In this document: positions 1-64,000 of the stretch, piece by piece
How the letters are laid out: each line of letters opens with the position of its first letter
Numbering within the stretch: position 1 is the stretch's first letter
NCBI GenBank assembly: GCA_018261905.1
Contig: JAGTRU010000034.1
Span: 1-64,000, forward strand
Source of the DNA: Pseudomonadota bacterium
GTDB lineage: Bacteria > Pseudomonadota > Gammaproteobacteria > Burkholderiales > Rhodocyclaceae
Reading direction: 5' to 3'
DNA: 64,000 nt
Notes under the pieces: generated by a model
The model's input: the letters and a program-made list of their open reading frames with translations, nothing else
Told to the model about the DNA's origin: nothing
Databases searched by the model: none
Translations under genes and position numbers: made by a program

Positions 1-1
1 G

Positions 2-22
2 GCCGATTTCATCCTGGCCTAG
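2..22 (+). CDS. C-terminal end of a probable type I secreted (RTX-like) cargo protein
   Basis: Only six codons and a TAG are inside the window, reading ADFILA-stop. A short hydrophobic C-terminus of this kind is typical of the uncleaved secretion signal of type I substrates. A strong terminator follows directly, and a complete type I secretion operon starts about 430 bases downstream on the same strand. The identification as cargo is inference from this context, since almost none of the protein is visible. Confidence 0.4.
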   Translation, partial: ADFILA

Positions 23-47
23 GCGTTTTACCCGCACCCTCCTGCAC

Positions 48-107
48 GAAAGGCCTCAAGGGGCGCAGCTCAGTTTTGCTGCTTTCCTTGAGGCCTTTCT
101 CTTTTCT
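48..107 (+). terminator. Strong intrinsic terminator after the cargo gene
   Basis: A perfect 14-bp inverted repeat (GAAAGGCCTCAAGG at 48-61, its complement at 86-99) encloses a 24-base loop and runs into a pyrimidine-rich tail. It should separate the upstream cargo gene from the secretion operon. Confidence 0.85.
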
Positions 108-438
108 ACTTCCTGGTGCCGGATGCTGTGTTGTTCGCGGCCTCGCAAATGGGGGCGTTTCCCCATGTTTGGGGATAAGTCGTCTGCCTGCGCCGATTTG
201 CCAATGGAGTCCTGGCGGATAAAGCCAAGTAAAACAGGCTATTGCTGTCTATGGTGGCGGACGGGGGCGGTCAGGCACATATGATGCTCTGTTACTCCTG
301 TCAGCTCAGGGAGGGGGGCACTGAAAAACTGCTGCCTTCAGGAGGGGTAAGTTGGTTTTCCGAGAGCCGCACTATGTTCGGCTGCCATAACACCAACAAA
401 AGCACGCTTCTCAACTTCGTCAATCGATCAATCTTCTA
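108..438 (+). other. Intergenic region upstream of the secretion operon
   Basis: About 330 bases without a convincing gene. A 65-codon ORF at 242-439 has no ribosome binding site and no recognisable features. The stretch should hold the promoter of the secretion genes, but I see no confident -35/-10 pair. Confidence 0.4.
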
Positions 439-450
439 ATGGAATGCCCG

Positions 451-2187
451 ATGAAGCCGCCATTTATCCAGACCTCTGAGTTGTTGGAAGCCTTGCTCGG
501 CCTGCGCGGCGTTTTTAAGCGCGTCTTGCTGTTCAGCGTGGTGACCAATTTGCTGGTGCTGGTCCCGACGGCTTACATGCTGGAGGTGTACGACCGGGTG
601 CTGAATAGTCGCAGTCACGCCACCTTGTTGATGCTTACCGTGCTGGTCCTGGCCGCCTACGCGATGATGGAAATCCTCGAATGGGTGCGTGCCGAGATGC
701 TGCAGCGGGCGAGCCTGCAGTTCGATGCGCAGCTCAATGTCCGGGTTTTCAGTGCGCTCTTTGCTGCCCGGCTCGGTGGTAGCCCGGGGAGTAGCCGGGG
801 CTGGAGCGATTTTCGTACGTTGCGTGATTTCGTCTGTAGCCCAGCCATTCTGGCGTTGCTCGATGCGCCCATCTCGCTGATGTTGCTGGTTGTGATCTTC
901 CTGATCAACTTCTGGATGGGCGTTGCCGCCCTGATCGGCGCGCTGGCGCTGGCCGTGCTGGCGCTGGCCACCGAGAACAAAAGCCATCAGCCCTTGAGCC
1001 GGGCCAATCAGCATGCGGCGGAGGCGCAGACCTATGCCGAGAGTAGCCTGCGCAATGCCGAGGTGGTCGAGGCGATGGGCATGCTCGGCTCGCTTTCCCG
1101 GCGCTGGACGGAGAAGCAGGGCAAGCTGCTGGCGGCGCAGGCGGAAGCTTCCGATCATGCCGGGATGAATGCGGCGCTCTCGAAATTCCTGAACCTGACG
1201 CAAAGCTCGCTGCTGCTCGGCATGGGGGCCTGGCTGATGATTCGTGGCGATTTTCCCAGCGGCGGCATGATGATTGTTGCCTCGGTCCTCGGGGGGCGGG
1301 CTGTGGCGCCGCTGGTGCAGTTGATCGGCCAGTGGAAGTTGCTGATCAATGCCCGCGAGGCTTATCTTCGGCTCGACGAGTTGTTGCAGGCCGCGCCGCC
1401 GAAGCCTCTGGATATGCCGCTGCCGGCACCGAGCGGTGCGCTCGCCGTCGAAAGCGTGGTCGCCTCGGCACCGGGCGTGCCGTTTCCGATTATTCGTGGC
1501 ATGAGTTTCGCCGTGCCGGCCGGCACAACGGTGGCGATCATCGGCCCGACCGGTTCGGGTAAGTCGTCGCTGGCCCGTTTGCTGGTCGGCTTGTGGCCGA
1601 CGACGAGCGGCAAGGTACGGCTCGACGGGGCCGATATCCACGAATGGAACAAGGCCGAGCTGGGGCCGCATATCGGCTATGTGCCGCAGGATGTCGAACT
1701 GTTCGAAGGCTCCTTTGCCGAGAATATTTCACGTTTCGGCAAACTCGATCTGGCCAAGGTCGAGGCGGCGGCCCGGGTCGTCGGCCTGCACGAGCTGATC
1801 GCCGCCTTGCCCGAAGGCTACGACGCACCGATCGGCGACGATGGCTGTTTTCTCTCCGGCGGCCAGCGGCAACGGGTGGCTCTGGCCCGTGCGGTGTATG
1901 GCGCGCCGCGCCTGATCGTGCTCGACGAACCGAACTCCAGCCTCGACGACGCCGGCGAGCAGGCCCTGCTGTTTGCGCTGCAGGCCCTCAAGGCGCAGGG
2001 CGCGACGACGCTGATCATTTCCCATCGGCCGCATATCCTGCCGGCGGTCGATCGCATCCTGATCATGCGCGATGGTGCGGTGCAGGCTTACGGAGCGCGT
2101 GACGAAGTTCTCGCTTCCTTGGCGCGGGCCAATCAGGCCATCGCGCCATCCCCGGTCGGCACTACTCCCGCGATGGTGACCCCATGA
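451..2187 (+). CDS. Type I secretion ABC permease/ATPase, first copy (PrtD family)
   Basis: A fused transmembrane-plus-ATPase exporter subunit that powers one-step secretion of a protein across both membranes. The N-terminal half holds the membrane segments, with the family sequence YMLEVYDRVLNSRS. The ATPase half has Walker A GPTGSGKS near residue 365, signature LSGGQRQR near 467, Walker B LIVLDEP near 487 and an H-loop histidine near 521. There is no C39 peptidase domain, so the cargo is not a double-glycine leader peptide. An ATG at 439 is in frame, but GGAA lies just ahead of the ATG at 451, which I prefer. The gene overlaps the next one by ATGA. Confidence 0.9.
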   Translation: MKPPFIQTSELLEALLGLRGVFKRVLLFSVVTNLLVLVPTAYMLEVYDRVLNSRSHATLLMLTVLVLAAYAMMEILEWVRAEMLQRASLQFDAQLNVRVFSALFAARLGGSPGSSRGWSDFRTLRDFVCSPAILALLDAPISLMLLVVIFLINFWMGVAALIGALALAVLALATENKSHQPLSRANQHAAEAQTYAESSLRNAEVVEAMGMLGSLSRRWTEKQGKLLAAQAEASDHAGMNAALSKFLNLTQSSLLLGMGAWLMIRGDFPSGGMMIVASVLGGRAVAPLVQLIGQWKLLINAREAYLRLDELLQAAPPKPLDMPLPAPSGALAVESVVASAPGVPFPIIRGMSFAVPAGTTVAIIGPTGSGKSSLARLLVGLWPTTSGKVRLDGADIHEWNKAELGPHIGYVPQDVELFEGSFAENISRFGKLDLAKVEAAARVVGLHELIAALPEGYDAPIGDDGCFLSGGQRQRVALARAVYGAPRLIVLDEPNSSLDDAGEQALLFALQALKAQGATTLIISHRPHILPAVDRILIMRDGAVQAYGARDEVLASLARANQAIAPSPVGTTPAMVTP

Positions 2188-3905
2188 TTCCGCCGCTCAA
2201 TGACATTTCGTTCTCCCAACGCAGCGAACTGGCCGCGACGCTCGCCAAGTTCAAGCGCGAGGCCTGGGGCGTCGGCCTGTTCAGCATGGTCAGCAATCTG
2301 CTGATGCTGGCGCCGTCCCTGTACATGTTGCAAATCTACGACCGGGTGCTGGTCAGCCAGAGCGAGCTGACGCTGCTTGCCCTGTCGGCGATCACGCTGT
2401 TCTTTTTCGCCTCGATCGCCTTCGCCGAATGGGCCCGCTCGCGGCTGCTGGTGCGGGTCGGTATGCGCCTCGGGGAGTTGCTCAACCAGCGGGTTTTCGC
2501 CGCCAGCTTCGAAGCCCGCCTGAAACGTTCGGGCTCGGCAGCGAGCGGCGCCTTTGCCGATCTCAATAATATTCGCCAGTTCTTGACGGCCAGCGGCGCC
2601 TTCGCCTTTTTCGATGCGCCGTGGACGCCCATCTACCTCGCCGTGCTTTTTCTTCTGCACCCGTTGCTCGGCGCCATTTCCCTGCTCGGCGTCATCGGCC
2701 TCGGCATCCTGGCCTGGCAGAACGACCGCCTGACCCAGCAGCCGACCCAACTGGCCCTCGAAGCGCAGGCCCAGGCCGGTTATTACCTGCACAACAAGCT
2801 GCGTAATGCCGAGGTGGTGGAAGCGATGGGCATGGCCGAAGGCTTGCGGCAGCGGCTGCTCGGCCGCCATCAAAATTATCTGGACCTCAACGGCAAGGCT
2901 CAGGATCAGGCGACGCGCATCAAGTCGCTGACCAAGTTCGTGCGCTATTCCCTGCAGTCGTTGGTGTTGGGGGCTGGTGCCTTGCTGGTCATCGACGGTA
3001 GTCTTTCCGCCGGCGCGATGGTCGCCGCCAGCCTGCTCATGGGGCGGGCCGTGGCACCGGTCGAACAATTGATCGGGACCTGGCGGGCCTTTGTCTCGGC
3101 ACGCGCCGCGTTCGGCCGACTCGAAAGCCTGCTTGCCGCCTATCCGGAGCGTGCTTTCAATATCTTCCATGGCGCGCCGCGCGGCCAACTGCACCTGCAG
3201 GATGTGCTGGCGACGGTGCCCGGCCGCGCCCAGCCGGTACTGCAAGACATCTCGCTCGACATTGCGGCCGGCGAGGTGGTGGCTATCGTCGGTCCGTCGG
3301 GCTCGGGCAAATCTTCGCTACTCCGCGTCGTGCTCGGTGTCTGGCCGGATGTCACCGGGCAGGTGCTGCTCGACGGTGAGCCGGTCGGCGCCTGGCCGCG
3401 CTCGGAGCTCGGCCCCTGCATCGGTTATCTGCCGCAGGATGTGCAACTCTTCGAGGGCAACGTCGCCGAGAATATCGCCCGCTTCGGCGAGGTCGATTCG
3501 CCGCAGGTTATTCGTGCTGCCCAACTGGCCGGCGTGCACGAAATGGTGTTGCGCTTCCCGCGCGGCTACAACACGCTGATCGGGCAAGGCGGCAGCCACC
3601 TTTCCGGCGGCATGCGCCAGCGCATCGCACTGGCCCGGGCGCTCTACGGCGAGCCCAATCTCGTGGTCCTCGACGAACCCAATGCCAACCTCGACGATGC
3701 CGGCGAGCAGGCCCTGTCCGACGCCATTCAGGCGCTCAAGGCGCAGGGAAAGACCATCCTGCTGGTGACCCATCGCAAACACATCCTCGGCATCAGCGAT
3801 CGGGTGCTGATGATGAATGACGGCCAGATTCAGTGGTATGGCAAGCGTCAGGAAATGCCCCCGGAGCCTCGCTACCATGGGGTGTTACGGCCGGTGGTCG
3901 GGTGA
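2184..3905 (+). CDS. Type I secretion ABC permease/ATPase, second copy (PrtD family)
   Basis: A 573-residue paralogue of the preceding gene with the same architecture: N-terminal membrane segments with YMLQIYDRVLVSQS, then an ATPase with Walker A GPSGSGKS near residue 369, LSGGMRQR near 472, Walker B LVVLDEPN near 492 and an H-loop in VTHRK. All catalytic motifs are intact in both copies, so neither is a decayed duplicate. The 4-base ATGA overlap implies translational coupling, which would suit a heterodimeric exporter. Two ABC genes in one type I system are unusual, since the family normally works as a homodimer. Confidence 0.9.
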   Translation: MIPPLNDISFSQRSELAATLAKFKREAWGVGLFSMVSNLLMLAPSLYMLQIYDRVLVSQSELTLLALSAITLFFFASIAFAEWARSRLLVRVGMRLGELLNQRVFAASFEARLKRSGSAASGAFADLNNIRQFLTASGAFAFFDAPWTPIYLAVLFLLHPLLGAISLLGVIGLGILAWQNDRLTQQPTQLALEAQAQAGYYLHNKLRNAEVVEAMGMAEGLRQRLLGRHQNYLDLNGKAQDQATRIKSLTKFVRYSLQSLVLGAGALLVIDGSLSAGAMVAASLLMGRAVAPVEQLIGTWRAFVSARAAFGRLESLLAAYPERAFNIFHGAPRGQLHLQDVLATVPGRAQPVLQDISLDIAAGEVVAIVGPSGSGKSSLLRVVLGVWPDVTGQVLLDGEPVGAWPRSELGPCIGYLPQDVQLFEGNVAENIARFGEVDSPQVIRAAQLAGVHEMVLRFPRGYNTLIGQGGSHLSGGMRQRIALARALYGEPNLVVLDEPNANLDDAGEQALSDAIQALKAQGKTILLVTHRKHILGISDRVLMMNDGQIQWYGKRQEMPPEPRYHGVLRPVVG

Positions 3906-3965
3906 TTGTGCGGTGCCCCGTCGGTCTTGAGCAGTCTCGGTAGTTAACCTTTTGAGGAATCAGTC

Positions 3966-5348
3966 ATGTCCGCTCGTAATGGAATTTCTCAGTTTCGCAG
4001 CCAGCCCGGGGAGGGCTTGCCGCAGCTCCACGAGGTTGAGGTCGAACACCGGATGCTGACGGATACCCGCCAGCCGATGCGCCTCGGCTTGTGGGTGCTC
4101 GGCCTCGGCCTCGGCGGTTTCCTGCTCTGGCTGTCCTTTGCCCCGCTTGACGAAGGCGTCCCGACCTCGGGCATGGTCGCCATCGATACCAAGCGCAAGG
4201 CGGTCCAGCACCTGCAGGGCGGCATCGTCCGCCAGGTCCTGGTCAAGGAAGGGCAGCGCGTCGGCGCCGGCGATATCCTGTTTCGCCTGGACGATTCCTA
4301 CGTGCGGGCCAATTTCGAATCGGTGCGCCAGCATTACCTGACGGTGCGCGCCACCGAAGGGCGTTTGCTGGCCGAGCAGTCGGGGGCCGCCAGCATCGAT
4401 TTCCACCAGGATCTGCTGAAGGCCGATGGCGACCCGCTGGTGCAGCAGCACGTCGCCCTGCAAAAACAGCTATTCGCCTCGCGGCGGGCGGCGCTGAAAA
4501 CCGAAATCGCCGCCATTGAGGAGTCGATCCAGGGCAATGAGGCCCAACTGCAGGGCAACAGCAACATGCTGATCCAGCGCCAGAGTCAGCTGGCGCTGCT
4601 TCAGGAACAACTCAAGGGGATTCGCGAACTGGTCGGCGAGGGCTATGCCCCGCGCAACCGCCAACTCGAAATGGAGCGTAGCGCCTCGGAGGTTTCCGGC
4701 AGCATTGCCGAGCTGCAGGGCAACATCCTGCGCCTGCGCCGTTCCATTTCGGAATTGCGCCTGCATGCGCTGCAACGCAAGCAGGATCAACGCAAGGAAA
4801 TCGATGCCCAGCTCGCCGATGTGCTGCGTGAAGTCCAGGCCGATGCCGAAAAATTCAAGGCGGTCGGCGAGGAGTTGGCGCAAACGACCATCCGTTCGCC
4901 AGCCGATGGCCAGGTCGTCGGCCTGGCGGTGCAGTCGGTCGGCGCGGTGATCCAGCCCGGCCAGAAGCTGATGGATGTGGTGCCGTCGGATGAAGTGCTG
5001 CTCATCGAAACGCGCGTTCCGCCCCACATGGTCGATCGGGTGCGGCCAGGGCTCGATGCCGACGTCCGCTTTTCCGCTTTCGCTCACTCGCCGCAACTGG
5101 TGGTGGCGGGCCGCATCGAATCCATTTCGACCGATCTGATCAGCGAGCCGCAGGGCAGTCAGGGTAGCATTTCCTACTATCTGGCGCGCGTCTCGATTAC
5201 GCCGGAAGGAGCCAGGGAACTGGGCGGTCGACAACTGCAGGCGGGGATGCCGGTCGAAGTGATCTTCAAGACCGGTTCGCGCACTGTCCTGACCTATTTC
5301 CTGCATCCGCTGACCAAGCGTATCGCCGGCGCCATGAAAGAAGAGTGA
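3966..5348 (+). CDS. HlyD-family type I secretion periplasmic adaptor
   Basis: A membrane-fusion protein that joins the ABC exporter to the outer-membrane channel. It has a short cytoplasmic N-terminus, one membrane anchor around residues 40-58, a biotinyl-lipoyl-like segment (HLQGGIV...EGQRV), a long alpha-helical hairpin rich in Gln and Leu, and a C-terminal beta-barrel ending VIFKTGSRTVLTYFLHPL, characteristic of the PrtE/HlyD group. Its 460 residues match the usual length. GAGGAA lies upstream of the ATG. It sits between the ABC genes and the TolC-type gene, as expected. Confidence 0.93.
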   Translation: MSARNGISQFRSQPGEGLPQLHEVEVEHRMLTDTRQPMRLGLWVLGLGLGGFLLWLSFAPLDEGVPTSGMVAIDTKRKAVQHLQGGIVRQVLVKEGQRVGAGDILFRLDDSYVRANFESVRQHYLTVRATEGRLLAEQSGAASIDFHQDLLKADGDPLVQQHVALQKQLFASRRAALKTEIAAIEESIQGNEAQLQGNSNMLIQRQSQLALLQEQLKGIRELVGEGYAPRNRQLEMERSASEVSGSIAELQGNILRLRRSISELRLHALQRKQDQRKEIDAQLADVLREVQADAEKFKAVGEELAQTTIRSPADGQVVGLAVQSVGAVIQPGQKLMDVVPSDEVLLIETRVPPHMVDRVRPGLDADVRFSAFAHSPQLVVAGRIESISTDLISEPQGSQGSISYYLARVSITPEGARELGGRQLQAGMPVEVIFKTGSRTVLTYFLHPLTKRIAGAMKEE

Positions 5349-5352
5349 GACC

Positions 5353-6711
5353 ATGCTTCCCTTGGCCCGCATCCTGTTTCCCCTGGCCCGTCGCCGCCTG
5401 CTGCCCTGTCTGTTGTTCGGCATGGCCGCCAGCAATTCGGTCGGTGCCGTCGATCTGCTCGAACTTTATCAGCAGGCGCTGGCCAACGAACCGACTTTCC
5501 GGGCCGCCCGCGCCGAAGCCGAGGCGGCCCGCGAAAGCCTGCCGCAGGCCCGCTCGCAGTTGTTGCCCAATCTGCAGGGGGCGGGCTCGAGCAGCCGGGC
5601 CAGTACGACGCAAGTGCAACAAGGTCGTCCTGAACAAGAGCTCGATTACAGCACTTCCAATTATTCGCTGACCCTGCGCCAGCCGCTCTACCGCCCGCAA
5701 GCCTGGGCCGCCTACAAGCAAGCCGAAGTGAACATGGATGGCTATCAGGCCAAGCTCGACGGCGAGGAGCAAAATCTGGGCAACCGCGTCGCCGGTGCCT
5801 ATTTCGATGCCTTGCTGGCGGAAGACTCGCTGGCCTTTATCGTCGCCCAGAAGGAAGCCTATCTCGGTCAGTTGAATGCGGCCAAACAGGCATTCAAGTT
5901 CGGCGAAGGGACGCGCACCGATATCGACGAAGCCCAGGCCCGTTATGACCTGACCCTGGCGCAGGAACTGCAGGCCAAGCAGAACAAACGCTTTACCAAG
6001 CATCAACTCGAGACTCTGGTCAATATTCCCATCGCGAGTCTGGCCAAGCTCGATCCGGCGCGCCTCGATCTCGGTCCGCTGCAACCGGCCAGTCTGGAGG
6101 AGTGGATGGCGCAGACGGTGGAGCGCAATCCGCAAATGCGCCAACTCAATGCCATGCTGGAGGCGGCTCGGCAGGAGGTGGCCAAGGCCAAGGCCGGGCA
6201 TCTGCCGACCGTCGATGCGTTCATGCTCTACCGCAAGACGGACAGCGACAGCGAGACGACCATCAACCAAAAGAATACGACCACCCAGCTCGGCCTGCAG
6301 GTCAGCGTTCCGCTCTTTTCCGGCGGCTATACGCAATCGACCGTGCGCCAGGCCCTGGCCAATGTCGACCGGCTGCAGGAACAGGGCGAGGCCGTGCGCC
6401 GCGCCCTGCAATTGCAGGTACGCAAGGAATTTCAAAGTGTTGTCGAAGGCCAGGAGAATATCCGCGCCAACGAGGTTGTCGTGCATTCGGCGGAACAGGC
6501 CCTCGTGTCGACGCGCAAAGGCGTCCAGGCCGGCCTGCGGACCTCGCTGGACGTGCTCAACGCCCTGCAGCAGAAGGCCACGTCCGTCCGCAACCTGGCC
6601 AATGCACGCTACCAGTACGCGATGGCCCGGGTCAGGCTGATGTCACTGACCGGCAGTCTCGATCTGGAGAGGATCAAGATCGTCAATCGTTGGCTGGTGC
6701 GGGAAAGCTGA
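5353..6711 (+). CDS. TolC-family outer-membrane channel of the type I system
   Basis: The outer-membrane exit duct. It has a cleavable signal peptide over roughly residues 1-32, followed by the two-fold repeated outer-membrane-efflux architecture (repeated heptad-rich helices, strands such as YSLTLRQPLYRP and LGLQVSVPLFSGG). Its 452 residues fit the PrtF/TolC secretion subfamily. It starts 4 bases after the adaptor stop, so the four genes form one operon. Confidence 0.92.
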   Translation: MLPLARILFPLARRRLLPCLLFGMAASNSVGAVDLLELYQQALANEPTFRAARAEAEAARESLPQARSQLLPNLQGAGSSSRASTTQVQQGRPEQELDYSTSNYSLTLRQPLYRPQAWAAYKQAEVNMDGYQAKLDGEEQNLGNRVAGAYFDALLAEDSLAFIVAQKEAYLGQLNAAKQAFKFGEGTRTDIDEAQARYDLTLAQELQAKQNKRFTKHQLETLVNIPIASLAKLDPARLDLGPLQPASLEEWMAQTVERNPQMRQLNAMLEAARQEVAKAKAGHLPTVDAFMLYRKTDSDSETTINQKNTTTQLGLQVSVPLFSGGYTQSTVRQALANVDRLQEQGEAVRRALQLQVRKEFQSVVEGQENIRANEVVVHSAEQALVSTRKGVQAGLRTSLDVLNALQQKATSVRNLANARYQYAMARVRLMSLTGSLDLERIKIVNRWLVRES

Positions 6712-6732
6712 GTCGGTTTCTTCCGCTTGCCG

Positions 6733-6768
6733 GCGACAGGCGCTGACGCCATGGTCAGCGCCTGTCGC
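6733..6768. terminator. Bidirectional hairpin between convergent operons
   Basis: A perfect 14-bp stem (GCGACAGGCGCTGA and its complement) around an 8-base loop lies between the converging secretion operon and gcvP. Neither strand shows a good U tract, so it may act as an mRNA 3'-end stabiliser or a factor-assisted terminator. Confidence 0.6.
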
Positions 6769-6779
6769 GAAAAGCCCGG

Positions 6780-9659
6780 TCAGTTGGCGCTTGGGCAGGC
6801 GCAATTCAGGTTGCGGTCGCCAAACACATCATCGATGCGATTGACGCTCGGCCAGAACTTGTTGGCCGCCACCCAGGGCAGCGGGAAGACGGCCTGCTGG
6901 CGGCTGTACGGATGCTGCCAGTCGGCATCGATGATGTCGGCCTGGGTGTGCGGGGCATTCTTCAGCGGATTGTTGTCGGGCGCCCAGAGGCCGTTTTCGA
7001 CCTGGCGGATTTCCTCGCGGATGGCCACCATGGCTGCGATGAAACGATCCAGTTCGGCTTGCGATTCGGATTCGGTCGGCTCGACCATGATCGTGCCGGC
7101 CACCGGGAAGCTCACGGTCGGGGCGTGGAAGCCGTAATCCATCAGGCGCTTGGCGATGTCGCTTTCGCTGATGCCGGTCGCCGCCTTGAGCGGGCGGATG
7201 TCGAGAATGCACTCGTGCGCGACGCGGCCGTTCTTGCCGGTATACAGCACCGGATAGTGGGCGTTGAGCTGGCTGGCGACGTAGTTGGCGTTGAGAATGG
7301 CGACTTGCGTTGCCTTCTTGACGCCAGCGCCGCCGAGCATGGCCAGGTACATCCAGGAAATCGGCAGGATTGAGGCCGAGCCGAACGGTGCGGCAGAAAC
7401 TGCGCCCTGGCCGGCGTTGACACGCTCTGTGCCGCCCGTGGCGGCAACGGCGTGATCGGCCATGAACGGTGCCAGATGGGCTTTCAGACCGATCGGGCCC
7501 ATGCCCGGTCCGCCGCCGCCGTGCGGGATGGCGAAGGTCTTGTGCAGATTCATGTGGCTGACGTCGGCGCCGATGAAACCCGGTGCGGTCAGGCCGACCT
7601 GGGCGTTGAGGTTGGCGCCGTCCATGTACACCTGGCCGCCGTTGGCATGCACGATGGCGCAGATGTCGCGGATGGCTTCCTCGAACACGCCGTGCGTGGA
7701 CGGGTAGGTGATCATCAGGCAGGCCAGATCGTCCTTGTGCTGCTCGGCCTTGGCTTTGAGGTCGGCGACATCGACATTGCCGTTTTCATCGCAATCGACG
7801 ACGACAACCTGCATGCCGGCCATCTGGGCGGTGGCCGGGTTGGTGCCGTGCGCCGATTTCGGGATCAGGCAGATCTTGCGGTGGCTGTCGCCGCGGCTCG
7901 CGTGGTAGCGGGCAATCGCCACCAGGCCGGCGTATTCGCCCTGGGCGCCGGAGTTCGGTTGCATGCAGATGGCGTCGAAGCCGGTGACGATCTTCAGCCA
8001 TTCGGTCAGGCTGGCGATCATTTCGAGATAACCGCCGACCTGGTCGCGTGGTGCGAAGGGGTGCAGGTTGGCAAATTCCGGCCAGCTGACCGGGATCATT
8101 TCGCTGGTCGCGTTGAGCTTCATGGTGCAGGAGCCGAGCGAGATCATCGAGTGATCAAGCGCCAGATCCTTGTTCTGCAGCGACTTCAGGTAGCGCAGCA
8201 TCTCGTGTTCGGTGTGGTGGGTGTTGAACACCGGGTGACTGAGGATGGCATCGGTGCGCAGCAGTTCGACCGGCAGCGCCGGGTTGGCGGCGGCAACCTG
8301 GTGGTCGATGGCCGCCATGTCGAGCGTGATGTGGGTCATCAGCCGGAACAGCGCGGCGACATCCTGGCGGGTTGTCGTTTCGTCCAGGGAAATGCCAAGC
8401 ACCCCGGTGGACACGTGGCGCAGGTTGAAGCCGGCAGCCGCGGCATCGCGGAACACGGTTTCGGCACGGGCGCCGAGATCGATGTGCAGGGTATCGAAGA
8501 AGGTGTGGTTCAGTACCTTGATCTCGGCGCGCTTCAGGCCTTCGGCGAGGATTTCGGTCAGCCGGTGGATGCGGCTGGCAATGGTGCGCAGACCTTGCGG
8601 GCCGTGATAGACGGCATACATGCCGGCCATGTTGGCGAGCAGTACCTGCGAGGTGCAGATGTTGGAATTGGCCTTCTCGCGGCGGATGTGCTGCTCGCGG
8701 GTTTGCAGCGCCATGCGCAGCGCGGTGTTGCCGCGCGCATCCTTGGAAACGCCGATAATGCGGCCGGGCATCGACCGGACATGGGCGATGCGGGTGGCGA
8801 AGAAGGCGGCGTGCGGGCCGCCGAAGCCCATCGGGATGCCGAAGCGCTGGCTGGAACCGAGCGCGATGTCGGCGCCCATGGTGCCGGGCGACTTGAGCAG
8901 GACCAGGGCCATCAGGTCGCTGGCCACGGCGACGGTGGCGCCCTTGGCTTTCAGGCAGGCAATCGTTGCCGTCAGGTCGCGCACTTCGCCCTTGTCGTTC
9001 GGGTATTGCAGCAGGGCGCCGAAGAATTCGCCTTCGGGCAGTGTTTCGGCTGAGGCGATCACCAGCTCGAAGCCGAAATAGCCGGCGCGGGTTTTCACCA
9101 CGTCGATGGTCTGCGGGAAGCAGGCGGCATCGACCAGGAAACGGTTGGATTTCGACTTGGAAACGCGGCGCGCCATGGTCATGGCTTCGGCGGCGGCCGT
9201 GGCTTCGTCGAGCAGCGAGGCGTTGGCGATTTCCAGGCCGGTCAGGTCGATGATGACCTGCTGGAAGTTGAGCAGCGCTTCCAGGCGACCCTGGGCGATT
9301 TCGGCCTGGTAGGGCGTGTAGGCGGTGTACCAGCCCGGATTTTCCAGCACGTTGCGCAGGATGACCTTGGGCGTCAGCGTGTCGTAATAACCCATGCCGA
9401 TGCAGGACTTGTTGATCTTGTTCTTGCTGGCGATGGCCTTGAGGTCGGCCAGCGCTTCGTGCTCGCGGCGCGGGGCCGGCAAGGGCAGGTCGGCCGGCAG
9501 GCGGATGGCGGCGGGAATGGTCTGGTCGATTAGCTGTTCCAGGCTGGAGGCGCCGATGGCGGCCAGCATGGCAGTGGTTTCAGCGGCGCAGGGGCCGATG
9601 TGACGGGAAATGAACTCGTCACTCTGCTCCAGCGCGGAAAGGGGAAGATTCAGCGGCAT
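6780..9659 (-). CDS. gcvP: Glycine dehydrogenase (decarboxylating), P-protein
   Basis: The PLP-dependent P-protein of the glycine cleavage system decarboxylates glycine and loads aminomethyl onto lipoyl-GcvH. The protein is about 959 residues, the fused length of proteobacterial GcvP, with an N-terminal FISRHIGP and the PLP lysine in [16 protein letters not shown] near residue 709. An ATG 21 bases upstream at 9680 is also in frame; I chose 9659 because AGGAT sits 5-6 bases before it and family members start MPLNLPLS-like. It lies downstream of gcvH, but a repeat-containing gap separates the two. Confidence 0.96.
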
Positions 9660-9689
9660 GGGGATCCTAATGGGGCGCACTACAAATCG

Positions 9690-9757
9690 GTCGGGTTAGC
9701 CCGCAGGGCATAACCCGACACAGAAAACGTCGGGTTACGCCAACGGGCCAACCCGGT
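9690..9757. repeat. GTCGGGTTA-type intergenic repeat cluster
   Basis: GTCGGGTTA at 9690-9698 is matched by its complement TAACCCGAC at 9711-9719. A second GTCGGGTTA at 9729-9737 is followed by a partial complement near 9748-9755. The pair of small hairpins lies between gcvP and gcvH and resembles dispersed palindromic intergenic repeats of betaproteobacteria. Confidence 0.6.
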
Positions 9758-9768
9758 TCGCGGCATGC

Positions 9769-10149
9769 TTAGTCGGCGATGGCCTGGTAGCCGGCGGCAT
9801 CGAGCATCTTGTCGAGGTCGGCGACATTGGCCGGCTTGAGCTTGAACAGCCAGGCGGCATAGGCGTCCTGGTTAACCGATTCCGGGGCGTCGACCACGGC
9901 CTGATTGACTTCGACGACTTCGCCGGCCAGCGGGGCATAGACATCGGCGGCAGCCTTGACGGATTCGACGACGGCGATTTCCTTCTCGGCTGCAAAGGTG
10001 GCGCCGACTTCCGGCAGTTCGACGAAGACGAGGTCGCCGAGGGCTTCCTGGGCGTGGTCGGTGATCCCGATGGTGACGGTGCCGTCAGCGTTGAGCAGGA
10101 CCCATTCGTGGGAAGCGGTGTACTTGAGATTGGCGGGGACGTTCGACAT
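9769..10149 (-). CDS. gcvH: Glycine cleavage system H protein
   Basis: The lipoyl shuttle protein that carries the aminomethyl group from GcvP to GcvT. It is 126 residues, the normal length, with the lipoyl-attachment lysine at residue 65 in [10 protein letters not shown] and the conserved N-terminal YTASHEWV. It would normally follow gcvT directly, but here a toxin-antitoxin pair lies between them. AAGGAAA precedes the ATG. Confidence 0.97.
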
Positions 10150-10167
10150 GGTGGTTTCCTTAAAAAA

Positions 10168-10563
10168 TCAATCTGTAAATGGGTTCAGCAGGCCGATCCC
10201 GCAGCCCTCAAAATCGCGAGTATTACGGGTGACCAAAGTTAAGTTGTGGGCTTGGGCGGCGGCCGCGATGAGCATGTCGGCTTGCGAGCGCGTAATGCCG
10301 CGTAGGGAAAACTCGCCACGCAGCGTTCCGGCGCGGTGAGCGATATCCTGCGTCATGGGTAAAACTTCGCAACGCGTGCGCAGCAGATTCTCGTAGGCAG
10401 CAAGTAACGCGGGGTTGCGATTGCGGATGAGTCCGTACACTGATTCATCGACTGAAATGGCGGCAATGGCAAGCTCGCCTTGCTGGTCGGCCCAGGCCAA
10501 TACGCCCGGGTTGGGACGGGGGCGGAGCAATTCACTGATGATGTTGGTGTCAACCAGCTGCAT
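10168..10563 (-). CDS. VapC-like PIN-domain toxin
   Basis: A 131-residue PIN-domain ribonuclease, the toxin of a type II pair. Acidic metal-binding residues are visible in VDTNIISE (D5, E11), in SQADMLIAA and in the C-terminal VTRNTRDF. The frame is open back to 10602, but the ATG at 10563 puts VDTN near the N-terminus as in the family. It overlaps the antitoxin by 14 bases and ends 18 bases before gcvH. The RNA target cannot be read from sequence. Confidence 0.88.
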
Positions 10564-10861
10564 GTTCCGGGTATTCCTCATCGAGCATTTCGGCAAAAGC
10601 ATTGGGGCGCATCGCGGCGAAGCGGTCCGGCTCGGGCAATGGATCCGGGTGGCCGGCGGCTAAGCGACGTAACTCGGCAAATGCTTCGCCGAGCGTCTTT
10701 TGCTGCCGTCCTTCCTTCCACGCCCGGTATTCCGCCAGGTCTTCGGCCGCAATCATGACGGCAACCGGGGTGTTGCGGTTGTAGATGATTTGCGGCTCGG
10801 TCGCCGCCTGTTTGACGACATCCGAGAAGTGCTGTTTGGCTTGGGCGATATTCCAGTTCAT
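10550..10861 (-). CDS. Phd/YefM-type antitoxin
   Basis: A 103-residue antitoxin. The N-terminus (WNIAQAKQHFSDVVKQA, then NRNTPVAVMIAAEDLAEY) is the Phd/YefM DNA-binding fold, and the acidic, proline-rich C-terminal half should wrap the toxin. GGAGG lies about 6 bases before the ATG. Its promoter overlaps a perfect inverted repeat at 10875-10906, the expected autoregulatory operator. Confidence 0.88.
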   Translation of the reverse strand: MNWNIAQAKQHFSDVVKQAATEPQIIYNRNTPVAVMIAAEDLAEYRAWKEGRQQKTLGEAFAELRRLAAGHPDPLPEPDRFAAMRPNAFAEMLDEEYPEHAAG

Positions 10862-10874
10862 GGCGGCCTCCGTA

Positions 10875-10906
10875 TATGTCTATAATTCATGTTCATTATA
10901 GACATA
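10875..10906 (-). promoter_or_regulatory. Operator/promoter of the toxin-antitoxin pair
   Basis: A perfect 12-bp inverted repeat (TATGTCTATAAT at 10875-10886, ATTATAGACATA at 10895-10906) has an 8-base spacer. On the minus strand the distal arm contains TATAAT, a consensus -10 box, so antitoxin binding would occlude RNA polymerase. The -35 is weak. The site begins 14 bases upstream of the antitoxin start. Confidence 0.8.
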
Positions 10907-10924
10907 AATTACGGATTTAAATGG

Positions 10925-12016
10925 TTAGATAAGAGCCTTGCCGTTGCGGGCGAATACGGGTTTGACAACCTTGGCCTTGAGCTGCTTGCCGCGAATATCG
11001 ACTTCGACTTCGTCGCCGATGGCAACGCCGAGCGGCAGGCGGGCCAGGGCGATTGACTGCTGCAACGTTGGCGAGAAGCTGCCGGAGGTGATCTCACCCT
11101 CGCCTTGCGCCGTGATGACCTTCTGATGGCCACGCAGCACACCCTTGTCGAGCAGGATGAGGCCGAGGAACTGCTTCTGCTGACCGTTGGCGAGCAGGGC
11201 GGCCTTGCCAACGAAGTCGCGCTCATCCTTCGTGGCGACCGTCCAGGCCAGACCGGCATCGAGCGGCGAAACCGTCTCGTCCATGTCCTGGCCGTAAAGA
11301 TTCATGCCGGCTTCGAGGCGTAGCGTATCGCGGGCGCCGAGGCCGCAGGGCGCGACGCTGGCGGCGTGCAGCTTGTTCCACATGACTTCGGCTTCAGCGG
11401 CCGGCAGCATGATTTCAAAACCATCTTCGCCGGTATAGCCGGTGCTGGCGATGAAATACTGGTCCACTTCGGCGGCAAAGAAGGCTTTCAGGCCTTCGGT
11501 CGCGGCCTTGGCCTGCGGCAGCACTTCCCAGACCTTGGCGCGGGCATGCGGGCCCTGCACGGCGATGATGCCGAGGTTGTTGGCGCCATCGCGGCGCTGG
11601 GTGATCGTCACATCGAGTTGCCATTCGGCCGCTCTGGTCTGCATCCAGGCCAGATCCTTGAGGGCTGTGCCAGCATTGACGACGATGCGGAAGCGGGTTT
11701 CCGTCAGAAAATAGATGATCAGGTCGTCGATGACGCCGCCGGCCTCGTTGAGCATGGCCGAGTAGAGCGCCTTGCCGGAGGTCTGCAGCTTGGCAACATC
11801 GTTGGCGACGAGGCGCGACAGGAAGGCGCGGCAATCGGTGCCGACGACATCGACCGGGCACATGTGCGAAACGTCGAACATGCCGCAGTCGTTGCGTACC
11901 GCATGGTGTTCCTCGATCTGCGAGCCGTAGTTGACCGGCATGTCCCAGCCGCCGAAATCAACCATCCGGGCCTGCATTGCGCGGTGGGCGTTGTTGAGCA
12001 CTGTTTTCTTCAGCAT
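10925..12016 (-). CDS. gcvT: Aminomethyltransferase, T-protein of glycine cleavage
   Basis: The folate-dependent T-protein releases ammonia and forms methylene-tetrahydrofolate from the aminomethyl carried by GcvH. It is 363 residues, a normal length. Recognisable motifs are [28 protein letters not shown]-like (seen as [11 protein letters not shown]) and [24 protein letters not shown] lies 7 bases before the ATG. Its 5' leader contains a tandem glycine riboswitch and a terminator hairpin. It is the first gene of the gcv group. Confidence 0.97.
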
Positions 12017-12060
12017 ATCAATCCTTTACAAACGTTTGTTAACGTTGCTTCTAGAAACGG

Positions 12061-12102
12061 AAAAGGGGTGAAACGAAAGAACGAATCTTGCGTTTCACCC
12101 CT
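12061..12102 (-). terminator. Riboswitch expression-platform terminator in the gcvT leader
   Basis: On the minus strand AGGGGTGAAACG pairs with CGTTTCACCCCT and is followed by UUUU, a classic intrinsic terminator. It lies between the second glycine aptamer and gcvT. By analogy with known glycine riboswitches, glycine binding would prevent this hairpin and allow gcvT expression; the switching direction is inference. Confidence 0.85.
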
Positions 12103-12105
12103 CTG

Positions 12106-12262
12106 TCCTCGATACCTGAGAGATTTGCCCCATCGGTGGGCGCTGTTGACGCCGCTCTCCAGAGTTTCATGAGTCAAGCCCATGATTCCACGGTCCTTTT
12201 GCCTGAGCGTTTTCGGGTGAAATTGCGCCTTCGGCGGCAGAGTTGATCTGCGCTCTCCCATG
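12106..12262 (-). ncRNA. Tandem glycine riboswitch
   Basis: The leader reads GGGAGAGC...GCCGCCGAAGGCGCAA...CTCAGGCAAAAGGACC for the first aptamer, then CTCTGGAGAGCGG...GCCCACCGATGGGCAA...CTCTCAGGT...GAGGACAGAG for the second. These are the two conserved aptamer cores of the glycine riboswitch. Both are complete, and they sit between a sigma-70 promoter and a terminator ahead of gcvT. Confidence 0.95.
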
Positions 12263-12272
12263 GAATGCGGGC

Positions 12273-12301
12273 ACTATAGCGGGATGGGGGCGGGGAGGCA
12301 A
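12273..12301 (-). promoter_or_regulatory. Sigma-70 promoter of the gcv riboswitch transcript
   Basis: On the minus strand TTGCCT (complement of 12296-12301) is followed after exactly 17 bases by TATAGT (complement of 12273-12278). Initiation near 12266 would place the 5' end a few bases before the first aptamer. Confidence 0.75.
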
Positions 12302-12460
12302 CTTGCTTGGGTGCTTGCCGTGGGAAAGGTGGGGTTCTCGGCTATCAGGAAAACCTGTTTGGCGTTACCCGGTGCGCAACATTTCATCAAAATTAATGCC
12401 CAAATCACGCAGTGCTATCCCCAAAACATGCTGCGCCGCACCAAGAGGGGCTTCTCCTTC

Positions 12461-13339
12461 ATGTTAAACTCCCGCTTTGCCTTGTATTGCCTGCCTGTGA
12501 CCCCAACCAATTTCGATTTCCATTGCCATTCTTCCGTTTCCGACGGCCTGCTGTCGCCGAGCGAGGTGGCGAGGCGCGCCGCGGCGAATGGGGTCGATCT
12601 CTGGGCACTGACCGATCATGACGATCTGGGCGGCTTGGCCGTCGCGCGGGCAGAGGCGGAAGAGGCCGGGATGGGCTTTGTCAATGGTGTCGAGATTTCC
12701 ATCGAATGGAACAAGGCCCCTATCCACATCGTCGGTCTTGGCTTCGATGCGACGCATCCGGCGCTGGTCAGCGGTCTTGATGACCTGCGTCAGGGCCGGG
12801 TCGAACGGGCCCGGCGGATGGGCGAGGCCCTGGCGGCGATCGGTATTCCCGGGGTTTATGAAGGCGCCTTGACCTACGCCGCCAATCCCAGTCTGATATC
12901 GCGCGCCCATTTTGCCCGCTACCTGGTGTCGATCGGCATCGCCAAGGATGTGTCGGGGGTGTTCCAGCATTACCTGACGCCGGGCAAACCGGGCTATGTC
13001 GATCATCGCTGGGCGACTCTGCCCGATGCCGTCGGCTGGATATCGGCGGCTGGCGGCGTTGCCGTCGTTGCTCACCCGGCGCGTTACAAGCTGCTGTCGA
13101 ATGGCGACATGCGGCGTTTTCTCGGTGATTTCAAGGATCTCGGCGGGCGTGCCATCGAGATTGTCTGCGGCAGCCATTCGCCCGACCATGTCTTGCATTA
13201 CGCACGGCTGGCCCGGCACTTCGCTTTCCATGCCTCACGTGGCTCGGATTTTCACGGGCCGGAAGAAAGTTATGTCGACCTCGGTCGGCTCCCCCAACTG
13301 CCGGAAGACCTGAAACCGGTCTGGCGTCTGATTGCTTGA
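12461..13339 (+). CDS. rnm: PHP-domain 3'-5'/5'-3' nuclease-like protein (RNase AM/YciV family)
   Basis: A metal-dependent phosphoesterase of the PHP superfamily. Family members include E. coli YciV (RNase AM), which trims rRNA 5' ends. Metal ligands are visible in DFHCHSSVSDG near residue 19, ALTDHDD, the NGVEIS segment, VVAHPARY and GSDFHGP. The open frame extends back to 12260. I use the ATG at 12461, which has GAGGGG upstream; a GTG at 12497 is an alternative that removes 12 residues. The neighbouring yciO-like gene repeats the E. coli yciV-yciO pairing. The substrate is inferred from the family. Confidence 0.8.
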   Translation: MLNSRFALYCLPVTPTNFDFHCHSSVSDGLLSPSEVARRAAANGVDLWALTDHDDLGGLAVARAEAEEAGMGFVNGVEISIEWNKAPIHIVGLGFDATHPALVSGLDDLRQGRVERARRMGEALAAIGIPGVYEGALTYAANPSLISRAHFARYLVSIGIAKDVSGVFQHYLTPGKPGYVDHRWATLPDAVGWISAAGGVAVVAHPARYKLLSNGDMRRFLGDFKDLGGRAIEIVCGSHSPDHVLHYARLARHFAFHASRGSDFHGPEESYVDLGRLPQLPEDLKPVWRLIA

Positions 13340-13342
13340 ACT

Positions 13343-13969
13343 ATGGCCCGCGTCGTAAACATTCATCCCGATACCCCGCAGCCGCGCCTGCTCGTGCAGG
13401 CCGCCGAATTCATCCGCAATGGCGCCATCGTCGCCTTGCCGACCGATTCCTGTTATGCCCTGGGCTGCCATCTTGGCGACAAGGAAGCCCTGGATCGCAT
13501 CCGCCTGATTCGCCAGATCGATGATCGTCACCATTTGACCCTGATGGTCCGCGATCTTTCCGAAATCGCCCATTTCGCCCGGGTCGATAATGCCCAGTAT
13601 CGTTTGCTCAAGGCGGCGACACCGGGCAGCTACACCTTCATTCTCGAAGGCACCAAGGAATTGCCGCGCCGGGTTATCCACCCCAAGCGCAAGACCATCG
13701 GCGTGCGGGTGCCGAACCATCCGGTGGCGCTGGCGCTGCTCGAAGAATTGAACGAACCGCTGCTGACGACAACGCTGCAATTGCCGGGCGACGAGTTTCC
13801 GCTGACTGAGGGTTGGGAAATTCAGGATCGCCTTGAGGATCAACTGGAGCTGATTCTTGATGCCGGCCCGTGCAGTACCGAGCCGACGACGGTCATCGAC
13901 CTGACTGGCTCGACGCCGGAGCTGATCCGCGCCGGGCGCGGTTCGCTGGCGCTGTTCGGGCTGGATTGA
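13343..13969 (+). CDS. yciO: YciO/Sua5-family L-threonylcarbamoyladenylate synthase-like protein
   Basis: A 208-residue YrdC-fold protein related to the enzyme that makes threonylcarbamoyl-AMP for the t6A modification of tRNA. It shows GAIVALPTDSCYALGC, the KRxxHHLTLM-type binding region (DDRHHLTLMVRDL) and VGVRVPNHP-type strand (GVRVPNHPVALALL). The YciO subgroup is often non-redundant with TsaC, and its exact reaction is less certain. It starts 3 bases after the PHP gene stop. Confidence 0.88.
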   Translation: MARVVNIHPDTPQPRLLVQAAEFIRNGAIVALPTDSCYALGCHLGDKEALDRIRLIRQIDDRHHLTLMVRDLSEIAHFARVDNAQYRLLKAATPGSYTFILEGTKELPRRVIHPKRKTIGVRVPNHPVALALLEELNEPLLTTTLQLPGDEFPLTEGWEIQDRLEDQLELILDAGPCSTEPTTVIDLTGSTPELIRAGRGSLALFGLD

Positions 13970-13976
13970 GGGAAAG

Positions 13977-14630
13977 ATGATGGAAAGCCTGATCCAGACC
14001 ATTGCCATTTCAGCCCTGCCGGTCATTTTCGCGATCACCCTGCACGAAGCGGCGCACGGCTATGTGGCGCGCTATTTCGGCGATCCGACCGCCTGGCTGG
14101 CCGGGCGTATCACGCTGAACCCGATTCGTCACATCGACCTGGTCGGCACCATCATCATTCCGGTCGTCATTCTGCTCTTTTCCAGCGGGACCTTCCTGTT
14201 CGGCTACGCCAAGCCGGTGCCGGTCGATTTCGGCCGCCTGCGTCATCCCAAGCGCGACATGCTGTGGGTGGCCCTGGCCGGGCCGGCGGCTAACCTGTTC
14301 ATGGCTTTCGGTTGGGCCTTTGTGCTCAAGCTGGCCTGGCTGATGCCGGTCAATGATTACACCGTGCCGCTTTCCGAAATGAGCAAGACGGGCATCATCG
14401 TCAATTGTGTGCTCATGGTGCTCAATCTCTTGCCGCTGCCGCCGCTCGATGGCGGACGGGTTGCCGTCAGCCTTTTGCCGCACGGCTTGTCGTGGAAATT
14501 TGCCCAGCTCGAGCGCTGGGGCTTCCCGATTTTGCTGCTTCTGATGTTCACCGGTATCCTCGCCACCATCATGAATCCGCTGGTCATTCTTTCGGCGCGG
14601 ATTATCGAATCCATTTTTGGACTTTATTGA
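13977..14630 (+). CDS. Site-2 protease family membrane metalloprotease (M50)
   Basis: A 217-residue polytopic membrane protein with the zinc-protease motif HEAAH at residues 23-27 in TLHEAAHGYVARYFGD, and the third zinc ligand region NLLPLPPLDGGR. It has no PDZ domain, so it belongs to the compact M50B group found widely in this gene neighbourhood. The substrate is unknown. GAGGGAAAG precedes two adjacent ATG codons; the first is used. Confidence 0.88.
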   Translation: MMESLIQTIAISALPVIFAITLHEAAHGYVARYFGDPTAWLAGRITLNPIRHIDLVGTIIIPVVILLFSSGTFLFGYAKPVPVDFGRLRHPKRDMLWVALAGPAANLFMAFGWAFVLKLAWLMPVNDYTVPLSEMSKTGIIVNCVLMVLNLLPLPPLDGGRVAVSLLPHGLSWKFAQLERWGFPILLLLMFTGILATIMNPLVILSARIIESIFGLY

Positions 14631-14636
14631 TCGACT

Positions 14637-15839
14637 ATGTACGCAGAACGTGTTCTATCCGGCATGCGCCCCACGGGCTCCCTCCATCTCGGCCACTACC
14701 ACGGGGTTCTCAAGAACTGGGTCAAGCTCCAGCATGAATATCCCTGCCTGTTTTTTGCCGCCGACTGGCATGCGCTGACCACCCATTACGACAACCCGCA
14801 GGGCATCGAGCAGGCGACCTGGGACATGATCATCGACTGGCTGGCGGCCGGCGTCGATCCCAACCAGGCGACCATGTTCATCCAGTCGAAAGTGCCGGAA
14901 CACGCTGAGCTGCACCTGCTGATGTCGATGATGACGCCGCTTGGCTGGCTGGAGCGCGTGCCGACCTACAAGGACCAGCAGGAAAAACTGGCCGGCAAGG
15001 ATCTGACGACCTACGGCTTCCTCGGTTACCCGCTGCTGATGAGCGCCGACATCCTGATCTACCGCGCCGACAAGGTGCCGGTCGGCGAAGACCAGATTCC
15101 GCACGTCGAATTCACTCGCGAACTGGCGCGCCGCTTCAATCACATGTATGGCCGCGAGCCCGGGTTCGAGGACAAGGCACGCGAAGCGGTCAAACGCTTG
15201 GGCAGCAAGAAGGCCAGACTCTACGAAGAGTTGCGCACCCGCTTTCAGCAGAACGGCGACAAGGAAGCCGTCGAGCAGGCCAAGGCTATGCTCAATGAAA
15301 TCCAGCATCTGTCGGCGGTCGATCGTGAGCGCCTGTTCGGCTTCCTGGAAGGTACCGGCAAGATGATCCTGGTCGAACCGGGTTATCTGTTGACCGAGGC
15401 TTCCAAGATGCCGGGGCTGGATGGGCAGAAGATGTCCAAGTCCTACAACAACACCATCACCATGCGCGAGTCGGAAGACTCGGTGGCCAAGAAGGTCAAG
15501 AGCATGCCGACCGATCCGGCCCGCGTCCGCCGCCACGATCCGGGCGAGCCGACCAAGTGCCCGGTCTGGCAATTGCATCTGGTTTACTCCAACGAAGGTT
15601 GCAAGGAGTGGGTGCAGCAGGGCTGCCGTACCGCCGGCATCGGCTGTATCGAGTGCAAGCAGCCGGTGATCGACGGCATCCTGCGCGAACAGGCGCCGAT
15701 GCGCGAACGGGCGCAGGTCTATCTCGATGATCCGACGCTGGTCAAGAACATCATTGCCGACGGCTGCGAGAAGGCCCGCGAGTACGCCCGGGAAACCATG
15801 CGCGACGTGCGCGAGGCGATGGGGCTGGAATACCACTGA
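14637..15839 (+). CDS. trpS: Tryptophanyl-tRNA synthetase
   Basis: A class I synthetase that charges tRNA-Trp. The HIGH-type motif appears as GSLHLGHYHG near residue 14 and the KMSKS loop is intact (GQKMSKSYNN near residue 264). At 400 residues it is the long betaproteobacterial form, with an extra C-terminal cysteine-rich segment (GCRTAGIGCIECK). It is co-oriented and closely spaced with its neighbours. Its stop overlaps the next start by one base. Confidence 0.96.
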   Translation: MYAERVLSGMRPTGSLHLGHYHGVLKNWVKLQHEYPCLFFAADWHALTTHYDNPQGIEQATWDMIIDWLAAGVDPNQATMFIQSKVPEHAELHLLMSMMTPLGWLERVPTYKDQQEKLAGKDLTTYGFLGYPLLMSADILIYRADKVPVGEDQIPHVEFTRELARRFNHMYGREPGFEDKAREAVKRLGSKKARLYEELRTRFQQNGDKEAVEQAKAMLNEIQHLSAVDRERLFGFLEGTGKMILVEPGYLLTEASKMPGLDGQKMSKSYNNTITMRESEDSVAKKVKSMPTDPARVRRHDPGEPTKCPVWQLHLVYSNEGCKEWVQQGCRTAGIGCIECKQPVIDGILREQAPMRERAQVYLDDPTLVKNIIADGCEKAREYARETMRDVREAMGLEYH

Positions 15840-16129
15840 TGTTCGGTTACGATTGGGAATCGCTGATCTGGATCGGTATCGGCTTTGGCGGCCAGGCGCT
15901 GTTCATGATGCGCTTCGTCGTCCAGTGGTGGAGTAGCGAAAAGGCCAAGCGGGTGGTGATTCCGGTCGCCTTCTGGTATTTCAGCCTGGGCGGCAGCCTG
16001 GTCCTGGTCATCTATGCCATTCATCGCAAGGATCCGGTATTCATCTTCGGTCAGGCATTGCCCGTCGTTATCTATCTGCGCAACCTGCATCTGCATTACC
16101 GGGGCAAGGGCCGCGCCGCGGCCTCCTGA
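15839..16129 (+). CDS. LAB_N-domain small membrane protein (lipid A biosynthesis N-terminal domain)
   Basis: A 96-residue protein with three predicted membrane helices and the signature GFGGQALFMMRFVVQWWSSEKAKRS-like start (seen as MRFVVQWWSSEKAKR), then PVAFWYFSLGGSLVLVIYAIHRKDPVFI. This domain occurs alone or fused to lipid-A-disaccharide synthase or glycosyltransferases. The role of the stand-alone form is not defined. Confidence 0.85.
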   Translation: MFGYDWESLIWIGIGFGGQALFMMRFVVQWWSSEKAKRVVIPVAFWYFSLGGSLVLVIYAIHRKDPVFIFGQALPVVIYLRNLHLHYRGKGRAAAS

Positions 16130-16130
16130 G

Positions 16131-16988
16131 ATGAGTGCGGCGGCGGATGTCCTGTTCGAGCCGGGTCCGGTGCAGGCGGCGTTGTTCGAGCCGGTTGCCC
16201 GGATCTACGGTCAGCCGCTCGAACATCTGCCGCAAGATCTGTACATTCCGCCCGATGCGCTGGCCATCATGCTGGATGCCTTCGAAGGGCCGCTTGACCT
16301 GCTGCTTTACCTGATCCGCAAGGCCAACGTCGATATCCTCGATATCCCGATGGCGCCGCTGACCAAGCAATATCTGGCCTACATCGACAGCATGCAGGCG
16401 ACCAACCTGGAGTTGGCGGCCGATTACCTGGTGATGGCGGCGATGCTGATCGAGATCAAGTCGCGCATGCTGTTGCCGCGCCACAAGATCGGCGAGGGCG
16501 ACGAGGCCGAAGACCCGCGCGCCGAATTGGTGCGTCGCTTGATGGAATACGAGCAGATGAAGGTCGCCGGTCAGCGCCTCAATGAAATGCCGCAGGCCGA
16601 GCGTGAGTTTTTCTGGGTGGAAACCCTGGTCGAGAAGTCGCTGTATGTGCGTTTGCCGGAGGTTTCGGTTGACGACCTGAAAGAGGCCTGGATGGCGGTG
16701 GTGCGCCAGGCACGGCTGAACAAGCACCACCAGATCGGGCGCGAAGAGTTGTCGGTGCGCGAACATATGGGCATCATCCTGCGTTTGTTGCAGGAGCGCG
16801 GCGGTTTTGTCCAGTTTGAAACGATGTTCGACCCGGCCATGGGGGCGCCCGGGCTGGTCGTGCATTTCCTAGCAATGCTTGAGCTGGCCCGCGAAAAACT
16901 GGTCGAATTTACCCAAACCGAGGCGTTCGCGCCGATTTACGTGAGAGTGCATCAAGGTGGAAGCGAGTCAGGTCAAGAGGATTCTTGA
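16131..16988 (+). CDS. scpA: Segregation and condensation protein A
   Basis: The kleisin subunit that bridges the SMC heads in chromosome condensation. Its core has the family sequence [36 protein letters not shown] near residue 45, and a C-terminal winged helix. The frame runs back into the LAB_N gene, but the ATG at 16131, immediately after that stop, gives a 285-residue protein of normal length. Its 3' end overlaps scpB by 32 bases. Confidence 0.95.
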
Positions 16989-17499
16989 GGCGGCGCTGCT
17001 CGCTGCCCGCGAGCCGATGACGCCGCTCGAACTGCGCAAGATGTTCGACGAGGAGCTGTCCACCGAGATGCTGCGCAAGCTGCTCGACCAGTTGCGCGAA
17101 GAATGGAGCGAGCGGCCGGTCGAACTGATCCAGCTCGCTTCCGGCTGGCGTTTCCGGACGCGCGCCGAATACCTGCCTTACCTGGAGCGGCTGAATCCGG
17201 AAAAGCCGCCGCGTTATTCGCGGGCCATGCTGGAGACCCTGGCCATCATCGCCTATCGCCAGCCGGTGACGCGCGGCGATATCGAGGAAATCCGCGGCGT
17301 CGCGGTTAACGCCAATGTCGTAAAAACGCTCGAAGAGCGCGGCTGGATCGACGTTGTCGGCCATCGCGAGACGCCGGGCCGACCGGCACTGTTTGCCACA
17401 ACGAAACAATTTCTTGATGATCTGGGCCTGCGTAGCGTCAGCGAACTGCCGCCGCTCGAACAAATCAGCCAGACACTGGAGCTGAACAATGAAAACTAA
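16957..17499 (+). CDS. scpB: Segregation and condensation protein B
   Basis: The KITE partner of ScpA in the SMC condensin complex. It has 180 residues with two winged helices and the hallmark [23 protein letters not shown], followed by [18 protein letters not shown]. It starts with GTG inside scpA (AAG-GTG, with AGGTGGAAG around it) and its end overlaps rluB by 11 bases. All of this points to tight translational coupling. Confidence 0.95.
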
Positions 17500-18535
17500 A
17501 CGTACACCACTGCGCTCGTCGCCGAAAACCGGCGCGGGTGCCGAGAACCGCCCGGAAAAAGCCGGCGAGCGTCCGCGCTTCAAGATGGGCGCGGCGCGCG
17601 GCCCGGCTCGGGATGCCGCGCGTGAACCGGCAGCGCGTCAGGATGCTGGTGATCTGCCGCCGACCGAAGTGGTCGAGAAGCCCAAGCGCCAGCGGCTCGG
17701 GCCGCAGTCGGGGCGGGCCAATCGCGGCACGGTTGGGCGCAACGGCAAGCTGCTGCTCGAATCCAAGCCAGAGCGTCTGCAGAAGGTGCTGGCCCAGGCC
17801 GGCATCGGTTCGCGGCGTGAAATGGAAGAGTGGATCGCCGCCGGCCGGATCACGGTCAATGGCGTCCTGGCCCATCTCGGCCAGAGCATCGTGCCGACCG
17901 ACAAGGTCAAGATCGGCGGGCGCCTGGTCAATGTCCGCTTCACCACCACCAAGACGCCGCGTGTCGTGATGTACCACAAGCCGGAAGGCGAAATCGTCTC
18001 GCGCGACGATCCGGATGGCCGTCCTTCCGTGTTTGCTGCCTTGCCGCGCATTCGCGGTGGGCGCTGGATCGCTGTCGGACGTCTCGATTTCAATACCTCC
18101 GGTTTGCTGCTGTTTACGACGTCCGGCGAACTGGCCAACAAGCTGATGCACCCGAGTTCCGAACTGGTTCGCGAATACGCCGTACGTGTGCTCGGTGACC
18201 TGACTCTGGAAGCGCAAAAGCAGTTGCTCGATGGCATCGAACTGGAAGATGGTCCGGCCAATTTCGCCAGCCTCACCGATGGCGGAGGCGAAGGGGCCAA
18301 CCACTGGTATCGCGTCACCATTTTCGAAGGTCGCAACCGCGAAGTGCGTCGCATGTTCGAAGCGGTCGGGGTGACGGTCAGTCGTCTGATCCGTGTGCGC
18401 TATGGCCCCTTCAACCTGCCGCCGCAATTGAAACGCGGCTGGGTGCGCGAACTCGCCGAGACGGATGTCAAGGCTTTGCTGCGCGAGCTGGAAAAATCGA
18501 TCAATCCGCCGCCAATGCCGCCGGAGAGCGCATAA
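17489..18535 (+). CDS. rluB: 23S rRNA pseudouridine synthase RluB-type
   Basis: Modifies a uridine of 23S rRNA helix 80 (position 2605 in E. coli). A basic, low-complexity N-terminal extension of about 90 residues precedes an S4 RNA-binding domain ([20 protein letters not shown]) and the catalytic domain with the aspartate in [14 protein letters not shown]. The final 20 residues are a proline-rich tail. The scpA-scpB-rluB order is standard in proteobacteria. It ends the upstream operon; a new promoter follows. Confidence 0.94.
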
Positions 18536-18550
18536 AGTTACCCGGATTCA

Positions 18551-18579
18551 TTTACCGGGGGGAATAAATCCGTTATAAT
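18551..18579 (+). promoter_or_regulatory. Sigma-70 promoter of the rimP-nusA-infB operon
   Basis: TTTACC at 18551-18556, a 17-base spacer and TATAAT at 18574-18579 lie just after rluB. Initiation near 18586 gives a leader of roughly 75 bases that contains two terminator-like hairpins. Confidence 0.75.
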
Positions 18580-18596
18580 TCACGGGTTTGTTCCTC

Positions 18597-18651
18597 CCGC
18601 CGTTTCCGGTGGGGCATCTTTTTTGTAAGGTGGGCGTTTCGCCCATTTTTT
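18597..18651 (+). terminator. Two terminator-like hairpins in the rimP leader (possible attenuator)
   Basis: CCCGCC...GGTGGG is followed within a few bases by TTTTTT (to about 18624), and TGGGCG-TTT-CGCCCA at 18631-18645 is followed directly by TTTTTT. Both lie downstream of the operon promoter and upstream of rimP. The position fits the known NusA autoregulation of this operon in E. coli, but function here is inference. Confidence 0.6.
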
Positions 18652-18661
18652 ATTTGTGGCC

Positions 18662-19102
18662 ATGGATTTAAATACGCTGCTTGAAACGACCGTTGTTGGT
18701 CTGGGTTATGAACTCGTTGATGTCGAGATGTCGCCACGCGCCCGTACCATTCGCGTCTTCATCGATGTGCAGGGTCGCGAGAGCGGCATTGATGTCGAAG
18801 ATTGCGCCAAAGTCTCCAATCAACTGTCGCGCGTTTTCGAAGTCGAGAATGTCGATTATGACCGTCTCGAAATTTCTTCGCCGGGTCTGGATCGCGTGGT
18901 CAAGAAGGCCGCCGATTTCGAACGCTTTGCCGGTCAGGATATTCAAATCAAGGTACGTATTCCGCAGGGGGGTCGCCGTAATTTCCAGGGCGAGCTGCTC
19001 GGTTGCAAAGATGGCAAGGTTGGTCTTCGCCTGGAAAAAGATGATGTGGAACTGGAATTCACCAATATCGAGAAGGCACGTCTGGTGCCTCGTTTCGACT
19101 GA
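18662..19102 (+). CDS. rimP: Ribosome maturation factor RimP
   Basis: Needed for 30S subunit maturation. It has 146 residues, starting MDLNTLLETTVVGLGYELVDVE, with the family motifs RVFID and YDRLEISSPGLDRVV. A GTG 6 bases upstream is in frame, but the ATG is the likelier start. No strong Shine-Dalgarno sequence is visible within the normal distance; an AAGG lies upstream of the leader hairpin. It is the first gene of the nusA-infB operon. Confidence 0.95.
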   Translation: MDLNTLLETTVVGLGYELVDVEMSPRARTIRVFIDVQGRESGIDVEDCAKVSNQLSRVFEVENVDYDRLEISSPGLDRVVKKAADFERFAGQDIQIKVRIPQGGRRNFQGELLGCKDGKVGLRLEKDDVELEFTNIEKARLVPRFD

Positions 19103-19125
19103 AGGACTAGGAGGTTTTAGCCCAT

Positions 19126-20466
19126 GTGCGTGTCTCGATCGACCGTAATACCGGTAACTACGACTCCTTCCGTCGCTGGCAGGTCGTTCCTGACAACGAA
19201 TACGTCAATGAATACCTGGAAAAGCCGTTGTCCGATGCGCAAAAGGATGATCCGGAAATCGAAGTCGGCGATACGCTCGAAGAAGGGCTGGAGCCGATCG
19301 ATTTTGGTCGCATCGGTGCCCAGGCGGCCAAGCAGGTCATTCTGCAGAAGATCCGCGATGCCGAGCGCGAACAGATCCTGACCGACTTCCTGGATCGCAA
19401 GGAACATGTTGTTTCCGGCACCATCAAGCGCATGGAGCGTGGCAACGCCATCATCGAAGCGGGCAAGATCGAAGCCATGCTGCCGCGCGACCAAATGATT
19501 CCCAAGGAAAACCTACGCATCGGCGACCGTGTCCGTGCCTACCTGTTGCGCATTGATCGCAATGCGCGTGGTCCGCAGATCATCCTGTCGCGTACCGCGC
19601 CGGAATTCGTCATCAAGCTGTTCGAAATGGAAGTGCCGGAAATCTCCGACGGTCTCATGGAACTCAAGGCCTGTGCCCGCGACCCCGGTCTGCGCGCCAA
19701 GATTGCCGTCAAGTCCAACGATCCGCGCGTGGACCCGATCGGTACCTGCGTTGGTTTGCGCGGTTCCCGCGTTACCGCCGTGCGTAACGAAATCGGCGGC
19801 GAGAATATCGATATCGTGCTGTGGTCGGCCGATCCGGCCCAGTTCGTGATCGGCGCCCTGTCGCCGGCCGAGGTTTCCTCCATCGTGGTCGATGAAGAGA
19901 AGCATGTTATGGATGTCGTCGTCGACGAAGACAACCTGGCCATCGCCATCGGCCGTAGCGGCCAGAATGTGCGTCTGGCCTCCGAGCTGACCGGCTGGAC
20001 CATCAACCTGATGACCCAGGACGAGTCGGCCAAGCGTTCGGAAGCCGAATACGCGGTGACCCGCGTCGTCTTCATGGAAAAGCTGGATATCGACGAAGAG
20101 CTGGCCGATCTGCTGATCGAGGAAGGCTTCTCGACGCTGGAAGAAGTGGCCTATGTGCCGCTGGCCGAAATGTTGGAAATCAATGGTCTCGACGAAGATA
20201 TCGTCAACGAGCTGCGTAACCGGGCCCGTAACGTGTTGCTGACCGAAGCCATTGCCACCGAAGAACAGCTGGAAAACGTGGCCGATGATTTGATCGGTCT
20301 GGAAGGCATGAGCAAGGAGCTGGCAGCAAAACTGGCCGGTCACAACGTCAAGACGCGCGATGATCTCGCCGAACTGGCGGTTGATGAACTGACTGAAATG
20401 ACCGGCATCGACGACGAGCGTGCCAAGGAACTTATTCTGAAGGCACGTGCTCACTGGTTTGAGTGA
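19126..20466 (+). pseudogene. nusA: nusA, with the N-terminal coding region missing
   Basis: Transcription elongation/termination factor NusA. The S1 domain ([30 protein letters not shown]), both KH domains ([33 protein letters not shown]) and the C-terminal helix-hairpin-helix repeats are intact. The open frame begins with GTG-CGT-GTC ([10 protein letters not shown]), a sequence normally found near residue 45 of NusA. The usual start SRE-hLLLVDALAREK and the rest of the RNA-polymerase-binding N-terminal domain are absent. The ribosome binding site AGGAGG and an ATG at 19124 remain, but that ATG is in another frame. About 130 bases appear deleted between two ATG triplets. It is either a truncated gene or a sequence/assembly error. 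Confidence 0.85.
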
Positions 20467-20482
20467 GCGGGAGGTAGCAAAT

Positions 20483-23221
20483 ATGTCCGCAACAACTGTT
20501 TCACAATTTGCCGTTGAACTGAAAATGCCGGTCGCGGCCCTGCTTGAGCAATTGAGCAAGGCCGGGGTGGCGACGCAAGACAGCAGTGGTGCCCTGACCG
20601 ATCAGGACAAGGCCCGTTTGCTCGATTACCTGCGCCGTGCGCATGGTGACGAGTCGAAGACCAAGATCACCCTGACCCGCAAGCAGACCTCGGAAATCAA
20701 GGCAACTGACGCCAATGGCCGAGCCCGTACCGTGCAGGTCGAGGTGCGCAAGAAGCGCGTCCTGGTCAAGCGCGAGCTGGGCGACCAGGTGCCGGATGCG
20801 GCGCTCGAAGAATTGGAATTGCCGGTCGAAGCCCCGGTTGCCGAAATCATTCCGATAGCGGAGCCGATTCCCGAGCCGGTCGTTGAGATCGCCCCAGAGC
20901 CGGAACCGGAACCGGAGCCTGCGCCGGAACCCGAGCCGGTGGTTGAAGTGCCGGTCGTCGAAGTGGCGCCGGAGCCCGAAGTCGCTGCCGCGCCGGCCAC
21001 GGTTGCCGTTGCTCCGACGCGTGCCTCGATTATTGGTGAGCAGGAACTGCGGGCCCGCGAAGAGCAGATGCGCCGCCATAACCAGTTGCGTGAAATCCAG
21101 GAGCGCGAGCTCAAACAAAAGCAGGCTCGCGAAGCCGAATTGAGCCGCTTGCGCCAACAGGCCGAATTGGCCGCTGTCGCGGCCAAGGAAGCCGAGCAGG
21201 CCAAGCAGCAGGCGGCCGCTCAGGCCAAGACGCAGGAAGCGCCGGCTGCCGACAAGGGAACCTTGCACAAGAAGCCGGATGCGCCGGGCAAGGATGCCAA
21301 GAAGGGCGGCAATAGCCGTGCCGATGATGGCAAGAAGAAGCCGGGCATCAAGACGCGTTCCTCCGATACCGGTAGTTCGTGGAAGAGCGGGCGCCAGGGT
21401 CACAAGAAGCACGGCCATGCGGTCGATGACGGGCAGGGCAGCTTCCAGGCGCCGACCGAGCAGGTCGTTCGCGAAGTGCATATTCCGGAAACCATTTCGG
21501 TGTCCGATCTGGCCCACAAGATGGCGGTGAAGGCCATTGAAGTCATCAAGGTGATGATGAAGATGGGTTCGATGGTCACCATCAACCAGGTGTTGGACCA
21601 GGAAACGGCGATGATCGTCGTCGAAGAAATGGGCCACAAGGCACTGGCTGCCAAGCTTGACGATCCGGATGCCTTCCTCGAAGAGTCGGCCGAGCACAAG
21701 GATGTGCCGCTCGAGCCGCGCGCGCCGGTGGTTACCGTCATGGGCCACGTCGACCATGGCAAGACCTCGCTGCTCGACCATATTCGTCGTGCCAAGGTGG
21801 CGGCGGGCGAAGCCGGCGGCATTACCCAGCACATCGGTGCCTACCACGTCGAAACCGACCGAGGCATGGTGACCTTCCTCGATACCCCGGGTCACGAAGC
21901 ATTTACCGCGATGCGGGCCCGTGGTGCCAAGGCAACCGACATCGTCATCCTGGTGGTGGCGGCCGACGACGGTGTCATGCCGCAAACCAAGGAAGCCATC
22001 CACCATGCCAAGGCGGCCGGTGTGCCGCTGGTCGTGGCGATCAACAAGATGGACAAGCCGGATGCCAATCCGGACCGTGTCAAACAGGAACTGGTTGCCG
22101 AAGGCGTCATTCCCGAAGAGTACGGTGGCGATTCGCCCTTCGTGTCGGTTTCCGCCAAGAAGGGTACTGGCATCGACGAACTGCTCGAACAGGTGCTGCT
22201 GCAGGCAGAAATTCTCGAATTGAAGGCGCAGAAGGATGCGCCGGCCAAGGGCCTGATCATCGAAGCTCGCCTCGACAAGGGCCGTGGCGCCGTGGCGACC
22301 ATGCTGGTGCTGTCCGGTACCTTGAAGCGCGGCGATGTCGTGCTGGCCGGTCAGGTTTCTGGCCGGGTGCGTGCCATGCTCGACGAAAATGGCAAGCCGA
22401 TCAACGAAGCCGGTCCGTCGATTCCGGTCGAAATTCTCGGTCTGTCGGATGTACCGGCTGCCGGTGAGGAAGCCATTGTCCTGACCGACGAAAAGAAGGC
22501 CCGCGAAATCGCGCTGTTCCGTCAGGGCAAATTCCGCGACGTCAAGCTGGCCCGCCAGCAGGCTGCCAAGCTCGAAAATATGTTCGAACAGATGAAGGAA
22601 GGCGAAATCAAGACGCTGGCCTTGATCGTCAAGGCCGACGTCCAGGGTTCCCAGGAAGCTCTGGTGCAGACCCTGGCCAAGCTGGCCAACGAAGAGGTTC
22701 GGGTCAGTGTCATTCACGGTGCGGTCGGTGCGATCAGCGAATCCGACGTCAATCTGGCGCAGGCTTCGGGTGCCGTCATCATCGGCTTCAATACCCGGGC
22801 CGATGTCGGGGCACGCAAGCTGGCCGAGACCTTCGGCGTCGATATCCGTTACTACAACGTGATTTACGACGCGGTCGACGAGGTCAAGGCTGCGCTGTCC
22901 GGGATGCTGTCGCCTGAGAAGCGCGAGCAGATTACCGGTATGGTCGAAATTCGTCAGGTCATCACCGTTTCGAAGGTGGGTAATATTGCCGGCTGTTATG
23001 TGCAGGAAGGCGTCATCAAGCGCAATTCCCGCATCCGTCTGCTGCGCAACAACGTCGTACAGTGGGACGGCGAGCTGGAATCGCTCAAGCGCTTCAAGGA
23101 TGACGTCAAGGAAGTTCGCAGCAATTTCGAATGTGGTCTGTCGCTCAGGAATAACAACGATATTCAAGAAGGCGATCACCTCGAAGTCTACGAAATCCAG
23201 GAAGTGGCGCGTACTCTGTAA
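20483..23221 (+). CDS. infB: Translation initiation factor IF-2
   Basis: The GTPase that brings initiator tRNA to the ribosome. The 912-residue protein has an N-terminal IF2_N domain ([24 protein letters not shown]), a long low-complexity linker with repeated PEPE and Lys/Gln-rich stretches, and a GTPase domain with GHVDHGKTS near residue 420, DTPGHEAF and NKMDKPDA. Barrel domains and the C-terminal fMet-tRNA-binding domain follow. The ATG at 20483 has GGGAGG upstream. An in-frame upstream ATG at 20447 lies in the nusA end and is not the start. Confidence 0.97.
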
Positions 23222-23589
23222 TGAAGAAAGGTTTTCAGCGCAGTGACCGGGTCGCGGAGCAGGTTCGCCGCGATCTGGCCGACCTCATTCGCGTCGAGTT
23301 GAAAGACCCGCGTGTTGGCATGATCAGTCTGACGGCCGTCGAGTTGACGCCGGATTATGCTCACGCCAAGGTCTTTTTCACGACTCTTGATAGCGAACAT
23401 CTGGCCGAGATTCAGGTCGGCCTCAAGCGTGCTTCGGGTTTCCTGCGCCGCGAATTGGGGCGGCGGATTCACATCCATACGCTGCCGGAGTTGCATTTCG
23501 TCTACGACAACTCGCTGGAGCGTGGCGCCAGCATGTCGCAACTGATTGACCAGGCTTCGGCGCTCAGCGACCTGACGCCGGAAGACTGA
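23221..23589 (+). CDS. rbfA: Ribosome-binding factor A
   Basis: A KH-fold cold-shock factor that matures 16S rRNA in the 30S subunit. It has 122 residues with [33 protein letters not shown] and the late motif [15 protein letters not shown]. Its ATG shares one base with the infB stop (TAATG), so translation is coupled. Confidence 0.96.
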
Positions 23590-23594
23590 TCCCC

Positions 23595-24497
23595 ATGCAG
23601 CGTGTCAAAAAGACCTGGCAACGGGTCGATGGCGTCCTGTTGCTGGACAAACCTATAGGCCTGACTTCGAACGACGCGCTACAAAAGGCGCGTCGTCTGT
23701 TTTCTGCCGCCAAGGGCGGCCATACCGGAACGCTCGATCCGCGGGCGACCGGCCTGCTGCCGCTCTGTTTCGGCGAAGCCACCAAGTTCTCGGCTGATCT
23801 GCTCGATGCCGACAAGACCTACGAAGCCGTGCTCAAGTTGGGCATTACCACCGACTCCGGCGATGTCGACGGCAAGATCATTGCGACGGCGCCGGTGGTC
23901 GTCTCGGAAAGCGATGTGGCGCGTGTCCTGCCGCAATTCACCGGCGACCTGCAGCAGATCCCGCCCATGCATTCGGCGCTCAAGCGCGATGGTCGGCCGC
24001 TCTACGAACTGGCGCGCCAAGGCATCGAAGTCGAACGCGAACCGCGTGCCATCACCATCTATTCCCTCGAGTGCCTGGCTTTTGCCGGCGACTCGCTGAC
24101 CCTGCGCGTCGCCTGCAGCAAGGGGACCTATATCCGCGTGCTGGCCGCTGATATCGGCAACGCGCTGGGTTGCGGTGCCCACCTGGCCGCCTTGCGGCGC
24201 ACCGTGGTCGGTGATCTCGATCTGGCCAATGCCGTCACGCTCGATGAGCTGATGGCACTCGATGAGGCGGGCCGGGCAGGGCACCTGCAACCGGTCGATG
24301 CGCTGGTCCATACCCTGCCGATCGTCACGGTCGAAGGTGAGGCGGAGCAGCGTTTCCGGCACGGCAATCCGGTTGATCTGCCGGAAGGCCTGAGCGGAAA
24401 AATTCGCGTTTATGCAGGCGGGCAATTGATTGGCGTCGGCGAGCCGGGGCCGGATGGTCGCCTTTGGCCAAAACGCCTGGTGCAATTGGCGCCGTAA
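23595..24497 (+). CDS. truB: tRNA pseudouridine-55 synthase
   Basis: Makes pseudouridine 55 in the T-loop of tRNAs. It has 300 residues with GVLLLDKPIGLTSNDALQ and the catalytic aspartate at residue 48 in GGHTGTLDPRATGLLP. The central RNA-binding motif and the C-terminal PUA-like region (GNPVDLP...VYAGGQLIGVGE) are complete. The gene lies 5 bases after rbfA. Confidence 0.96.
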   Translation: MQRVKKTWQRVDGVLLLDKPIGLTSNDALQKARRLFSAAKGGHTGTLDPRATGLLPLCFGEATKFSADLLDADKTYEAVLKLGITTDSGDVDGKIIATAPVVVSESDVARVLPQFTGDLQQIPPMHSALKRDGRPLYELARQGIEVEREPRAITIYSLECLAFAGDSLTLRVACSKGTYIRVLAADIGNALGCGAHLAALRRTVVGDLDLANAVTLDELMALDEAGRAGHLQPVDALVHTLPIVTVEGEAEQRFRHGNPVDLPEGLSGKIRVYAGGQLIGVGEPGPDGRLWPKRLVQLAP

Positions 24498-24500
24498 GCT

Positions 24501-24508
24501 GATATACT
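24501..24508 (+). promoter_or_regulatory. Extended -10 promoter candidate upstream of rpsO
   Basis: TGATATACT is an extended -10 box (TG-N-TATACT) with no good -35, immediately after truB. It would start a leader of about 85 bases before rpsO, matching the separate rpsO promoter known in enterics. Confidence 0.5.
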
Positions 24509-24602
24509 CGCGCGCTTTCCGTCGCCAACGGAAAAATTTTAAATAACTGGCGCTGGCTCTATCAAACCGGGGCGGCGTCGTAACCATGAAAGAGAGTTTG
24601 AA

Positions 24603-24872
24603 ATGGCATTCACTACCGAAATCAAAGCCGGCGTCGTCGCCGATTTCCAGCGCGCCCAAGGCGACACCGGATCTCCTGAAGTTCAAGTCGCGCTGCTGAC
24701 CGCCCGCATCAACGACCTGACCCCGCACTTCAAGGAACACAAGAAGGATCACCACTCGCGTCGTGGTCTGCTGCGCATGGTCAATCAGCGTCGCAAGCTG
24801 CTCGATTACCTCAAGGGCAAGAACATTGATGCCTACCGTACCCTGATTACCCGCCTTGGTCTGCGCAAGTAA
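24603..24872 (+). CDS. rpsO: 30S ribosomal protein S15
   Basis: An 89-residue primary 16S rRNA-binding protein of the small subunit, with the standard sequence [21 protein letters not shown] and [31 protein letters not shown] precedes the ATG. The leader is long enough to host S15 feedback control, but I cannot define the structure by eye. A terminator follows. Confidence 0.98.
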
Positions 24873-24893
24873 GCAGGATCAAAGCCAAGAAAG

Positions 24894-24924
24894 AGCGGCC
24901 CGGATATCTCCCGGCCGCTTTTTT
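24894..24924 (+). terminator. Intrinsic terminator after rpsO
   Basis: AGCGGCC at 24894-24900 pairs with GGCCGCT at 24913-24919 and leads into six T residues. In enterics a similar site partly separates rpsO from pnp. Confidence 0.88.
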
Positions 24925-25001
24925 GCTTTTTCCGAAGCCGTTTTTTCGTTGTTGTAAGTTGTTGTTATTGTTGTTAATTGTGATGAGAGTGAAAGGAATA
25001 T

Positions 25002-27058
25002 ATGTTTAATGTCGTGAAAAAAACCTTCGCCTACGGTGATCATCAGATCACTCTGGAAACCGGCGAAGTCGCCCGCCAGGCTGGCGGCGCCGTCCTCGTT
25101 TCGATGGAAGAAACCGTGGTTCTGGTCACCGTTGTGGCAGCCAAGAATGCCAAGCCGGGCCAGGATTTCTTCCCCTTGACCGTTGATTATCAGGAAAAGA
25201 CCTATGCCGCCGGCCGTATCCCCGGTGGTTTCTTCAAGCGCGAAGGCCGTCCTTCCGAAAAGGAAACGCTGACCTGCCGCCTGATCGATCGCCCGATCCG
25301 CCCGCTGTCGATTCCGACATCCCGGCCCTGCTCGGCGCCTCCGCTGCCCTGGCCATCTCCGGCGTGCCGTTCAACGGCCCGATCGGTGCTGCCCGCGTCG
25401 GCTACATCGACGGCCAGTACGTCCTGTGCCCGACCCTGAGCCAGCTCAAGGGTAGCCAGCTCGACCTCGTCGTCGCCGGTACCGAAGCCGCCGTGCTGAT
25501 GGTTGAATCCGAAGCCGACCAGCTGTCCGAAGAAGTCATGCTCGGCGCCGTCGTTTTCGGTCACACCGAAATGCAGAAGGCGATCAACGCCATCAACGAA
25601 CTGGTCGAAGAAGCCGGCAAGCCGGAATGGGACTGGCAAGCGCCGGCCCAGGACGAAGCCCTGGTCGCCAAGCTCAAGGATCTGGTTGGTGCCAAGCTCG
25701 AAGAAGCCTACAACATCACCGTCAAGCAAACGCGCAGCCAGGCCGTCAAGGTCATCCGTGCTGAAGCCATTGCCGCGCTGTGCGTAGGCGAGGGTGCCCC
25801 GGATGAAAACACCGTCGGCAACCTGTTCCACGAAATCGAAGCTTCCATCGTGCGCGGCCGCATCCTGTCGGGTGCTCCGCGTATCGACGGTCGCGACACG
25901 CGCACCGTGCGTCCGATCACCATGCGTTCCGGCGTTCTGCCGCGCACCCACGGTTCGGCTCTGTTCACGCGTGGCGAAACCCAGGCGCTGGCTGTCGCCA
26001 CGCTCGGCACCAACCGCGACGAACAGATCATCGACGCGCTGGCTGGCGAATACCGCGACCGCTTCATGCTGCACTACAACATGCCCCCGTACGCCACCGG
26101 CGAATGTGGTCGTGTTGGTACGCCGAAGCGTCGCGAAATCGGTCACGGCCGTCTGGCAAAGCGTGCGCTGCTCGCCGTGCTGCCGAAGCCGGAAGATTTC
26201 TCCTACTCGATGCGCCTGGTTTCGGAAATCACCGAATCCAACGGTTCGTCGTCGATGGCTTCCGTCTGTGGCGGCTGTCTGGCCCTGCTGGACGCCGGCG
26301 TGCCACTCAAGGCGCACGTTGCCGGTATCGCCATGGGTCTGATCAAGGACGGCAACCGTTTCGCCGTGCTGACCGATATCCTGGGTGATGAAGATCACCT
26401 CGGCGACATGGACTTCAAGGTGGCTGGCTCGACCGCTGGCATCACCGCGCTGCAGATGGACATCAAGATCCAGGGCATCACCAAGGAAATCATGCAGGTC
26501 GCCCTGGCGCAAGCCAAGGATGCCCGTATTCACATCCTCGGCCTGATGCAGGAAGCCGCTGCTGGTCCGCGTGAAGAAATGTCGGCCTACGCACCGCGTC
26601 TGTACACCTTCAAGATCAATCCGGAAAAGATCCGTGACGTGATCGGCAAGGGCGGCGCTGTCATTCGCGCCCTGACCGAAGAAACCGGCACCACGATCGA
26701 CATCCAGGACGACGGCACGATCACCATCGCTGCCACCAGCGGCGAAGCTGCCGCTGCGGCCCGTTCGCGCATCGATGCGATCACGGCGGAAGTCGAGATC
26801 GGCAAGATCTACGAAGGCACCGTGCTGAAGATTCTTGATTTCGGTGCGATCGTTTCCGTGCTGCCGGGCAAGGATGGTCTGCTGCATATCTCGCAGATCG
26901 CCCAGGAGCGCGTCAACAAGGTTGAAGACTACGTCAAGGAAGGCCAGATCGTTCGCGTCAAGGTTCTCGAAACCGACGACCGCGGTCGCGTCAAGCTGTC
27001 GATGAAGGCCGTTGCCGCCGAAGAGGGTGCTGCTGCGCCGGTCGAGCCACAACAGTAA
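25002..27058 (+). pseudogene. pnp: Polynucleotide phosphorylase with a frameshifting internal deletion
   Basis: The 3'-5' phosphorolytic exoribonuclease of the degradosome. The first frame (from the ATG at 25002, AAAGGAA upstream) encodes the normal start through [10 protein letters not shown] and then goes out of frame. The remaining protein continues from [18 protein letters not shown] in another frame, open from before 25310 to 27058, including the second RNase PH domain, KH domain ([19 protein letters not shown]) and S1 domain. The segment normally joining them (FPEGFYNE... about 22 residues) is missing. The gap is about 64 bases at 25308-25310, which also explains the frameshift. It is either a disrupted gene or a sequencing/assembly artefact. 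Confidence 0.88.
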
Positions 27059-27110
27059 TTGTTGGCCTGGTGGCTCCCGCCTCGGTGGGGCTGCCAGTCA
27101 GGGCAAGCAA

Positions 27111-27136
27111 AAGGGCACCGCGAGGTGCCCTTTTTT
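27111..27136 (+). terminator. Intrinsic terminator after pnp
   Basis: AAGGGCACC pairs with GGTGCCCTT around a four-base CGCGA-type loop and runs into six T residues. It closes the rimP-pnp region and sits 43 bases from the end of convergent dksA. Confidence 0.9.
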
Positions 27137-27178
27137 ACGCTTCCAGTGGGAGGTGCGGTGGAAAGCAAATGGTGCGAA

Positions 27179-27604
27179 TTACTTCGCCATTTGCCTTTCC
27201 TTCATTTCGTCCAGGGTTTTGCAATCAATGCACAGCGTTGCGGTGGGGCGGGCCTCCAGGCGCTTGGTGCCGATTTCGACGCCGCACTTGGTGCAGAAGC
27301 CGTAGTCGCCGCTGTCGATGCTGCTCAGTGTCTCGTCGATCTTCTTGATCAGTTTGCGTTCGCGGTCACGATTGCGCAATTCGATGGCGATATCCGTTTC
27401 CTGGCTGGCGCGATCATTCGGGTCGGCAAATACCGTTGCCTCATCCTGCATGGTGTGCACCGTGCGGTCGATATCCTCGCTCAGTTCCTTCTTGACCGAC
27501 TCCAGGATCTTGCGGAAGTGGGCGAGTTGTTTCGTGCTCATGTACTCCTCCCCCGCTTTGGGTTCGTACGGCGCGAAATGTTTGTGGAGTAGTTCTTCTG
27601 CCAT
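27179..27604 (-). CDS. dksA: RNA polymerase-binding transcription factor DksA
   Basis: Acts with ppGpp in the RNA polymerase secondary channel to control rRNA and amino-acid promoters. The 141-residue protein has a coiled coil with the acidic tip region DPNDRASQETD near residues 61-71. A four-cysteine zinc finger follows (C104, C107, C125, C128; CTKCGVEIGTKRLEARP). All four cysteines are present, so it is the canonical type. It is monocistronic and converges on pnp. Confidence 0.96.
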   Translation of the reverse strand: MAEELLHKHFAPYEPKAGEEYMSTKQLAHFRKILESVKKELSEDIDRTVHTMQDEATVFADPNDRASQETDIAIELRNRDRERKLIKKIDETLSSIDSGDYGFCTKCGVEIGTKRLEARPTATLCIDCKTLDEMKERQMAK

Positions 27605-27745
27605 TTTCTCTTGTGCGTCCTAGTGACGAAAAAGGCGATTAAATATCAGAAAGCCGGGGTAACCGCAAGGAAAGTTTATTTGCCGAAGATAGGCTCTTGA
27701 TCTGGTGCGGGTTTCCGGCTGGTGATAGAATGCGTCCTCTCGTGT

Positions 27746-27822
27746 CGGGGCGTAGCGCAGCCTGGTAGCGCATCTGCTTTGGGAGCAGAGGGTCGTGAGT
27801 TCGAATCCCACCGCCCCGACCA
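27746..27822 (+). tRNA. tRNA-Pro (TGG)
   Basis: A 77-base cloverleaf with acceptor stem CGGGGCG/CGCCCCG, D-arm GCGCAGCCTGGTAGCGC, anticodon loop TTTGGGA giving anticodon TGG, T-arm with GTTCGAATC and an encoded CCA. A TAGAAT -10-like box lies 15 bases upstream. Confidence 0.97.
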
Positions 27823-27846
27823 AATCCATCCTTGCTTCAACCTCAA

Positions 27847-27923
27847 GTGCCCGTAGCTCAACTGGATAGAGCAGCTGCCTTCTAAGCAGCAGGTCGGGGG
27901 TTCGAGTCCCTCCGGGCACACCA
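27847..27923 (+). tRNA. tRNA-Arg (TCT)
   Basis: A 77-base cloverleaf with acceptor GTGCCCG/CGGGCAC, D-arm GCTCAACTGGATAGAGC, anticodon loop CTTCTAA giving anticodon TCT, T-arm GGTTCGAGTCC and an encoded CCA. It is 24 bases after tRNA-Pro and probably co-transcribed with it. Confidence 0.97.
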
Positions 27924-28212
27924 CTCTGGGTTATTGAATCGGTTGCTTACCGACTCTCTGTGACCGGTTTGTGACGACGAAGTCTCGCTGTCTGGCTCTT
28001 GGCAAAATAGCTATGGTTCGGCGACGAAATCCGCTGCCGCGAATTGATGCTCGGAATGAGGGGCATCGGCTTGCCCGCGATTCTGTGTCTTTGGGGGCCT
28101 GTGTTACATTAGCGGACGGTATGACATGGGGTTTATCTTGGGGGCTTTCCCGGATGACCCGGTTGCCCTTTTTACCCATCAGCAGACATACGTGGCACGG
28201 CCGGAATAGCAA
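27924..28212 (+). other. Spacer after the tRNA pair
   Basis: About 290 bases with no supported gene. I see no clear U-tract terminator after tRNA-Arg, and no confident promoter for the small downstream ORF. Confidence 0.4.
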
Positions 28213-28434
28213 ATGTTTATTCGTACTACTGGGATGAAGCATGATCGCCGGCTCGGGAATGAGCGGCGGGCAGTCGATCGGGGGCCAATCGGTGGTGGCG
28301 CCGAGCGTCGGGTGACGATCCAGCGTCGGATGCTCGATATTGCCCACCATTCGTTTGCCGAATGGATGGGGGCGCCGGGAATCAAGGCCGATCCGCCGGC
28401 GGACATCGATGACTGGGTCGGCGGGACCGGCTGA
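28213..28434 (+). CDS. Small arginine-rich hypothetical protein
   Basis: A 73-residue ORF carrying paired DRR/ERR motifs (KHDRRLGNERRAVDRGP, then ERRVTIQRRMLDI) and ending in an acidic DDWVGGTG. Small proteins with this spaced DRR-GxxRR pattern are common in betaproteobacteria, so I favour a real gene of unknown function. The ATG at 28234 is an alternative start. The ORF ends two bases before the convergent Mth938-like stop. Confidence 0.45.
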   Translation: MFIRTTGMKHDRRLGNERRAVDRGPIGGGAERRVTIQRRMLDIAHHSFAEWMGAPGIKADPPADIDDWVGGTG

Positions 28435-28436
28435 GT

Positions 28437-28808
28437 TCAGTCAAAGATAAGGGCGGCGGCCACCTTGCGGCCTTCGGCGGCGAGGATGTTGTAGGTTCGG
28501 CAGGCGGCTTGCAGGTCCATGACTTCCAGCCCGATGCCGGCCGGGGCAAACGGGCGGAGCAGGGGGGCTGGCGGGAAGCGCAGGCGGCTGCCGGTGCCGA
28601 GGAGCACGATTTCCGTACCCAGTGTCAGCAGCTTCTGCATGTCAGCCAGGCTCAGGGTTTCCGGCGTCGCGTTCGACCATTCGTGGATAATGGTTGACGG
28701 CAGCAGGATCAGGTTCTTGCCATATTTTTCTTGGTTGACGGCAACATAGTCCGCGCCGTAAGCGGTGAACATGTTGAGTCCGGCGATGTTGGATTGGTGT
28801 AGTTTCAC
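28437..28808 (-). CDS. Mth938-like domain (DUF498/NDUFAF3-like) protein
   Basis: A 123-residue single-domain protein with VNQEKYGKNLILLPSTIIHEW, EIVLLGTGSRLRFP and the terminal GRKVAAALIFD that define the family, whose mitochondrial member assists complex I assembly. Its bacterial role is undefined. The open frame extends far upstream across the antisense of the aminotransferase gene, which is a shadow. The likely start is the GTG at 28808 (VKLHQSNIAG). Confidence 0.82.
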   Translation of the reverse strand: MKLHQSNIAGLNMFTAYGADYVAVNQEKYGKNLILLPSTIIHEWSNATPETLSLADMQKLLTLGTEIVLLGTGSRLRFPPAPLLRPFAPAGIGLEVMDLQAACRTYNILAAEGRKVAAALIFD

Positions 28809-28931
28809 GACGATATCAGTCCGAAAGGCCCGCCGAAATTGCGGTGCACCATGCGATAAAGTAGGATTATACCTTTTGGAGTACGGCACTCCGGCCGATT
28901 GTCGCTGGTTGCTTCCCCGATGGATGGAGTC

Positions 28932-30161
28932 ATGAAACAAATCAAGAAGTCCGCCAAGCTTGCCAACGTCTGCTACGACATTCGCGGTCCCGTGCTGCAG
29001 AAGGCCAAGCAGATGGAGGACGAGGGCCACAAGATCATCAAGCTGAACATCGGCAACCTCGCCGCCTTCGGTTTTGATTCGCCTGAAGAAATTCAGCAGG
29101 ACATGATCCGCAACCTGCCCAACGCGGCCGGCTATACCGACTCCAAGGGGATCTTCGCGGCGCGCAAGGCGATCATGCACTACACCCAGCAGAAGGGGAT
29201 CAAGGGTGTGACGCTGGACGATATCTACGTCGGCAATGGCGTCTCCGAGCTGATCGTGATGGCGATGAATGCCCTGCTCGATGCGGAAGATGAAGTGCTC
29301 GTGCCGGCTCCTGACTATCCGTTGTGGACCGCGGCGATCAGCCTGTCCGGCGGCACCCCGAAGCATTACCTGTGCGACGAGGAAAACGGCTGGTATCCCG
29401 ATCTCGACGATATTCGCAAGAAGATCAACAAGCACACCAAGGCGATCGTCATCATCAATCCGAACAACCCGACCGGGGCGCTGTATCCGGACGAGTTGCT
29501 CAAGGAAATCGTCGATCTCGCCCGTCAGCATCACCTGATCATCTACGCCGACGAGGTGTACGACAAGGTGCTCTACGACGGTATCACCCATACCTCGATT
29601 GCCTCCTTGTCCGAAGACGTGCTGACCATCACTTTCAATGGTCTGTCCAAGAACTACCGCTCCTGCGGCTACCGGGCCGGCTGGCTGGTGGTGTCCGGCG
29701 ATAAGCGGCATGCCAAGGATTACATCGAAGGTCTCGATATGTTGTCCTCGATGCGCCTGTGTGCCAATGCGCCGGGCCAGCATGGCATCCAGACGGCGCT
29801 CGGCGGTTACCAGAGCATCGACGATCTGGTCGGGGAAGGTGGCCGCATGCGCCGCCAGCGCGATATCGCCCACGACCTGATCACGGCTATCCCGGGCGTC
29901 ACTTGCGTCAAGCCGAAGGCGACGCTGTACATGTTCCCGAAGCTCGATCCCAAGATCTATCCGATCAAGAACGATCAGGCCTTCATCACCGAACTGCTGC
30001 AGGAAGAAAAAGTCCTGCTGGTCCAAGGCACTGGCTTCAACTGGCCGCATCCCGACCACTTCCGCCTGGTCTTCCTGCCGCATGAAGATGACCTCAAGGA
30101 AGCCATCGGCCGCATCGCCCGCTTCCTGGAAAACTACCGCAAACGGCACGGCACTAATTAG
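28932..30161 (+). CDS. alaA: AlaA-type alanine/pyruvate aminotransferase
   Basis: A fold-type I PLP enzyme that makes alanine from pyruvate and glutamate. The sequence tracks E. coli AlaA along its length (KLANVCYDIRGPVLQKAK, YTDSKGIFAARKAIM, GNGVSELIVMAMNALL, INPNNPTGA). The PLP lysine is near residue 240 in FNGLSKNYR. The usual NIGNPAPFGF motif reads NIGNLAAFGF here. I chose the ATG at 28932, which has GGAG just upstream; frame-compatible starts exist at 28899 and 28920. It lies directly upstream of hom. Confidence 0.9.
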   Translation: MKQIKKSAKLANVCYDIRGPVLQKAKQMEDEGHKIIKLNIGNLAAFGFDSPEEIQQDMIRNLPNAAGYTDSKGIFAARKAIMHYTQQKGIKGVTLDDIYVGNGVSELIVMAMNALLDAEDEVLVPAPDYPLWTAAISLSGGTPKHYLCDEENGWYPDLDDIRKKINKHTKAIVIINPNNPTGALYPDELLKEIVDLARQHHLIIYADEVYDKVLYDGITHTSIASLSEDVLTITFNGLSKNYRSCGYRAGWLVVSGDKRHAKDYIEGLDMLSSMRLCANAPGQHGIQTALGGYQSIDDLVGEGGRMRRQRDIAHDLITAIPGVTCVKPKATLYMFPKLDPKIYPIKNDQAFITELLQEEKVLLVQGTGFNWPHPDHFRLVFLPHEDDLKEAIGRIARFLENYRKRHGTN

Positions 30162-30247
30162 TCGGGAGTTGCTAGTCACTAGTTGCTAGCAAACCCGCCA
30201 CTAACCCCTATTTGCTAACAACTAACTACTAATTACTAACAACTAAT
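30162..30247 (+). repeat. Low-complexity TTGCTAG/CTAACTA repeats before hom
   Basis: AGTTGCTAG occurs at 30167-30175 and again at 30181-30189, followed by a 10-bp palindrome TTGCTAGCAA (30183-30192). The stretch then continues as near-repeats of CTAAC, CTAAT and ACTAACAACTAA up to the hom ATG. The composition is far more AT-rich than its surroundings. Confidence 0.7.
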
Positions 30248-31558
30248 ATGAAACCTATCAATGTTGGCCTTATCGGCATCGGCACCGTCGGCGGTGGCAC
30301 CTGGACTGTACTCAAGCGCAATGCGGACGAAATTGCCCGCCGCGCCGGCCGGCCGATTCGCATTACTGCCGTGGCCGACAAGAATGTCGAACTGGCGAAG
30401 CAAGTCACCGGCGGTGAGGCGCGCGTCACCGACGACGCTTTCTCGCTGGTCAATGACCCGGAAATCGACATCATCGTCGAACTGATTGGCGGCTATGGCG
30501 TCGCCAAGGAAGTCGTGATGCAGGCGATCGCCAATGGCAAGCATGTGGTCACCGCCAACAAGGCGCTGCTCGCCGTGCATGGCACGGAAATCTTCAGTGC
30601 CGCGCAGGACAAGGGCGTCATGGTCGCCTTCGAAGCGGCGGTCGCCGGTGGCATCCCGGTCATCAAGGCGCTGCGCGAAGGCCTCTCGGCCAACCGCATC
30701 GAATGGGCGGCGGGCATCATCAACGGCACGACCAATTTCATCCTTTCCGAAATGCGCGACAAGGGCCTGTCCTTTGACACCGTGCTCAAGGAAGCGCAAC
30801 GCCTGGGCTATGCCGAAGCCGATCCGACCTTCGATATCGAAGGCGTCGATGCCGCGCACAAGGCGACGCTGATCGCCTCCATCGCTTTCGGCATCCCGGT
30901 GCAGTTCGACAAGGCCTACATCGAAGGCATCACCAAGCTCGAAGCTTCCGACATCAAGTACGCCGAGCAGCTCGGCTACCGCATCAAGCTGCTCGGCATC
31001 GCCAAGCGTCGCGACAACGGTATCGAACTGCGCGTGCACCCGACCTTGATCCCGAGCAAGCGCCTGATCGCCAATGTCGAAGGGGCGATGAATGCCGTGC
31101 TGGTCAAGGGCGATGCCGTCGGCGCAACGATGTACTACGGCAAGGGCGCCGGCGCCGAGCCGACCGCATCGGCCGTGATTGCCGATCTGGTCGATGTCAC
31201 CCGCCTGGCCACCGCCGATGCGGCGCATCGCGTGCCGCACCTGGCCTTCCAGCCGAACGCCATGTCCAACCTGCCGATCCTGCCGATGAGCGAGATCGAG
31301 ACCGGCTACTACCTGCGCCTGCGCGTCGAGGACAAGCCGGGCGTGCTCGCCGACGTCACCCGCATCCTCGCCGACCAGGGCATCTCGATCGATGCCATGC
31401 TGCAGCGCGAGCCGGAAGAGGGCGAAGGCGAGACCGACATCATCATCCTCACCCACGTCTGCCGGGAAAGCGCCGCCGATGCGGCGATTGCCAAGATCGA
31501 GGGTCTCTCGGCGCAAAAGGGCAAGGTCAAGCGCATTCGTCTGGAAGAACTGCAGTAA
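30248..31558 (+). CDS. hom: Homoserine dehydrogenase
   Basis: Reduces aspartate semialdehyde to homoserine on the way to threonine and methionine. The 436-residue protein has an N-terminal NAD(P)-binding motif (GLIGIGTVGGGT), a catalytic domain with ANKALLA, GIINGTTNFILSEM and DIEGVDAAHKA, and a C-terminal ACT domain (YYLRLRVEDKPGVLADVTRIL) for feedback control. The usual partner thrC is not next to it; a shared terminator follows. Confidence 0.96.
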   Translation: MKPINVGLIGIGTVGGGTWTVLKRNADEIARRAGRPIRITAVADKNVELAKQVTGGEARVTDDAFSLVNDPEIDIIVELIGGYGVAKEVVMQAIANGKHVVTANKALLAVHGTEIFSAAQDKGVMVAFEAAVAGGIPVIKALREGLSANRIEWAAGIINGTTNFILSEMRDKGLSFDTVLKEAQRLGYAEADPTFDIEGVDAAHKATLIASIAFGIPVQFDKAYIEGITKLEASDIKYAEQLGYRIKLLGIAKRRDNGIELRVHPTLIPSKRLIANVEGAMNAVLVKGDAVGATMYYGKGAGAEPTASAVIADLVDVTRLATADAAHRVPHLAFQPNAMSNLPILPMSEIETGYYLRLRVEDKPGVLADVTRILADQGISIDAMLQREPEEGEGETDIIILTHVCRESAADAAIAKIEGLSAQKGKVKRIRLEELQ

Positions 31559-31569
31559 GCTGTTTCAAG

Positions 31570-31606
31570 AAGACAAAACGGGAGCCGGCGGCTCCCGTTT
31601 TGTCTT
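31570..31606. terminator. Bidirectional terminator between hom and the chemotaxis cluster
   Basis: A perfect 17-bp stem (AAGACAAAACGGGAGCC and its complement) closes on a three-base loop. The AAAAC/GTTTT flanks give U-rich tails on both strands, suiting the convergent hom and HDOD genes. Confidence 0.9.
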
Positions 31607-31670
31607 GGTCGATTGCTTTTATTCTTCCGCGCTTCGGACCTTGCTCCCGGTCGGGACTCGGCCCGGCGGA

Positions 31671-32507
31671 TTAGCCTTTCAGGGCCTCGATCAGGGAGTT
31701 CACTTCCTCCGCCGATTCGGCGAGGATGCCGCTCAGCATGACATCGTCGATCATCAGGTCGAGATCGGCCGGCGGGGCCTCTCTGGCTATTTCATCGATT
31801 CCGCTCAGCGGCGAAGCGAGCGGCGAAAGCTGGTCGGCCAGCAGCAGGGTGTCGCCGAGGGATTGCGGTGGCATCGACAAATAGCCGTGCCACAGACTTT
31901 CCTGGGCGTTCCGGATGTTTTCGGGGACGCCGAGTACGCCGACGACGGCGCGCCCGATGCGCGCTTCGCCAGTCTCGCGCCACCAGGCCAGGCCGTTGTC
32001 CAGCAGTTCGGGGAAACGAGTGCCTTGCGAGATCAGGTAAAAGCCGCCGACCTCGTGGATGATGCCGGCGAAGAATGCGGCATCGGGATCCTGCTGCGTC
32101 ACGCGCTGGGCGATGACGCGGGCCAGGGCGGCGACATGTGCCGTGTGTTCCCACAAGCGTCCGGCCAACGCCCGCTGTGCCGGTGCTTGCGACATGCCCT
32201 GCATTTGCCGGATGAGAACCGCAGTGACCAGCGGGCGCAGGGTATTGAAGCCGAGTAGTGAAATGGCGGAGCGCACATCGCTCATGGTTCGACCGGAGCG
32301 GTTATAGGCCACCGAGTTGGCGATATTGAGCAGCCGGGAAAGCAGGAACGGTTCGGCCGATAACAGTTTGCTCAATTGTTCGATCGAACAATCCGGATCC
32401 TCGAGAAGTTTCTGGATACGCAAGGCAATCTTGGCATTGGTGGGAAATACCAGGTCGGCCTGCCCGGCATCGGCGGCCAGCGTATCTTGGGCTTGTTGCA
32501 GATTCAT
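31671..32507 (-). CDS. HDOD-domain signalling protein
   Basis: A 278-residue protein with one HDOD domain: an early LLSAEPFLLSRLLNIANSVAYNRSG helix pair, SDVRSAISLLGFNTLRPLV, and a degenerate HD region (AFFAGIIHEVGGFYL) lacking a full phosphohydrolase motif. HDOD proteins act as non-catalytic signalling adaptors. It is the last gene of the chemotaxis cluster, 68 bases after the second cheD. Confidence 0.88.
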   Translation of the reverse strand: MNLQQAQDTLAADAGQADLVFPTNAKIALRIQKLLEDPDCSIEQLSKLLSAEPFLLSRLLNIANSVAYNRSGRTMSDVRSAISLLGFNTLRPLVTAVLIRQMQGMSQAPAQRALAGRLWEHTAHVAALARVIAQRVTQQDPDAAFFAGIIHEVGGFYLISQGTRFPELLDNGLAWWRETGEARIGRAVVGVLGVPENIRNAQESLWHGYLSMPPQSLGDTLLLADQLSPLASPLSGIDEIAREAPPADLDLMIDDVMLSGILAESAEEVNSLIEALKG

Positions 32508-32575
32508 CGCGTTACCCCTTAAGGAACTCTTCAGCGAAGCCGACTTGTCCCACCGGGTATTCGCCGATGACGAGT

Positions 32576-33115
32576 TTACTCCGCGCAGCCATGGCTATTC
32601 CGGATCTGCGCATTCGAGCCCTGGGGAAAGGCCAGCCAGACGTTGCCGCTCCACAGGTCGAAGTGCAATTTGCGGCGGCCGTTGCCGCCGACATGTTCGG
32701 CGAGGATGGCAATATGCTGTGCCGCCAGCAGTTGCCGTCCGTAGCCGACGTTGCGCCGGCCGATTTCCATCGGCTCGCTGGCGGGGCCGCTGAACATGTT
32801 GGCACCGCCGAACAGTTTTGCCTGGTATTCGCCGGGTCGGGTTCCCGCCGCCTTGACCTGTTCCAGGAATAGTTCGAAAGCCTCGTCGGCAAAGCGACCA
32901 TCGAGCGGCACGCCGACCGGCCGGACTCTTTCGGTGAGCATGAAATGGCACATGCCGCCGATCATCCGGCGGGGATGCCACAAGGTAATCGAAACACAGG
33001 AGCCGAGCAGGGTTGAAATGCGGGTTCGTCCGGCGGCGAAATGGAATTCGCCCGGATTGAGAAAAACCTCCTTGATCGGACTTGGCTGTTCGCCGATGAA
33101 CTTGCTTGCCGGCAT
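32576..33115 (-). CDS. cheD: CheD receptor deamidase, second copy
   Basis: Chemoreceptor glutamine deamidase. The 179-residue protein has the catalytic cysteine at residue 40 in STLLGSCVSITLW and the histidine at 57 in GGMCHFML, then KLFGGANMF. The frame is open far upstream in the shadow of the first cheD, but the ATG at 33115 overlaps that gene's stop by one base (TGATG), fixing the start. The two paralogues differ clearly in sequence. Confidence 0.88.
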   Translation of the reverse strand: MPASKFIGEQPSPIKEVFLNPGEFHFAAGRTRISTLLGSCVSITLWHPRRMIGGMCHFMLTERVRPVGVPLDGRFADEAFELFLEQVKAAGTRPGEYQAKLFGGANMFSGPASEPMEIGRRNVGYGRQLLAAQHIAILAEHVGGNGRRKLHFDLWSGNVWLAFPQGSNAQIRNSHGCAE

Positions 33116-33708
33116 CAGAATATCTCGATCTTGTTTTCGGCCGGGGGCGGTTTTCGGCGCAGGGACGTAGCATAGGCCCGTTCCTCCCGGGCGATGACGG
33201 CGGCGGTCGCCATGTTGGTAATCATGCGCCGACAATAGGCGTCGCCCGTCGTCGGAATGAACAGGACCTTGCGCGTCCACGGGCCGAGGAAGTCCGAGGC
33301 CAGCAAGGGAATCCCTTCGCGTTCCAGCCATTCCCGGGCAAAGGTGGTGTTGCGCAGACCGATGTTCATCAATGGTCCGCTGGCGTCGATGATCGTGCCG
33401 CCGCCAAATGCCTTGGCCTGCAGGTGCGTCTTGCGGGCGCCGCGCTGGAGCAGGGCGTTGAGCAGGGATTCCATGGCGAAGCTGCCGGAGAGCAGGGAGT
33501 CGACATCATCGTTATCGGCGCGGCGCATCGTCGGCAGCATGAAGTGATTCAGGCCGCCAACTTTCATTTGCCGGTCAAACAGGCAAACCGCAACGCACGA
33601 GCCGAGCAGCGTTGCCAGCGGTCGTTCAGGTTCGATCGCCCAGGCGCCGGGATGGATGGTGCGGGCCTGATGTTCGATTTCCCCGGAGGGAAGCTTGGCG
33701 TAGTCCAT
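33115..33708 (-). CDS. cheD: CheD receptor deamidase, first copy
   Basis: A 197-residue CheD homologue with the catalytic cysteine at residue 38 (ATLLGSCVAVCLFD), histidine at 55 (GGLNHFMLP) and AFGGGTII. The C-terminal tail is basic and proline-containing (RRKPPPAENKIEIF). It follows cheW after a 66-base gap and is translationally coupled to the second cheD. Both copies retain the cysteine-histidine pair, so both could be active on different receptors. Confidence 0.9.
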   Translation of the reverse strand: MDYAKLPSGEIEHQARTIHPGAWAIEPERPLATLLGSCVAVCLFDRQMKVGGLNHFMLPTMRRADNDDVDSLLSGSFAMESLLNALLQRGARKTHLQAKAFGGGTIIDASGPLMNIGLRNTTFAREWLEREGIPLLASDFLGPWTRKVLFIPTTGDAYCRRMITNMATAAVIAREERAYATSLRRKPPPAENKIEIF

Positions 33709-33774
33709 GCGTTATAGTGGCCCAGAACTGCCGGTCGGGTATTAATTGTTGGCAAAGGATACGCCAGTTCGGCA

Positions 33775-34326
33775 TCAGAGCGGCTCGGGCAAGGCTGGAT
33801 CGATGCTGGGCTTTTCGGCGCCGGTAAGGGTGGAAATTTCCGCGATGGAAAGAATTTTTTCCAGGTTGAGCAGGATAACAAACTTGCCGGCCACCTTGCC
33901 CATGCCAAAAATAAAATCGGCCCGTAGCCCGGCGCCGAACGACGGTGGCGGCTCGATTTCGCTGAGCGGGATTTCCAGTACTTCGGAGACGGCATCGACA
34001 ATGATCCCGACATCGTGGCGGGTGTCTGCTTCCTGAATTTCGACGATGACAATGCAGGTGCGTTTGCCGATTACGGTCGGTTCGTTAGCGAAGCGGGCCG
34101 CCAGATCGATGACCGGTACGACGCTGCCGCGCAGATTGATGACGCCGCGAATGAAGGGCGGCATCAGCGGAATTTCGGTCAGACTTCCGTACTCGATGAT
34201 TTCCTTGACGTTGAGAATCCCGACGGCAAACATCTCGCCGCCCAGGGAAAAGGTCAGATATTGGGAAGGTGCCGCGCTGGCTTGGGCCGTGACGGTGTAT
34301 CCATGGCTTTCGACGAGTTGTCCCAT
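33775..34326 (-). CDS. cheW: CheW chemotaxis coupling protein
   Basis: The adaptor linking receptors to CheA. The 183-residue protein has the usual SH3-like core: QYLTFSLGGEMFAVGILNVKEIIEYGSLTEIPLMPPFIRGVINLRGSVVPVIDL-type sequence, continuing through VGIIVDAVSEVL. A short C-terminal extension (LTGAEKPSIDPALPEPL) is present. It starts 9 bases after the adjacent receptor gene. Confidence 0.94.
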   Translation of the reverse strand: MGQLVESHGYTVTAQASAAPSQYLTFSLGGEMFAVGILNVKEIIEYGSLTEIPLMPPFIRGVINLRGSVVPVIDLAARFANEPTVIGKRTCIVIVEIQEADTRHDVGIIVDAVSEVLEIPLSEIEPPPSFGAGLRADFIFGMGKVAGKFVILLNLEKILSIAEISTLTGAEKPSIDPALPEPL

Positions 34327-34335
34327 GTCCTTGTC

Positions 34336-35958
34336 TCAATAACGCTCGAAGTCACCTGCATTGAGGTGGCTGGCTTTTGCGTAGGGCGCGGGGCGGGCCG
34401 ACCCACTGCCGCTTTGGCGGGAAGGCGGCAACGCGCCACGGGAGCCGGGGCGGGCGTTGTTGTCGAGGCGGAAGAAGGTCATGGTCTGCTGCAACTGCTC
34501 GGCCTGCGAACCCAATTCTTCGGCGGTCGCCGCCAGTTCTTCGGAAGCCGAGGCATTCTGTTGAGTGGCCTGGTTCAACTGCCCCATGGCGCTGTTGATT
34601 TGGGTGACGCCGGACGTCTGCTCGCTCGAGGCGGCGGCGATTTCCTGAACCAGATCGGATGTCTTGCGGATCGACGGGACGATTTCATTGAGCAGCGTCC
34701 CGGCCCGTTCTGCCTGCTTGACCGAGGTCGAGGCCAGGTCGCCGATTTCCTGGGCGGCGACCTGCGAGCGTTCGGCCAGCTTGCGCACTTCGGCGGCGAC
34801 GACGGCAAAGCCCTTGCCGTGATCGCCAGCCCGGGCCGCTTCGATGGCCGCGTTGAGGGCCAACAGATTGGTCTGGTAGGCGATGTCGTCGATGATGCCG
34901 ATCTTGTCGGCAATGCTCTTCATCGCCTCCACCGTCTGCACCACTGCCGCGCCGCCGTCGGCCGCTTCGCGGGCGGCCTTGGCGGCCATGCCGTCGGTGA
35001 CCTTGGCGTTCTCGGTGTTTTGCGCAATGGAGGTGGTCATCTGCTCCATCGAGGCGGTGGTTTCCTCGACCGAAGCGGCTTGCTCGCTGGAGGATTGCGA
35101 TAGCGACTGGGCCGTCGACGAGACCTGGCCGGCGGCATTGGTCAGATTGTCGGCGGCGCTGCGGACTTCGCCGATGATTTGCGTCAGCTTGACGATCATG
35201 TTTTGCATGGCATTCATCAACTGCCCGACTTCGTCCTTGCTGTCGGATTCCAGCTTGACCGTCAGATCGCCTTCGGCGAGTCGGCTGGCGGCCTGCACGG
35301 CTTGGTTAATCGGGCCGGTGATGGAGCGGGTGACCCAGTAGGCGAAAGCCAGGGCAATCAGGATGGCGCCGATGGCAAGCGCAAGAATCATAGTCTTGGC
35401 ATTTTCTGCGGCGTCATTGGCGCGCTGCCCGGATTTTTCCATCAGTTCGGTCTGGAACTCGATCAGTTTGCCGATCGAACTCAGGTAGTCGGTCTGTGAA
35501 TTACGCATGCTGCCGAACAGCAAAGTGGTTGCTTCGTCGCGTTTGCCGCTGGCAATCAGTTCGCGCAATTTGTTGAGGTCGGTGACGTAGCCCTTGCGCG
35601 CTTCGCCGACCTGGGCCAGGGCTTTCTTGCCGCCTTCCGTGGTGATTGTTTTTTCCAATTTGTCGAGACGTTCGTTGATGATCTTGCTGGCGGCAGCGAG
35701 GCGGCCCAATTCGGTGGCGGCGTCATCCGGTTTCTGGCTGAGGATGGCATTGCGGGTAATGCGGGCGGCCAGGTTGACCTGGTCGATGATGTCATTGGCC
35801 GCCACGGTTTTCGGAAACTTGTCATTGACCATGTCGCGAATCTCGTCATTCAGACCGCTGACCCTGAGGACGGCGAGTGAAGAAATGGCCAGCAGCAGCA
35901 CGACGACAAACCCGAAGCCGAGTCCGAGCCGAACACCAATTTTAAGATTCTTGAACAT
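34336..35958 (-). CDS. Methyl-accepting chemotaxis protein with four-helix-bundle sensor
   Basis: A transmembrane chemoreceptor of 540 residues: first membrane helix near residues 10-32, a periplasmic helical ligand domain (4HB_MCP type), second helix near 190-212, and a HAMP domain. The cytoplasmic hairpin has the tip [33 protein letters not shown]. The tail is Gly/Ser/Pro-rich with no CheR-docking pentapeptide. It overlaps cheA by 17 bases. The ligand cannot be predicted. Confidence 0.93.
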
Positions 35959-38206
35959 GGTTTACCTCTTGTTGAATGGCACGCTTATGATGGGTAAGAG
36001 TTGTCTGGGACAACGGGGTTTGGTCCGGCACTAGCGTATTTGCCTCGGCCTGGCTGACGATCTCGACCAATGCTGCGACATCGAGAATCAAGGCGACTTC
36101 GCCGCTGCCGAGAATGGTTGAACCGCCGATGCCGCGTAGATGCGGGAACATTGCGCCGAGCGGTTTGATGACGGTCTGGAATTCGCCCATCAGTTGATCG
36201 ACGACGATGCCGGCTTTTTGTCCGCCGAAGTGGACGACGACGATGCTTTCGCGGTTCGGCGCTTGGCCGGCGACGGCAAACAGGTCGCGCAGACGGACAA
36301 AGGGCAGGGCTTCGCCGCGCAGGTTGAGAAAATTGCGACCGCTCGGCGGATTTTTCAGCTCGATGCATTCGACCACGGTATCCAGCGGGATGACGTAGGC
36401 GGCTTGGCCGACCCCCACCAGGAAGCCGTCGATAATGGCCAGCGTCAGTGGCAGGCGAATGCTGAAAGTCGTGCCCCGGCCTTCGTTCGAACTGACATTG
36501 ACGGCGCCGCGCAGGGACTGGATATTGCGGCGCACGACATCCAGGCCGACGCCGCGCCCGGAGAGCTTGGAAACCTGATCCACGGTCGAGAAACCCGGTT
36601 CAAAGATCAGATTGACAATCTCGGCATCGGAGAGGGCGTGGCCGGGCTGGATGATGCCCCGCTCAATTGCCTTGGCGACGATCTTCTGGCGATTCAGGCC
36701 ACCGCCGTCATCGGCCACTTCGATGACGATGCTGCCGGAGTCATGAAAGGCGTTCAGCGACACCTTGCCGCACACCGGCTTGCCCCGTTCCCGCCGAAGG
36801 GCGGCGGGCTCGATGCCGTGATCCAGCGAGTTGCGCACCAGGTGCATCAACGGATCGCCGATTTTCTCGACCACCGTCTTGTCGAGTTCAGTCTCCGCCC
36901 CGCTGATCTCGAGCTCGATTTCCTTGTCCAGTTCCTTGGCCACGTCGCGGACCACCCGGTTGAAGCGGGTGAAAGTCTCGCCGATCTGCACCATGCGCAG
37001 TTGCAGGGCGGCATCGCGGATATTTTCAACGAGTCGCGAGAGCACCGAGGTTGCTTCAACCAGGCTCATTTGTCGGCTCTTCTTGGCCAGCAGATTGGCC
37101 GAGGCGCCGGCAATCACCAGTTCGCCGACCAGGTCGATCAGTTGGTCCAGCTTGTCGGCCTGGACGCGGACCAGGCGGGCCTCCTTGGCTTTCTTTTCAT
37201 TGACCTGGCCTTGCTTGACGACGGCTGCGTCGACGACCGCCTTATGCACCACCCGGTTGTCGACCAGGATTTCTCCGAGTTGCGGTGCGATGGTGTCGCC
37301 GTCGGCCTCTCGGTGCTGGGCCGAAATTTTCTGGCTGAGCAAGCCGTGGTCGACTTCGGCCTGGGTCAGGGCGCCGCAGCGGACCAGGATTTCACCGAGG
37401 CGCATGCTGTCTTCCGGCAATTCCTGAATGCGCCCGATGTATTCCGATAGCTTGCTGTTGGGGGGCAGGATGCGCAGATCGCAGTCGTCGCGGACAAAAT
37501 CAAAGACGCGCTCGATGTCGGCCTTGGAACTGCGCGTCTGCAACTGGATTTCGAAGCCGATGTAACAGGATTCCGGGTCCATGGCGTCGGCGTCGGGGAT
37601 GGCATCGGTGATGGTCGCCAGGCCGACGATTTCGCCGAGGTTGCTCAGGTAGCGAATGAAGGACAACGGTTCCATGCCGCCGCGCAGCACGTTTTCGCCG
37701 AAACGCACCGAGATATGCCAACTGTCGGTAAGGACAAAGCCGCCGCCGGAACTTTCGACCTCGACCGTCGGGTCGTGCCGCGCCAGAGACGAGGCGGGCG
37801 CTTCCGGAACGGCACCGGGTGGGGCGAGAAAACCTTTCAGGAGTTCGGTCAGGGTTTCGCCGCGCTCCTGCAATTCGCTGGCCAGTTCGCTGGTCTCGGC
37901 GCTCAGGACATCGACCAGATTGCCCATGTGGTCGCAGCATTCGAGCAAAAGCGTGGCGAGTCGCGGGGTAATGGCCAGATCGCCATTGCGCAGGGCATCA
38001 AGGAGATTCTCAACGCGGTGCGTAAAGGCTTCGATAAAGTGGCATTCGATGACCCCGGCGCCGCCCTTGATGGTGTGAGCGGCGCGAAAAATGCTATTGA
38101 TGTCGTCCTGGTTGTCGGGGTTTTGTTCCAGTTGGAGCAGGCATGCCTCCATTTCGGCCAATTGTTCGCGTGTTTCCTGAATGAATACGCCGGTGATTTC
38201 GTCCAT
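35942..38206 (-). CDS. cheA: CheA chemotaxis histidine kinase
   Basis: A 754-residue kinase with P1 Hpt domain and phospho-histidine 44 in [10 protein letters not shown]. Next come a P2-like region ([25 protein letters not shown]), an unusual linker with two LGEILV repeats near residues 268-315, P3 dimerisation, P4 ATPase ([29 protein letters not shown]) and a CheW-like P5. It lies between the STAS gene and a receptor gene and is the core of this signalling array. It probably phosphorylates the CheY at 39810-40175. Confidence 0.95.
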
Positions 38207-38215
38207 GATTTTCCC

Positions 38216-38524
38216 CTAGCGTGGCGCGGCGTGAGCGGCGGGGATGACCAGCGGATCACCGAATTCGGCGGCCATGTTGCAGAACTCGACGAGCGAGCTG
38301 ACGGCCTGGCTATGGGCGACGATACGCACGCACTTGCCGCTCCGCCGGGCTTCTTTCTTGAGCAGCACGAGCAATTGCAGCCCGGCGGTATCGATGGCCT
38401 CGACGTGCGACAGATTCAGTTCCAGCTCGCTGGTCTCGGCCAGGGCCGCGAGGAGTTTGTCCTTCAGCGCCAGGGCGTGGTAGATGGTGAGGTCTTCGCT
38501 GATCGAAAGCGGACTGGACGGCAT
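38216..38524 (-). CDS. STAS-domain protein
   Basis: A 102-residue protein with the STAS fold signature ELNLSHVEAIDTAGLQLLVLLKKEA. The conserved position after AID is threonine (DTAGLQ), as in MlaB-like or anti-sigma antagonist types, and could be phosphorylated. The ATG at 38524 has GAGGGAAA upstream; a TTG at 38539 is less likely. It is sandwiched between a receptor gene and cheA, suggesting a signalling role, but the partner is unknown. Confidence 0.85.
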   Translation of the reverse strand: MPSSPLSISEDLTIYHALALKDKLLAALAETSELELNLSHVEAIDTAGLQLLVLLKKEARRSGKCVRIVAHSQAVSSLVEFCNMAAEFGDPLVIPAAHAAPR

Positions 38525-38535
38525 GTCGATTTCCC

Positions 38536-39807
38536 TCAAAACAGTTCGACCCGGGATGCGGCCGGGGCCGCTGTCGCTTGAGCACGCTTCAGCGCCGAGT
38601 CGTGGGTGCTGCGTTGCTGCTCCATGACGTAGCGGCTGTAGAGCGTTTCCAGATGCTGCGCGATCGGGGTGTAGGTGGGTTCGGCGTTCTGATACGAGCG
38701 CAGGCGCCCGGCCAGTAGCTTGGCGTGTTCGTCGAGTTGGCAGAGGGCCTGGATAACGTGCTCGATCTGCTGCCGGCTGACATCCTGGAACTGGACGCTG
38801 GCCTGGGCTTCGAGGAACATCGTGGCGAGTTGCCCGCTGCTTTGCCGGATTTCACCGAGGACGCCGGCTTCGTGCTGCATCAGCGCTTCGTAGTGACGAC
38901 CCAGTTCGGTGAGTTGGCCGGAGAAAATCTCCAGCAGTTGTTTTTCCTTTTCCAGATTGACGCTGGAAAGCTTGTCCTCAAACTGGGCTTCGATATGGTT
39001 GCTGACCGATGCGATACCCTGGCTGATCTTGACCACGGCAATTTCGGTTTCGCCGGAAAGTTTCCTCACTTCATCGGCCACCACGGCAAAACCGCGTCCC
39101 GCTTCGCCGGCCCGCGCCGCCTCGATCGCGGCATTGAGGGCCAGCAGGTTGGTTTGCCCGGCGACATGCTTGATCAGTTGGACCAGCGATTCGAGCGAGC
39201 GCGCTTCGAGGACGACTTGTTTGACCCGGACCTGGTCCTGCTGTGCTTCGTGCAGACGTTGCTGCACGTACCCTTCAATTTTGCCGATGATGCCGCGGTT
39301 CTTTTCAATCCGGATTTCCGAATCGCGCACCATCTGGGCAGCTTCGTCGGTCGTGCCGGTGACGAAGCGGTCGAGTCGGGTAACCACGTCATCGATGGTC
39401 TGCAAGCGTTCGGCAATGTCGAAAGCGGCTTTTTCGGTGTCGTCCACCACGCCAAGCAACTGTTTGCGAACGACCTCGTTGAAATTGCTCACCTGCTCCA
39501 ATTCTCCCGACACTTCTTCGGAAACCCGGTAGAACATGCGCAATTTGCTTTCCTCGTCTGAGGCCAGTCGCTTGAAGCCCAATTGCTGGTCGTCGTAGAA
39601 GGCGACGGATACGGCGCGCGAGGCCAGGTAGGTGAGGCTGATGATGGCGAAGGTGCCCAGGGTGTCGACCAGGGGCTGGGCCAGGCCGAGAAAACCGGCG
39701 ACCGTCGTGTGATACCAGTCATGCAGGAAATACACTGCGCTACTGGCCGTGATGGCTGACGTAAGAAAGACAATCAGGGTCCGCTGCAGAAGGATTTTGA
39801 AGTCCAT
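38536..39807 (-). CDS. Short chemoreceptor-like protein without a periplasmic sensor
   Basis: A 423-residue protein with two closely spaced N-terminal membrane helices (about residues 10-30 and 38-62) and no sizeable periplasmic domain. Its cytoplasmic part contains the MCP hairpin tip [35 protein letters not shown]. The C-terminal half has a coiled coil and [19 protein letters not shown], found in receptors that sense internal or membrane signals. It follows cheY by 2 bases. Confidence 0.88.
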
Positions 39808-39809
39808 TG

Positions 39810-40175
39810 TCAGCGGATGACCAGTTTGATCGTGTTGAGCAACTCGTCCGCCGTTGCCGGTTTGACGATCCAGCCCGATGCGCCGGCTGCCTTGGCCTCT
39901 TGTTTCCTGGCTTGCTGTGATTCGGTGGTGAGGAAAAGAATGGGGATGAATTTGTAGGCGGGCAGCTTGCGAACTTCCTTGATCAGGTCGATTCCGTTCA
40001 TGCCCGGCATGTTGAGGTCGGTAATCATCAGATCGATCTTGAGGCCGGTCTTCAGTTTGCGCAGCGCCTCCTCGGCATTCGCTGCCTTGTCGACGCCATA
40101 GCCGGCCTTGCTCAGGATGTTGGAAATGCTGAGCAGGATGGTGGCCGAGTCATCTACGAGAAAAATGGTTTTCAT
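39810..40175 (-). CDS. cheY: CheY-like single-domain response regulator
   Basis: A 121-residue receiver domain with acidic pocket VDDS at residues 8-9, phospho-acceptor D53 in [12 protein letters not shown], threonine in FLTTES and lysine 105 in WIVKPAT. No output domain is attached. It is the first gene of the chemotaxis operon and probably talks to the flagellar or pilus motor. Confidence 0.94.
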
Positions 40176-40658
40176 GGGGTTCCTGGCAGGTTCATCAAGT
40201 GTTTGTTGCGCCGAGCGATGGTCGTCGCACTTCAGGGGCGGCGGTCATCCCGACACCGGCACGGCAGGCGATCAGCCCTGTCGGCAACTGGCGAAGTTTT
40301 TGGTGCAGTGGAGGGGCGCGTTGCTGGTATGGCGGCGGAGTCGCCTTGCCGGCCAGTCAGAGGCGAGCAGGTGCGGCGCGTCTATCGGCTGGCCCGCTTT
40401 CTGTGTCGCCGCATCAGCCGATGAAAAGTCGATCTTTTCGCCAGGCTCGGCAGAGCCCGTAAGGCCCTTGGTTTTGTGCTTTTTCATGTTGCGCAACACG
40501 GAGGCAACTCGGCTTGAATATTTTTATTGGCCCGACACAATGCCGAGCGCTTACGACCCATGCTACGCCAGCAGGAGGGCCGCCGATATTCATGATTATG
40601 CTTATCGTTGACTACCGGTATACCCGTAGCATCGGGCGGTTCGGCTTGCTCCGTGGGC
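40176..40658 (-). other. Intergenic region upstream of the cheY operon
   Basis: 483 bases between the response regulator end and cheY, both on the minus strand. It contains a perfect 12-bp palindrome TGTTGCGCAACA at 40487-40498 and an imperfect 18-base inverted repeat (CTACCGGTATACCCGTAG) at 40612-40629. Either could be an operator. A 75-codon minus-strand ORF (40272-40499) lacks a ribosome binding site and is not called. I could not find a convincing sigma-28 promoter. Confidence 0.5.
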
Positions 40659-41300
40659 TTATTCGTGATCAAGCCCGCGGTCGATGACATAGCGGGTGAG
40701 TTCGGCAACGCTATGCAAATCGAGCTTGCGCATGATGTTGCGGCGATGGACCTCGACCGTGGACACCGCAATATTCATCCGGGCGGCGATTTGAATCGAC
40801 GTGCTGCCCTTGGCGACCTGGCGCAGGACCTGCTGTTCGCGCTCACCCAGGCGCACCGGGGTGGCGCTGTTCTTGTCGTGGCGGCTGATGCCCTGGGTGA
40901 TCAGCGTCGCGACGTCGGGGCACAGGTAGCTGCGGTCGCGCTGGACGGCATCGATGGCGCGGAGCAATTCGTCGCTGGCTTCGTCCTTGGTGATGTAGGC
41001 GTTGGCCCCGGCCTCGATCATGTCCAGAACATAACGGCGCTGATTGTAGATCGACAGCGCGATGATCTTCACCGTGGGATGCGCCGCCTTCAGACGGCGC
41101 GTCGTTTCGACCCCGTTCATGCCGGGCAGCCCGATGTCCATGCAGACAATGTCGGGCGAGGTCGCGGCGACCAGCTTCAAGGTGTCAATCCCGTTTCCCG
41201 TTTCGCCGACCACCTCGATCTCGCTGCTGCGTTCGAGCAGGGCGCGAAGCGCCTCGCGAAACATCTTGTGGTCATCGACCAGTAGAACCCGCAGTTTCAT
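40659..41300 (-). CDS. NarL/FixJ-family response regulator
   Basis: A 213-residue two-domain regulator: a receiver with phospho-acceptor D55 (VCMDIGLPGMNG) and a LuxR-type HTH (LGEREQQVLRQVAKGSTSIQIAARMNIAVSTVEVHRRNIMRKLDL). It lies 18 bases downstream of the PAS histidine kinase and is surely its partner. Targets are unknown; the inverted repeat about 30 bases beyond its stop is a candidate site. Confidence 0.93.
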   Translation of the reverse strand: MKLRVLLVDDHKMFREALRALLERSSEIEVVGETGNGIDTLKLVAATSPDIVCMDIGLPGMNGVETTRRLKAAHPTVKIIALSIYNQRRYVLDMIEAGANAYITKDEASDELLRAIDAVQRDRSYLCPDVATLITQGISRHDKNSATPVRLGEREQQVLRQVAKGSTSIQIAARMNIAVSTVEVHRRNIMRKLDLHSVAELTRYVIDRGLDHE

Positions 41301-41318
41301 CGTGTTGCGACCTTGGTC

Positions 41319-43574
41319 TCAGATTTGGACATGGATACGCGTCCCTTTTCCCGGTTGGGCGTCGACCGAGAATGTGCCACCGGCAAATTCGATCGCTTCT
41401 TTCATGTTGATCAGGCCAAGTCCGCCCAACGGCCGCTCGGCTTTGAGCAGCCCGCTGTCGAAGCCGATGCCGTTATCGGCCACGCTGAGCACGATTGTCC
41501 CCTCGGGGTGTTGCGCCAGCGTTACTTCGGCCTTGGTAGCACGGGCATGCTTGGCACAGTTGGTCAGGGCTTCCTTGAAGATGCGGAACAGAATCGAGGC
41601 CAGTTCGAGACGCGGCCGGAGTTGTCGATCAGGGCAGCGGATTTCTGCGGCGATGCCGGTGCGCCGGGAAAAGTCATCGAGATGGCTCTCCATGGCGGGT
41701 AGCAAGCCGGCGTAATCGAGTAGCGGCGGGCGCAATTCGCTGCTGATCTCACGGATGCTGGCTGCCGTATCTTCGATCAGGGCGCGGGTGTCTTCAAGGC
41801 GCGAGCTGATCTCGGTCGAGTCGCGGGCGGCCAGTTCGCTCGCCAGCATGCTCAGGTTGATGGAAATGGCGGCCAGGTTCGGACTAGTCCGATCATGCAG
41901 GTCGGCCGAGAGTTGTCGCCGGATGTCCTCCTGATAGGCAACCAGGTGGCGCGACATGGCCTCCAGCTTGCGGCTCTGGCTGGCGCGTTCTTCGTCGGCT
42001 TTTTTCTGGTCGCGCAAGTCATAGACGTTGGCCCGGCTCAGGAAAAAGTTGCCCGCCTCGTCAAGGAGGGCCGAAGAACTGACCAATACCGGCAGGATGC
42101 TGCCATCCCGGCAGATGAATTCAATTTCGGCATGCGAGGGGGCGGCTGTTTCTTTCAGGCGCTCGAAATAGGCCATGAAGAGCGGCACGGTCGGTGGATT
42201 GAGAAAGTCGACCAGTTTTCGGCCGATGACTTCTTGCCGGGAATAGCCCAGCCATTGCAGTTCGGTATCGTTAACCCTGGCGTAGACGCCATCCTTGTTG
42301 ATCGAGTGATAGCCGCAAGGGGCATTCTGGTAGAGATCTTCAATTTCGCTGGCGTACTTGCGCAGTTGCTCGTCGGCTTGTTTGCTGGTCGTGACATCGC
42401 GCAGGACGCCGACAAACTGGGTGATTGCGCCGCTGTCGCTGGTGATCGGAACGATCGACAGTTCGTTCCAGAAAGCGTTGCCGTCCTTGCGGTAATTCAG
42501 GATTTCACCGTGGAATGGCTGGCCGTTCAGCATCGCCGTCCAGATCGTGGAGACGGTTGCCTGGCAGGTTTCCGGGCCAAAGAGGAAGGTGCAATTGCGA
42601 CCGCTGATTTCGGCCAGGGAATACCCGGTGATTTTTTCAAAGCCGGCGTTTACGTAGGTGATTCCTTCGTTGGCATCGGTGATGACGACACCTTGGCTGA
42701 TCGCCGCCAGCGCATTGTGGTGCAGCCGTAGCCAGGCCAGTTGTTCTTCCTTCAGGCGCTCGAGCTGCTTGCGATGAGAAATGTCTTGCAGGTGAATGAT
42801 GGCGCGCAACTCGCCCTTCGTGTTGGTGAACGTGGTGGAAATCAGCTCGGTGGGAAAAACGCGCTCATCCTTGCCAAGGCAACGGAATTCGCCGCGAAAA
42901 GAGCCGCTGCCGTCCCGTTCGCCGATGGCGAGCGGGATCTGCGGGTCGCTCATGTCGATGATTCCGGAGCGTCCGCGCTGGCGCAGTTCCTCTTCGCTGA
43001 AGCCAAACAATTCGCAGGCCGCCGGATTGGCCGATTCGATGCGGCCGTCCGCCCAGGCAAACAGAATCGCATCGCCGCTGTTCTCGAAGATCAGGCGAAA
43101 ACGCTCCTCGCTTTCGGCCAGTGCGCTCTGGTCCTTCTTGCGCTGGGTGATGTCCCTGGCAAAGCCGATCGTCCCGATAATCTTGCCGTCCGACTTGGCG
43201 ATCGGCGTCTTGAACGTCTCAAACCATTTGCGGATGCCGTGGTCGGGAATTTCCTCTTCGATGACCTTGCTTTGCCGCGCGGCGACGACGCTTTGGTCGT
43301 CGGCGCGATAGGCCTCGGCCAAGGCCGGGGGAACCAGGTCGAAGTCGGTCTTGCCCCGCAGGCTATTCGTATCGGCTACCCCGAAAATTCGGGCGAAAGC
43401 CTCATTGACGGCCAGGAAACGGCCTTCGCTATCCTTGATCCAGGTCGGGAAGGGCAGGGTGGCAAAGGCGGTACGATAAAGCGCATCGTGCGCTTCTCTT
43501 TCCTGGTTTGCCAAGGCAGGAATCTCGAGGAGTGCATGGCGGTTGATGTCGATTTCTTTCATTTTTCCCACCAT
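41319..43574 (-). CDS. Four-PAS histidine kinase with a LOV-like domain
   Basis: A 751-residue cytoplasmic kinase with no membrane helix. PAS domains lie at about residues 30-145, 152-270, 284-395 and 408-525. Next come a HisKA_3 domain with H560 in SADLHDRTSPN (the family usually has LHDxxGQ) and a HATPase domain (KEALTNCAKHA, ADNGIGFD, GGLGLINM). The third PAS matches LOV photoreceptors: C328 in GRNCTFLFGPET, N360 and N370 in ILNYRKDGNAFWN. The flavin-contacting glutamine position is Leu391 (FVGVLRDV). The start may be the second ATG at 43562. Confidence 0.92.
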   Translation of the reverse strand: MVGKMKEIDINRHALLEIPALANQEREAHDALYRTAFATLPFPTWIKDSEGRFLAVNEAFARIFGVADTNSLRGKTDFDLVPPALAEAYRADDQSVVAARQSKVIEEEIPDHGIRKWFETFKTPIAKSDGKIIGTIGFARDITQRKKDQSALAESEERFRLIFENSGDAILFAWADGRIESANPAACELFGFSEEELRQRGRSGIIDMSDPQIPLAIGERDGSGSFRGEFRCLGKDERVFPTELISTTFTNTKGELRAIIHLQDISHRKQLERLKEEQLAWLRLHHNALAAISQGVVITDANEGITYVNAGFEKITGYSLAEISGRNCTFLFGPETCQATVSTIWTAMLNGQPFHGEILNYRKDGNAFWNELSIVPITSDSGAITQFVGVLRDVTTSKQADEQLRKYASEIEDLYQNAPCGYHSINKDGVYARVNDTELQWLGYSRQEVIGRKLVDFLNPPTVPLFMAYFERLKETAAPSHAEIEFICRDGSILPVLVSSSALLDEAGNFFLSRANVYDLRDQKKADEERASQSRKLEAMSRHLVAYQEDIRRQLSADLHDRTSPNLAAISINLSMLASELAARDSTEISSRLEDTRALIEDTAASIREISSELRPPLLDYAGLLPAMESHLDDFSRRTGIAAEIRCPDRQLRPRLELASILFRIFKEALTNCAKHARATKAEVTLAQHPEGTIVLSVADNGIGFDSGLLKAERPLGGLGLINMKEAIEFAGGTFSVDAQPGKGTRIHVQI

Positions 43575-43859
43575 GCACTTCCAGGCAATAGTTGTCGTCC
43601 GTTGGACCTTTTCTGCCGGCAGATGTTCAGGCGCCCCGCAGATCGGGCCTGTCTGCCCGTCCGGCCGGGCTTTTCGCCGGGAATGCGGATGTTACGGGAA
43701 GCCTTGTCTTTTGGTATTCCCGGATTTCCCTAGTGACAATTACCGGTTTCCAGGTAGTTACGATGCGTCCCAACCCTGGCGGAATCGGCCTGCCAGGCCG
43801 GCCGAAATCGGCCAATAGCAAAAAATCAGGAAATCTCTGGCGTTTTTGCCGAGAGTCCG
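43575..43859. other. Region between the kinase and tRNA-Arg
   Basis: About 285 bases without a gene. A GGCCG-AAAT-CGGCC hairpin occurs at 43800-43813. The region should hold the kinase promoter on the minus strand and leads into the tRNA promoter on the plus strand. Confidence 0.4.
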
Positions 43860-43865
43860 TATAAT
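43860..43865 (+). promoter_or_regulatory. -10 box of the tRNA-Arg(ACG) promoter
   Basis: A consensus TATAAT lies 17 bases before the tRNA and is followed by GCGCGG, a GC-rich discriminator typical of stringently controlled stable-RNA promoters. The -35 is poorly conserved. Confidence 0.65.
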
Positions 43866-43881
43866 GCGCGGCTCTGACAGT

Positions 43882-43955
43882 GCGCCCGTAGCTCAGCTGG
43901 ATAGAGTACTTGGCTACGAACCAAGGGGTCGGGCGTTCGAATCGCTCCGGGCGCG
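43882..43955 (+). tRNA. tRNA-Arg (ACG), no encoded CCA
   Basis: Acceptor GCGCCCG/CGGGCGC, D-arm GCTCAGCTGGATAGAGT, anticodon loop CTACGAA giving ACG (read as inosine after TadA editing), T-loop TTCGAAT, discriminator G. The next bases are TCCCC, so the 3' CCA must be added after transcription, unlike the other two tRNAs in the window. One T-stem pair is a G-T wobble. Confidence 0.93.
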
Positions 43956-44160
43956 TCCCCCTGCTTGCTTCAGGCGGATCATCGGCAAGCGTGTATTTGC
44001 CCGGCGATGTCAACAAGCCCGGGCGATTGGCGAGCACTTGGCTTTTGCCCCGGGCTGGGTGGCCAGAAAGAAAAAGCGCCTTCCGCAATCGACAATGCCA
44101 ATGTTCTTGCTCTGGCTCGGCTACTATGCGCGAATCGCCGCTCCCCGTGTTCAAACCTAC

Positions 44161-44622
44161 ATGTTGTCGTTTCCCCGCTTGCGTCCCGTCTTCATGCTCG
44201 GCATTGCGCTACTTGCCGGGTGTGCCTTTTCCCAACCGCCCGCCATCCTTGCGCCGTTTACCACTGACGGCTGCAGCATGTTTCCCGATCGTTCGCCGCT
44301 ATCCGAGACGGATTGGTGCACCTGCTGCGTCAGCCATGACCTTGCCTACTGGCGCGGCGGCACCGCGGAGCAGCGACTGGCCGCCGACCAGGCCTTGCGG
44401 ACCTGTGTCCTGCAATCTTCCGGCAGTGTCGCGCTGGCCGACCTGATGTACAACGGCGTGCGCGTCGGCGGTGATCCCAATATCTTCACTTCTTATCGCT
44501 GGGCCTATGGCTGGCCGTTCGGGCGGACCTACGAGCCCTTGACGGCGGCCGAGCAGGCGACGGCGGCATCGTTGGCGGCGCAATATTTGCGGACCAATCC
44601 GGCGCGGATGTGCACAAAATGA
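44161..44622 (+). CDS. Phospholipase A2-like lipoprotein
   Basis: A 153-residue secreted protein with a lipoprotein signal (LLAGC, cysteine 21). The mature part contains DGCSMFPDRSPLSETDWCTCCVSHDLAYWRGG. CCVSHD (C55, C56, H59, D60) matches the CCxxHD catalytic motif of the phospholipase A2 fold, with additional cysteines for disulfides. The frame is open upstream through the tRNA, so the start at 44161 is chosen for the signal peptide. It overlaps the next gene by ATGA. Catalytic activity is inferred only. Confidence 0.7.
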   Translation: MLSFPRLRPVFMLGIALLAGCAFSQPPAILAPFTTDGCSMFPDRSPLSETDWCTCCVSHDLAYWRGGTAEQRLAADQALRTCVLQSSGSVALADLMYNGVRVGGDPNIFTSYRWAYGWPFGRTYEPLTAAEQATAASLAAQYLRTNPARMCTK

Positions 44623-45254
44623 CGGCGCTTCGGGCATTGGCCGTCATCCGCCGGTGGCTTGCCATGGGCGGTCTGCTGCTCGCCGCCGGCGCCGCCGTGG
44701 CCGAGACGTTGCCCCTGCGCGACGGCGACATCGTCTTCCAGACCTCGCGCTCGGCCCAGAGCCTGGCCGTGCAACGGGCAACCGGTTCCCCCTATAGTCA
44801 CATGGGGATCGTCTTCGTCCGTCAGGGACAAGCCTTTGTTTTCGAGGCAGTCGGTCGGGTTCAATACACGCCTTTGGCGCGCTGGATTGGGCGCGGTGTC
44901 GGCGGTCATGTCGTGGCAAGACGCCTGCGCGATGCCCCGGCGCTGCTCGATGCCTCGGCGGTCGCGCGCCTGCGCCGGGCGGCCGGGGGATTTGCCGGGC
45001 GTCCTTACGATCCGGCCTTCGGATGGTCGGATGAGCGAATCTACTGTTCCGAACTGGTCTGGAAAATCTACCAGCGAGCCCTCGGTATCGAACTGGGCGA
45101 GTTGCAGAAAATCCGGGAATTCAATCTTGGCGACCCCGCCGTGCGACAGAAAATCAAGGAGCGCTATGGGCGGCGCGTGCCGCTCGACGAGCCGGCAATC
45201 TCGCCGGTTGCCATGTTCGGCTCGCGGCGCCTGATCACGGTGTGGGAACGCTAG
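44619..45254 (+). CDS. YiiX/YebB-like NlpC/P60-family cysteine hydrolase
   Basis: A 211-residue secreted protein with a signal peptide (to about AAGAAVA) and a permuted papain fold: GDIVFQTS, the histidine in SPYSHMGIVF, and the likely nucleophile in IYCSELVWKIY. This family cleaves amide or ester bonds in peptidoglycan or lipids; the substrate is not established. ATGA overlap with the lipoprotein gene suggests joint function in the envelope. An in-frame GTG lies 9 bases upstream. Confidence 0.82.
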   Translation: MTALRALAVIRRWLAMGGLLLAAGAAVAETLPLRDGDIVFQTSRSAQSLAVQRATGSPYSHMGIVFVRQGQAFVFEAVGRVQYTPLARWIGRGVGGHVVARRLRDAPALLDASAVARLRRAAGGFAGRPYDPAFGWSDERIYCSELVWKIYQRALGIELGELQKIREFNLGDPAVRQKIKERYGRRVPLDEPAISPVAMFGSRRLITVWER

Positions 45255-45320
45255 GGTGGGGCGGTCAATGAGTGTGCGCTGGTGCACCGAGTCGGGCGGC
45301 GGCTGGCGGTGGCCTGGAGC

Positions 45321-45387
45321 GTGGGAGCGGCTTCAGCCGCGAAAGGGCTTTCGGCCGATCGCCATTCGCGACTGAAGTCGCTCCTAC
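45321..45387. repeat. REP-like inverted pair
   Basis: GTGGGAGCGGCTTCAGCCGC at 45321-45340 faces TCGCGACTGAAGTCGCTCC (from 45366), the other orientation of the same element. This GGAGCGxCTTCAG type of palindrome is a widespread dispersed REP family in proteobacteria, often mobilised by RAYT-type transposases. It lies between the YiiX-like gene and the sbp terminator. Confidence 0.8.
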
Positions 45388-45430
45388 GGGGGATTCGTGT
45401 CGTTTTTGGCGGGGGCGCCGACAAAAGGAA

Positions 45431-45452
45431 AGAGGGCGCCGAGGCGCCCTCT
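45431..45452 (-). terminator. Intrinsic terminator after sbp
   Basis: On the minus strand AGAGGGCGCC pairs with its complement and leads into TTTCCTTTTGT. It lies 26 bases beyond the sbp stop. Confidence 0.8.
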
Positions 45453-45477
45453 TGGGTCAAAGTGCGGGCCGGACGAA

Positions 45478-46488
45478 TTATTTCTTGGTCTGGATTTGCT
45501 CCTGGATTTTGTCGAACACACCGCCGTCGGCGAAGTGCGTCTTCTGGGTCGTCGTCCAGCCGCCGAACACCTTGTCGATGGTGAACAACTTGACCGGGGC
45601 GAACTGCTTGGCGTACTTGGCGGCGACCTTCTTGTCGGTCGGGCGGTAGAAATTCTTGCCGGCGATGTCCTGCCCTTCGGTGGAGTACAGGTAGTTCAGG
45701 TACTCGGTGGCGACCTTGCGGGTGCCGCGCTTGTCGACCACCTTGTCGACCACGGCGACCGGCGGTTCGGCCAGGATGGAGACGGACGGGGTGATGATGT
45801 CGAACTTGTCCGAACCGAATTCCTTGACCGACAGGTAGGCTTCGTTTTCCCAGGCGATCAGCACGTCGCCGATGCCACGTTCGACGAAGGTGGTTGTCGA
45901 GCCACGGGCGCCGGAGTCAAGAACCTTGACGTTGGCGAAGACCTTCTTGACGAATTCCTGGGCGGTCGCATCGCTGCCGCCGGGCAGGCCCTTGGCGTAG
46001 CCCCAGGCGGCCAGGTAGTTCCAGCGGGCGCCGCCGGAGGTCTTCGGGTTCGGGGTGATGACGGCAACGCCCGGCTTGGCCAGATCGTTCCAGTCCTTGA
46101 TGCCCTTCGGGTTGCCCTTGCGCACCAGCAGCACGATGGTCGAGGTGTAGGGCGAGGCGTTCAATGGCAGCTTCTTTTGCCAGTCCTTGGCCAGGATGCC
46201 CTTGTCAGCAATGGCGTCGATGTCACCGGCTAGGGCCAGGGTTACGACGTCGGCGTCGAGGCCGTCGATGACACCGCGGGCCTGTTTGCCGGAACCGCCG
46301 TGCGAGGCGTTGACGGTGACGTCTTCGCCGGTCTTGGCTTTCCAGTGCTTGGCGAAGGCGGCGTTGTATTCCTGGTAGAGCTCGCGGGTCGGATCGTAGG
46401 AGACGTTGAGCAGTTCGGTGGCGGCGAAGGCATTGCCGATCAGGCCGAGGGCCAGGGTGGCGGCGATGAGGGTGCGGCGGTGCAGCAT
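45478..46488 (-). CDS. sbp: Sulfate-binding periplasmic protein
   Basis: The substrate-binding component of the sulfate/thiosulfate ABC importer. The 336-residue protein has a signal peptide ending NAFA and matches Sbp throughout ([63 protein letters not shown]). The ATG at 46488 has GGAG upstream; the frame extends to 46554 but that part is promoter. The permease and ATPase genes are not nearby, so it is a stand-alone copy. Confidence 0.95.
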
Positions 46489-46906
46489 GAGTGTTTCTCC
46501 GTTTAGTTGAATGACCGATGCACTGTACGGAAAGTTTTTCAGCGGTAGAAACAAGAATTTATTCTTAAGTTATATCGATTTTGCGCAGTTCGCAGCGGCG
46601 CGGATCGTGCGTCCGGCGGGCATTTCCCGATTTTGCTGCAGGTGCAGCAGCGGGCCGGGGCAGGGTGTTTCCCTGGCAACAGTGACGATGCAGGCGACGG
46701 GCTAGAGGCGACGCGCACCCGGTTGGCGAAGTTGCCCCATGTTTCCCTTTTTCCCTATTTAAATCAGGGTCTTTACGCGCGCTGGTCAGTCATTGCCCGG
46801 GCTGGCCATCGGCTTGGCACACTAGCTGCTATCCCCCTTGCTCAATACTCGCGGCCGGCTTTGGCCTGCATCGCCACCCTGATACCCACGCATTCGGAGT
46901 TACCCC
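46489..46906. other. Divergent intergenic region between sbp and the SMP-30 gene
   Basis: 418 bases between divergent genes. Next to sbp is an AT-rich block (about 46545-46580) with ATAACTTAAGAATAAATTC on the minus strand, which resembles sites of CysB-type regulators of sulfate genes. Nearer the SMP-30 gene there is a CTGC-AGGT-GCAG hairpin around 46631. No gene is supported. Confidence 0.4.
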
Positions 46907-47914
46907 ATGTCGCGCACCTCTCTTTATCGTTCCGGCCAGGCCGGTCTTTCCCTGAAATTGCGCCAGCTGGCGCTGGCCGTCGGCAGCACTCTGGCGCTGG
47001 CTGGAGCGCATGCCCAGGAAGCGGTTTCCCAGGCCATTCCGGGTGTCGTCGCCGCCGGTGCAAAAATCGAGTTGATCAAGGACGGCTTCAAGGGCACCGA
47101 AGGCCCGGTCGCGCTGCCCGATGGCGGTTTTGCCTTTACCGAAACCCAGGCCAATCGCATCACGCGCATCGCTGCCGACGGCACGACTTCGACTTTCCTG
47201 GAAAACAGCAACGGCTCGAACGGCCTGGGCTTCAATGCCAAGGGCGAACTGATTTCTGTGCAGGTTGCCGATACCCGGGTCGGCGTGGTCTACCCGGCTG
47301 CCCAGGCGCGCACCCTGGCTGACAATTTCGACGGTCTGCCCTTCGGTCGGCCGAATGATCTGGTGGTGAACAAGCGCGGCGGCGTCTATTTCACCGATTC
47401 CGGCGTGAATGTCGCACCCAACCAGCCGGCGCCGACCAAGGTCTTCGCCAAGCCTGCCGTCTATTACATCAGCCCGGAAGGCGCGCTGCAGCGTCTGGCG
47501 GCCGATATCGAGCGGCCGAACGGCATCCAGTTGAGCCCGGATGAAAAGGTGCTCTACGTCGCCAATACCAACGGCGAGCACGTGCTGGCCTACGACATTG
47601 CGGCCGACGGCTCGGTTGGTGCCCGCCGCAATTTTGCCAAGCTGGCCGGCTGGAACAAGAACGACAGCGGGGTCTGGGCGAGTGGCGCCGACGGTCTGGC
47701 GGTTGACGAAAAGGGTCGCCTCTATGTCGCTTCCAATGTCGGCATTGAAGTGTTCAGTGCCGCCGGCGAAGCCCTGGGCCGCATCGCCCTGCCGAAGAAG
47801 CCGCAGAACCTGGCCTTCGCCGGGGCTGGCAAGAAGAATCTGTATGTCGTCGGCCGCGGTTCGGCCTACAAGATCGCGACGCAGACGGCGGGCTACGCCG
47901 GCCGTGCCAAGTAA
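46907..47914 (+). CDS. SMP-30/gluconolactonase/LRE-family secreted protein
   Basis: A 335-residue six-bladed beta-propeller hydrolase with a signal peptide (cleavage near AGAHA). Metal ligands are visible in FKGTEGPV, the asparagine of FGRPNDLVV and a late aspartate in SGADGLAVDEKG. Family members hydrolyse lactones, but the substrate here is unknown. It heads a run with a dienelactone hydrolase, a cytochrome b and a cytochrome c'. Confidence 0.88.
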   Translation: MSRTSLYRSGQAGLSLKLRQLALAVGSTLALAGAHAQEAVSQAIPGVVAAGAKIELIKDGFKGTEGPVALPDGGFAFTETQANRITRIAADGTTSTFLENSNGSNGLGFNAKGELISVQVADTRVGVVYPAAQARTLADNFDGLPFGRPNDLVVNKRGGVYFTDSGVNVAPNQPAPTKVFAKPAVYYISPEGALQRLAADIERPNGIQLSPDEKVLYVANTNGEHVLAYDIAADGSVGARRNFAKLAGWNKNDSGVWASGADGLAVDEKGRLYVASNVGIEVFSAAGEALGRIALPKKPQNLAFAGAGKKNLYVVGRGSAYKIATQTAGYAGRAK

Positions 47915-47943
47915 TCATCCAGACCGATAAAGGACAAATCCCC

Positions 47944-48834
47944 ATGAGCCGACTGACCGCCAAGGATTTCCACCCGGAAGTCCTCAAATTGTTCGATAAA
48001 TACGTGCATGGCCTGATTCCGCGCCGTGATTTCCTCAAGTCGGCCGGCAAGTTCGCGGTCGGTGCGGCGACCGCCGAAGGCCTGCTGCAGGCGCTCAGCC
48101 CGCGCTTCGCCGAGGCCCAGCAGGTGCGTGGCGACGATCCCCGCATCAAGGCGCGTTTTGTTGAAATTCCTTCACCGCAGGGCTACGGCACGCTGCGTGG
48201 CTACCTGGCGCAGCCGGCGCAGGCCAAAGGCAAGCTGCCGACGGTACTGGTCGTGCATGAAAACCGCGGCCTCAATCCGCACATCGAGGACATCGCCCGC
48301 CGCCTGGCGCTCGACGGCTTCATCGCCTTCGCACCGGATGCGCTGTTCCCGCTTGGCGGCTATCCCGGCGATGAAGACAAGGCGCGCGAACTGTTCCCCA
48401 AGCTCGACCAGACCAAGACGCGCGAGGATTTCATCGCCGCGGCCGGTTTCCTGAAAAAACTGCCGGAAGGCAACGGCAAGGTCGGTACCGTCGGCTTTTG
48501 CTACGGCGGCGGTGTCGTCAATTTCCTCGCCACCCGCCTGCCCGACTTGGCGGCCGGCGTGCCGTTCTACGGCAACCAGCCGCCGGTCGAGGAGGTCGCC
48601 AAGATCAAGGCGCCGCTGCTCATCCAGTACGCCGAGAACGACGAGCGCATCAATGCCGGCTGGCCGAAATACGAAGCCGCCCTGAAAGCCGCCGGAGTGC
48701 ATTACGAAGCCTATATCTATCCGGGCGTCCAGCACGGCTTCAACAACGACACCACGCCGCGCTTCGATCAGGCTGCCGCCAAACTGGCCTGGCAGCGCAC
48801 CGTCGCCTTCTTCAACCAGCATCTGCGCGCCTGA
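47944..48834 (+). CDS. Dienelactone hydrolase family protein (YghX type) with Tat signal
   Basis: A 296-residue alpha/beta hydrolase with the cysteine nucleophile in GFCYGGG, aspartate in AENDERI and histidine in QHGFNND. An extended N-terminus carries a twin-arginine segment RRDFLKSAG followed by a hydrophobic stretch, so it is probably exported folded. The substrate is unknown. It starts 29 bases after the SMP-30 gene. Confidence 0.88.
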   Translation: MSRLTAKDFHPEVLKLFDKYVHGLIPRRDFLKSAGKFAVGAATAEGLLQALSPRFAEAQQVRGDDPRIKARFVEIPSPQGYGTLRGYLAQPAQAKGKLPTVLVVHENRGLNPHIEDIARRLALDGFIAFAPDALFPLGGYPGDEDKARELFPKLDQTKTREDFIAAAGFLKKLPEGNGKVGTVGFCYGGGVVNFLATRLPDLAAGVPFYGNQPPVEEVAKIKAPLLIQYAENDERINAGWPKYEAALKAAGVHYEAYIYPGVQHGFNNDTTPRFDQAAAKLAWQRTVAFFNQHLRA

Positions 48835-48845
48835 GGAGAATCCAG

Positions 48846-49562
48846 ATGAGCCGTCAACGTGTATGGGATCTGCCGACCCGGCTGTTTCACTGGGCGCTGG
48901 CCGGCGGCATCGTCGCCGCCGTGGTCACCGGCAAGATCGGTGGCGACCTGATCGAATGGCATGGCCGCAGCGGCCTGTTCATTCTTGGCTTGGTCATCTT
49001 CCGCATCGTCTGGGGCTTCGTCGGTTCGCCGACCGCCCGCTTTGCCAATTTCATTCGTGGTCCGCGCGCCATCAAGGCCTACCTCAAGGGCGAGTGGCAG
49101 GGCATCGGCCATAACCCGCTCGGTGCGCTGGCCGTACTGGCGCTGCTGACGCTGACCGCCGCCCAGGTGTTCAGCGGCCTGTTTGCCAATGACGACATCA
49201 CCTTCCAGGGGCCGCTCGCCGGCCTGCTCAGCAAGGAAGCCTCGGACCAGTCACGCGGCCTGCACTCGCTGGTCTTTTACGGCCTGCTCGGCATCGTCGG
49301 TCTGCACCTGGCGGCGATTGCCTTCTACACGCGGGTCAAGAAGGAAAGCCTGCTCAAACCGATGCTGACCGGCTGGAAAGCCAGTGATCCGGTACTGGCC
49401 AAGGCCGCGCCTGTCGAACATCACCACAGCCCGCTGCGTAGCGCCATCGCCTTTACCGTTGCCGCTCTGATCGCCAGCACCACCGTTTATGCCGCCAGCG
49501 GCGGCCTGCTGCCGGCCGAACCGCCACCCCCACCGGCCGCTGTTGCGGCGCCGGCCTGGTAA
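48846..49562 (+). CDS. Cytochrome b561-type membrane protein
   Basis: A 238-residue four-helix diheme cytochrome b (b561/Ni-hydrogenase type). Heme histidines are candidates in RLFHWAL, EWHGRSG, GLHSLVF and GLHLAAI. The C-terminus is a proline-rich periplasmic tail (EPPPPPAAVAAP). It should carry electrons between the quinone pool and the cytochrome c' encoded next. The ATG at 48846 follows GGAGAATCC; the upstream open frame overlaps the hydrolase and is a shadow. Confidence 0.88.
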   Translation: MSRQRVWDLPTRLFHWALAGGIVAAVVTGKIGGDLIEWHGRSGLFILGLVIFRIVWGFVGSPTARFANFIRGPRAIKAYLKGEWQGIGHNPLGALAVLALLTLTAAQVFSGLFANDDITFQGPLAGLLSKEASDQSRGLHSLVFYGLLGIVGLHLAAIAFYTRVKKESLLKPMLTGWKASDPVLAKAAPVEHHHSPLRSAIAFTVAALIASTTVYAASGGLLPAEPPPPPAAVAAPAW

Positions 49563-49621
49563 TCAAATCCCCCATCAGCGGCAGCGCGTGTTGCGCTGCC
49601 CTTTTCAATACAGGAGCAACA

Positions 49622-50089
49622 ATGAAGCATTCCATCAAACCCCTGGTCGCCGCCCTGGCTGTCGTCGTTTCCGCCAGCGCCCTGGCCCAGCAGGCCCCGA
49701 AACCGGAAACCCTGATCAAGTGGCGGCAGTCGGTGTACCAGGTCGTCGCCTGGAACAGCGCCCGCATCAAGGCCAATGTCGAAGGTACCTACAACAAGGA
49801 AGAAGTGATCCGCGCCGCCAACAGCACCGCGGCCATCGCCAGTTCCGGCCTCGGCGCCCTGTATGCGCCGGGCACCGAGCAGGGCAAGGGCTGGCATGAC
49901 ACCACCGTCAAGCCGGAACTGTTCACCGATGGCAAGCGCGTTGGCGAACTGGCCGGCAATTTCGTCAAGGAAGCCAACGAATTGGCCAAGGTCGCCGCCA
50001 GCGGCGATCAGGCTGCGGTCAAGGTCCAGTTCGGCAAGCTGCAGGGTACCTGCAAGGCTTGCCACGACGATTTCAAGAAGAAGGACTAA
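49622..50089 (+). CDS. Cytochrome c' family protein
   Basis: A 155-residue periplasmic four-helix class II cytochrome with a signal peptide (ending SALAQ) and the C-terminal heme motif CKACHDDF. Members bind NO or transfer electrons. It is paired with the cytochrome b561 gene, a recurrent arrangement. AGGAGC precedes the ATG. Confidence 0.92.
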   Translation: MKHSIKPLVAALAVVVSASALAQQAPKPETLIKWRQSVYQVVAWNSARIKANVEGTYNKEEVIRAANSTAAIASSGLGALYAPGTEQGKGWHDTTVKPELFTDGKRVGELAGNFVKEANELAKVAASGDQAAVKVQFGKLQGTCKACHDDFKKKD

Positions 50090-50120
50090 GTCGGGCTGGC
50101 GGCTTGATGCCGCCCGCTTG

Positions 50121-50159
50121 AAGCTGCCGTCCATGCTAAGCGTGACGGCAGCTTTTTTT
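50121..50159 (+). terminator. Intrinsic terminator after the cytochrome genes
   Basis: AAGCTGCCGTC pairs with GACGGCAGCTT over 11 bp around a 12-base loop and runs into seven T residues. Confidence 0.9.
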
Positions 50160-50203
50160 GAATTCCGGCGCCATGCTGGATAAATATTTTGTGAGGCATG
50201 CCG

Positions 50204-51832
50204 ATGAAACGCCTGCTATTTCTTGTGCACCGCTGGGCAGGGGTCGCCCTGGCCCTGTTCATGACCCTGTGGTTCTTTTCCGGGCTGGTCATCCTGCATT
50301 CCGTGCAGATGAACCAGAGCCGGCCGCAGCAACTGGCACATGCCGAGCCGCTGCAGGCCGAGGCCGGCTGGCTGAGCCTGGGTGAAGCCTGGGAACGCAG
50401 TGCCGCCGAGAGCAAGCAGGCCGCTGCTGCCGGTAAGCCAGCCAGTGCTGCACCCGCTGCCGAGGCTGGCAAGGCGCCGGCCAAAAGGGTTGACAACACG
50501 ATTACCGAAGCCCGCCTGCTGCGCCATGCCGGGCAGCCGCAATGGCTGGTTGAGGATACCTCCGGCAAGCGCTTCGCGATTTCCGCCATCGACGGGCATG
50601 TGCAGGAAACCTCGGCCGAGACGGCCGGCCGGATCGCCGAGCAGTGGGTCAATGGCAACGAAGCTAGCGGCCTGGCGACGCCGGTCCATTTCCTGGAAAC
50701 CATCGACAAGCCGATGATCGTCCGCAACCAGGATGCGCTGCGCCCCTTCCACCATTTTGCGGTCGATGACGGTGCGGGCAGCGAACTCTATATTTCGGCG
50801 AAGAGCGGCGATGTCGTGCATGCCTCGACAAGTGTCGAGCGCGGCCTGTACTGGGCCGGCAACTGGCTGCATTTCTTCCGTTTCCTCGATCTCACCGGCT
50901 GGAGCGAGTCGCGTGCCGAGATCCTGATGTGGTCGGTGATCGTCGCCTTCGTCGCCTGCCTGACCGGACTCATCGTCGGCTGGCTGCGCTGGCGGCCGGG
51001 CCTGTTCGGCAAGGCGACCTATGCCGAGGGCCGGGTTCACCCCTATCACGCTTTCTGGTTCCGCTGGCATTTCTGGGCCGGCCTGATCGGTGGCAGTTTT
51101 GCCTTCCTCTGGGCGCTCAGCGGCTTCGTCAACGGCAATACCTGGAAGCTGTTCACGCCGGCCACGCCGAGCCGCGAAGAGCTGGTCCGCTACTACGGCA
51201 ACGGCCTGCCGGCGGCGGCCCGCGACTGGAAGCCGGTGGCGCTCGATGGCACGGCCGGGCACGCCGTCGAACTGAGCTGGCGCCGCCTCGGCGATCAGGC
51301 CGTGCTCCTGGCCTACGACCGCAATGGCCAGCGCCAGCCGGTGGCCGCTTCCGTCGAGAGCTTCGGCAGCGTCGCGCTGACCGATGCCGTGCAGCGCCTG
51401 GCCGGCGACAAGGTCAATGCCACCCATTCGCTGCTCAGCGAATACGACAGCTATTACTACCTGCGCCATGGCCGGGGTTCCTATGACCGGCCGTTGCCGG
51501 TGGTGCGCGTTGATCTCGACGACGAAGTTGGTACCCGTTTCTACCTCGATCCGCAGGATGGCCGCCTGCTGCTGCGCCAGGACAACAGCAGGCGCGCCTA
51601 TCGCTGGCTGTTCAATGCCCTGCATTACTGGGATATCGGCTTCCTTTACGTGCGCCCGGCCTGGGATGCGTGGATGCTGCTGTGGATCGGCTTCGGCCTG
51701 GTGCTCAGCGTCAGTTCGCTGTTCATTGGCTGGAAGCGTCTGAAATTCACCTTCATGCCGAAGAACAAGAAGCGGGCTGCCCAGGTGGTGAATCCCGAGC
51801 CGGAGCTGGCGACGGAAAGTCAGGGGAGTTGA
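50204..51832 (+). CDS. PepSY-domain transmembrane protein
   Basis: A 542-residue protein of the PepSY-TM group: first helix near residues 8-30 with HRWAGVALALFMTLWFFSG, a periplasmic PepSY region, helices around LMWSVIVAFVACLTGLIVGWL and WRWHFWAGLIGG-like segments, and a last helix before a basic tail. Conserved histidines suggest heme binding. Related proteins are linked to iron uptake or ferric reduction, but no siderophore gene is nearby. I chose the second ATG, with GAGG 7 bases upstream. Confidence 0.85.
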   Translation: MKRLLFLVHRWAGVALALFMTLWFFSGLVILHSVQMNQSRPQQLAHAEPLQAEAGWLSLGEAWERSAAESKQAAAAGKPASAAPAAEAGKAPAKRVDNTITEARLLRHAGQPQWLVEDTSGKRFAISAIDGHVQETSAETAGRIAEQWVNGNEASGLATPVHFLETIDKPMIVRNQDALRPFHHFAVDDGAGSELYISAKSGDVVHASTSVERGLYWAGNWLHFFRFLDLTGWSESRAEILMWSVIVAFVACLTGLIVGWLRWRPGLFGKATYAEGRVHPYHAFWFRWHFWAGLIGGSFAFLWALSGFVNGNTWKLFTPATPSREELVRYYGNGLPAAARDWKPVALDGTAGHAVELSWRRLGDQAVLLAYDRNGQRQPVAASVESFGSVALTDAVQRLAGDKVNATHSLLSEYDSYYYLRHGRGSYDRPLPVVRVDLDDEVGTRFYLDPQDGRLLLRQDNSRRAYRWLFNALHYWDIGFLYVRPAWDAWMLLWIGFGLVLSVSSLFIGWKRLKFTFMPKNKKRAAQVVNPEPELATESQGS

Positions 51833-51866
51833 GGTGACGAGGCCCGGGTGACCGGGCCTGTTGCAT

Positions 51867-51895
51867 GTGCGCCCGGCTCGGGCGCACTGCTTTTT
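51867..51895. terminator. Terminator between the PepSY and fic genes
   Basis: GTGCGCCCG-GCT-CGGGCGCAC forms a 9-bp stem followed by CTGCTTTTT. A second hairpin (GGCCCGG/CCGGGCC) lies just upstream at 51841-51858. Confidence 0.8.
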
Positions 51896-51898
51896 ATG

Positions 51899-52492
51899 CT
51901 ACTCAATAATCGCGCCGATCCTTCCTAGGAGCGATTCCAGCGGCTTGTTGTCGCCATGGAAACTGGCGATCATCGCCGCATACATTTCCCCGTGGCTCAC
52001 TTCGGCGAAGTCTATGAAGTAGCCAGCCTGTTCTGCCAGTTGCGAGCAGAAAGCACGCTGAACGCGGCCATTGCCCTCGCGGAATGGATGGGCGGCATTG
52101 ATTTCGCTCAGGTAGTGGGCGAGTCGTTCGACGAAAGTTTCCGGTTTGAATCCGATCAGAAAATTTTCCCCGGAAATTTTGGCAAGCTCCTGACCGAGGT
52201 AGGCTTCGATCAATCCACAGTTGCCGAAGCGGCTGCTGCCTTTGCTGATGTCGACGGTACGCAGTTGTCCAGCCCAGTCGTACACATCCTGAAATAAATG
52301 ACGGTGTATCGCTTTCAGGTGGGCGAGATCGAAATTTCCCTGAATCGGGTGCTCAATCAACTCCAGCAGGCGAATCGCCGTGGCATCGGCTTCGAATGCA
52401 TCCAGCGCTGCCTGGTCGTGCAGATCCGCCTTGTTCTTCAGTATTTCAGAGTCAGGGAAGGTGTAGCTGTCAGACCCGTCGTACCGCGACAT
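51899..52492 (-). CDS. Fic-domain AMP transferase toxin
   Basis: A 197-residue Fic protein with the complete active-site motif HPFREGNGR (catalytic H135) and the flap region before it. It would transfer AMP from ATP to a target protein; class I enzymes of this length (VbhT/FicT) AMPylate DNA gyrase and topoisomerase IV. The toxin overlaps an upstream small ORF with a VbhA fold by 23 bases. The absence of an inhibitory helix in Fic itself fits a class I toxin whose antitoxin is separate. Confidence 0.92.
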   Translation of the reverse strand: MSRYDGSDSYTFPDSEILKNKADLHDQAALDAFEADATAIRLLELIEHPIQGNFDLAHLKAIHRHLFQDVYDWAGQLRTVDISKGSSRFGNCGLIEAYLGQELAKISGENFLIGFKPETFVERLAHYLSEINAAHPFREGNGRVQRAFCSQLAEQAGYFIDFAEVSHGEMYAAMIASFHGDNKPLESLLGRIGAIIE

Positions 52493-52661
52493 GGTGGCTC
52501 ATTACATCGGCAAGCAGTTTGGCGGTGGTGGTTTCGCCGGCGAGATAGCTACGCAGTCCCTTGACGACGCTCGGGCTGGGGGTCAGTTGCTCGATGCGCA
52601 GCGAGGCGAGGACATTCGTGACGGCTTTTTGCCGCGTCGCCAACTTGCTGATTTTTTTCAT
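52470..52661 (-). CDS. VbhA-like Fic antitoxin
   Basis: A 63-residue antitoxin. After a short helix it has ASLRIEQLTPSPSVVKGLRSYLAGE, the VbhA-domain pattern. The inhibitory motif is normally [S/T]xxxE[G/N]; here it is S20-LRI-E24-Q25, with Gln in the last position. The inhibitory glutamate is kept. GAGGACC lies about 7 bases before the ATG. The gene precedes and overlaps fic, as in VbhA-VbhT pairs. Confidence 0.85.
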   Translation of the reverse strand: MKKISKLATRQKAVTNVLASLRIEQLTPSPSVVKGLRSYLAGETTTAKLLADVMSHHVAVRRV

Positions 52662-52986
52662 CGCAGGTCCTCGTCATCTCATAATCGTCTGCTGATTTTA
52701 CCATTCAGGACTGCTGTTCGGAGCACAGGATCGCACAGCCTGGGCGGCTATCCAGCCTGCCTTCCCCGGAAAATCCAAGCCTTGTTTTGCCCATAGCTGT
52801 TGCCAGAGCAGAAACTCGCAGCCTGAAATGTTGCGCAGGCAGCAGATGGCGCCTGCGGGGATAAATCAAGTCGTTGTATTTTCGACGGTTTCGTTGTGGT
52901 TCGACTATTGCTTACGTCTTGGGCTTTGTCTTCGATGTCCGTGCGCCATGCCTGATGGGCGGTCACGGCTGCCAGATTGGTTTCAT
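52662..52986. other. Divergent intergenic region between the fic pair and the RND pump
   Basis: About 325 bases without a gene. The RND reading frame stays open back to 52828, but the upstream codons give unrelated sequence. No clear operator or regulator gene is visible. Confidence 0.4.
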
Positions 52987-55900
52987 ATGTGGATCGTCAA
53001 TATCGCCCTGCGTCGCCCCTACACGTTCATCGTGGCGGCGCTGCTCATCCTGCTTTCCATGCCCTACGTCCTGCGCAACATGGCGACGGACATCTTTCCC
53101 GATATCGACATCCCGGTCGTCGCCATGCTCTGGGACTACAAGGGCATGAACGCCAAGGAAATGGCGGATCGCGTGACGAGCACGGTCGAGCGTTCGATGA
53201 CCCTGATCGACGGCATCGAACATACCGAATCGCTGACCTTGCCCGGCGCCTCGGTGATCAAGGTGTTTTTCCAGCCGGGGACCGATATCCGCACAGCCAT
53301 GGCCCAGGTGCTGTCGAGCAGCAATTCGGTATTCCGCTCGGTACCGGCCGGCACCATGCCGCCGCAGGTGATCCAGTATTCGGCCTCCGACCTGCCGCTG
53401 GTCCAGTTGGGTATCGCCAGCCAGACGGTGTCCTATGCCGAGGTCGGCGATCTGCTGAGCCTGTCGGTGCGGCCCATTCTGCAGGCCAAGAAGGGCGTTT
53501 CGCTGACCTATCCCTACGGTGCGGCGAGCCGCCAGGTGTCGGTTGATATCGACAATCCGGCGCTGCTCGCCCGCGGTCTGACTCCGGCCGACCTGGTCAG
53601 CGCCCTCGGCGCGCAGAACCTGATCCTGCCGACCGGCAGCATGAAACTCGGCGACAGCGAGTTCGACATCGCCCTGAACGGTGCCATTCCTTCGGTGGCG
53701 GCGCTTGGCGATATTCCGATCCGTACGGTCAATGGCAGCACCGTCTTCCTGCGCGATGTCGCCAATGTCCGCGACGGGGCCTCGCCGTTGGCGACGATAG
53801 CCCGCCAGAACGGCGAGGCCGGGGTGCTGGCCTCGATCTTCAAGGTCGGCCGGACGTCGACGCTGGAGGTCGTCGACCACGTCAAGGCATCGATGGCCAA
53901 GATCGCCGAGCAGTTTCCGCCGGGCATCGAACTGAAACTCATGTTCGACCAGTCGGTCTTCGTCAAGGCGGCGGTCAGCAATGTCGTGCACGAAGCGCTG
54001 ATCGCCGCCGGCCTGACCGCCGCGATGATCCTGCTTTTTCTCGGCAACTGGCGCAGCACCTGCATCATCGCCGTGTCGATCCCGCTGTCCATCATGTGCT
54101 CGCTGATCGTGCTGTTCCTGATCGGCCAGACCATCAATTTGATGACCCTGGGCGGACTGGCTCTGGCGGTGGGCATCCTGGTCGACGATGCGACGGTCGA
54201 GATCGAGAACATCGAACGCCAGATGGCGCTGGGCAAGAACCCGCGCCAGGCCATTCTCGACGGCGCCGCGGAAATCGCCGTGCCGGCCTTCGTCTCCACC
54301 CTGTGCATCTGCATCGTCTTCGTCCCGATGTTCTTCCTGACCGGCGTCGCCCGCTCGCTGTTCGTGCCGCTGGCCGAGGCTGTGGTCTTTGCCATGCTGG
54401 CTTCCTACGCCTTGTCGCGCACCCTGGTGCCGACCCTGGTGATGTACATGATGGCCGGCCACCACGCCCGCCAGGCAGCGCCGGCCGGTAATGTCGTCGC
54501 CCATCACTTCAATCGCCTGCATCAGCGCTTCAATCATTATTTCGAGCTGCTGCGCGAGCATTATGTGATTCTGCTGGCCAGCGTGCTCAATCACGGCCGG
54601 CGCTTCGGCTTCGGTTTCTTCGCCTTTTGCGTGCTGTCGCTCGGCCTGGTGCCGCTACTCGGCCAGGATCTGTTCCCGGCGGTCGATACCGGTCAGCTCC
54701 GGTTGCATCTGCGGGCGCCCTCCGGGACCCGGCTGGAAGAAATGCCGCGCCTCGTCGATCAGGTCGAAACGGTGATCCGCCAGCGCATTCCGGCCGGCGA
54801 GCTGGGCGATATCCTGGACATCATCGGTGGCCCCTACAGCACCCGCAATACGCTGTTCGGCAATTCCGGCACGGTGGAAACCGCCGATACCGAGATCATG
54901 ATTTCGCTGCGCCCCGGCCACCGGGCCAGCGCCGAATACATGAACGACCTGCGCAGCGAACTGGCCGGGCGTTTCCCTGGTGTGGAATTTTTCTTCCAGC
55001 CGGCCGACCAGGTCAGCCAGACCCTGAACTTCGGTACGCCGGCGCCAATCGATATCCAGTTCCTCGGTGGCAAGCCGGCCGAGATCAGGCCGCTCGCCGT
55101 CGAGTTCAACAGCCGTTTGCGGGAGATTCCCGGCATTGTCGATGCCCATATCTACCAGCGCTGGAACAAGCCGGCCCTGGCGCTCGAAATGGACCGCAGC
55201 CAGTTGCAGCAACTCGGCCTGTCGGCGCGCAACGTCGCCGAGAACCTGCTGATTTCGCTGTCCGGCAGCATGCAGACGACGCCGACCTTCTGGCTCAATC
55301 CGGCCAATGGCAACACCTACAACGTCGGCGTGAAAAGTCGGGAAATCGATATCGACAGCATCGATGCGCTGCTGCGGACGCCAGTTGGATCCGGTACCGC
55401 TGGCGGCGAGCCGCAGTTGCTCGGCAACCTGGTCAGTGTCAAACGTTCGGCGCAGGCGGCCATGGTCACCCATTACAACGTCAGCAACATGTTCAACATC
55501 TACGCCAATGTCGACGGCCGTGATCTCGGCGGGGTCAGCCGCGATATCGACCGCCTGGTCGAAGAGACGCGCGACAAGCTGCCGCGTGCCGCCGAACTGG
55601 TGGTACGCGGGCAGATTCAGACGCTGAATACGTCCTTCGTCGGCCTGGCGCTTGGGCTGGCCGTCGCCATCGTGCTCGTCTACCTGCTGGTCGTCGTCAA
55701 TTTTCAGTCCTGGCTTGATCCGCTGATCATCATCAGCGCCTTGCCCGCCGCCCTGGCCGGCATCGCCTGGACGCTGTTCCTGTCGGGTACGACGCTCAGC
55801 GTCCCGGCCCTGACCGGGACCATCATGACCATGGGGGTGGCGACCGCCAACAGCATCCTGCTTGTTTCCTTCGCGCGCAGCCGGTTGGCCGACGGTGTGC

Positions 55901-56163
55901 CGCCTGTGACGGCGGCGCTCGAAGCCGGCGCGACGCGCCTGCGGCCGGTGCTGATGACCGCCTTCGCGATGATCGCCGGCATGTTGCCGATGGCGCTGGG
56001 CTGGGGCGAGGGCGGCGAACAGAACGCACCACTCGGCCGGGCGGTGATCGGCGGCCTGGCTTTCGCCACTTTCTCGACCCTGCTTTTTGTCCCTATCGTC
56101 TTTGCCAGCCTGCATCAGCGGCTGGAACGCACCGGCCTGCCACACAGTCCGGCCCATGCCTGA
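52987..56163 (+). CDS. RND efflux pump inner-membrane transporter
   Basis: A 1058-residue proton-driven transporter of the AcrB/MexF superfamily: first membrane helix near residues 10-28, a porter domain, TM4 with GGLALAVGILVDDATVEIEN (the acidic DD proton relay), and the second half repeating this with LTGTIMTMGVATANSILLVSFA. It lacks the DD in the second half, as normal. The ATG at 52987 gives the usual MWIVNIALRRPYTF start, although the ribosome binding site is weak. The substrate is unknown. It precedes its adaptor, reversing the usual MFP-RND order. Confidence 0.9.
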   Translation: MWIVNIALRRPYTFIVAALLILLSMPYVLRNMATDIFPDIDIPVVAMLWDYKGMNAKEMADRVTSTVERSMTLIDGIEHTESLTLPGASVIKVFFQPGTDIRTAMAQVLSSSNSVFRSVPAGTMPPQVIQYSASDLPLVQLGIASQTVSYAEVGDLLSLSVRPILQAKKGVSLTYPYGAASRQVSVDIDNPALLARGLTPADLVSALGAQNLILPTGSMKLGDSEFDIALNGAIPSVAALGDIPIRTVNGSTVFLRDVANVRDGASPLATIARQNGEAGVLASIFKVGRTSTLEVVDHVKASMAKIAEQFPPGIELKLMFDQSVFVKAAVSNVVHEALIAAGLTAAMILLFLGNWRSTCIIAVSIPLSIMCSLIVLFLIGQTINLMTLGGLALAVGILVDDATVEIENIERQMALGKNPRQAILDGAAEIAVPAFVSTLCICIVFVPMFFLTGVARSLFVPLAEAVVFAMLASYALSRTLVPTLVMYMMAGHHARQAAPAGNVVAHHFNRLHQRFNHYFELLREHYVILLASVLNHGRRFGFGFFAFCVLSLGLVPLLGQDLFPAVDTGQLRLHLRAPSGTRLEEMPRLVDQVETVIRQRIPAGELGDILDIIGGPYSTRNTLFGNSGTVETADTEIMISLRPGHRASAEYMNDLRSELAGRFPGVEFFFQPADQVSQTLNFGTPAPIDIQFLGGKPAEIRPLAVEFNSRLREIPGIVDAHIYQRWNKPALALEMDRSQLQQLGLSARNVAENLLISLSGSMQTTPTFWLNPANGNTYNVGVKSREIDIDSIDALLRTPVGSGTAGGEPQLLGNLVSVKRSAQAAMVTHYNVSNMFNIYANVDGRDLGGVSRDIDRLVEETRDKLPRAAELVVRGQIQTLNTSFVGLALGLAVAIVLVYLLVVVNFQSWLDPLIIISALPAALAGIAWTLFLSGTTLSVPALTGTIMTMGVATANSILLVSFARSRLADGVPPVTAALEAGATRLRPVLMTAFAMIAGMLPMALGWGEGGEQNAPLGRAVIGGLAFATFSTLLFVPIVFASLHQRLERTGLPHSPAHA

Positions 56164-56185
56164 ACCCCCCGACGGAAATCCCGCC

Positions 56186-57388
56186 ATGAATGATCCGCAA
56201 ATCCACCCCCTGGCCGTCAGTGCGAATCCGCACCACACACTGCGCTACGTTAGGCGCATCGGCACGGTCGGCCTGGCCTTGCTGCTGGTTGGCGGCGGCC
56301 TGCGCCTGGCCTTCAATTTTCAGGAGGCCCAGGCGCTACAGGAAAGGACTGAGAGCAGCCTGCCGTACACCGTCTCCATCGTCCATGCCAAGGCCGGCCA
56401 GCTCAAGCGCAGCGTCGAATTGCCGGCAACCCTGCGCGGCGGCAGCGAGACGACCATCTACGCGCGCAGCGCCGGCTATGTCTCGGCCTGGTACAAGACC
56501 ATCGGCGAATCGGTGAAAAAGGGCGAATTGCTGGCCCGCATCGATGCCCCCGAGCAGGAGCAGGAACTTGCCCAGGCGCGCGCCGCCCGCGAACAGATCA
56601 AGGTGCGCCTGAGCCAGGCGCGGCAGACCTTCGAGCGCTGGGACGGCCTGCGCGCCATCGATGGCGTCTCGCAGCAGGATTTCGAGGACAAGCGCAGTGC
56701 CCGCGATCAGGCGGCGGCCGATTTCCTGGCCGCCGACGCCAACGTCAAGCGCCTCGAACAGCTCGAAGGCTTCCGCCGCATCGTCGCGCCCTTCGACGGC
56801 ATCATCACCCGGCGCAGCATCGAGGTCGGCAACCTGATCAGTGCCGGCGGCAAGGAGCTTTTCGCCATCGCCCAGAACGACACCCTGCGCCTCAGCCTGT
56901 GGGTGCCGCAGGTCTATGCCGGCGAGGTCAGGGAAGGGCAGGAGGTCAGCATCAAGGTCAATGAACTGCCCGGCCAGAAAATCGCTGCCCGCATCGAGCA
57001 TATCGCCGGTGCGCTCGACCCGGTCACCCGTTCGCGCCAGATCGACGTGGTGTTGCCCAATCCCGAACGCAAACTGCTGCCCGGCACCTTCGTCGAAGTC
57101 GGCATCAATCTGCAAAGCGGCGTCAAGGCCCTGGTGGTGCCAGCCAACACGGTGATCATCAGCCAGGAGGCGCCGCGCATCGCGACGGTGGACGGCGAAA
57201 ACCGGCTGCTCTTCAAGAAGGTCAAGCTGGGCCGCGATCTTGGCCGGGAAATCGAGATTCTGGACGGCATAGCCGCCGAAGATGCGCTGGTCGCCAATCC
57301 GTCCAGTTCTCTGCTCGAAGGGGCTAAGGTGACACCTAGGGAATTGGCGAGTTTGGCGGTAGCCAGGAAGGCGGCAAACGGCCTCTAA
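56186..57388 (+). CDS. RND efflux periplasmic adaptor (membrane-fusion protein)
   Basis: A 400-residue adaptor with an N-terminal membrane anchor near residues 28-46, lipoyl half-motifs ([26 protein letters not shown] and [20 protein letters not shown]), a coiled-coil hairpin between them and a beta-barrel. It starts 22 bases after the pump gene. No outer-membrane factor is encoded beside it, so a TolC-type protein elsewhere is needed. Confidence 0.92.
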
Positions 57389-57569
57389 GCTTCCACCCAT
57401 CCGGCCGACAGTAACTCAGCCTGGGCGAGTACTGTCTTGACCGCTTCTTCTTGCAGGTCGGGCGGATAGCCATATTTGTTCAGAATGCGTTTTGCCATCA
57501 CGCGAATCCTGGCCCCGCACCGAACCATGCCAGGGCGGCGTCTTCGACGATCGATTCGTTGAGGCTCAT
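57385..57569 (-). pseudogene. hsdR: hsdR remnant: first ~18 codons joined to the last ~40
   Basis: Starting at the ATG at 57569 (overlapping the rhuM stop as ATGA), the reading is [17 protein letters not shown], the conserved start of type I restriction subunit HsdR. It then runs out of frame into a stop. In the shifted frame the sequence reads [18 protein letters not shown], then [16 protein letters not shown] and a stop, the conserved HsdR C-terminus. Nearly all the roughly 1000-residue protein between is missing. Its tail overlaps the end of the convergent adaptor gene by 4 bases. Confidence 0.82.
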
Positions 57570-58615
57570 GGTTTCGGCGCCTTCTTTTTTTTAGGGCGGG
57601 GTAGCTGCTTCAACGTCTTTGCCGCCTTTTCAAAATCTTCATCCACACGCTGCGGCTGCGCGTCCAGCAGGGCGCGATAGCGGGCATATTCGAACTCGGC
57701 CTTGGTGCGCGCATCATCGGCGGAAATCTTGCCCGCGTGATCCAGGAGTTCGCGGCCGGAGATTTTTAGAAACTCATCGAGCTTGGTGACCCAGTCGCGC
57801 ATCGTCATCGGCTTGCGCTCCAACGCCTGCAACTCCGCGTATTCGATGTAGAGGTTCACGATGCGGTTGAGCACCAGAAGTTCGTCCTCGGTCAGGTAGT
57901 TCTTGGCGATGGCGACATCGTCCTTGCGCACGATACCGCCGGGGCGGGTCGTCAGCAGCCCCATGTGCGGCTTAGTCGAATCGGCGCGCTCGTGGATGAT
58001 CTCGGCCGCCGTGTGGCCGTGCGTCGCCCAGTGCATCTTGTTCTGCACGGCGGCAAAAAAGCGGTGGGACTGCTCGGCGTCCGGCGTGTAGTCCACACTC
58101 GTCGCGTAGATATCGAGCACCTTCTGATAGAAGCGCCGCTCCGACGAACGAATGTCGCGGATGCGCTCCAGCAGCTCGTCGAAGTAATCCTTCTGGCCCT
58201 TGCCCGGCGGATTCTTGAGCCGCTCGTCGTCCATGGCGAAGCCCTTCATCAGGTACTCGCCCAAGCGCGCCGTGGCCCACTGGCGGAACTGTGTGCCGCG
58301 CTGGCTGCGGACGCGAAAACCGACAGCGAGAATCGCCTCCAGCCGGTAATGGCGCAGCTTCCTGGTGACCTCACGCCCGCCTTCGGGACGAACTTGTAAG
58401 TAATCCTTACAAGTTGCCGCCTCGTCCAGTTCCCCCTCGGCAAAGATGGCTTTCAGATGCAGCGTCACATTTTGCGGTGTGGTCTGGAACAGGTCGGCAA
58501 TCTGTGCCTGGGTCAGCCACAGCGTTTCATCGTCAAAGCGGCACTGAACGCGCGTCCGGCCATCCTCTGTCTGGTAAAGGATGAATTCGGATTTGGGCAA
58601 GGGTTCGTTGCTCAT
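57566..58615 (-). CDS. rhuM: RhuM-family protein
   Basis: A 349-residue protein of the virulence RhuM family, apparently full length: [31 protein letters not shown] (winged-helix-like N-terminus), [25 protein letters not shown], then an alpha-helical Fic/Doc-like C-terminal half ([24 protein letters not shown]), ending in a lysine-rich tail. The gene commonly sits inside type I restriction loci. AGGAGG lies 7 bases before the ATG. Here its neighbours hsdR, hsdS and hsdM are scraps while it is intact. Biochemical function is unknown. Confidence 0.9.
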
Positions 58616-58787
58616 GGGGTTAGCCTCCTTTCGATGGGAGATACCGCTATTTTCAAAATGGAGACAACTGCCAGCGGCTTCTGGGGAATGGCCGGGTTCA
58701 GCCGTCGGATCGCCTCACGCAAGCGCCCAACCAGCACCACCTCACCAAACAAGTCCCACTCCGCCTCCGGTTCGCCGGGTACGTTTA
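58616..58787 (-). pseudogene. hsdR: Second hsdR N-terminal fragment upstream of rhuM
   Basis: Between the HTH gene and rhuM the minus strand encodes PGEPEAEWDLFGEVVLVGRL, continuing REAIRRLNPAIPQ. This corresponds to about residues 28-62 of HsdR, just after the part preserved at 57569. It has no start in frame (a TGA precedes it) and then runs into non-HsdR codons and the rhuM ribosome binding site. It shows that hsdR sequence exists on both sides of rhuM. Confidence 0.7.
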
Positions 58788-58797
58788 CTCATGGTTT

Positions 58798-60069
58798 TTA
58801 TCTCCGTGGATGCTTCAGCCAGAATGGGAATTGTTGCTTGGGCTCTGGCGTGTGGCCAAAGGAGTGAGCGCCGGGTTGAACGGGTGGCGGAATTTTCGGC
58901 ATCGTTGGCGGCCAGGGAAAATCCCGCTTGGGCGGATAAGGCCCGCCGGCAGGCACCGCGGCCGGATCAAAAGCCCCATCGTTGGCCGGGTTGGGATAGC
59001 CAGCCTCAAACGGCGACATTGCATCGGCACTTTCTCGCGCCCAGATCAGGCACGCCTGCTGCTCCGCAGTCAGTGCGCAGGGAGGAATACTCCGCCACCG
59101 CTGCTCGCACTCATTGATGAACGCCATCGTCACCTGATGCAGTCGCCACCACTCAGCCGCCTTCAGCAAATCTTCGTTTCGCATATGCTCCACCGCGTCA
59201 AGGCTGGCCGCATGCTGCTGCTTTTTTTCCTCTTGCTGCTGAATGTCATAGGCTTCCCACTGCTTACGCAGTCGTTCCGCAGTCTGCGCATGCTCTCTTT
59301 CCAAATCTGCGTAATGCTTGCAAATCGCCTGAACTACCTTGGCAAGGACTTCTTCAAGAGGCAACTTGTCGCTTTCCGTCCAGGTTTTCGGTCGAACGGC
59401 ATGCCGTTCTGTGCTGATGAAAATGGAGAGTTTTCCGGAAGGTTCGGGGAATTGAGTTTGCCACCGCGCGGTCGGATGCCGTTTTTCCTGGGCCGTGGGT
59501 GCGCGCGTGACCATCACCGTAGCTTCTTCAATCGTCAGGTTCAGGCGGTCACGCCCCTTTTCAAAATGGGCTACGTCATATTTGCTGCGGGACTGGCAAT
59601 AGCGAATCCCGCGCGCCTCCACGGCGGTGAGGATGACGTGCAGGGCCTTGACGGCAGGCTCAATCAACGCCTTTGAAACCGTTACACAGGGAACTGCGCG
59701 ATTCTCAACCTTGAGCCGTTGATCCGTATCTGGAACGGCAGCGCGCAGCAAAGTCATCAACTCCATTGCCATCGGGTGCAATTGGAAGAGAGATGCTGGT
59801 ACCTGCAACGTGCCAACGACCGGCGCATCCAGCGGTTCGTATTCGATAGGCTTGGGTTCGGCAGGCAACGCCTGCTTTATTGGCGTTTGCCCGGCAGCAA
59901 CCTTGGCCCAATAGCCCACCGGTGGCTTGGGCACATTCAGTTTCTTGCAACGCTTGGCCAGCGCCACATCGGAGATGCCCAACTCTGCCGCAACCTGAGT
60001 CATCGGCGATGACCATATCCGCTCGTAGAGTTCTTCACGGCTCAGTTCCTTGTTATCGCTTGGGATCAT
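58798..60069 (-). CDS. HTH-containing protein of a type I restriction locus, function unknown
   Basis: A 423-residue protein. The first 50 residues hold a helix-turn-helix (SREELYERIWSSPMTQVAAELGISDVALAKRCKKLNVPKPPVGYWAKVAAG). The middle has no recognised domain, residues about 265-300 form a Gln/Lys/Glu-rich coiled coil, and the C-terminus is proline-rich (PAAVPAGGPYPPKRDFPWPP). I know similar proteins only as hypotheticals accompanying restriction systems. It is intact while the enzyme genes around it are not. Confidence 0.7.
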   Translation of the reverse strand: MIPSDNKELSREELYERIWSSPMTQVAAELGISDVALAKRCKKLNVPKPPVGYWAKVAAGQTPIKQALPAEPKPIEYEPLDAPVVGTLQVPASLFQLHPMAMELMTLLRAAVPDTDQRLKVENRAVPCVTVSKALIEPAVKALHVILTAVEARGIRYCQSRSKYDVAHFEKGRDRLNLTIEEATVMVTRAPTAQEKRHPTARWQTQFPEPSGKLSIFISTERHAVRPKTWTESDKLPLEEVLAKVVQAICKHYADLEREHAQTAERLRKQWEAYDIQQQEEKKQQHAASLDAVEHMRNEDLLKAAEWWRLHQVTMAFINECEQRWRSIPPCALTAEQQACLIWARESADAMSPFEAGYPNPANDGAFDPAAVPAGGPYPPKRDFPWPPTMPKIPPPVQPGAHSFGHTPEPKQQFPFWLKHPRR

Positions 60070-60079
60070 GGATTGGCCT

Positions 60080-60229
60080 CTACTGATTGGCGACCGCCGC
60101 TACGTTTAACTCCCCACTTAGCAACTTCGGCAGCAGCGTGTCGCGCAGTTTGTCGGCGGTGAGCCAGAGTTTGGCTTCGAAGCCGAGATTGGCGGATGAG
60201 TCGCTTTTATTGGTTGGCGTTTTCGCCAT
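60080..60229 (-). pseudogene. hsdM start fused to hsdS end
   Basis: A 49-codon in-frame ORF: MAKTPTNKSDSSANLGFEAK with the following LWLTADKLR is the conserved N-terminus of the type I methyltransferase HsdM, and LRDTLLPKLLSGELNVA is the conserved C-terminus of the specificity subunit HsdS. The junction falls at the shared LR. Nearly all of both genes is missing. AAGGCA precedes the ATG, so the scrap could be translated. Eleven bases later the HTH gene begins. Confidence 0.82.
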
Positions 60230-60624
60230 CAGATTGCCTTTTTGCCGGAGAGTGCTTTTTCGGGCGTTTTGAACGCAATGTCCGGGGCATTTTACCCGAA
60301 CTACGAAGCCATCTTTGCCGGCTGCGGCTGGAAATCGTGACGTGAACTTGCGTCGCGGGATGGCCTGGTCATCCCGCCCAAACCCGAGTCGATCAAGCGG
60401 CCAGTTCGAGTACGCCGGCTTTTCTGCTTGATAATTGATGCCGAATTTGCTCAGGTTCCTATGGTCATTATTTTTGGTTGGTCAGGAATTTATGACCATG
60501 GTTTTTGGCGAAGACCACGAGCAGCGGGTTACACATTAGTTACCTGTCGTTCTCTCTGCTAGGTCTCTAGCGGTCGCTACGGCTGGTCATGGTCGACTTC
60601 AGCCATCAGGCAAGCCAACCAACG
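60230..60624. other. Junction region between restriction scraps and the flavin reductase gene
   Basis: About 395 bases without an intact gene. It contains a decayed copy (about 60361-60453) of the 3' end of the ABC ATPase gene at 61250-61347, and an inverted repeat ATGGTCAT/ATGACCAT at 60461-60468 and 60492-60499. The region is more AT-rich than its neighbours and looks like recombination debris. Confidence 0.6.
60393..60455 (-). pseudogene. Remnant of an ABC ATPase C-terminus
   Basis: The minus strand reads SRKAGVLELAA followed by TGA, close to the end of the ATPase at 61286 (ERKAGILELAA-stop). The matching bases extend into the 3' flank in both copies (GGCCTGGTCAT... and GCCAGTTCGAG...GCCGGCTTTTCT). 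It is a partial duplication left after deletion of most of a gene. Confidence 0.65.
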
Positions 60625-61167
60625 CTAAATCCCCGCTGGCAGCTTGGTTGCCATCATCTTCTTCCTGTCGATCCTGCGCCCGTCGACGATGAAGGTTCCG
60701 TCGCCAACCGCGTGCACCATGCGCTTCTCCTGGCGGGCGGTGTCGAGGTAGGCGGCAACCGCCTTCAGTACCACAATGTTGTGCTTTTCGACGATGTCGA
60801 TGACCGTGCACTCGATGTTGGCCAGGCACTCCTCGATCAAGGGCGGCCTGACGAGCCTGGCCGGCACCGGGGTGAGCCTGAACCTGGCAAATTTGTCGGT
60901 GTCCGCCCCGGAGCAGGTGCCGATGCCTACCACCGTGTCCAGCAGGTCGACGGTGGGAATGGCGATGACGCACTCGCGGTTCTTGCGCAACGCTTTGAAG
61001 GAGTGATTCCACTCGCCCGTGGTGATGGCAAACACCGGCGTGAAATCCATCACCATGGTCCAGGAGATGGTCATGATGTTGTCTTTGGTTCCGTCATGGG
61101 TTGTCACCAGCACCACCGGCCCCGACTCCATCAGGGTAAAAGCCTTGCTCAGTTGCAACGGTTCCAT
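60625..61167 (-). CDS. Flavin reductase family protein
   Basis: A 180-residue FMN-binding split-barrel protein: ESGPVVLVTTHDGTKDNIMTISWTMVMDF, then ECVIAIPTVDLLDTVVGIGTCSGADTDKF. Members reduce flavin for partner monooxygenases or bind FMN directly. It lies downstream of the ABC importer on the same strand with a 118-base gap. A link to sulfonate or aromatic substrate use is possible but unsupported. Confidence 0.85.
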   Translation of the reverse strand: MEPLQLSKAFTLMESGPVVLVTTHDGTKDNIMTISWTMVMDFTPVFAITTGEWNHSFKALRKNRECVIAIPTVDLLDTVVGIGTCSGADTDKFARFRLTPVPARLVRPPLIEECLANIECTVIDIVEKHNIVVLKAVAAYLDTARQEKRMVHAVGDGTFIVDGRRIDRKKMMATKLPAGI

Positions 61168-61285
61168 GCGAGCACCTCAGAGGGTCATGCCAAGCGCGTG
61201 CTCCATCTTAACTGCGAACCTCGACGGGTAGGGCGGCGGTAGTTCTCTGGCCTGGTCATTCCGGCCGAGTGCCAGGCTGGCGGGT

Positions 61286-62080
61286 TCAAGCCGCCAGTTC
61301 GAGGATGCCGGCTTTTCTTTCCTCACGATTGATGCCGAATTCCGCCAGGATGTCTTCCTTGATCCGGACGAATTCCAGGTCGCTGCGCTGGCGCGGGCGG
61401 GCCAGCGGCACCGGGACGATGCGGCGGATGCGGCCGGGGCGGGGTTCCATGACGACGACGCGGTCGCCGAGGTAGACGGCTTCCTCGACGTCGTGGGTGA
61501 CCAGGATCATGGTGATGCCTTCGGTTTGCCAGATGTGCTGCAGTTCGTTTTGCAGCTTGTACTTGGTCATCGCGTCGAGGGCGCCGAAGGGTTCATCGAG
61601 GAGCAGGATTTCCGGGCGATTGACCAGGCCACGGGCGATTGCGACACGTTGCGACATGCCGCCGGAGAGTTGGTGGGGGTGGGCTTTCTCGAAGCCGGCC
61701 AGGCCGACCAGTTCGATGTGTTCCTGGATCGAGCGCTTCTTTTCCTGATCGGAAAGCGTCGAGTTTTCGAGCGCAAGGCCGATGTTCTGTTCGACCGTCA
61801 GCCATGGAAACAGGCGGTGTTCCTGGAAGACGATACCGCGCTCCAGGCTGGTGCCGGAAACGGGCTTGCCGTCGAGCAGGATTTCGCCCTGGTAGTCGGC
61901 TTCCAGGCCAATGATCAGGCGCAGCAGCGTCGATTTTCCGCAGCCGCTGGTGCCGACGATGCTGACGAATTCGCCGGGGGCGATGGAGAGGGAAACATTT
62001 TCCAGGATCTCCAGCGTTTCACCTTTGACCGTGTATTGCTTGTTCAGTTGGTTGATGCTGAGGGTGCCGGCGTGTGCCAT
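61286..62080 (-). CDS. NitT/TauT-type ABC importer ATPase
   Basis: A 264-residue ATPase with Walker A GTSGCGKST, Q-loop FQEHRLFPW, signature LSGGMSQRV, Walker B LLLDEPFGALDA and H-loop THDVEEAV. It belongs to the SsuB/TauB/NrtD group for sulfonates, nitrate or related anions. The C-terminal extension (RERSDLEF... ending ILELAA) is repeated as a fragment at 60393. It is the last importer gene, after the two permeases. Confidence 0.93.
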   Translation of the reverse strand: MAHAGTLSINQLNKQYTVKGETLEILENVSLSIAPGEFVSIVGTSGCGKSTLLRLIIGLEADYQGEILLDGKPVSGTSLERGIVFQEHRLFPWLTVEQNIGLALENSTLSDQEKKRSIQEHIELVGLAGFEKAHPHQLSGGMSQRVAIARGLVNRPEILLLDEPFGALDAMTKYKLQNELQHIWQTEGITMILVTHDVEEAVYLGDRVVVMEPRPGRIRRIVPVPLARPRQRSDLEFVRIKEDILAEFGINREERKAGILELAA

Positions 62081-62122
62081 GGGTAATCTCCAAATAGTCC
62101 GGGAAGAGGAATGTGGCCTGGC

Positions 62123-62908
62123 TCAGTGCTGAGCACCACGCCAGTGCAGGAGCCGGGACTCGGCCCGGGTCGCCAGTTCGTTCATCGCCATGCCGACCAG
62201 GCCGATGATCAGCATGCCGAAAATGATCAGGTCGACATGGAAACTGGCCCGGCCACGGATGACCGTCAGGCCGATGCCTTCGCCGATGCCGATGAGCAGG
62301 AACTCGCCGCCGATGGTGGCGAGCCAGGCGTAGATCAGGCCGAGGTGCAGGCCAGAGAGGATTTGCGGCGAGGCGGCCGGAAGGATCAGCCGGGTCAGCG
62401 ATTGCCAGCGGGTGAAACGATAGACCCGGGCGACTTCTAGCTGGCTTTTGGGGATGCCGCGCACGCCTTCGAGGGTGCCGAGCGCTACCGGGTATAGGGT
62501 GGAAAAGGCGATGAAGACGATCTTCGCCAGGTCGTCGCGGCCGAAGAAGGCTGAGAGCAGTGGGATCCAGGCGAACAGGGAAATATGCTTGAGGGTGTGG
62601 AAGGTCGGCCCGAAAACGGCGTTGGCCAGGCGTGAGGCGCCGAGCAGGACGCCGATCGTCACGCCGGCCAGCGCACCGACGAGAAAGCCGCTGACGTCGC
62701 GTTGCAGGCTGGCGCCCAGACCGCTGAGTAACTGGCCGCTGGATAACCATTTCCAGCCGACGGCCAGAACTTCACTGGGCGGCACGATGATGCGCGTATC
62801 GACCCAGTGCAGGGCCGTGACGCTTTGCCAGACGATGAGAAAAAGCACTGGCAGGACCAGGCCGCGCGGATCAACGGGCAGGGATTGCAGCGTTTGCTTG
62901 AGGTTCAT
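62123..62908 (-). CDS. ABC importer permease, second
   Basis: A 261-residue membrane protein of the NitT/TauT class with the cytoplasmic EAA loop (ARVYRFTRWQSLTRLILPAASPQILSGLHLGL). It follows the first permease by only 4 bases. The two permeases are clearly different in sequence and would form a heterodimer, whereas most SsuC/TauC systems use one. Confidence 0.92.
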   Translation of the reverse strand: MNLKQTLQSLPVDPRGLVLPVLFLIVWQSVTALHWVDTRIIVPPSEVLAVGWKWLSSGQLLSGLGASLQRDVSGFLVGALAGVTIGVLLGASRLANAVFGPTFHTLKHISLFAWIPLLSAFFGRDDLAKIVFIAFSTLYPVALGTLEGVRGIPKSQLEVARVYRFTRWQSLTRLILPAASPQILSGLHLGLIYAWLATIGGEFLLIGIGEGIGLTVIRGRASFHVDLIIFGMLIIGLVGMAMNELATRAESRLLHWRGAQH

Positions 62909-62912
62909 GGCT

Positions 62913-63767
62913 TCAATATCCTTTCGGTGCCCATTTGCTGAAATGGCGTTCGAGTTGGGTCAGGGCGAGGTCGAAGAGCAGGCCGACGGCGCCGATGACC
63001 GCCATGCAGACCATCACCACATCGAGCTGCATGAGGTTGCGGGAATAGACCAGCAGGTAGCCGAGTCCTTCGCTGGAGGCCAGCAACTCGACGAAGACCA
63101 GGGCCAGCCAGGCTTGCATGGCGCCCTGGCGGACGCCGCCCAGAATGGCCGGCAGGGCGGCCGGCAGGGCAATGTGCCAGAGCGTCTGGCGGAAGCTGAA
63201 ACGGTAGATGCGGCCGACCTCCATCAGCTTGTTCGGGACATTCTCGATGCCCTTGTAGGTGGCTACGGCGAAGGGCACGATGACGGCGACGGTGATCGTG
63301 GAAATCTTCAGCGCCTCGTCGATGCCGAAAAAGATGATCATCAGCGGCGACCAGGCGATCACCGGAAATTGCGAGAAGAGCGAGAAGCTCGGATAGAGAT
63401 ATGCCTTGGCCGTGCGCGACAGGCCCATGGCGAAACCGATGGCGAGGCCCAGCGTGCCGCCGATCAGCAGGCTCCAGGCGACGCGTTGCAGGCTGGCCAG
63501 CAGATGGCCCTTGAGTTCGCCGGTACCCAGCATGTCGAGCAGGGTTTCCCAGACGAAGGCCGGTTCGGGCAGGATCTGCGGCGGCAGCCAGACCCTTTCG
63601 GTGGCCGTCTGCCACAGGAAGAGCAGGAATAGCGGGAAAGCCAGGCCATAGGCCAGCCGTTTGAGAAGGGGCGTCAGGCCGCGGCAATCCGGCAGGTGCA
63701 GCCGGGGCAGGGCGGAGCCCAGCGGTTCGAGGACCTGGGCGTTGTCCAAACTCTGTATCGCATTCAT
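62913..63767 (-). CDS. ABC importer permease, first
   Basis: A 284-residue membrane protein with an N-terminal cytoplasmic stretch, then helices beginning LAYGLAFPLFLLFLWQ and an EAA loop (GRIYRFSFRQTLWHIALPAALPAILGGVRQG). It is encoded 117 bases after the binding-protein gene and coupled to the second permease. Confidence 0.92.
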   Translation of the reverse strand: MNAIQSLDNAQVLEPLGSALPRLHLPDCRGLTPLLKRLAYGLAFPLFLLFLWQTATERVWLPPQILPEPAFVWETLLDMLGTGELKGHLLASLQRVAWSLLIGGTLGLAIGFAMGLSRTAKAYLYPSFSLFSQFPVIAWSPLMIIFFGIDEALKISTITVAVIVPFAVATYKGIENVPNKLMEVGRIYRFSFRQTLWHIALPAALPAILGGVRQGAMQAWLALVFVELLASSEGLGYLLVYSRNLMQLDVVMVCMAVIGAVGLLFDLALTQLERHFSKWAPKGY

Positions 63768-63883
63768 GTCTTGTTCCCCTCTTCAAATCGGTTCCGGGAT
63801 TCATCTGCTCGGGAAACCGAAAACCCGTATCCGTCAGGCGGATGCGGGGTCGGTATCGGTTGGTGATGGCTACGCAGCGCTGC

Positions 63884-64000
63884 TTATTTCGCAGCCCCCG
63901 CCTTCTTGCGCTTGGCTTCGGCGTCGAACTCGTCCCAGTAGCCTTCGAGCTTTTGCTCCTTGAGGGCCTGGTTCAGATACTTCGGTTCGACCCAGCCGGC
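63884..64000 (-). CDS. ABC importer substrate-binding protein (C-terminal part)
   Basis: The last 38 codons of a gene continuing beyond the window: AGWVEPKYLNQALKEQKLEG, then YWDEFDAEAKRKKAGAAK and TAA. The position directly before two NitT/TauT permeases and the C-terminal YLNQALKE-type helix indicate the periplasmic binding protein. The ligand cannot be judged from this part. Confidence 0.75.
   Translation of the reverse strand, partial: AGWVEPKYLNQALKEQKLEGYWDEFDAEAKRKKAGAAK

Follow-up and report, generated by a model that had tools for sequence, protein, structure and literature searches.

A draft betaproteobacterial genome with a truncated nusA start, most probably an assembly defect

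NusA meets RNA polymerase through its N-terminal domain, which, according to the available text of PMC12288461, binds the flap-tip helix of the polymerase. In Escherichia coli NusA, the domain opens with helix alpha1 at residues 2-17 and helix alpha2 at residues 19-40, followed by strand beta1 from Val45, as given in the available part of PMC4642336.

The closest counterparts of the locus described here are the nusA genes of relatives in Dechloromonas and Azonexus. These likewise lie after rimP, use the same ribosome-binding site and, in the closest relative found (G039), encode a protein with 97% amino acid identity over the 446 remaining NusA residues; in contrast to the gene studied here, they have a start codon and 43 further codons. 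The window, a stretch of 64,000 nucleotides (contig JAGTRU010000034.1, positions 1 to 64,000), belongs to a draft genome of 4.92 Mb in 68 contigs (GCA_018261905.1), whose completeness is given as 99.99% and whose best-matching named records are Dechloromonas, Azonexus or their family.

The nusA junction

On the forward strand of the window, an intact rimP (18656-19102, ATG at 18662), a 148-residue open frame with RimP_N and RimP C-terminal domains, lies directly upstream of nusA. The nusA ribosome-binding site, AGGAGG at 19109-19114 (forward strand), has been kept; in G039 and most of the relatives printed, it precedes ATGAGC. As the original prediction had described, an ATG also persists here, at 19124-19126 (forward strand), but outside the NusA frame, opening an 85-residue non-NusA frame that ends at 19381. 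The distance from the A of the ATG to the Val codon at the head of the remaining NusA frame is 132 bases in G039 versus 2 in the window, so that 130 bases have been lost, in good agreement with the loss of about 130 bases first proposed, and because 130 leaves a remainder of one when divided by three, the ATG is out of the NusA frame. Alignment with G039 places the junction at 19123-19126 (forward strand), where the three bases of the ATG can be assigned to either side, as had also been foreseen, and the letters of the window are identical to the whole-genome record at this point.

An open NusA frame runs from GTG 19126 (first ten residues not shown), a codon overlooked in the original prediction that overlaps the ATG at 19124; AGGAGG is separated from the GTG by 11 bases and from the ATG by 9. 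Judged from sequence, this GTG could act as a putative start, yielding a NusA of 446 residues (19126-20466, forward strand). What is missing relative to G039 is the start codon and codons 2-44. By comparison with G039, the lost segment corresponds at equal length to residues 1-44 of NusA chain 6flq_F and, within the RNA-polymerase-binding domain, makes up helices alpha1 and alpha2; given the limits of these elements in E. coli NusA, the loss stops exactly where beta1 starts. The match of the window to the Pfam NusA_N profile covers positions 43 to 119 of 119 only, compared with 1-119 in the relative P0002, and the product lacks a complete NusA_N with both helices. Its S1, KH_5 and HHH_5 domains all score above cut-off, and the gene keeps the position between rimP and infB expected of nusA. 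The next gene, infB (20483-23221, forward strand), is intact with its IF-2 domains, and the alignment with G039 is continuous over 19119-25308.

The remaining nusA is under strong purifying selection and has not decayed, since it differs from G039 by 117 synonymous and 13 non-synonymous codons, with dN of 0.016 and dS of 0.52. The N-terminal truncation of nusA in the draft is confirmed, beyond chance. Among 59 other congeneric genomes, 49 show a NusA match over residues 1 or 2 to 446 (5 have a partial match only and 5 none), and the open NusA frame measures 478-497 residues in all 49 versus 451 here. In a separate collection, from which the best 80 of 594 loci were considered, the N-terminal segment lies directly upstream in 79 of the 80, the exception (L066) being cut by a contig end. 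In one congener (G020, C1:1012215-1012285), the nusA match falls into two pieces near its end, at residues 423/424.

The original prediction had also called for a genome-wide search for a second nusA; protein and DNA searches of the window genome found none, leaving one nusA only. A stray N-terminal piece of nusA was not found in the window genome either, while the search recovered it in 10 of 10 relatives, including G039, the source of the query. The DNA matches to this piece in the window genome were short chance hits, the best with an E-value of 0.18.

Further losses in the same draft

A second break, also overlooked in the original prediction, appeared when the 12-28 kb portion of the window was compared with G039 and a further congener, G016. 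About 6 kb from nusA, pnp lacks 64 bases at 25306-25309 (forward strand, G039 alignment), a loss that shifts its frame and leaves two open frames within 25002-27058, both on the forward strand: a first piece at 25002-25439, matching RNase_PH positions 4-97 of 130 and shifted past the junction, and a second piece in another frame at 25364-27058, carrying RNase_PH, PNPase, KH and S1 domains. Apart from G039, nine congeners were examined, and all 9 run through both the nusA and pnp sites without a break.

A wider comparison covered 600,567 bases of the window genome against stretches of G039. Alignment pieces with a length of 200 bases or more and an identity of 76% or more were retained and add up to 143,290 bases, a total in which some repeat matches are counted more than once. 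Breaks of at least 15 bases between neighbouring alignment pieces were listed where the gap was at most 400 bases in the window genome and at most 600 in G039. This gave 15 breaks, 5 of which were counted as coding losses: within about 143 kb, nusA lacks 130 bases, pnp 64, a dctA-like gene 106, urtA 170 and the pheS-pheT pair 128. The dctA-like loss (C1:174313, locus L155), for which the comparison was with G039 only, affects a DctA/GltP-like transporter whose best family, DctA, is matched below cut-off. The urtA loss (C1:294175, L161) lies in a gene matching its family above cut-off, and urtA is whole in 6 of 9 other congeners, these being the 6 that have it. At C26:212572 (L195), where both families are matched above cut-off, PheS is without its end and PheT without its start, so that both genes form one open frame in the draft; the pair is whole in all 10 relatives checked, among them the query source G039, and a search of the window genome for further copies of either gene returned only those two pieces. 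Similar unmarked losses thus occur elsewhere in the draft and are absent from the relatives checked, which for the dctA-like gene means G039 alone. Extrapolated to the whole genome, our guess would be on the order of 170 coding losses.

In the four losses confined to a single gene, the number of missing bases is never a multiple of three. The bases shared at the junctions, measured against G039 and not on the lost sequence itself, number 3 at nusA and 2-3, 1, 1 and 0 at the four remaining sites, and with 0-3 shared bases the junctions show no deletion sequence in common. Slippage at the shared ATG, as originally suggested, would fit the three bases shared at nusA but is a weak account in view of the other junctions.

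The ten remaining breaks were not counted as coding losses. At C1:103029 (238 bases), the extra G039 sequence has inverted-repeat ends and looks like an insertion there; this stretch of about 240 bases (G039 C1:2556003-2556245, L179), absent from the window genome, resembles a small mobile element. At C13:12314, it is the window genome that has 117 extra bases relative to G039 and G016; they are apparently non-coding and lie at 12314-12456 of the window, upstream of a PHP-domain gene. Close by, at 12093-12270 on the reverse strand, the window carries a tandem glycine riboswitch (two Rfam RF00504 aptamers) facing the genes at 12016 and below, with gcvP at 6780-9680. By frame comparison, four breaks (C1:85613, 86835 and 301181, and C26:187407) appear to lie at the ends of genes or in intergenic stretches; near C1:85613, a G039 frame of 349 residues is matched by two frames in the window genome. 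C1:88847 and C26:148687 are diverged stretches, judged at junction level only, and C1:303146 and 303674 lie on either side of a repeated element.

Within the alignment pieces, 15 gaps of at least 12 bases were present, 6 of them not multiples of three. As a control, G016 and G039 were compared over 20.7 kb, which re-covers the nusA region and is not an independent sample; a single break of 40 bases was seen, at the end of pnp and in the following spacer. One query (L141) went unmatched in all 6 genomes searched and was uninformative. No tandem duplication was found in 84 kb of C13.

Explanations for the losses

We hold with high confidence that the nusA truncation is a defect of draft assembly and not a feature of the cell, whose own nusA is very probably of the usual kind, with about 490 codons. 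On this view, pieces of some 60-170 bases are absent at scattered places in the draft, their flanks joined without a mark, with one such gap falling on the start of nusA and another in pnp 6 kb further on. We infer the technical cause: the likeliest route would be that small gaps between contigs were closed end to end, or that runs of N in scaffolds were removed. No N occurs in the 464 kb of the draft examined, so gaps, if any, are unmarked there.

A faulty draft is likelier than an odd cell because comparable short losses occur in further core genes of this draft. Phenylalanyl-tRNA synthetase is indispensable, and a cell in which nusA, pnp, urtA and the two subunits of the sole phenylalanyl-tRNA synthetase were freshly broken would hardly live. 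The original prediction had left the choice between a serious assembly error and a remarkable cell; the four further coding losses in about 143 kb support the former, and the latter is unlikely. Against a draft defect speak the three bases shared at nusA, slightly more than usual for an end-to-end join, and the stated completeness of the draft, together with contigs C31 and C42, which aligned over 5.8 and 7.5 kb with no break, so that the draft is not bad everywhere.

The deletion could instead be real, with the cell starting NusA at GTG 19126 and making a protein that lacks alpha1 and alpha2 and keeps the S1, KH and HHH domains. An in-frame start codon at a usable distance from AGGAGG, the intact and conserved remainder of the gene, and three shared junction bases compatible with slippage fit this account, which we nevertheless regard as improbable, given the same type of loss at four other sampled sites, pheS-pheT included. 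Moreover, the GTG would face competition for ribosomes from the out-of-frame ATG, which lies 9 bases past AGGAGG, and the lost part comprises two helices around the core of the domain, holding Leu27, Leu31 and Ile43, which are listed as RNA-polymerase-affected in the available part of PMC4642336. NusA is also reported to be essential in E. coli and B. subtilis (PMC12288461, available text). That a free-living betaproteobacterium lives on a NusA without alpha1 and alpha2, begun at GTG 19126, on a broken pnp and on a single PheS-PheT fusion chain appears to us similarly doubtful.

Deletions present in some DNA molecules only, whether as a minor population variant or as a chimera of low-DNA amplification taken up by the assembler, would also be expected to produce scattered losses and agree with the two or three bases shared at two junctions, but the minor form would have to win at several places, and we consider this very unlikely. 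A genome truly decaying by many small deletions, for example in a strain heading to host dependence, would account for several genes broken by short deletions, yet it is hardly credible in a genome as large as 4.92 Mb, in which nusA shows no other decay, pheS-pheT is among the broken genes, and the six gaps that are not multiples of three (12-35 bases, at gene ends or between genes) include none clearly inside a gene.

Comparison with known systems

If the draft is at fault, as we favour, then a rating of 99.99% completeness does not keep a draft from breaking core genes, and surveys taking it at face value would score nusA, pnp, pheS and pheT as lost, fused or pseudogenes. Where reads are not available, a search for comparable losses across one draft helps to tell faults of this kind from genuine gene loss. 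Draft errors that fragment genes are described in the available part of PMC12007338, where, as we propose here, comparison with relatives revealed genes that are interrupted by the assembly but whole in the cell. The errors treated there are those of long reads, whereas the present draft loses 64-170 bases at a time.

Were the truncation true, it would be a test of how much NusA depends on the N-terminal helices for RNA polymerase binding. Reduced N-terminal domains, as seen here, are described for the NusA proteins of Mycobacterium tuberculosis and Planctomyces limnophilus in the available text of PMC4642336. Those proteins, however, are without the globular head, whereas the NusA of the window is without alpha1 and alpha2, and the P. 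limnophilus chain 4mtn_A, so given in the same source, still matches the segment lost in the window.
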